A stretch of DNA of 35,336 nt from Spirochaetales bacterium. GTDB taxonomy: Bacteria > Spirochaetota > Spirochaetia > DSM-27196 > SLST01. The notes under the pieces are model-generated. The model did not search any database. It had not been told where the DNA came from and was given only the letters and a program-made list of their open reading frames with translations. The stretch spans positions 1 through 35,336 of the forward strand of contig JAHOYX010000174.1 in assembly GCA_019038705.1 (NCBI GenBank). The letters are read 5' to 3'. A program made the position numbers and the translations under genes. Positions 1 through 35,336 of this stretch are shown here, one piece after another. Each line of letters begins with the position of its first letter. Position 1 is the first letter of the stretch.

Positions 1-2280
1 CACCGGTGGTCCGTCCAGCTCGTCAAAGGCAATCTGGCTCACGTTGCCGGCAATCGTGTAGAGGTAACTGCCACGCTCACAGGCGTCTGATGCCAGCACG
101 AGCTTCCCGGTTTTGGCAAGGCTATCCACAATCGGTCCCAGATTGAGCGGGGCGATGAACCGAGCGTCAATCACCTCCGCCGACACACCGTACTGTTCCT
201 CCAGTACCCTGGCGGCTTCGAGAGCGACGTACAAAGTCGCGCCAACGGTAACGATGGTCAGGTCGGTGCCGTTCCGGCGGACAGCCGGTTCACCTTCGGG
301 CACTTCGTAGTAACCCTCCGGTACGCCACCCGGTTCAAACTCTTCGCCTCGATCGTAGAGTCGCTGACTCTCGAAGAACACAACCGGATCGGTTCCGTTG
401 AGGGCCAGGTTGAGCATTCCCTTCGCATCGTACGGCGTGGCCGGGAACATTGCCTTCAATCCGGGGATGTGGGCGACGATGCTCGACCAGTCCTGACTGT
501 GCTGCGCGCCGTACTTGCTGCCAACCGAGACGCGAAGCACCAGCGGCATCTTCAGCACCCCGGCGCTCATGCTCTGCCACTTGGACATCTGGTTGAATAT
601 CTCGTCGCCGGATCGACCCATGAAATCGCAGTACATGAGTTCAACGACGGCTCGCCCGCCGGACAGGGCGTACCCGACGCCGGCCCCGACGATTGCGCCT
701 TCGGAGATGGAGGAGTTGAACAACCGGTGGTAGGGGAGAGCCTCAGTGAGACCCCGGTACACCGCGAACGCGCCGCCCCAATCGCGATTCTCTTCGCCCC
801 AGGCGGCAAGAGTCGGATCGGTGTAGAATCGATGGGCAACCGCCTCAAACAGGGCATCCCGGTAGGCGACAACCTTCATCTTTGACAAGGGCTCGCCGTT
901 CTCGTCAAACGCGCTGCGGCTCTTTCGTGCTATCTGTTTGGACCGTGGACTCTCCTCCAGAGGGATCAGCACCTCGGGCTCTCGATCATCGAACTTCTCC
1001 ACCTTCCCATTGCTGAACATCACGGTGTCAATGAAGGTCCCGGAGAGCCGTGGCGAGATATCCAGATCCGAGGCGAGTCGGCACGCCCGTTCAATCTTGG
1101 TGATGACCTTCTCCTGCATCGCTCCGACTTCGCTCGTGCTCATCACCTTGTTCTGAACGAGGTAGTCCGTGTAGCTCCCCAGTGCGTCGGCATCTTGCCA
1201 CAGCTGGACTTCTTCCTTGGTTCGATACGAGGAGGCATCGGAGGGCGAGTGGCCGCTCAGGCGGTAGGTGATGGTGTCCAGGAGAACGGGCCCCCTGCCT
1301 TCAGTGAGGATCTGCTTCTTCCGTTCCATTGCATCCGCAACGGCCAGCGGGTTGTATCCGTCCACCCGCTCTGCATGCATGTTGTCCGGATTCACGCCGG
1401 CACCCGCCCGGGCGAGAATTCCGTACCCCATCGTCTCGCCGTGGGTCTGACCTCCCATTCCGTAGAAGTTGTTGATGAAGCTGAACAGGATGGGAGGTGC
1501 CCCCCCCACATCCTTGTCCCAGAGCGTCGTGTACTGGTCCATGGCGCTCATCATCATCGCTTCCCAGACGGGGCCACACCCCATGGAAGCATCCCCGATG
1601 TTGGCCACCACGATGCCCGGTTTCCTGTTGATGCGCTTGAAGAGAGCGGAACCGAGCGCAATGTCGGCGCTTCCCCCCACAATTGCGTTGTTGGGCATAC
1701 TGCCGAACGGTGCGAAGAAGGCGTGCATGGAGCCGCCAAGCCCACGGTTGAGACCCGCCTTTCGAGCGAATATCTCGGCAAGGGTTCCGTAGAGTATGAA
1801 GTTCTCCGCGAGATCTCTGGCGTCATCGTACGGTTCGTTCTCGATCACGGCGAGGGTGTCGCCGCCGAGGTAGTCGTTCATGACCTGCTGCAGGGTGGAG
1901 TCGTCCAGCTTGTTGATTGCCGAGTAGCACTTTGCCAGGATGTCCCCGTGGCTGCGATGGCTCCCGAACACGAAGTCATCGATATCCAGATTGAGACACA
2001 TCCCGACTGCGGTGGACTCCTGCCCGATGGAGAGGTGAGCCGGGCCCCGGTGATTGTACTCGATGCCGCGGTACGAGCCCGTGAGCTTTATCTCATTCAG
2101 CATTGTCTCGAACTCGCGAATGGTGAGCATGTCGTACAGCACCCGTGAGAGCGTCCCCTTGCCGTACTTCTTGATCTCGGCCTTGGGATCAGATCGATAT
2201 GAGTTCACCGGTATCTCGTTCACGACGATTGTACCGGCCTGCCGGACGGCAGCTGGATCAACTATCTGGGACTGTGGCAT
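1..2280 (-). CDS. Thiamine-pyrophosphate-dependent 2-oxoacid dehydrogenase E1, fused alpha and beta domains (partial, 3' end beyond window start)
   Basis: Minus-strand reading from ATG at 2280 ([65 protein letters not shown]...) stays open to base 1, so it is missing from the ORF track. Alpha-type segments ([19 protein letters not shown]) are followed by beta-type segments ([43 protein letters not shown]). Confidence 0.88.
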
Positions 2281-2291
2281 GTCGTTCCTTC

Positions 2292-3473
2292 CTATTGTGC
2301 AAGTGTGAGATCGATATCAGCAATCGCTTCCGCGAGACCCCTCAGGAACCGTGCCGCGGGGGCGCCGTCAACAACCTGGTGGTTGATTGTCAGCGACAGA
2401 CCGAGAGTCGGCACGAAGGTTGGTTCCCCGTCCACCATGACCGGCTTGGGCTCTATGGCGCCTACTCCGAGGATCCCAACCTGAGGAGCGTCAAGCACCG
2501 GCGTGAAGCTCTGAATGCCGAAGGCTCCGAGGTTGGTAACAGTGAACGTCCCGCCGGAGAGATCTTCCGGCCCGGCCTTCATGGTCATACATGCCTCGGC
2601 GAGCCGGTGGGCGTCTCCGGCGAGTTGCGCCAGCGTCAGACGATCCGCCCCTTTGATGACCGGTACCATCAGGCCGCGCTCAGTATCAACGGCAAAGCCA
2701 AGATCAACCGAACGGTAGCGTCGGATCACGCCGTCACTGAAGGTCGCGTTCATCTCATCAAAGCCGGTCAGGGCCCGGCTCACGGCAAACATCACGAGAT
2801 CATTGATCGAGATCGATTGAAGCTCGCTCCTTTCACTGATCTTCAGGTGAGCCCGATACTCCAGAAGCCTGCGTGCGTCGGCCCCAGCGTTCATGGTGAG
2901 CTGGGCGGTTGAGGTCAGCGATTCGTGCATGCGCCTGGCGATGACCTTGCGGATTCCCGTGACCGGGACCTCGTCGTAGGGGGCGTCCTCGGCAGGCCGG
3001 GCGGCGGGTGCCTGCTGCGGGGCGCCGGCCACTCCCGATTGCAGGTCCCGAACCATGATGCGGCCGTTCGGCCCACTTCCGGTCAATTCTGTATAATCGA
3101 TGCCGTTCTGATCGGCCAACCGACGGGCTCGGGGGCTGATCGCCGGGCGTCGGCCTCCGCCCGATGATTGGGCCTGCGTTACCGGACTCGCGGCTTCGGA
3201 CACGGCAGGCGCCGCGGTGGGTGCCGGCTTCTCGCCCGGTTCTCCGATGACCGCGATTGGTGAAAGCACCGGGACATCGTCTCCTTCACCGACGAGCCTT
3301 GACAGCAACACGCCGTCAGCGGTGGACTCCACGTCAAATGTGGCCTTGTCGGTCTCCACTTCAACGATAGGCTCTCCGGAGGTGACCAGATCACCCTCGG
3401 TCTTCTTCCACTCGAGGATGATGCAGCTTTCAACGCTGTTCCCCTGCTTCGGCAGAAGCACTTCAGTAGCCAT
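2292..3473 (-). CDS. Dihydrolipoamide acyltransferase (E2) of a 2-oxoacid dehydrogenase complex
   Basis: N-terminal lipoyl domain ([11 protein letters not shown]), peripheral-subunit-binding domain ([33 protein letters not shown]), catalytic motif [16 protein letters not shown]. Confidence 0.93.
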
Positions 3474-3482
3474 TGTTCTCCC

Positions 3483-4241
3483 CTATTCTGCGATCTGCAG
3501 TTGCACGCCGGTCTCAACAATCGCCTGTCGTGCATCGTTGCTGATCTCTCCGTCCGTGATGATGAGCGAGACCTCCGAGAGGTCCAAAACGTGGGTGAAT
3601 CCGATCTTTCCGTACTTGGAACTGTCCGCCAGCAGCACCGTCGTTCCGGCACAAGCGGACATCTTACGAACTATTTCCGCACCCTCTATGAGATTGGTGG
3701 TCGCGCCGTTGGCAACGGTGAACCCGTCTGTTCCCACAAACGCAACGTTCACGTGGAACTGATCCAGTTCCTGCAGAGCGATTGGCCCCACGTTTGACTC
3801 GGTGGCCGCCTGAAAGTTCCCACCGATCACCGTGATTTGGAGGGCGGGATTGGATCGACCGTACGGTACAAAGAGCATGCTGTTGGTGACGACATGGACA
3901 TCCTGCTTGCCGAAGAGGAACCTCCCCACCATTGCAGTGGTCGTCCCGGCCTCAATCATGACCGTGTCACCGTCCGACACCAGTTCCGCGGCGGCCCGGG
4001 CGATCCTGGATTTCACCGCATTGCGCGCCCTCTGGCGTTCCAGTATCTCGGTATGAAAGGCAGGGGTTGCCCCGCCCCACGTTCGAACGATAATGCCCTT
4101 GTCCGCCAGTACGTTGAGAGTGGAACGCACGGTGACCGCGGATACCCCGAGCCGGGTGCCCATCTCAGTCACCGAGATGCCATGCTCGTCCATGAGAAGA
4201 TCGAGCACTTGCTTTTCTCTTTCATTTAGGTGCTGTAGCAC
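3483..4241 (-). CDS. DeoR-family transcriptional regulator (sugar-responsive)
   Basis: N-terminal HTH (LNEREKQVLDLLMDEHGISVTEMGTRLGVSAVTVRSTLNVLADKGIIVRTWGGA) followed by DeoR sensor-like region (VSDGDTVMIEAGTTTAMVGRFL, VVTNSMLF, GTDGF, LLADSSKYGKIGFTHV). Confidence 0.9.
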   Translation of the reverse strand: MLQHLNEREKQVLDLLMDEHGISVTEMGTRLGVSAVTVRSTLNVLADKGIIVRTWGGATPAFHTEILERQRARNAVKSRIARAAAELVSDGDTVMIEAGTTTAMVGRFLFGKQDVHVVTNSMLFVPYGRSNPALQITVIGGNFQAATESNVGPIALQELDQFHVNVAFVGTDGFTVANGATTNLIEGAEIVRKMSACAGTTVLLADSSKYGKIGFTHVLDLSEVSLIITDGEISNDARQAIVETGVQLQIAE

Positions 4242-4267
4242 TTATATGTATCCCGTAATCATCCTTG

Positions 4268-4296
4268 AGTATCGGGTAAACGAAAGAAAAATGCAA
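4268..4296 (-). promoter_or_regulatory. Candidate sigma70-type promoter for the regulator-E2-E1 genes
   Basis: On the minus strand TTGCAT (4296-4291), 17-nt spacer, GATACT (4273-4268), in the AT-rich gap between fucI and the regulator. Confidence 0.35.
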
Positions 4297-4316
4297 GTAA
4301 TTTGAAAAGAATCGAT

Positions 4317-6125
4317 CTAATAGAGCGGACCGAAGTTGGCGCAGGCCCTGAAGTCGCTCCCCTCGAGATCCATGCCGAACGCCGCCCACGCACTCGGCCG
4401 ATAGACCGACTCCTCGTCGACATTGTGCATGTGCACCGGGATTCGGAGGATGCTCGCGAGGGTGATGAGGTCGGCGCCAAAGTGTCCGTAGCCGATCGCC
4501 CCGTGATTGGCGCCCCAGTTCGCCATGACGGTGTAGACGTCGCGGAAGCGTGGGTTGTCGGCGAGGCGTGGCACGAACCAGGTGGTGGGCCAGGTGAAGC
4601 TGGTTCGCCTGTCCAACACGTCGTGGATCTCGGGGTCCAGTTCGACTGTCCATCCCTCGGCTATCTGCAGGACCGGGCCAAGCCCGTCCACGATATTGAT
4701 TCTGCTCATCGTTACCGGCATGCCGCCCCGTGACGTGAAACGGGTGGAGTAGCCGCCGCCTCGGAAGTAACCGAGATCGGAGGTGCACCAGACCGTTGCA
4801 TCCAGACACTTGCCGGCCTCTTCCGGGCTAATATCCCAGAACGGTTTCATGGCAGGTTGCCCGTCAACGCTCTGCTCTCCGGTGCCGTCCAGGGCGGCGG
4901 GACCGGAATTGATCAAGTGGATGATTCCGTTCGACGCCGGCCCGGTGAGCTTCTTGCCTGTGACGCGTTCAACCGCCTCCGGGCTCCAGAAGGTTCTGAC
5001 GTCGGCAAAGATCTGCGCCGTGCCGGTGAGCAGATGCCCAAACACCATGCTCATCGCGTTCAGGTTGTCGTTCTCGGTCGCGAGGATGTACGGCTGCCTG
5101 ATCCCGTTCCAGTCAAAGCTGGAGTTGAGAATCGCCTCCATGAAGTCCCCGTTGGGCATGAAATCGGTCCACTGGCGCTGGCCCTGGAACCCCGCCGCGA
5201 TCGCGTTGTGGCCGAGGGCCTCTTCACCGTAGCCGAGTTCCGCGAGCCGAGGGTTACCCACCATGAGATCTCTCGCGATCAGCGCCATCTTCACAACCGA
5301 CTCCCAATCGGCATCCAGCTGTTCTCTGCTGCGTCGAGCCTCCGGGGCATTCGGGTCGGGCCCTTCGGGACAGTTCACTCTGGTCCAGGCCAGCGCCTTC
5401 TTGTACTCTTCCGGGTCGTAGATCTCGAGGTTCATGCGACGGATGAACTCGCTCATGTCCACGTATTCGTTTCTCATGCCGAGATACTTCTTGTAGAACG
5501 ATTCATCCACGTAGCATCCGGCTATTCCCATGGAGACGGCGCCGAGCGAGAGGTAGCTCTTCCCCCGCATCGTTGCCGCCGCGAGGCCGGCACGCGCAAA
5601 GCGAAGCAGCTTCTCGGCCACGTCCGACGGAATTGACTCGTCATCGGAATCCTGTACGTCACGACCGTAGATGCTGAACGCCGGCAGACCCTTCTGGTTG
5701 TGTCCGGCCAACACCGCCGCGAGGTAGACAGCGCCCGGGCGCTCGGTCCCGTTGAAGCCCCACACGGCCCTGGGTATCTGCGGCGTCATATCCATGGTTT
5801 CTGATCCATAGCACCAGGCCGGCGTAACGGTAATGGAAACGCCAACCCCTTCAGCCTCGAATTTCGCCTGGCACCTGGCCGCTTCAGCGACGCCGCCAAT
5901 TGTCGTATCTGCAATGACGCACTTCACGGGCAACCCGTTTGAGTGTTTCAGGTTTGCTTCAAGGAACGCCGCGCACCGTCTGGCCATCCCCATGGTCTGG
6001 TCTTCCAGACTCTCACGCACGCCGCCCAGGCGACCATCAATCGTTGGTCTGATTCCGATATTGGGAAGCCTGCCGAGCAGGCGCTGTTTTGGTGGGATCA
6101 CCTTCATGGTCGAGACATCTGCCAT
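4317..6125 (-). CDS. fucI: L-fucose isomerase
   Basis: Near full-length resemblance to Fuc[102 protein letters not shown]. Confidence 0.96.
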
Positions 6126-6169
6126 CTATTCCTCCCGTGGCGGTGCAATCGGCGTCAGTATACCGAGCG

Positions 6170-6886
6170 TCAGTGGTCGTCGCTACCGTTCGCAGCGTGA
6201 TCGGCCAGCACCAGGAGATTTGTCGCCGAAGCGGCCAGCTTTGCCGGGCAGGACGCCACCGGTGTGCGATCATCACGGAACGAGTCAAACGCGCCACGTT
6301 TCCCGCTTCCGAAGAAGAGAACACAGGCAGCGGCCACCGATGCGATGAGACCCGGCGACATGGTGATTCTTTCCGCCGGCGGTTTTGGCGACCCGCGGAC
6401 AGCGAGCATGCCGGGCACGTCAACCGCAAGTTCGTTTCGGCCGGGAAAGAGCGATGCAATGTGACCGTCCTCACCCGCGCCGAAGAGGGCCACATCAACA
6501 GTCCCGCCGAAACGCTTGAGTTCATCCCAGTAGTCGCGCGCCGATTCCTGGAGGTGCCCCGGCAGATGGGGAGCCCGATGGATCTGAGCTTCCCGGAGTC
6601 TCCCGTGCCTCACGAGTTCCGATGTGAACAGTTCGTCCACCACCGTGTCGTTCCGATCGACACTGCCGAGCGGCAGATGCCGTTCATCGACGAAGAAGAT
6701 CTCAATGCGCTGCCAGTCGATCAACTCGTTCGCCAACGCGGCGAGAGGTCGGGCAATGGATCTGCCCCCCGGGAGTGCGAAGACGACCCGGTCTTTGGTG
6801 TCGGCGGCGTCTCGAAGTGCTGCTGCCATCCACTGTGCAGCCGATAGCGACACTTCTTCCAGCGAACCGACACTTGTCTCACGCAT
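6170..6886 (-). CDS. pgl: 6-phosphogluconolactonase
   Basis: VVFALPGGRSIARPLAAL, IEIFFVDERHLPLGSVDRND, VDVALFGAGEDGHIASLFPG motifs of the Pgl/NagB-like family. Confidence 0.9.
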   Translation of the reverse strand: MRETSVGSLEEVSLSAAQWMAAALRDAADTKDRVVFALPGGRSIARPLAALANELIDWQRIEIFFVDERHLPLGSVDRNDTVVDELFTSELVRHGRLREAQIHRAPHLPGHLQESARDYWDELKRFGGTVDVALFGAGEDGHIASLFPGRNELAVDVPGMLAVRGSPKPPAERITMSPGLIASVAAACVLFFGSGKRGAFDSFRDDRTPVASCPAKLAASATNLLVLADHAANGSDDH

Positions 6887-6957
6887 CGTTCGACCATATC
6901 ATCCGTGCCAACGGCTGTCACACGATGGCTGGGTCATCGTATGAGATTGGAGGCACA

Positions 6958-7650
6958 ATGCTCGAGTCAGTTCATGTTGGAGATGCCGACCGCCAAACAC
7001 CCGGACCGACGATCGTGCTCTGCCACGGTTTCGGTGCCGATGCCCAGGATCTGGCGCCGCTTGCCCACGAGATTCCGCTGCCGGGGAACGTCCGGTGGCT
7101 TTTTCCGCAGGCTCCATATCGATTTCAGATGGCGTGGAGCGCCGGCCGGGCCTGGTTCCCGCGGGATTCAGAGGGCATTGAGTCATTTCTTACGGGAGAG
7201 GGTTTTGGGTCGCTTGCCGAAATCGATCCGCCCGGGCTCAACGATTCGTCGCGTGAGCTCATTGAGTTCATGGACCACATGGGATGCGATCCGGCTCGGA
7301 CTGTTGTCGGCGGGTTCAGCCAGGGAGCCATGGTAGCCGCAGACGCGACCCTGCGGCTTCCACGACTTCCGGCCGGTCTGCTGCTGTGCTCCGGTAGTAT
7401 TATTGCCGCCGATCGGCTGCGCCGCTCGGCAGAGGATCGTGCGGTGGAGCTTCGCGGTCTCCAGGTTGCCCAGTATCACGGGCAGCAGGACCCGGTGTTG
7501 CCGTTTGGATCCGGACAGGCGTTGGCAGCGCTCTTTGAATCCGCGGGTGCGGCAGTCCAATTTACCGCGTTCCCGGGAGGACACGGTATTCCGCAGGGAA
7601 TCTTTCCTTCCATCGCGGAACAACTGGGCAAAATGCTGGAACTTGATTGA
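6958..7650 (+). CDS. Phospholipase/carboxylesterase-type alpha/beta hydrolase
   Basis: ATG at 6958 with upstream GGAGG; LCHGFGADAQDL, GGFSQGAM nucleophile elbow, YHGQQDPVLPF, FPGGHGIP catalytic-His region. Confidence 0.88.
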   Translation: MLESVHVGDADRQTPGPTIVLCHGFGADAQDLAPLAHEIPLPGNVRWLFPQAPYRFQMAWSAGRAWFPRDSEGIESFLTGEGFGSLAEIDPPGLNDSSRELIEFMDHMGCDPARTVVGGFSQGAMVAADATLRLPRLPAGLLLCSGSIIAADRLRRSAEDRAVELRGLQVAQYHGQQDPVLPFGSGQALAALFESAGAAVQFTAFPGGHGIPQGIFPSIAEQLGKMLELD

Positions 7651-7722
7651 CGAGAACGACCGTCCACCGATAGGATGGCGCAGCCGCGCTCCATGCGAGC
7701 GCGAATATCCAGGAGGCTATGT

Positions 7723-8220
7723 ATGGCAAAAATAGGTGTATTCTTCGGATCGTCCACCGGCAACACGGAGGACGCGGCAAAACAGATTGCGGAGGCTCTC
7801 GGAGTCGAGGCAACTGAGATCTCCTCTGCCTCTGATGACGAGGTCATCGGGTGTGATTACATCGTATTCGGTCTCTCAACATGGGGCGCGGGTGATGTAC
7901 AGGACGACTTTGACGACTTCATGGACACGCTCGAAAGCATGGACTTCAGCGGCAAGAAAGTCGCGATTTTCGGCCTGGGCGATCAGGAGAGTTACCCGGA
8001 CACCTTCGTGGACGGCATGGGAATCGTGGGACGAGCCGTGAAGGCGGCCGGAGGGGAACTCGTTGGCGCAGTTGCGACGGACGGCTATGAGTATGATGCG
8101 TCCGAGGCCGAGGAGGGCGGCAAATTCATCGGATTGCCGCTGGATGAGGATAACCAGTCGGACCAGAGCGCGGGCCGGATTGCCGCATGGGTCGCTGAGC
8201 TGAAGAAAAGCTTCACGTGA
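7723..8220 (+). CDS. fldA: Flavodoxin
   Basis: ATG at 7723 preceded by AGGAGG; MAKIGVFFGSSTGNTEDAAKQIAEAL FMN phosphate loop, STWGAGDVQDDFDDF, FGLGDQESYPDTFVDG. Confidence 0.94.
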   Translation: MAKIGVFFGSSTGNTEDAAKQIAEALGVEATEISSASDDEVIGCDYIVFGLSTWGAGDVQDDFDDFMDTLESMDFSGKKVAIFGLGDQESYPDTFVDGMGIVGRAVKAAGGELVGAVATDGYEYDASEAEEGGKFIGLPLDEDNQSDQSAGRIAAWVAELKKSFT

Positions 8221-8352
8221 CGATGGGCAGCGGGTCGCCGGCAGCGAGCACGACTGCAACGACCTGCTGCGCCGCACCAGACGCATTGTCGAATAGACGT
8301 AACAGGCGCCTGCGCGGAGTAAGGCGGTGGTCGTCAGGTTGTTTCTGCCGGT

Positions 8353-8661
8353 CTACTCCGTTTCCTGCTCCGTGGCCGGCGTTTCGGATGGCGGCTCGCC
8401 AATTCGAACAATCTGGATCCGGATATCCGTTGCGAACGTGACAAGGGCTCCGAGGGCTGCCAAGCCAGGTGCGAGGAAGGCCAGAAGACCGCCCACGGCC
8501 ATACCTTGTGTGAGAGTGAACTCCTTCAGAACACTCCCGTCTCCCTTTCGTACAACGATCTTGCGGACGTTCCCCTCACGAATCAGTTCCTTGATTCGGT
8601 CCACCACGCGGTTCCCCGCGATGCGAATCTCCTCGGTCCACTCTTTCCCGGTTTCTGCCAT
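8353..8661 (-). CDS. DUF4342-like small protein
   Basis: WTEEIRIAGNRVVDRIKELIREGNVRKIVVRKGDGSVLKEFTLTQGMAVGGLLAFLAPGLAALGALVTFATDIRIQIVR resembles the DUF4342 layout (N-terminal helical segment plus hydrophobic segment); recognised by eye. Confidence 0.7.
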   Translation of the reverse strand: MAETGKEWTEEIRIAGNRVVDRIKELIREGNVRKIVVRKGDGSVLKEFTLTQGMAVGGLLAFLAPGLAALGALVTFATDIRIQIVRIGEPPSETPATEQETE

Positions 8662-8769
8662 GATGGGCTCCTTCTCATCCTGTCTCGTCTCAGATGCAAG
8701 GTCTTCAGTACCGTATCATCATATATGTGGTTGAACCATACATCAGCTATCTTCTTGCAGCGCACAATC

Positions 8770-8798
8770 TTGACAGCCATATAGAGAGTTAGTACCTT
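8770..8798 (+). promoter_or_regulatory. Candidate promoter for tRNA-Thr
   Basis: Perfect TTGACA (8770-8775), 17-nt spacer, TACCTT (8793-8798, weak), about 14 nt before the mature tRNA 5' end. Confidence 0.45.
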
Positions 8799-8812
8799 TC
8801 GGACCTATCTAT

Positions 8813-8885
8813 GCCCCTGTAGCTCAGTTGGCAGAGCACATCCATGGTAAGGATGGGGTCATCGGTTCAAATCCGATCGGGGGCT
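8813..8885 (+). tRNA. tRNA-Thr (anticodon GGT)
   Basis: Cloverleaf: acceptor GCCCCTG/CGGGGGC, D-arm GCTC...GAGC, anticodon stem CATCC/GGATG with loop ATGGTAA, T-arm ATCGG-TTCAAAT-CCGAT. CCA not directly encoded. Confidence 0.95.
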
Positions 8886-8986
8886 CTCCATCGGGGTGCC
8901 TGAAGTGGGCCGGTGAACCCGCGTTCGAGGCCGGAATCAGGGCCGCGGGGCTACGTTGCGGGAAGACGCTGCAAGAAGCGTACCTA

Positions 8987-9015
8987 TTGACAGTGAGTGA
9001 TGCCGGAATTAGAGT
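8987..9015 (+). promoter_or_regulatory. Candidate promoter for rpmG-trnW-secE-nusG
   Basis: Perfect TTGACA (8987-8992), 17-nt spacer, TAGAGT (9010-9015), upstream of rpmG. Confidence 0.45.
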
Positions 9016-9046
9016 ACTATCCGGGGTATGACAGAGGGGATCGGGA

Positions 9047-9223
9047 ATGGCGAAGACGAAGAAGGGCGCGATTGAGACCATCGCGCTCCAGTGTACGGAA
9101 TGCGACAGGCGCAACTACACGACGACGAAGAATCGGCGCAACATGCAGGGCAAACTCGAACTGAAGAAGTACTGCCCGCACGATCGGAAGCACACCCTCC
9201 ATCGCGAGGCCAAGGTCAAGTAG
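9047..9223 (+). CDS. rpmG: 50S ribosomal protein L33 (58 aa, below ORF-track cutoff)
   Basis: [58 protein letters not shown]; position directly before tRNA-Trp/secE. Confidence 0.95.
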
Positions 9224-9235
9224 GCACAGCGACAT

Positions 9236-9309
9236 AGGCCAGTAGCTCCAATTGGTAGAGCGTCGGTCTCCAAAACCGAATGTTGTAGGTTCGAATCCTA
9301 CCTGGCCTG
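9236..9309 (+). tRNA. tRNA-Trp (anticodon CCA)
   Basis: Acceptor AGGCCAG/CTGGCCT, anticodon stem TCGGT/ACCGA with loop CTCCAAA, T-arm GTAGG-TTCGAAT-CCTAC. Confidence 0.95.
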
Positions 9310-9367
9310 ATTCCTCTTGTGGCCCGCCGGGCGGCACGAGGGGCGATTTGTACGGAGTAAAAAACGC

Positions 9368-9547
9368 ATGAAGAAGATCATCCAGTTCTTCAAAGACAGT
9401 TTCGCCGAACTCAAGAAGGTCCAGTGGCCGTCCCGAGAGGAAGTCGGATCAAATACCAAGGTCGTACTTGTTTCGGTGCTCATCTTTGCCGTGGTTTTTG
9501 GCGTCGTGGACTTCCTGCTCCTGCAGGCCGTCGAACTGGTCTTCTAA
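9368..9547 (+). CDS. secE: Preprotein translocase subunit SecE
   Basis: MKKIIQFFKDSFAELKKVQWPSREEVGSNTKVVLVSVLIFAVVFGVVDFLLLQAVELVF; WPSREE motif and single TM; between trnW and nusG. Confidence 0.95.
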   Translation: MKKIIQFFKDSFAELKKVQWPSREEVGSNTKVVLVSVLIFAVVFGVVDFLLLQAVELVF

Positions 9548-9577
9548 CCACGGATCAAAGGGGTAGAAGGCAACAAT

Positions 9578-10132
9578 ATGGCCAAGGGCTGGTACGTAGT
9601 TCACACCTACACAGGGTATGAAAATAAGATAGAGCGCACCATTCGCTTCATGATGGATGGCGGAGAGTTTGGTGAAGCTGTCACGGATATCAAGGTTCCG
9701 GCCGAGCAAGTCGTTGAAGTCAAGGATGGGAAGAAGAAGATTTCCACCAAGAAGTTTCTTCCCGGGTACATCCTCGTTGAGATGGATCTCCCCGACCTGG
9801 GCTGGAAGACGGCATGCTCCTCCATTCGGCGCATCAACGGTGTGACCGGGTTTGTCGGGTCCAGTCCCGGCACCAAGCCTCAGCCCATCAGTCAGGAAGA
9901 GGCCCGGGCTATCTTCCAGAAGACAGGCGAAATCAAGGGCGAAAAGGTGCTGAGGCCCAAAGAGAGTTTCAGTATCGGAGAGAGCGTACGGATCATTGAG
10001 GGTCCGTTCGATTCGTTCACCGGACAGGTGGAGGATGTGAACATGGAGAAGGGGAAGCTGCGCGTGATGGTCGGCATATTCGGCCGCGCCACGCCGGTGG
10101 AGGTGGACTTCCTCCAAGTTGAGAAAGTGTAG
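9578..10132 (+). CDS. nusG: Transcription termination/antitermination protein NusG
   Basis: AKGWYVVHTYTGYENKIERTI, FLPGYILVEMDL, VTGFVG, KOW region GESVRIIEGPFDSFTGQVEDV. Confidence 0.97.
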   Translation: MAKGWYVVHTYTGYENKIERTIRFMMDGGEFGEAVTDIKVPAEQVVEVKDGKKKISTKKFLPGYILVEMDLPDLGWKTACSSIRRINGVTGFVGSSPGTKPQPISQEEARAIFQKTGEIKGEKVLRPKESFSIGESVRIIEGPFDSFTGQVEDVNMEKGKLRVMVGIFGRATPVEVDFLQVEKV

Positions 10133-10258
10133 GTTCTTCGCCTGAGCACGATTCGGTGTGCAGCCAGCGCGTCAATTGCTGACGTGCCGTTGCGTGCCCC
10201 TCGGCGCCGTTGGTTTGGGTGAAGTGGAGACTGTATTGAGGGGATTTTTTGTGGGAAT

Positions 10259-10312
10259 GGATCAAATTGGCAGGGCCAATCTGATCCTGGAGTTCTGCAC
10301 AGCAGAACTCCA
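10259..10312 (+). promoter_or_regulatory. Two adjoining hairpins in the rplK leader
   Basis: GGATCA-A-ATTGGC agg GCCAAT-C-TGATCC (10259-10287, 12 bp with one mismatch), directly followed by TGGAGTTCTGC aca GCAGAACTCCA (10288-10312, 11 bp perfect). Confidence 0.75.
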
Positions 10313-10372
10313 CGTGGCGGTTATCCAAAGCCGAGCGCCGTCCACGATGTCTGCACCACATAGGAGATGCGT

Positions 10373-10810
10373 ATGGCTAAGAAAAGGGTAACTGCGATGA
10401 TCAAGCTGCAGGTGCCGGCGGGGAAGGCAACACCGGCGCCGCCGGTCGGACCGGCCCTCGGTCCGCACGGTGTCAGCGCGCCGCAGTTTGTTCAACAGTT
10501 CAACGATGTTACGAAAAACATTGAACCGGGCTTGATCATTCCCGTGGTGATAACTGTCTATCATGATCGGACCTTTTCGTTCATCACCAAGACGCCGCCC
10601 GCGGCGGTGCTCATCAAGAAGGCCGTGAAGCTGGACAAGGGAAGCCCGGAAAGTAACAAGGAGAAGGTCGGGACCATTACCCGCGCTCAACTCCGCGACA
10701 TTGCAGAGCGGAAGATGCCGGATCTGAACGCGAATGATGTTGAAGCTGCAATGCAGATCATCGCGGGAACCGCTCGCAGTATGGGCGTAGAGGTGGAGGC
10801 GCAAGGATGA
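10373..10810 (+). CDS. rplK: 50S ribosomal protein L11
   Basis: [34 protein letters not shown]...; ATG at 10373 better spaced from AGGAG than ATG at 10367. Confidence 0.97.
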
Positions 10811-11484
10811 GAGGCGGCAAGAAGTACCGAAGCGCAATAGCCACATACGACAGGCAGCAGATGTACTCTACGGAAGAGGCGGTAGGAATGGTCAAGCAGC
10901 TTGCATTTGCCAAGTTTGACGAGACCGTGGAACTGTCAATGAATCTCAATCTGAAGAAGAGTGCGACAGTGAGAGACACGCTTGTACTGCCCAACCAGTT
11001 CAGCGCGGAGAAGAAGATTCTTGTCTTTGCCAAGGGTGAGAAAGCGGATGAAGCCCGGGATGCCGGCGCCACCTACGTTGGGGATGACGATCTCATTGAG
11101 AAGATCAAGGGCGGTTGGCTGGATTTTGACGTCGCCGTCGCGACGCCCGACATGATGAAGGATGTGGGTCGGCTCGGACCCATCCTCGGCCGCCGCGGCC
11201 TGATGCCGAATCCCAAGACTCAAACAGTCACCTTCAATATCAAGGCCGCGCTCGACGAACTGCGAAAGGGCCGGGTGGAATTCCGATCGGACAAGACAGG
11301 TGTAGTGCATCTCGCGGTCGGCAAGGTCTCCATGGAACCCGCCTCGATTGCTGAGAACATCGACATTGTGATTTCCGAGGTGGAGAAACGTCGACCGGCG
11401 GACACTAAGGGGGATTTCATCAGGACCATCGCGGTCTCATCGACGATGGGCCCCGGAGTCAAAGTTGCCACGGAGAGCGAGTAG
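10807..11484 (+). CDS. rplA: 50S ribosomal protein L1
   Basis: [47 protein letters not shown]...[19 protein letters not shown]. Confidence 0.97.
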
Positions 11485-11493
11485 GAGACCACC

Positions 11494-12033
11494 ATGACAG
11501 ACCACGTAGCCAAGGTGCAACAGCACAAGACAGATTCGCTCGACGCAATCAAGAGCATGTTCAGCGAGAGTAAGGACTTCATCTTCACGGACTACCGAGG
11601 GCTTACAGTCCGGCAGATCACCGCTCTTCGCGGGAAGCTCCGGGAAAAGGAAGCTGAGTATCGTGTTGTGAAGAACCGGTACGCCAAGTTGGCGTTCCAG
11701 CAGCTTGAGCTGCCGGATGTCTCGGAATTGCTCGTCGGGCCGACTGCTCTGGCGCTGCTGAAAGATGATGTGAGTGCGATTGCGAAGATCCTCTTTGAGT
11801 TTGCCAGGGATACGTCAATCACCGTGAAGGGCGCGATTGTTGATGGCCGCGTCTTCAGTGAGACCGAGGCGGAAGCGCTGAGCAGGCTGCCGTCCAGAGA
11901 CCAGTTGCTTGCGCAGCTGATGGGTACCATGCAGGCACCGGTGCAGAACCTGGTGTACGCGATGAATGGGACCATTCAGAAACTGGCTCGAGTGCTGCAG
12001 GCAGTTGCCGACAAGAAGCAGGAAGAGGGCTGA
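11494..12033 (+). CDS. rplJ: 50S ribosomal protein L10
   Basis: FIFTDYRGLTVRQITALRGKLREKEAEYRVVKNRYAKLA; position after rplA. Confidence 0.96.
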   Translation: MTDHVAKVQQHKTDSLDAIKSMFSESKDFIFTDYRGLTVRQITALRGKLREKEAEYRVVKNRYAKLAFQQLELPDVSELLVGPTALALLKDDVSAIAKILFEFARDTSITVKGAIVDGRVFSETEAEALSRLPSRDQLLAQLMGTMQAPVQNLVYAMNGTIQKLARVLQAVADKKQEEG

Positions 12034-12045
12034 TAAACAGTCGAT

Positions 12046-12079
12046 ACGCCCTCCGTTGTGGGGGCACAAGAGGCGGCGT
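12046..12079 (+). promoter_or_regulatory. Bulged hairpin between rplJ and rplL
   Basis: ACGCC-CTC-(cg)-TTGTG-GGGG-CACAA-GAG-(gc)-GGCGT, 13 bp with one symmetric internal loop. Confidence 0.55.
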
Positions 12080-12141
12080 TAGTCTTCGGAAGAAGTGTTG
12101 CGTGCTATCGTCGCCCAATACACATGAAAGGAGAAGGTAAT

Positions 12142-12534
12142 ATGGCGACACTTACGAAAGACGACATTCTGGAGGCAATCGCTTCGATGAGCGTGCTCGA
12201 TGTATCCGAGCTCGTGAAGGCGATGGAGGACAAGTTTGGCGTGACCGCAGCTGCTCCTGTTGCAGTAGCCATGGCAGGTGCTGCACCGGCTGGGGGCGAT
12301 GGGGCCGCAGCGGAAGAGCAGATTGAGTTCGACGTCATCCTCAAGGGATTCGAAGATGGGAAGAAGATTCCTGTCATTAAGGAGATCCGCGCAATTACGG
12401 GCCTTGGCCTGAAGGAAGCAAAGGATCTCGTTGAAGCCGGAGGAAAGACTGTCAAGGAAGCCGTATCAAAGGACGAGGCCGCCTCAATCAAGGAAAAGCT
12501 CGAGACAGCTGGCGGTCAGGTCGACATCCAGTAG
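12142..12534 (+). CDS. rplL: 50S ribosomal protein L7/L12
   Basis: [43 protein letters not shown]...[51 protein letters not shown] upstream. Confidence 0.98.
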
Positions 12535-12613
12535 ACGTTCAATTCGGACGTTTGCTTCATACTTATCTCAATTCGCCATTGGGGACAGAGGGTATCTGTC
12601 TCCAATGGCCTGT

Positions 12614-12634
12614 CGCGCCAGGACCTGTGGCGCG
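12614..12634 (+). promoter_or_regulatory. Hairpin in the rplL-rpoB spacer
   Basis: CGCGCCA ggacctg TGGCGCG, 7-bp perfect stem in the 143-nt gap. Confidence 0.55.
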
Positions 12635-12677
12635 TCGCGTGGCGTGGTGGCCGGTAGAAGCTGCTTGGGAGGTTCGC

Positions 12678-15600
12678 ATGCTTGATAGGAACACAAAGAT
12701 TGAACGCGTAGTGGTCGGGCAACAGACGCGATCGGTCATGGAGGTGCCTGATCTCGTTGATATACAGATTGCGTCATTCGAGAAGTTCCTGCAGCGAGAG
12801 CATTTGTCCGCCGGAAACCCTATCAATCTGCAGGGTTTGGAAGAGGTGTACCAGGCGGCTTTCCCGATAGAAAGCCAGAATGGCGAAATGCGGCTCGAGT
12901 ACAGCCACTATATCCTCAACGAAGAGAACATCAAGCTGACCGAAGCTGAATGCAAGCAGAAGGGACACACCTATGCTATCTCGGTCAAGGCCCGGATTAA
13001 TCTCGTGTTCCTGGAGACCGGTGAGATCCGGCAGAAAGACATATACATGGGCGACGTTCCGTTGATGACTGATCGTGGAACGTTCATCATCAACGGTGCC
13101 GAGCGAGTCGTCGTAAGTCAGATTCATCGATCTCCAGGCGTGATCTTCTCTAACGACAAGGGCGTCCATAGTTCCCGGATCATCCCCTATCGCGGCAGTT
13201 GGCTGGAATTTGAGATTGACCAGAAGAAAGAGCTGGTCTACGCCAAGATTGATCGCAAGAAACGGATCCTTGGGACGCTGTTTCTGAGAGCACTTGGATT
13301 TGATACCCGAGAGAAGATAATTGATCTCTTCTATCGCACAGTTTCCATGAAGGTCAGCGACAAGCGCGAGGAGATGGAGAGGCTGAACGGCCAGGTGCTT
13401 GCCCGCGCCGTCCATATTAGTGAGAAAGGCGCAGACGGCGAGAAGACCTCACGCAAGCTCTACAAGGCCGGCGAGAAGATCCATCCGCACGACATTGACG
13501 AGCTCGTTCACTCGGGGGTGAAGGCAGTCGATGTGATCGACATGTCGAATGAGGAGAGTCTCCATTCCGAGATCATCCTGAATTGTTTCGAGCGCGAGGA
13601 GAGCAAATTCACCCGCGAGGGTGCTGACGTTGATGAGCCCAATCGGGAAGACGCCCTCGCAGCGGTATACGCGGTCCTCCTCCCCGGCGAACCGATCACG
13701 GTGGAGAGTGCGGAGAAGGACTTCAATAGCATGTTCTTCACCTCTCGCCGGTATGACCTCGGTCGCGTTGGGCGCTACAAGCTGAACAAGAAGTTTGACT
13801 ATCCGGAGCCTACGGACAGTCATCTGCTCACCAAGGATGACATTGTCAATACTATGGGCTTTCTGATCCGGGTCTACATAGGCGAATCCAATGTTGATGA
13901 CATAGATCACCTGGGGAATCGGAGAATCAGAAGCGTCGGAGAGCTGTTGGCAAACGCGCTCAAGACTGCGTTCAGCAGAATGGAGCGGATTGCCAAGGAG
14001 CGCATGAGTCTCAAAGAGACTGACACGATCAAGCCTCAGGACCTCATTTCAATCAAGCCGGTCGTGGCTGCGATCAAGGAGTTCTTCGGTTCGTCCCAGC
14101 TCTCCCAGTTCATGGACCAGGTCAACCCTCTCTCTGAGTTGACTCATAAGCGGCGCCTGAATGCTCTTGGCCCGGGTGGTCTGTCACGCGATCGCGCAGG
14201 ATTCGAGGTGCGGGACGTTCACTACACCCACTACGGCCGGATGTGCCCAATTGAGACGCCTGAAGGTCCAAACATCGGGTTGATCGTGAGTCTGGCCAAC
14301 TACACGCGCGTCAATGACTACGGGTTTCTCGAGGCACCGTATCGGAAAGTTGTGAAAGGCAAGGCCACGACCGAGATCGAGTATCTGTCGGCCATGGACG
14401 AGGAGAAATACTTCATTGCCCAGGCAAATGCCAAAATCGACAAGGCCGGCAAGTTCCTGACCCCACTCGTCTCTGTTCGCAAGAGCGGAGACTACACAAC
14501 CAGGGCTCCGGATCAGATTCAATACATGGACGTATCGCCAAAACAGGTCATCTCTGTTTCGGCTTCCCTTATTCCGTTCCTGGAACACGACGATGCGAAC
14601 CGGGCGCTGATGGGCAGTAACATGCAACGTCAGGCAGTTCCGCTGGTCTTTCCGGAACCCCCTCGAGTCGGCACAGGTATGGAGAAGAAGTGTGCGTACG
14701 ATTCCGGCGTGCTGGTCAAGGCGCGGCGTGCTGGAGAGGTGGTGTACGTGACCTCCCGTGCGGTTCAGATCAAGCCGGATGACGCCAAGAACGCAAAGGA
14801 CATCGATACCTATTACCTCATCAAGTACCAGCGGACCAATCAGGATACCTGTTTCATTCAGAAGCCGATCGTCAAGCTTGGTCAGCAGGTTGCCGTCGGT
14901 GAGGTGGTTGCCGATGGTCCCGCCACTCACAATGGTGAACTCGCGCTCGGGCGCAATATTCTGGTCGGATTCGTGCCGTGGAATGGCTACAACTACGAAG
15001 ACGCCATCCTGATTTCTGAGAAGGTGGTGAAAGAGGACATTTTCACCAGTGTTCACATCAAAGAATTCGCCATTGACGTCCGAGAGACCAAACTTGGTCC
15101 GGAGAAGATTACTCGCGACATCCCGAACACCAGCGAGAAGACCCTTGACCAGCTCGACGAGGAAGGTATCGTCCAGGTGGGCGCCAAGATCGGAAGCGGG
15201 TACATCCTCGTAGGAAAGGTCACGCCGAAGAGTGAGACGGAGACAACTCCCGAGTTCAAGCTTCTGAATTCCATCTTCGGGGAGAAAGCCAAGGAGGTGC
15301 GGGACACCTCCCTTCGGGTGCCGCACGGGGTAGAAGGAACGGTCATTGACGTTCAGCGACTGAAACGCAGTGAGGGCGACGACCTGTCGCCGGGCGTTGA
15401 TGAGGTCGTGAAGGTGCTGATAGCCACCAAACGGAAATTGCGGGAAGGCGACAAGATGGCAGGCCGCCACGGCAACAAGGGCGTCATCGCTCGCGTGCTG
15501 GCAGAGGAAGACATGCCGTACATGGCCGACGGCACGCCGCTGGATATCTGTCTGAACCCGCTTGGCGTTCCCAGCCGAATGAACCTTGGTCAGATCCTTG

Positions 15601-16193
15601 AGACCGAACTTGGTTGGGCCGCCGCCGTGCTTGACGAGTGGTATGCGACACCGGTGTTCGAGTCCGCAACGAACGAAGAGATTGTCGGCAAGCTGGAGGC
15701 CGCGGGATTGCCCGAGGGATCCAAGATCTGTCTCCACGATGGTCGAACCGGTGAGCCGTTCGAGAATGATGTAATGGTCGGTTACATGTACATGCTGAAG
15801 CTCCACCATCTTGTGGATGACAAGATGCACGCCCGGTCGACCGGTCCCTATTCTCTCGTCACTCAGCAGCCGCTCGGTGGCAAGGCGCAGTTCGGCGGTC
15901 AGCGACTCGGTGAGATGGAAGTGTGGGCGCTCGAGGCGTATGGCGCCGCGAATACTCTTCAGGAACTCCTGACCATCAAGAGCGATGACATGAACGGCCG
16001 GGCGAAGATATATGAGAGCATCGTGAAGGGAGAACCTTCCACGCGTGCCGGAGTGCCGGAGAGCTTCAATGTTCTCGTGCAGGAACTCCGTGGTCTGGCT
16101 CTGGACATCTCAATTTGGGACGGGAAGGGCAAGCAGATACCACTGACCGAGCGAGACGAGGAATTGATCAATCGGCAGGGGAGCAATTTCTAG
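12678..16193 (+). CDS. rpoB: DNA-directed RNA polymerase subunit beta
   Basis: [39 protein letters not shown]..., [53 protein letters not shown]; start at 12678 after GGGAGG. Confidence 0.98.
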
Positions 16194-16245
16194 AACGCGT
16201 GGCCTGGAATCCGCTTCGCGATGAAATACCCCGACACGGCGTGGC

Positions 16246-16262
16246 CGGACATGGAATGTTCG
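16246..16262 (+). promoter_or_regulatory. Hairpin immediately upstream of the rpoC Shine-Dalgarno
   Basis: CGGACAT gga ATGTTCG (one G-U), followed by AGGAGG. Confidence 0.4.
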
Positions 16263-16275
16263 CCAGGAGGATCGG

Positions 16276-19200
16276 ATGAGAGACATTCAGGACTTCGACA
16301 GTATCATGATCAAGCTGGCTTCACCCGATCAGGTTCGGGCGTGGAGCTATGGTGAGGTCAAGAAGCCTGAGACCATAAACTATCGAACTCTGCGACCTGA
16401 GAAGGATGGACTGTTCTGCGAGCGCATTTTCGGCACGACCAAGGAATGGGAGTGCTACTGCGGGAAGTTCAAGAGCATTCGCTACAAAGGCGTCATCTGC
16501 GACCGCTGCGGCGTTGAAGTGACTCACTTCAAGGTTCGGCGCGAACGGATGGGGCACATCGAGCTTGCAAGTCCTGTGTCGCACATCTGGTACTATCGGT
16601 CGGTCCCCAGTCGAATGGGCCTGCTCCTGGACCTGACGATCGCGGCTCTCAGATCCATTCTGTACTACGAGAAGTACATCGTCATTGATCCGGGTGACAC
16701 CGATCTCAAACCCATGGAGCTCCTCTCTGAGGAAGATTATGCGGAGGCCAAGGAACGGTATGGAATGAGCTTCTCTGCCGGAATCGGCGCTGAAGCAATC
16801 CGCACATTGCTCGAAAATCTCAACCTGGATGAGCTCAGCACGGCCCTGAGGGAGAAGATGATTGAGAAGGGGGCAAAGGCCGACAAGCGCCTCCTCAAGC
16901 GAATAGAAATCGTCGAAAATTTCCGCGACTCCGGGAACAAGGCAGATTGGATGATCCTTGACGTAATCCCGGTGATTCCGCCCGAGCTTCGACCAATGGT
17001 CCAGCTGGATGGGGGTCGATTTGCCACAAGTGATCTGAACGATCTCTACCGGCGGGTCATCAATCGGAACAATCGACTCAAGCGCCTCATGGCGCTCAAC
17101 GCCCCCGACATCATTATCCGCAACGAAAAACGCATGCTTCAGGAAGCGGTAGACGCGCTCTTTGACAACTCCAAGAAGAAGCGGGTCGTCAAGGGTGCGA
17201 GCAACCGTCCGCTGAAGAGCCTCTCCGACATGCTCAAGGGTAAGCAGGGGCGTTTTCGGCAGAATCTACTCGGTAAGCGGGTTGACTACTCGGGTCGTTC
17301 GGTCATTGTCGTCGGCCCGGAGCTGCAGCTTCACCAGTGCGGTCTTCCGACCAAGATGGCGTTGGAGCTGTTCAAACCGTTCATCATGAAGAAACTCGTC
17401 GAGAAAGATGTGGTCTACAACATCAAAAAGGCGAAGACCCTGGTTGAGCAGGAGACGCCGGAAGTATGGTCGGTGCTTGACGATGTCGTGAAGGAGCATC
17501 CGGTACTTCTGAATCGGGCGCCGACACTCCACAGACTTGGCATCCAGGCATTCGAGCCGGTACTCGTCGGTGGGAAGGCAATCAGACTGCATCCACTCGT
17601 CTGCCATGCATTCAATGCAGACTTTGACGGGGACCAGATGGCGGTCCACGTCCCTCTCACACAGGCGGCTCAGATTGAATGCTGGACGCTCATGCTCAGT
17701 TCACGAAATCTTCTGAATCCGGCAAATGGCAAGCCTATCGTCTTTCCGAGTCAGGACATGGTTCTCGGTATCAATTACCTGACCCGTCATCGATCGGGGG
17801 CGAAGGGAGAGGGGCGATACTACTCGAGCCCCGATGAGGTCCTTCTTGCGCTGGAGGCCAAAGCCGTTGATTACGCGGCAATGATCAAGGTGCCGTACAA
17901 CGGAGAGAGTCTGGAGACGACCCCGGGCAGGCTCATTCTCAATCAGGAGTTGCCTGACGAGATCGAGTATGTGAACGAGCCGATGGGTGACAAGGAGCTC
18001 CGAAATCTGATTGCGGTCGTCTACGCGGAGAAAGGTCCCCACGTCACGGTTGGTTTGTTGGACGCGATCAAGAGTCTGGGCTTCCAGTACGCGACCATCT
18101 TCGGAGCGACGATCGGCATGGAAGACATTCTGGTACCGGAAGAGAAGAAGGAGATGATCGGCTCCGCCAACGACGAGGTCAGCGCCATACAGAAACAGTA
18201 TCTGCAAGGGCACATCACCAACGAGGAGCGGTACAACCGTGTCGTCGAGGTGTGGAGTAATACCAATGAGGACCTCACCAACGTCATGATGGCCAAGCTG
18301 AAGTCGGACAAATCCGGATTCAACCCGGTTTACATGATGGCCAATTCCGGCGCACGAGGCAGCCGGAGCCAGATCCGTCAGCTCGCGGGCATGCGTGGCC
18401 TCATGGCCAAGCCTTCCGGAGACATCATTGAGTTGCCCATCCGGAGCAACTTCAAGGAGGGCCTCTCGGTTATTGAGTTCTTCATTTCGACCAATGGCGC
18501 CCGGAAAGGTCTTGCCGATACGGCGCTGAAAACCGCCGACGCCGGCTACCTGACACGAAGACTGGTTGATATTGCGCAGGACGTGGTGATCACCGAAGAC
18601 GACTGCGGAACGATCAACGGAATCGGGATGACCGCTCTGAAGGATGGAGAAGAAATCGTTGAGAGTCTTTCCGACCGTATTGCCGGTCGATTTACCCTGG
18701 AACGGGTCAAGCATCCGATTACCAGCGACCTCATCGTAGACGTAAATGAGGAAATCACCGATGAAAAGGCAGAGATCATCGAAAACGCCGGCATTGAAGA
18801 GGTCCGAATCCGAACGGTGCTCACATGCGAAGCGCGCCACGGAGTGTGTCGCAAGTGCTACGGCCGGAACCTCGCAAACAATCAGCAGGTGAATATCGGC
18901 GAGGCCGTTGGGATCATTGCAGCCCAGAGCATCGGTCAGCCGGGTACCCAGCTGACCATGAGAACCTTCCACATTGGGGGGGCCGCGACGAAGATGAGCG
19001 AAGAGAACCGGACCTATCTTCGGTATCCGGTGCTCGTCAAGGAAATCAAAGGAAACGTTGTCGAACTCGATCGTGGTGTGCGCCTGCTGACCCGGAAGGG
19101 CACCGCTACGGTCGCCCGCATCCTGCAGACTGTTGAAACTCAGAAACGAGATCGAATCCAGGTGGAAGACGGAGAGAAGGTGGCCAAAGGCCAGGTGGTC

Positions 19201-20508
19201 CTGAAACGTACCGGAGAGACCATTGAGGCTGAGGCGAATGCGTACGTCGTCGTCAGAAAGAAGGATAGTGTAATTCTTCTGATAGCCCAGGATCAGCACA
19301 TTGAGATGCGAAATGGGGCAGAAGTGGTTGTCCTCGTCGGCGACATCGTCCCGGCTGAGGAGCCGATAGCGCTCTTTGATCCGTTTAGCGAACCGATTAT
19401 TTGCGAGTACGATGGAACAGTTGAGTTCAAGGACATTGTGCAGGGAACCACTCTGAAAGAGGAGATCAATGAGGATACGGGGAACGTGGAGAAGAAGATC
19501 ACCGAGTTCACTCTCGAGAGCCTTCAACCGCGCATTGTCATCAAGGACAAGGATGACCAGGAACTCGCCAACTACTATCTGCCCGGATCTGCCTACCTCA
19601 ATGTAGCGGACGGTGCGGAGGTAAGCGCCGGGCGCACTCTGGCGAAACTTCTCAAGGAAAGCGTGAAGACTCGTGATATCACCGGTGGTCTGCCGCGCGT
19701 CGGTGAGCTCTTCGAGGCCCGTCGGCCGAAGACCGCCGCAGTGCTCTCCCAGGTGAGCGGGACAGTGCGATTCAACCCCATCGTCAAAGGCAAGCGAGTC
19801 ATAATGGTGGAGGACGAGTACGAACTGGAGTTGAAGCACCTCGTTCCGATGGGGAAGCACCTCCTGGTGCGCGAAGGTGACCATGTTGAAGCGGGTGAGA
19901 TGCTCTGTGACGGCGCAATCGATCCACACGATGTTCTTCAGATACTCGGTGAGAACGCACTGCAGACGTTCCTGGTGAATGAAGTGCAGGAAGTCTATCG
20001 ACTGCAGGGTGTCAATATAAATGACAAGCACATCGGTGTGATAATCCGTCAGATGATGCGCAAGGTTGAGATTGCCCAGGTGGGTGACACCAACTTCATC
20101 TTCGCACAGCAGGTGGACAAGTACCGGTTCCATGAAGAGAACCGGAAGGTGATGCGTGAGGGTGGTCAGCCGGCAGTAGCCAAGCCTCTGCTCCTTGGTA
20201 TCACCCGGGCCAGTCTCAATATTGACAGCTTCATATCTGCTGCGAGTTTCCAGGAGACAACCAGGGTCCTGACGAATGCCGCAATCGCCGGTTCCACCGA
20301 CCTGCTGCGGGGTCTGAAAGAGAACGTCATCATCGGACACCTGATCCCGGCAGGAACGGGCATCAGGGACTACAAGCAGATCCGGTTGTTTGACGACCAG
20401 CGCGATGACCTGGATGCTCACATGCAGCAGATTATTGAACAACGGACCCGGGAGCGGGAGTTGGCCGAGCAGGAGGAACGGGAAACTGCGGAGATTCCGG
20501 AACACTAG
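16276..20508 (+). CDS. rpoC: DNA-directed RNA polymerase subunit beta'
   Basis: [24 protein letters not shown] zinc region, [15 protein letters not shown] active site, [18 protein letters not shown]. Confidence 0.98.
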
Positions 20509-20569
20509 TTCCGATAGCTCCGATGGAGAGTGCCGCCGCGATTTGAGCACAAAAGCGCGCGCTTCGTTC

Positions 20570-20599
20570 TTGACATCCGTATTGGGCTATTGGTACATT
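20570..20599 (+). promoter_or_regulatory. Candidate sigma70-type promoter for rpsL-rpsG
   Basis: Perfect TTGACA (20570-20575), 18-nt spacer, TACATT (20594-20599); a 12-nt palindrome AAGCGCGCGCTT (20553-20564) lies just upstream. Confidence 0.5.
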
Positions 20600-20637
20600 C
20601 ATGGCTCACGTTTGATGAAGGGAGTAACGAGAAAAGT

Positions 20638-21012
20638 ATGCCAACTATCAATCAGTTGGTCCGTAAGGGTCGCAAGAAGTCTAAGAAGAAAACAAAGTCT
20701 CCTGCGCTGCAGGCATGTCCGCAGAAGCGGGGTGTGTGCACGAGGGTTATGACGATCACGCCGAGGAAGCCGAACTCCGCGCTTCGCAAGGTTGCCCGGG
20801 TGCGCCTGGTGAACGGATATGAGGTGACAGCCTATATCCCGGGGATTGGACACAATCTGCAGGAGCACAGCGTCGTGCTTCTCCGAGGCGGCCGGGTGAA
20901 GGATCTTGCAGGTGTACGGTATCACATCGTGCGTGGCGCCAAGGATACCCTCGGGGTCGAGGATCGGCGCAAGGCTCGGTCCAAGTACGGGACCAAGCGG
21001 CCGAAGGCGTAG
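20638..21012 (+). CDS. rpsL: 30S ribosomal protein S12
   Basis: [90 protein letters not shown]... Confidence 0.98.
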
Positions 21013-21021
21013 GGGGAATCA

Positions 21022-21492
21022 GTGCCAAGACGAAGGGTAGTTCCACGAAAGCCGACGATTCCTGATCCGCGTTTCGGTAACACCGTTGTTGCCAAGTTCG
21101 TCGTCCGAATGATGTTCGGCGGAAAGAAGTCCGTTGCACAGAATGTGTTTTACGGCGCTATGGACACCATTGAACAGAAGGGTGAGAAGCTTCCACTGGA
21201 AGTCTTCCTGAAAGCAATCGAAAATGTGAAGCCGGTCGTCGAGGTGAAATCTCGCCGTGTCGGTGGGTCCACCTATCAGGTGCCGGTTGAGGTCAGGGAG
21301 AGTAGACGCGAGGCGCTTGCCATGCGATGGATCATTCAAGCGGCCCGGTCACGCGCAGGGCGCAGCATGAGTCAGAAGCTCAGCGCCGAATTGATGGATG
21401 CAGCAAGCCAGGCTGGGACAGCCTTCAAGAAGAAGGAAGACACCCACCGAATGGCGGAGGCCAACAAGGCCTTTTCTCACTACAGATGGTAG
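21022..21492 (+). CDS. rpsG: 30S ribosomal protein S7 (GTG start)
   Basis: [43 protein letters not shown]...; follows rpsL. Confidence 0.97.
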
Positions 21493-22002
21493 CCGAAGGC
21501 TCCCATCTGGACGTGGGCGTCTTCGCCCACCCTACAGATGATGGAATAGAGGCCGCGACCTTTGGTCACGCCCTCTATTGCCGAAGAAATCGCAAAAGGC
21601 GATTTCTTCATGGGCCGCAAACCCGGTCGCTAACGGCCCGGTGAATGGCGGCGGCCGGGGTCTCTCGGCACTTGTTCTTTTACATTCCCGCCGCTTGGGC
21701 GGGAGGCCAAACCGGTCATCTCTACGAGATTGCTGGTGAGTGTGGGCGTGTGTGGCACGCATGTCCGCTTCATGGGTACGTAGTGCCCCAGGATTGATGG
21801 CAAGGTGGTCGTGCAGGCTCCTCACTGATTGTTCTTCGGAGCAATAGAAGGTGAGGGGCGCTTCCAGGGTTTCGTGTCGGAGTATTCCGACACGGACAGC
21901 GCGAAACCACCTTTCAATCATATACACAAAGCGTTGGCGGTCAGATTGCAGGAATGCGTCTACCGGCAGAAATATGAAGTCGACCACGAACCTTGGGTTC
22001 GT
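21483..22002 (+). promoter_or_regulatory. Hairpin-dense rpsG-tuf spacer (about ten inverted repeats)
   Basis: Inverted repeats at 21483-21509, 21513-21530, 21545-21579, 21583-21609, 21612-21639, 21686-21704, 21746-21760, 21817-21859, 21868-21908 and 21986-22002, paired by eye. Confidence 0.85.
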
Positions 22003-22024
22003 CAGATTTCACAAGGAGGGCGTA

Positions 22025-23215
22025 ATGGCCAAGGAGAAGTTCAAGAGGACGAAGCCTCATATCAACGTCGGGACCATCGGTCACGTTGACCACGGCAAGA
22101 CGACGCTGACTGCTGCGATCACCATGCTCAGCAATGCCAAGTACGGCGGCAAAGTCATGAGCTATGAAGAGATCGACAATGCGCCAGAGGAAAAGGCGCG
22201 AGGAATCACGATCAACACCCGTCACGTCGAGTACGAGAGTGAAGAGCGGCACTATGCGCACGTTGACTGCCCCGGACACGCGGACTACATCAAGAATATG
22301 ATTACCGGCGCTGCACAGATGGATGGCGCAGTATTGGTTGTATCGGCTCCCGATTCCGTAATGCCGCAGACCCGTGAACACATCCTTCTTGCCCGACAGG
22401 TTGGTGTCCCTGCGATCATCGTTTATCTGAACAAGACCGATCAGGTTGATGACCCTGAGCTCATCGAGCTCGTTGAGGAAGAGGTTCGTGACGTTCTGAA
22501 CTACTATGAGTTCCCCGGTGACGAGATTCCTATCATCAAGGGCAGCGCATTTGAGGCGATGAACAATCCCACCGACGAAGAGAAGACCAAGTCGGTGATG
22601 GACCTCGTGGCGGCAATGGACAGCTACTTCCCGCTTCCGGAGCGTGCAGTAGACAAGGACTTCCTCTTGCCGATTGAGGACATCTTCTCCATTCAGGGAC
22701 GAGGCACAGTTGTGACCGGCCGAATCGAGCGGGGTGTTGTGCATGTTAACGACAAAGTGCAGATCATCGGCATCCGGGAAACCAGAGAGACCGTCGTGAC
22801 CGGCGTCGAGATGTTCAACAAGCTGCTTGATGACGGTCAGGCAGGTGACAATATCGGGGCGCTGCTTCGAGGCGTCGACAAGGATGCCGTGGAACGCGGC
22901 CAGGTTCTCGCGAAGCCGGGTTCAATCACCCCGCACACCAAGTTCAAGGGAGCGATATACGCTCTGAGCAAGGATGAGGGTGGACGTCACAGTCCGTTCT
23001 TCTCCGGGTATCGTCCTCAGTTCTACTTCAGGACGACGGACATCACCGGCACTGTTGACCTGCCGGAAGGCAAAGAGATGGTCATGCCTGGCGACAATAC
23101 TGAGATCATCGGCGAGCTCATTCACCCGATCGCCATGGAGAAGGGCCTCCGGTTTGCCATCCGTGAGGGTGGCCGGACTGTTGCGTCCGGCCAGGTTATC
23201 GAGGTTATAGAGTAA
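22025..23215 (+). CDS. tuf: Translation elongation factor Tu
   Basis: [32 protein letters not shown]..., [21 protein letters not shown] upstream of ATG at 22025. Confidence 0.98.
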
Positions 23216-23225
23216 GGGTGATGCG

Positions 23226-23270
23226 CAAAGCCTCGCCGGCCATTGGTCCGTGAGGCTTTGTCTTTCTTTT
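23226..23270 (+). terminator. Terminator/attenuator-like hairpin between tuf and rpsJ
   Basis: CAAAGCCTC...GAGGCTTTG perfect 9-bp stem (23226-23260), extendable inside with wobbles, followed by TCTTTCTTTT (23261-23270), just before the rpsJ SD GGAGG. Confidence 0.7.
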
Positions 23271-23279
23271 GGAGGCAGC

Positions 23280-23588
23280 ATGGCGAGTGAGAGAATACGG
23301 GTTCGGCTTCGGGGTTTTGACACGGAGCTGGTGGACCAGAGCGCGAAGGCGATTGTCCAGACAGTTCAGAAGTCCGGCGCAGAAGTTGCCGGGCCAATTC
23401 CTTTGCCCACGCGTATTAACAAGTACACCGTATTGCGGTCTCCTCACGTGAACAAGAAGTCGCGCGAGCAGTTTGAAATGCGGACTCATAAGCGATTGAT
23501 TGACATCATTGAGCCGACTTCGGCCGTTATGGACGCTCTCATGAAACTTGAGCTTCCCGCGGGTGTAGACGTCGAGATCAAGCAGTAG
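23280..23588 (+). CDS. rpsJ: 30S ribosomal protein S10
   Basis: [76 protein letters not shown]. Confidence 0.98.
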
Positions 23589-23634
23589 GCGGGGCGATAC
23601 CCCGCTGAAGTAGAGAGTAGGAACGGGTAGTTAC

Positions 23635-24261
23635 ATGTTTGGTTTGATAGGCAAGAAAGTCGGGATGACGCAGGTGTTCAATGATTTCGGAGAACTCGTG
23701 CCAGTGACGGTGATCAAGGTTGAGCCGAATTTGGTCGTGGAGCAGAGGACTCCGGACAGGAACGGCTACAGCGCCATCGTTCTCGGCGCATGCGAGATTA
23801 AGCCTGCGCGTATGTCAAAACCGCGGCTCGGGCAGTTTGAGAAGCACGGTATTGATGCAAAGCGGTATCTCGTCGAGATCCGGGACTTCGACAAGGAGTG
23901 TGCAATTGGTGATTCGCTCGGCGTTGAGCTTTTCACCGACACTGGTTTTGTGGACATCACCGGAACCTCGAAGGGGAAGGGCTTTCAGGGTGTCATGAAG
24001 CGCCACAACTTCAGTGGTGGGAACAAGAGCCACGGCAGCAAGTTCCACCGTGCGGGTGGATCCACCGGCATGGCGGCCTGGCCATCCAAGGTGCATAAGG
24101 GCACGAAGATGGCCGGTAGGATGGGTGGCGTTCAGCGCACTGTCCAGAATCTTCGGGTTGTCGGTGTCGATCAGGAACGCCAGATGCTTTTAGTCGGCGG
24201 CGCGGTGCCCGGCACAAATGAAGGGTACATCGTTGTGAAGACATCCAAGAAGAAGGGTTAG
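23635..24261 (+). CDS. rplC: 50S ribosomal protein L3
   Basis: MFGLIGKKVGMTQVFNDFGELVPVTVIKVEPN..., GKGFQGVMKRHNFSGGNKSHGSKFHRAGGS. Confidence 0.98.
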   Translation: MFGLIGKKVGMTQVFNDFGELVPVTVIKVEPNLVVEQRTPDRNGYSAIVLGACEIKPARMSKPRLGQFEKHGIDAKRYLVEIRDFDKECAIGDSLGVELFTDTGFVDITGTSKGKGFQGVMKRHNFSGGNKSHGSKFHRAGGSTGMAAWPSKVHKGTKMAGRMGGVQRTVQNLRVVGVDQERQMLLVGGAVPGTNEGYIVVKTSKKKG

Positions 24262-24264
24262 CTC

Positions 24265-24927
24265 ATGGACAAGAAAGTCTTGTCGGTGAAAGGAAAGGAA
24301 GTTCGCAAAATCACGCTTGACGACACCGTGTTCGCCCGGGAAGTCAGTGACGGAGCAATCTATCACGCGGTACGAAACGAACTGGCAAATATGCGGGTCG
24401 GAACGGCTTCCACCAAGAGTCGAAGCGAGGTCGCCGGTAGTCATCGCAAGCCGTGGCGACAGAAGGGTACCGGACGCGCACGTGCCGGTACATTTCAAAG
24501 CCCCGTCAGGGTTGGCGGCGGCATAGCATTCGGGCCGAAGCCTCGAGACTATTCGTATCGTCTTCCAAAGAAGATGAAACGGGTTGCGATGAAATCTTTG
24601 CTCAGTCTCAAGAACGGCACCGATGACCTGATCGTCGTCGAGGACTTCACTGTTGAGTCAGGAAAGACCCGGGACTTGTCGGCGATACTCTCTGTCCTCA
24701 CTGGTCAGGAACGGACGGTGCTGATTCTTGGAGATGATGATTCCATGGTGAAGCGTGCCGGCAGAAACATCCCGTGGCTCAGGATGCTCTCATACAATCG
24801 GCTCCGTGCTCACGACCTCTTCTATGGTGGGAAGCTGGTGGTTACGGAGACTGCGGCGCAGCGACTCAATGAGTTCTACTCTGATGCGTCCGGCAAGGGG
24901 ACCGTGCCAGGCAAGGAGAAGCCGTAA
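24265..24927 (+). CDS. rplD: 50S ribosomal protein L4
   Basis: RNELANMRVGTASTKSRSEVAGSHRKPWRQKGTGRARAGTFQSPVRVGGGIAFGPKPRDYSYRLPKKMKR. Confidence 0.97.
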   Translation: MDKKVLSVKGKEVRKITLDDTVFAREVSDGAIYHAVRNELANMRVGTASTKSRSEVAGSHRKPWRQKGTGRARAGTFQSPVRVGGGIAFGPKPRDYSYRLPKKMKRVAMKSLLSLKNGTDDLIVVEDFTVESGKTRDLSAILSVLTGQERTVLILGDDDSMVKRAGRNIPWLRMLSYNRLRAHDLFYGGKLVVTETAAQRLNEFYSDASGKGTVPGKEKP

Positions 24928-25211
24928 TGGATGCGGACAAGATCATCATTAACCCGCTGCTTACAGAGAAGTCAAACAGACTGCGGGAAGTGCACAAGTA
25001 CGCGTTTCGTGTGGATCCGCGGGCTAACAAGATACAAATCAGGGCAGCAATTGAAGAGTTGTTCAACGTGCATCCAATTTCCTGCACGGTCCTGAATGTG
25101 AAACGGAAGCCAAAGCGTGTTCGCTATCGCAAGGGCTATACATCCAGTTGGAAGAAGGCAATTGTGACGCTTCCGCCGAATGAGACGATCGGCATTTTTG
25201 AAGGGGCCTGA
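24927..25211 (+). CDS. rplW: 50S ribosomal protein L23
   Basis: [48 protein letters not shown]; overlaps rplD stop (TAATG). Confidence 0.96.
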
Positions 25212-25213
25212 CG

Positions 25214-26038
25214 ATGGCATTGAAGAAGTACAATCCCATAACGCCCGGCCTGCGGTATCGAACGACCGTCGACTATAGCGACCTGGACAAGAAGGACGCT
25301 GAGAAACGATTGACCAAAGGTCGGGCATTCAAGGCTGGCCGTGACTCGGCGGGGCGAATCAGTGTTCGGCGGAAGGGCGGGCGTCACAAGCGACTCTACA
25401 GAGAGATCGATTTTCGGCGCGACAAGAACGGTGTGCCTGGTCGCGTCACAGCGATTGAATATGATCCGAACCGGAGCGCAAACGTTGCTCTGATTGTTTA
25501 CGCAGATGGCGAGAAGCGTTACATTCTGGCGCCAAAGGGTCTTGAGCGTGGTGTGACCATCCTTTCCGGTGACGCGGTTGCACCGACTGTCGGCAACTCG
25601 TTGCCGCTCGAGAGCATTCCGCTGGGAACGACCGTGCACAACGTCGAGCTTCAGCTCGGACGCGGTGGTCAGCTCGCTCGTTCGGCGGGGGTCGGGGCGG
25701 TCCTCGTTGCCAGGGATAAGGATTACGTCACGCTGAAGTTGCCATCGGGTGAAATGAGAATGGTATTTCGACGGTGCAAGGCTACGATCGGCATTGTCGG
25801 TAACGAAGATCACATGAACACGACGCTTGGCAAAGCAGGCAACGCTCGCCATCTGGGGCGTCGCCCGAAGGTCCGTGGTGTCGCAATGAACCCGGTTGAC
25901 CATCCGCTTGGCGGCGGTGAGGGTCGATCCTCCGGCGGTCGACATCCGGTGAGTCCCTGGGGACAGCCAACGAAAGGGTACAAGACTCGCAAGAAGCGGA
26001 AGTCGTCCAGCAAGTTCATCGTCAAGCGGCGGAAGTAG
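25214..26038 (+). CDS. rplB: 50S ribosomal protein L2
   Basis: [24 protein letters not shown]...[15 protein letters not shown]...[35 protein letters not shown]. Confidence 0.98.
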
Positions 26039-26047
26039 GAGAGAGCA

Positions 26048-26326
26048 GTGTCACGTTCCATCAAGAAGGGACCGTTCATCGAGAAAAGCCTCTACTCGCG
26101 TGTGGTGGAGATGAACAGAAGCGGTGAGAAGAAGATGATCAAGACCTATTCACGCACCTCTACCATCATACCTGAGATGGTGGGACTCACGGTGAGTGTG
26201 TACAACGGAAAGACCTGGGTTCCGGTGTACGTCACGGAGAATCTTGTTGGTCACAAGCTCGGAGAGTTTGCACCGACTCGATTGTTCAGGGGTCATGCCG
26301 GAAGCGATCGAAAGGCGCGGAGGTAG
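26048..26326 (+). CDS. rpsS: 30S ribosomal protein S19 (GTG start)
   Basis: [77 protein letters not shown]. Confidence 0.97.
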
Positions 26327-26328
26327 GC

Positions 26329-26691
26329 ATGGCAGACAAGACCGGGTACCGCGCCATCGCTCGTTTCCTTATGGTTTCTCCGTTCAAGGTTCGACCGGTA
26401 GCCGACGCCGTGCGCAAACGCCCGTATACCCAGGCTGTGGCAATCCTCGAGAACCTGCCGCAGAAGGGCGCCGGCCTCATAAAGAAAGTTCTCAAGTCTG
26501 CTGCATCCAACGCATTGGAGCAGAACAAAGATCTCGATGAAGGCATGCTCTACGTCAAGGAACTGCGAGTGGATGAAGGACCGCGGCTGCGACGGGTATG
26601 GTTCCGCGGTCGTGGACGGGCAGATATGTTGCACAAGCGAATGAGTCATATCACGGTAGTCGTTGACGAGATTGGACGAACGGGGGAATAG
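26329..26691 (+). CDS. rplV: 50S ribosomal protein L22
   Basis: YRAIARFLMVSPFKVRPVADAVRKRPYTQAVAILENLPQKGAGLIKKVLKSAASNA; location between rpsS and rpsC. Confidence 0.96.
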   Translation: MADKTGYRAIARFLMVSPFKVRPVADAVRKRPYTQAVAILENLPQKGAGLIKKVLKSAASNALEQNKDLDEGMLYVKELRVDEGPRLRRVWFRGRGRADMLHKRMSHITVVVDEIGRTGE

Positions 26692-26692
26692 C

Positions 26693-27409
26693 GTGGGGCA
26701 GAAAGTACACCCATACGGGATTCGTATTGGCATCAACAAGGATTGGAAGTCAAAGTGGTATGTGGACCCACGTGAGTACGCGAAGACACTCCACGAAGAT
26801 CTGAAGCTGAGACGTATCCTGGAGAACATGCCGGAAACCAGGAACGCAGAGATTGCGGATGTGGAAATCATTCGCCACCCGCAGCGGATCACCCTCATGA
26901 TCCAAACATCTCGTCCGGGTGTGATAATCGGGACGAAGGGCTCAAATATCGAGAAGATCGGTGCGAAACTGCAACACGCGGCCGGCAGGAAGATCCAGAT
27001 AAAGATCAAGGAGATCAAGCGACCTGAGACCAATGCTCAGGTAATCGCGCTGAACGTTGCCAGGCAGCTGCGCACACGAAGCTCGTTTCGTCGCACGCTG
27101 AAGATGGCCATCGGGGGCGCCAACAAGGCCGGTGTCGCGGGAATCAAGATTCGCATTGCGGGCAGGCTCGGCGGCGGTGAAATGTCTCGAACCGAGACGC
27201 AGAAGGCCGGGCGTGTGCCACTACACACATTGCGCGCTGACATCGATTATGGATTTGCAGAATCCCGCACGACGTTCGGTACGATCGGTGTGAAGGTGTG
27301 GATATTCAACGGCGAAGTCCTCCGGAAGGATTCCAAGGAAGACGCCGGACTCCTTGTTCGGAAGCGGCGCGAACGGCCGGCTACTCGGAGTGAGGAGTCA
27401 TCGAGGTAA
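26693..27409 (+). CDS. rpsC: 30S ribosomal protein S3 (GTG start)
   Basis: GQKVHPYGIRIGINKDWKSKWYVDPREYAKTLHEDLKLRRIL...KH region RPGVIIGTKGSNIEKIGAKL. Confidence 0.97.
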   Translation: MGQKVHPYGIRIGINKDWKSKWYVDPREYAKTLHEDLKLRRILENMPETRNAEIADVEIIRHPQRITLMIQTSRPGVIIGTKGSNIEKIGAKLQHAAGRKIQIKIKEIKRPETNAQVIALNVARQLRTRSSFRRTLKMAIGGANKAGVAGIKIRIAGRLGGGEMSRTETQKAGRVPLHTLRADIDYGFAESRTTFGTIGVKVWIFNGEVLRKDSKEDAGLLVRKRRERPATRSEESSR

Positions 27410-27412
27410 GAC

Positions 27413-27838
27413 ATGCTGAGTCCAAAACGAACGAAGTACAGGAAGAAGCAGCGACGGGCGAAGCGGTCACTGCTCGGACGAGCTACCCGCTGCAATACCA
27501 TAGCGTTTGGTGAGCATGGGTTGGTTTCGTTGGGAAGCGGTTGGGTAACCGCTCGTCAGATAGAGGCCGCCCGAGTCGCCATGACCCGACACGTGAAGCG
27601 CGGTGGAAAGGTGTGGATTCGGATTTTTCCTGACGTCCCGTACACCAAGAAGCCGGCGGAGACTCGGATGGGCAAGGGCAAAGGCAGTCCTGAGGCTTGG
27701 GTGGCTCCGGTTCGGCCCGGGACGGTGATGTTCGAGATCGCCGGTGTCAGCACGGAACTGGCGACCGAGGCTATGACTCTTGCTGCAAGCAAGCTTCCGT
27801 TAAGGACGAAGTTTGTCTCGCGAAGGGGTGTGGCATAA
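27413..27838 (+). CDS. rplP: 50S ribosomal protein L16
   Basis: [100 protein letters not shown]. Confidence 0.98.
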
Positions 27839-27840
27839 CC

Positions 27841-28047
27841 ATGAGAAATTCATTCACAGAGTTGACGTTTGAAGAATTGCTAACGAAGAAGGAAGAGTTA
27901 AAGAAGAAGTATCGAGATTTGCGATTCAACATGGTGGTCGGGCATGTAGACAATCCGTTGGAGAAACGGACTCTGCGGCGCCAGATTGCCAGGGTGAACA
28001 CCCTCATCTACAACCATGCGGATGTAGAGAAGGTATTGGAGGAATAG
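27841..28047 (+). CDS. rpmC: 50S ribosomal protein L29
   Basis: [68 protein letters not shown]. Confidence 0.95.
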
Positions 28048-28050
28048 GCG

Positions 28051-28356
28051 ATGGAACCGACGAAAAACGGTGCCGTTGCGCCAGGAGCCGCACCAAAGGC
28101 GGCTCGGACCGCCGGAAAGGCGGTGCTCACTGGCACGGTCGTCAGCGACAAGATGGACAAGACCATCGTTGTTGCCATTGTGAACAGACGGCTGCACGGT
28201 CTGTACAAGAAATACGTGCAGGTTACCAAGAAGGTGAAGGCGCACGATGAGCAGAACGACGCCAACAAAGGTGACACGGTGCGAGTTGTGGAGTCGCGAC
28301 CGATCAGCAAGGAAAAGCGATGGCGATTGCTGGAGATCGTCGAGCGCGCACGCTAG
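28051..28356 (+). CDS. rpsQ: 30S ribosomal protein S17
   Basis: [76 protein letters not shown]; Ala-rich N-terminal extension of about 20 aa. Confidence 0.96.
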
Positions 28357-28371
28357 GGTGAGGGTAGATAC

Positions 28372-28740
28372 ATGATTCAGATGCAGAGCTACCTGAATGT
28401 CGCGGACAACAGCGGAGCCAAGCGGGCGCAGTGCATTAAGGTTCTTGGCGGTACAAGACGCAAGTATGCCGGTGTTGGTGACATCGTCGTCGTGGCCGTC
28501 AAGGATGCGTTGCCGGGCGCCCCTGTGAAGAAGGGAGACGTCGAGCGCGCCGTGATTGTACGAACCAGGAAGGAATACAGGCGCATAGACGGCACCTACA
28601 TTCGGTTTGACGACAATGCTTGTGTGATCATCGATGCCCAGGAGAATCCAAAGGGCAAGCGCATATTCGGGCCCGTCGCTCGAGAGTTGCGTGACGGCGA
28701 TTTCATGAAGATCATCTCGCTCGCACCGGAAGTGTTGTAA
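28372..28740 (+). CDS. rplN: 50S ribosomal protein L14
   Basis: [49 protein letters not shown]. Confidence 0.98.
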
Positions 28741-28754
28741 GGGGAACTGAACTG

Positions 28755-29066
28755 ATGCCAAAGTATCGGGTCAAGAAAGACGACCAGGTGAAGGTGATTT
28801 CCGGGAAAGACAAGGGCAAGACGGGCAGAGTGCTGCGTGTCGACCGAGACAAAGGTCGTGTTCTTGTCGAGGGAATCAATATTGTGAAGAAGGCAATGCG
28901 GAAGAAGCGTCAGGAGGATCGTGGCGGGATTGCAGAAATTGAGGCATCCATCCATTTATCAAACGTGATGCTTGTCACGCGCGGCGGCGAACAGACCAGG
29001 GTCAGTGTCCGAATGGACGGCGACACCAAGGTCCGTGTTGCAAAGAAGAACGGAGAGACCGTCTAG
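28755..29066 (+). CDS. rplX: 50S ribosomal protein L24
   Basis: KYRVKKDDQVKVISGKDKGKTGRVLRVDRDKGRVLVEGINIVKKAMRKKRQ (KOW). Confidence 0.97.
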   Translation: MPKYRVKKDDQVKVISGKDKGKTGRVLRVDRDKGRVLVEGINIVKKAMRKKRQEDRGGIAEIEASIHLSNVMLVTRGGEQTRVSVRMDGDTKVRVAKKNGETV

Positions 29067-29075
29067 GTAAATCGC

Positions 29076-29633
29076 ATGGCAGAAACGAAGTACGTCCCGC
29101 AATTGAAAGTCCTCTATGGCGAAAAGGTCAGGGAGGAACTCACGGAAGAGTTTCAGTACAGGTCGTCGATGCAGTTGCCGCGGCTGGAGAAGGTCGTTGT
29201 GAGCATGGGTGTCGGCGAAGCGATTCAGAACAAGAAGCTGCTTGATGTTGCAGTTTCTGAGCTCTCATTGATAGCCGGTCAGAAAGCGGTGAAGACGAAG
29301 GCGAAGAAGTCGGTCGCGAACTTCAAAGTTCGTGAAGGTATGGAGGTTGGCGCTCGGGTAACACTGCGTGGCAATCGAATGTATGACTTCATGTACCGCC
29401 TTGTGAATGTTGCGCTGCCACGAGTCAAGGACTTCCGGGGTCTGAACCCGAACTCCTTCGACGGTCACGGCAACTATTCGCTCGGGGTGACGGAGCAGAT
29501 CATCTTCCCCGAGATCGACTATGACAAGATCGAACGGATCAGCGGTTTGAATATCGCTATCTGCACGACTGCGAAGACGGACCAAGAGGCGAAACGGTTG
29601 CTGGATAAACTCGGCATGCCGTTCCGCAAGTAG
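29076..29633 (+). CDS. rplE: 50S ribosomal protein L5
   Basis: [40 protein letters not shown]...[57 protein letters not shown]. Confidence 0.98.
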
Positions 29634-29648
29634 GAGGCGACAGGCGCA

Positions 29649-29834
29649 ATGGCTAAGAAGTCCATGATTATTAAGGCTCAGCGAACCCCCAAGTACAGTA
29701 CCCGGCTGGTTCGACGGTGCCGAGTCTGCGGACGACCCCGCGGATACATGCGGAAGTTCCAGATGTGTCGCGTCTGCTTCCGGAAGCTGGCGAGTGAAGG
29801 CATGATTCCCGGCGTTACGAAGTCGAGCTGGTAG
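29649..29834 (+). CDS. rpsN: 30S ribosomal protein S14, zinc-binding type
   Basis: 61 aa; [20 protein letters not shown] zinc motif. Confidence 0.97.
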
Positions 29835-29845
29835 GAGAGAGGTGT

Positions 29846-30244
29846 ATGAGCGTTTCTGATCCTGTAGCAGACATGCTAACGAAAATACGGAATGCCGCGA
29901 TGGCAAAGTTTGAGAAGGTGGACATTCCGACCTCCAAGCTCAAGCTGGAAATCGTGAAGATTCTGAAAAATGAAGGGTACATCAAGAACTTCAAGAAGGT
30001 GACGCGAGAGCCACTTACGGTGATTCGGGTCTTTCTGAAGTACGATGACGAGGCAAATCCGATAATCCATGGGTTGAAGAAGATTTCGACCCCGGGTCGC
30101 CGTGTCTACGCGGGCTACAAGAAGATGCCCCGAGTCTTCAACGGCTACGGCACTCTGATAGTCTCGACATCCGAAGGAGTCACCACCGGGCGAAAAGCGC
30201 TTGAGCGCAAGGTTGGTGGTGAATTGATTTGTACGGTCTGGTAG
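29846..30244 (+). CDS. rpsH: 30S ribosomal protein S8
   Basis: [49 protein letters not shown]...[26 protein letters not shown]. Confidence 0.98.
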
Positions 30245-30253
30245 GAGGGGAGC

Positions 30254-30793
30254 ATGTCACGAATAGGTAAACTGCCTGTTGCGATTCCCCAAGGGGTGAC
30301 CGTTGAAGTCAAAGGATCGACGGTATCAGTCAAGGGACCAAAGGGTGTGCTGACCCAGGACTATCAACCTGAGGTCAAGATCGCTGTTGCCGATGAAATG
30401 GTAGTTGTTGAGCGCGTGAACGACTCCAAGCGAGCGAAGAGCATGCACGGCCTCTACCGGAACCTCGTTAACAACATGGTTATCGGGGTTAGTGCCGGGT
30501 TCAGCAAGGTTCTAGTGATCAACGGTGTTGGTTATCGCGCCGAGGTGCAGGACAAGATTCTGGTGTTGAACCTTGGCTTCTCAAATCCGGTCGAGTATCC
30601 GATTCCGGACGATCTGTCGATCACCTGCGACGGTCCCACAAAGATCACGATCGAAGGCATCGACAAGCAACGTGTTGGTCAGAGTTCCGCGGAGATTCGC
30701 TCTGTACGACCCCCGGAGCCCTACAAGGGCAAGGGCGTTCGTTACGAGAACGAGCACGTCCGCAGGAAGGTCGGCAAAGCCGGCGTGAAATAG
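30254..30793 (+). CDS. rplF: 50S ribosomal protein L6
   Basis: MSRIGKLPVAIPQGVTVEVKGSTVSVKGPKG...VRPPEPYKGKGVRYENEHVRRKVGKAGVK. Confidence 0.98.
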   Translation: MSRIGKLPVAIPQGVTVEVKGSTVSVKGPKGVLTQDYQPEVKIAVADEMVVVERVNDSKRAKSMHGLYRNLVNNMVIGVSAGFSKVLVINGVGYRAEVQDKILVLNLGFSNPVEYPIPDDLSITCDGPTKITIEGIDKQRVGQSSAEIRSVRPPEPYKGKGVRYENEHVRRKVGKAGVK

Positions 30794-30802
30794 GGTAGAT
30801 GC

Positions 30803-31162
30803 ATGAAACGACTGATAATGAAGAATGTGCGGCGCAGAAGGCGAAAACTCCATGTCCGGAAGAGAATCTCCGGTACGGTGGAGCGGCCGCGGATCAGCGT
30901 CTTCAAGAGTAATCGCCACCTGTACGTTCAGGTCATCGATGACCTTGAAGGAAAGACACTGCTTTCGGTATCGAGTCAAGGCGGTGAGACGAAAGGCTTG
31001 AAACCGAGTGTTGCGGATGGTGAGAAGCTTGGGATCTCGTTGGGCAAGAAGATGAAAGAAAAGAAAATCACCCGTGCGGTGTTTGATCGAAACGGCAATC
31101 TCTACCACGGGGTGGTGAAGGCCGTTGCGGATGGTGCTCGCAAAGCCGGGATTGAGTTCTAG
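30803..31162 (+). CDS. rplR: 50S ribosomal protein L18
   Basis: RKLHVRKRISGTVERPRISVFKSNRHLYVQVIDDLEGKTLLSVSS...VFDRNGNLYHGVVKAVADGARKAGIEF. Confidence 0.97.
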   Translation: MKRLIMKNVRRRRRKLHVRKRISGTVERPRISVFKSNRHLYVQVIDDLEGKTLLSVSSQGGETKGLKPSVADGEKLGISLGKKMKEKKITRAVFDRNGNLYHGVVKAVADGARKAGIEF

Positions 31163-31171
31163 GAGGCTCTG

Positions 31172-31666
31172 GTGGATCAGGATCGAGATCGAGATTTTAC
31201 GGAGAAGCTGATCAAGCTCAACCGAGTTGCAAAAGTCGTCAAAGGTGGCCGACGCTTCTCATTCTCGGCGCTCATTGTAGTGGGTGACAAGAACGGGACG
31301 GTCGGATACGGATACGGCAAGGCAAATGATGTTGCCGAGGCAATCCGCAAGGGTGTTGAGAAGGCCAAGAAGAATGTGATCAAGGTGCCGATGAAGAACT
31401 CGACCATTCCGCATCGGATTCAGGGTGAGTTCAAGAGCGCCAAGGTGCTACTCAAGCCTGCGGCTCCCGGAACCGGAATCATTGCCGGTGGTCCGGTACG
31501 TGCTGTCATGGAAGTTGGCGGGATCAATGATATTCTGAGCAAGTCCCTCGGTAGTCAGAACGCTATCAACATTGTGAAGGCAGTATTTCAGGGCCTCACC
31601 GGTCTGATGGACGCTCGAAAAGTGGCGCGGGACCGCGGCAAGTCGGTCAAGGAAATGTGGGGGTAG
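31172..31666 (+). CDS. rpsE: 30S ribosomal protein S5 (GTG start)
   Basis: [56 protein letters not shown]...[32 protein letters not shown]. Confidence 0.97.
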
Positions 31667-31668
31667 AA

Positions 31669-31851
31669 ATGGCACGGCTCAAGATCACCCTTACGCGCAG
31701 CCCAATTGGCGCAAAGCCCGCGCACAGGAAGACTGTGCGTGCGTTGGGCCTGAGGAAGATGCATCAATCGGTCGTGAAGAACGACGACCCGGCGATTCGC
31801 GGGATGATTCGATCGATCACGCACATGGTTGAGTACGAGGAGATGAAGTAA
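31669..31851 (+). CDS. rpmD: 50S ribosomal protein L30
   Basis: [60 protein letters not shown]. Confidence 0.96.
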
Positions 31852-32723
31852 TGGAGACGCTCAAGCCCCCCAAGGGAGCGACTCGACAGCGAAAACGACT
31901 CGGCCGGGGCAACGGAAGTGGGACCGGCACTACTGCGGGCAAAGGCACGAAGGGGCAGAACTCGCGGTCGGGCGGCGGTGTGCGTCCAGGATTCGAAGGC
32001 GGACAGATGCCGCTCTATCGTCGGGTCGCGCGTCGTGGATTCTCTAACTATCCGTTCAAGAAAGAGTACGTCGTCGTGAGTCTGGCTTCGATCGAGGCCC
32101 GTTTCAGCAGTGGCGACACGGTCAACATCGAGGCCCTGCGTGGTCACGGCCTGATCGGGAATCGGGATTCGCTCGTGAAGATCCTGGGCGATGGGGAAGT
32201 CAGCAAGAAGTTCACGGTTGTGGGCGTTCGTGTCTCCCGATCTGCAGCGGCTAAGATCGTGGCTGCAGGCGGAACCGTAGACAACATCGCCGGAAAGGAA
32301 ACCGCGGAGGCAAACCCGGAAGCAAGCCCGGAAGCAAGCCCGGAGCCCGAGGCAGAGCCGAAGAAGGCCGCGCCAAAGGCCGAAGTGAAGGCTGAGCCGA
32401 AGAAGGCTGCGGCAAAGACCGAGGTGAAGGCAGAGCCGGAGAAGGCAGCCCCTAAGGTCGAGGCAAAGCCAAAGCCCAAGAAGGCGGCGCCAAAGGCGGG
32501 AGAAGGGGAAGCGCCGGCCGTGAAGAAGGAGAAGGCAGCCGAGGCAAAAGCGCCCGCGAAAGCATCGGCTGAATCGAAGAAACCGGCCGCAGTGGAAGCG
32601 AAGGACCCAGATCAGGCCAAAGCCTCCGCTCCGAAAAAAAGCGCTCCAAAGAAGAGTGCGCCGAAAAAAGCTGAATCAGATGCTTCATCTGATTCGGACA
32701 CAGCTGAAAAGGACAGTAAGTAG
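31851..32723 (+). CDS. rplO: 50S ribosomal protein L15 with a long low-complexity C-terminal extension (290 aa)
   Basis: L15 core [66 protein letters not shown]... ends near KIVAAGGTVDNIAGKE, followed by an uninterrupted tail of about 140 aa rich in K/A/P/E. Confidence 0.95.
   Translation: METLKPPKGATRQRKRLGRGNGSGTGTTAGKGTKGQNSRSGGGVRPGFEGGQMPLYRRVARRGFSNYPFKKEYVVVSLASIEARFSSGDTVNIEALRGHGLIGNRDSLVKILGDGEVSKKFTVVGVRVSRSAAAKIVAAGGTVDNIAGKETAEANPEASPEASPEPEAEPKKAAPKAEVKAEPKKAAAKTEVKAEPEKAAPKVEAKPKPKKAAPKAGEGEAPAVKKEKAAEAKAPAKASAESKKPAAVEAKDPDQAKASAPKKSAPKKSAPKKAESDASSDSDTAEKDSK
32314..32720 (+). repeat. Degenerate tandem coding repeats in the L15 tail
   Basis: About 13-aa units: AEPKKAAPKAEVK / AEPKKAAAKTEVK / AEPEKAAPKVEAK / PKPKKAAPKAGEG; also EASPEASPE and SAPKKSAPKKSAPKK. 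Confidence 0.8.
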
Positions 32724-32726
32724 CGA

Positions 32727-34049
32727 ATGGCTGGCAATCCGCTGTCTGACATCTTCCGTATAAAAGATCTTCGGGACCGTATCCTCTTCACGATGGGTAT
32801 CCTGCTGATTCACAGGCTCGGCTCAACCCTGCCGATCCCCGGCATCAATCTCAGCGCCGTGCAGGCGTACTTCCTGACGCAGAGCGCATCCGGTGGTCTC
32901 ACGGTAACCGACTACCTTGACTTCTTCTCAGGTGGTGCATTCTCGAGATTCTCGGTATTCATGCTCGGGATCATGCCGTACATCAGCATGACCATCATCA
33001 TGCAGTTGCTCCTGCTGGTGTTTCCGAAGCTGAAGAAGATCTCCCAGGAAGAGGGTGGAAGAAAACGCATCCAGCGGTACAACCGATTTGGGACGGTCGC
33101 CATCTGTCTTGTCCAGGGTTTTGCCGTAACGGTTTATGCCGATAGCATCCCGAATGCGATCACCCTCTCGCGAGGGTTGTACACCTTCGTCTCACTGCTC
33201 ACTGTCACGTCGGGGACCATATTCCTCATGTGGTTGGGAGAGCAGATAAATCAGAGAGGGATCGGGAACGGCATTTCGCTGATTATCTTTGCCGGTATCG
33301 TGTCACGGATGCCGCAGGGGGTCTGGGTCCTGATCCAGACTGTGCAGCGCGGCGAGTTGAACCCGGTCTTCGTCATCGTGGTCTTTGGGATTTTTGTCGG
33401 CGTGGTTACCCTGGTCATTTATGAGCAGCGAGGCCAGAGGAAGATTCCCGTGCACTACGCGAAACGGGTTGTCGGCAGGCGCATGTATGGTGCCCAGAAC
33501 ACCTACGTGCCGTTCAAGATCAATCCGTCTGGTGTCATTCCGGTCATATTCGCGAGTTCTATCCTGGTGTTTCCGCTTCAGATCGCGCAGAGCCTCGGGC
33601 CGAGCATCCGCTGGCTCCAGACATTCTCATATTGGCTACGGCCCAGCGGTGCGGCGTACATAGTAACCTACACGCTCCTGATTATATTCTTCGCGTATTT
33701 CTACACCCAGGTCACGCTCAATCCAATGGAAATCGCCAAGAACATCCGTGAGAACGGCGGATCAATTCCGGGCATTCGGCCGGAGAAGATGGAGGAGTAC
33801 TTCACTCGGATTCTCAATCGGATTATCTTGCCTGGATCGTTGTTCCTGGCATTTATTGCGGTGATCCCCACGTTGCTCCAGCAACTCTTTGGGTTTCCGC
33901 GAGAGGTTGCGTTCCTGATGGGCGGGACATCACTGCTCATCATGGTCGGAGTTGACCTTGATCTGATGTCGCAGATCGAGGGCTCGCTGCGGATGCATCA
34001 CCATGACGGTCTGACGAAGCGTGGCAAGATTCGCAGTAGAAACCTTTAG
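32727..34049 (+). CDS. secY: Preprotein translocase subunit SecY
   Basis: DLRDRILFTMGILLIHRLGSTLPIPGIN..., FGTVAICLVQGFAV, GIGNGISLIIFAGIV, MYGAQNTYVPFKINPSGVIPVIFASSIL. Confidence 0.98.
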   Translation: MAGNPLSDIFRIKDLRDRILFTMGILLIHRLGSTLPIPGINLSAVQAYFLTQSASGGLTVTDYLDFFSGGAFSRFSVFMLGIMPYISMTIIMQLLLLVFPKLKKISQEEGGRKRIQRYNRFGTVAICLVQGFAVTVYADSIPNAITLSRGLYTFVSLLTVTSGTIFLMWLGEQINQRGIGNGISLIIFAGIVSRMPQGVWVLIQTVQRGELNPVFVIVVFGIFVGVVTLVIYEQRGQRKIPVHYAKRVVGRRMYGAQNTYVPFKINPSGVIPVIFASSILVFPLQIAQSLGPSIRWLQTFSYWLRPSGAAYIVTYTLLIIFFAYFYTQVTLNPMEIAKNIRENGGSIPGIRPEKMEEYFTRILNRIILPGSLFLAFIAVIPTLLQQLFGFPREVAFLMGGTSLLIMVGVDLDLMSQIEGSLRMHHHDGLTKRGKIRSRNL

Positions 34050-34114
34050 GGTTCCTAGAGGGACCCTGAAGGTTCTCCATGGATCTGGAAGATTCCGGGG
34101 GCCCGTAGGGTCCC
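34048..34114 (+). promoter_or_regulatory. Mutually exclusive hairpins between secY and rpmJ
   Basis: AGGGTTCC taga GGGACCCT (34048-34067), or GGGACCCT (34060-34067) pairing with AGGGTCCC (34107-34114). Confidence 0.6.
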
Positions 34115-34135
34115 ATATCTATAGGAAGGTGTAGT

Positions 34136-34249
34136 ATGAAGGTACGTGTTAGCGTCAAACCCATGTGCGACAAATGCAAGGTGATTCGTCGCCGAGGGGT
34201 TGTGCGGATAATCTGCAGCAATCCCAAACACAAGCAGCGGCAGCGATAG
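34136..34249 (+). CDS. rpmJ: 50S ribosomal protein L36 (37 aa, below ORF-track cutoff)
   Basis: [37 protein letters not shown]. Confidence 0.97.
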
Positions 34250-34258
34250 GAGGCTTAC

Positions 34259-34630
34259 GTGGCTCGCATTGCAGGAATTGACCTTCCGAACAAACCAGTT
34301 TCCATTGCGCTGACCTACATATTTGGGATTGGACGTTCCGGCGCCCAGGCCATTTGTGAGACAGCGGGTGTTGACGGGACCGCTCGGATGAATGACATCA
34401 CACCCGAAGATATCAACAAACTTCGGAATGTGATTGAGAACGATTACAAGGTTGAGGGGCGGCTTCGGACAGAGACCTCGCTCAACATCAAGCGTCTCAT
34501 GGACATCGGTTGCTACCGTGGCCTCCGCCACCGCCGAGGGTTGCCGCTCCGAGGTCAACGGACCCGAACCAACGCGCGGACTCGAAAGGGACGGAAGAAA
34601 ACTGTGGCCGGGAAGAAGAAGGCTGTCTAA
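34259..34630 (+). CDS. rpsM: 30S ribosomal protein S13 (GTG start)
   Basis: [38 protein letters not shown]...[28 protein letters not shown]. Confidence 0.98.
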
Positions 34631-34640
34631 GGAGTAATCG

Positions 34641-35021
34641 GTGGCCAAAAGCAAGAAGAAGAAAGAGAAACGTTCAGTATTCGAGGGAAAAGTCTACATT
34701 CAGGCGACGTTCAACAATACGATCGTCACGGTGACCGATCTTAGCGGGAACGGTATTTCGTGGGCGAGCGCCGGGTCCCTCGGTTTCCGTGGAGCGAAGA
34801 AGTCTACACCATATGCGGCGCAGACGACCGCCGAGACCGCAGCCAAGAAGGCAATGGACGCAGGTTTGAAGGAAGTCCATGTCCTTGTCAAAGGACCCGG
34901 TATTGGTCGAGAGTCGGCGATCCGGAGCCTTGGAGCTCTTGGTCTGTGGGTGAAGAGCATCAAGGACATCACTCCGATTCCACACAACGGATGTCGCCCG
35001 CGCAAGAGTCGCCGCGTCTAG
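34641..35021 (+). CDS. rpsK: 30S ribosomal protein S11 (GTG start)
   Basis: [59 protein letters not shown]...[18 protein letters not shown]. Confidence 0.98.
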
Positions 35022-35040
35022 TTCACAGCAAGGAGAGCAC

Positions 35041-35336
35041 ATGGCACGCAAGAATTTGCTGAAGGGATTCAAGCGACCGAAAGGAATCACTTTTGAGCAT
35101 TCCGAGGTCAACCCGACGTATGGCAAGTTCATTGCATATCCCTTTGAACGAGGATACGGAACAACGATTGGCAACAGCCTCCGCCGTGTTCTACTCTCGT
35201 CCATTCAGGGCTATGCCGTAAGCGCGGTGCGCATTACGAGTTATGACAGCGAGGGTGCGGCTCACGTGCTCTCGAGCGAGTATGAGGCCATTCCGGAAGT
35301 TGTCGAGGACACCCCGGACGTCATCAATCGATTGAA
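35041..35336 (+). CDS. rpoA: DNA-directed RNA polymerase subunit alpha (partial, runs off window end)
   Basis: [66 protein letters not shown]. Confidence 0.97.

Follow-up and report, generated by a model that had tools for sequence, protein, structure and literature searches.

What do two adjoining, nearly perfect hairpins do directly in front of a ribosomal protein gene? The question is raised by the 240-nt spacer between nusG and rplK (10133-10372) in a stretch of 35,336 nucleotides from a Spirochaetales bacterium, here called the window, whose nearest named relatives among the database matches are Spirochaetota MAGs. The leader elements, rplK and rplA lie on the + strand. The genes follow in the order nusG, rplK, rplA, rplJ, rplL, as supported by Pfam. 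The gene for L11, rplK (10373..10810; PF00298, PF03946), most likely starts at the ATG at 10373 and has a Shine-Dalgarno sequence AGGAG at 10362..10366, which relatives place likewise. It is followed by rplA (10807..11484; PF00687), which encodes L1, the presumed repressor. The end of rplK and the start of rplA share an ATGA; because of this overlap the two genes are probably coupled in translation, and there is no room for a second operator before rplA. The gap between rplA and rplJ measures 9 nt (11485-11493), into which an L10 leader of the E. coli type would not fit; that between rplJ and rplL measures 108 nt (12034-12141).

In E. coli, L1 that is in excess of rRNA binds to the leader and represses the translation of rplK and, by coupling, of rplA. 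The spacer of the window has the location of such an operator, before rplK and with rplA directly after it, co-transcription being presumed from the gene order. We put the probability that its end is an L1 autoregulatory site, i.e., a translational operator of rplK-rplA, at roughly 0.82; L1 binding and repression are here judged from the sequence. The reported hairpins themselves are an apical expansion, specific to the lineage, that separates the two halves of the L1 motif.

The hairpins are real. Hairpin 1 (10259..10287) has 12 bp, one A.C mismatch and the loop AGG. Hairpin 2 (10288..10312), TGGAGTTCTGC-aca-GCAGAACTCCA, is flush with it and has 11 bp and the loop ACA. The initial annotation had described both inverted repeats, and they proved correct letter for letter, zero spacing included. 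It had left out a third hairpin (10313..10346; CGUGGCGG..CGCCGUCCACG), which is flush with hairpin 2, contains one bulge and is predicted in both the minimum-energy and the centroid structure, and also the half motifs of the L1 site on either side. The 71 nt from 10250 to 10320 fold at -33.8 kcal/mol, as compared to -19.6 for dinucleotide shuffles (z -5.05; 0 of 200 shuffles as good), and the 109 nt from 10251 to 10359 reach a folding z of -5.34 versus shuffles. Pairs of hairpins of at least 9 bp each and at most 3 nt apart were found once besides the leader pair, i.e., 2 per 435 kb of the window genome (G000), and not at all in Markov-shuffled sequence. A search of the same genome for exact dispersed copies of the leader hairpins returned only the hairpins themselves.

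The initial annotation could not match an L1 site by eye. The L1 consensus does flank the hairpins, with GUGGGA at 10251 and ACCAC at 10355; it was missed because the half-sites are about 90 bases apart. The 5' half (10251..10258) begins with GUGGGAA and aligns with GUGGGAG-Y of 52 operators. It comprises the GUGG of the lower stem, the GA of the internal loop, and A10257 and U10258, which enter the two pairs at the base of the upper stem. The 3' half (10347..10359) reads AUGUCUGC-ACCAC and aligns with RCGYUNNN-ACCAC of the 52 operators. A10347 and U10348 are the partners of U10258 and A10257, respectively; they are followed by the loop strand GUCUGC plus A10355 and by the CCAC of the lower stem. 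The ACCAC (10355-10359) is close upstream of the AGGAG, which starts three bases on, at 10362. The 23S-like arrangement, GUGGGA..ACCAC with an asymmetric internal loop, is present, the window having GGGAA with a compensating U.

This last feature is a peculiarity of the window. The pair that closes the upper stem is A-U here and G-C in the other 51 cores, a two-sided change that keeps the pairing. Since both members of a near-invariant pair are changed, the site scores low, 12.4, in a leave-out weight matrix; other places in the window score higher, and the maxima of shuffled sequence average 18.4. The sequence score therefore does not single out the site, and its assignment is based on where it lies, on orthology and on the comparison with the sister species. 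In the minimum-energy fold the internal bulge and the lower stem are present, the upper part is multi-branched, and A10257-U10348 and U10258-A10347 stay open; the constrained folds of the site did not enforce these two pairs. The upper stem below the junction would thus have at most 2 bp, which is shorter than in plain sites.

The relatives contributed 125 nusG-rplK spacers, 110 of them distinct. An L1 operator can be parsed in 100 of these 110, in 28 of the 100 without a contiguous 8-nt 3' strand, and the layout shared by about 100 spirochaete spacers is GUGGGAG-[stem]-RCGYUNNN-ACCAC, followed by the Shine-Dalgarno sequence. Sites were selected by GGGAG or AGGAG (TGGGA as a fallback) plus AC[CT]; to count as canonical, a site also had to show CG, TG or CA at its internal loop, a requirement that has a bearing on the closing pair. 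Sequences on a manually compiled exclusion list were left out of the alignment. Covariation in these gaps, a check proposed in the initial annotation, was then computed from 52 distinct cores with the tip removed, and the operator core covaries strongly. In this motif-selected set, standard pairs occupy 95.7% of the pair cells (75.4% when shuffled), two-sided changes are seen in 99 pair cells (30 in shuffles), and the covariation score is 0.579, versus 0.169 shuffled and 0.08-0.22 when slid (best slid 0.221). In the lower stem the two G-C pairs are invariant in this set and provide no evidence, because GGGA and ACC/ACT served to find the sites; neither the outer U-A pair nor the upper-stem pairs other than the closing one played a part in the selection. 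In a wider set of 89, A-U replaces one lower-stem G-C in five sequences. The lower stem of L043, L044, L076, L078 and L094 is GUAG/CUAC for GUGG/CCAC, a compensated change. Outer pairs of the lower stem beyond UGG/CCA showed no covariation in the alignment, and no such pairs are claimed.

The rplK leader of E. coli K-12, CGGGGAG-CCUCUCAGAGG-CGUUAUU-ACCC, has the same layout as the spirochaete core: it is located before rplK, and its lower stem, its GA opposite a loop of the CGUUAUU type and its nearness to the Shine-Dalgarno sequence are all alike. The upper stem of E. coli, however, is closed by G-C and not by A-U, and it ends in a small apical loop where the window has three flush hairpins. 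Layout, conservation and covariation thus lend good support to the initial proposal that the leader corresponds to the L1 target of E. coli, but the two hairpins on which it was built are not the motif that L1 recognises.

The ribosomal protein uL1 binds to H76-H78 of 23S rRNA, and its operators before rplK are widespread as mimics of this site (review, PMC10931766). They are found before rplK in Proteobacteria and before rplA or both genes in other phyla, and are described as one irregular stem-loop with an internal bulge (PMC10931766). The L1-stalk site of 23S (H76-H78) has a GGGAG-[stem]-C..ACC core in common with the mRNA site. It differs by a longer 3' internal strand and a tip of its own, of which the hairpins in the window are no copy. 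In a genome of the same order (G008) the L1 stalk reads GGAGG-GAG-ACU..AGU-C..GAAAU-ACC-UCC; the GGGAG/C/ACC arrangement is kept, while the bases of the lower stem differ. The exact pattern GTGGGAG..GAAATACCAC yielded no match for a 23S L1 site, the spirochaete 23S examined having GGAGGGAG..ACCUCC in H76. The sister species G001, the genome G005 and the window's own incomplete genome yielded no 23S. The Rfam scan for ribosomal leaders that had been recommended was of no help: at the gathering threshold Rfam 15 calls only tRNAs in the window and no leader family, and a permissive scan of the leader gave only chance matches far below the cut-off. The rplK leader of E. coli and the plain spirochaete rplK leaders that were scanned are equally uncalled at the gathering threshold.

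How well is the tip conserved? The L11 of the sister species is 96% identical, and all three tip hairpins are kept; the position orthologous to 10251..10258 reads GTGGGAGT. In hairpin 1 the two species differ by one double compensatory change, and one mismatch has become a pair. Hairpin 2 shows double compensatory changes at three pairs and, once, a change on one side only. At the position of hairpin 3 there is again a hairpin, the sequence of which is different. The idea of a functional leader, which the initial annotation had tied to conservation of the stems in relatives, survives this comparison. Another member of the family, G005, has a three-hairpin tip of unrelated sequence on a canonical core. 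Such a tip occurs in 3 of 8 family genomes, its conservation referring to two genomes of the genus and one further family member; the other 5 have a plain stem-loop. These plain operators (G002-G004, G006, G007) have the core GUGGGAG..RCGYNNNN-ACCAC-n-AGGAG, like the window, but carry one stem-loop of about 15-16 nt in place of the 88-nt three-hairpin tip. An expanded tip may also be present in L042 and, judged by eye, in L090.

A mechanism of the E. coli type fits, given that AGGAG comes right after the lower stem and that rplK and rplA share the ATGA. The core consists of the GUGG/CCAC lower stem, the asymmetric loop of GA versus GUCUGCA and the pairs with which the upper stem begins, i.e., the motif that is recognised by L1 in H76-H77 of 23S. 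When L1 exceeds the free 23S rRNA, it would bind to this core beside the Shine-Dalgarno sequence of rplK and block initiation at rplK and, via the ATGA overlap, at rplA. Instead of ending in a small loop, the upper stem is predicted to open into three flush hairpins, which makes a four-way junction. Most likely, the three hairpins cap the stem, hold together the half-sites, which are far apart in sequence, and fold on their own without involving the core. A stabilising or insulating effect of the tip is less firmly implied than L1 binding; the tip may be a passenger.

Such a passenger role is one rival explanation, which we consider unlikely. The L1 operator would be real, and the hairpins would be a neutral palindromic hairpin-array element in a tolerant loop, devoid of any regulatory role. 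Extra hairpins indeed occur at two loops of the operator, at the tip in the window and in the 3' internal loop in many treponeme MAGs, so both loops appear to tolerate insertion. The treponeme operators L064, L077, L087 and L089 have acquired flush near-perfect hairpins, as has the window, and one of these resembles hairpin 2; there, however, the upper stem-loop is plain and complete, and the hairpins are inserted 3' of it. Because insertions sit at these two points across lineages, the tip and the 3' loop can be taken as variable and the core as constant. Hairpin 2 further resembles the hairpin TGGAGTTTCGC-nnn-GCGAAACTCCA, which with close variants is present in six treponeme rplK leaders (L064, L077, L082, L087, L089, L113). 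Palindromes of the GGAGTT type number 4-9 per treponeme genome versus 0-1 for a backwards control, and flush pairs are seen elsewhere in these loci. The corresponding tallies are 8 versus 2 in G000, 8 versus 8 in G005 and 11 versus 2 in G001; the hexamer tally of G001 is biased, as its sample included contigs that were picked for GGAGTT palindromes. Against mere passengers speak the lack of any other copy in the window genome and the changes between the sister species, which are compensatory substitutions and not decay. Also, hairpin 2 of G001 begins with GAAGTT instead of GGAGTT, so the likeness to the treponeme hairpins may be due to chance. As, in addition, the comparison was post hoc and no flush hairpin pair was found in 397 kb of one treponeme genome, this likeness is a lead only. 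A general hairpin-array element is not established, with only the 2 flush pairs in G000 and none in the treponeme sequence. It is doubtful, too, that a class of flush hairpin-pair elements, with GGAGUU..AACUCC as one member, has repeatedly been placed in the leaders of spirochaete ribosomal proteins, where it would occupy one loop or another of the L1 operator depending on the lineage and add a second regulatory input to L1 control.

There are two other explanations. Long near-perfect flush stems are possible substrates of RNase III, and leaders of ribosomal proteins are diverse; the leader might therefore be a processing site or the target of another ribosomal protein. We regard this as very unlikely, since the flanking core fits the layout of L1 operators, that of E. 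coli included, the stems have just 11-12 bp each, and none of the Rfam leader families matches. It is highly improbable that the hairpins form a terminator or attenuator of the hairpin-cluster type between nusG and rplK. Hairpin clusters have been proposed as intrinsic terminators, the poly-U trail being sometimes dispensable (RNA-seq comparison, PMC8355165), and a terminator-like stem with a T-tract, CCCCTC..GAGGGG-ATTTTTT (10197..10250), does precede the hairpins; it lies directly 5' of the operator and is kept in the sister species. The hairpins, however, are flanked by the two half-sites of a conserved operator and lie immediately 5' of the rplK start; in most relatives one short stem-loop occupies this place. 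Neither hairpin 1 nor hairpin 2 is followed by a T-tract, so the G+C-rich hairpin plus U-tract of an intrinsic terminator is not formed; on this point the initial annotation, which held that they do not look like terminators, was right. In E. coli a similar stem with a T-tract is found at the equivalent place before the L1 operator, where it presumably overlaps the L11 promoter.

The class of L1 operators is known; what is new is that the tip is branched, that there is a second insertion point, and that covariation supports an alignment for spirochaetes. The literature searched, which did not reach most subscription journals, yielded no paper on an L1 operator of a spirochaete. The L1 operator is here extended across Spirochaetota with covariation evidence, and the core alignment offers a basis for a covariance model, as the site in the window and that of E. 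coli are both uncalled by Rfam. Large insertions are tolerated by the operator at two points, its tip and its 3' internal loop. This indicates which part L1 would require, and it becomes easy to test whether autoregulation is altered by a bulky, branched tip.

Flush or near-flush hairpin pairs, most of which end in a GGAG..CTCC hairpin, are also seen elsewhere in the ribosomal-protein cluster of treponeme MAGs, i.e., at about 3605-3655 in L067, L072, L079 and L091, at 1138-1190 in L064, at 1226-1283 in L067 and at 1176-1226 in L068. Both species of the window's genus, finally, contain tandem arrays of a 56-bp unit with palindromes of the GGAGTTCACGCG/CGCGTGAACTCC type (L133, 381-572, on contig C17 of G000; L136, 340-484, on contig C8 of G001).
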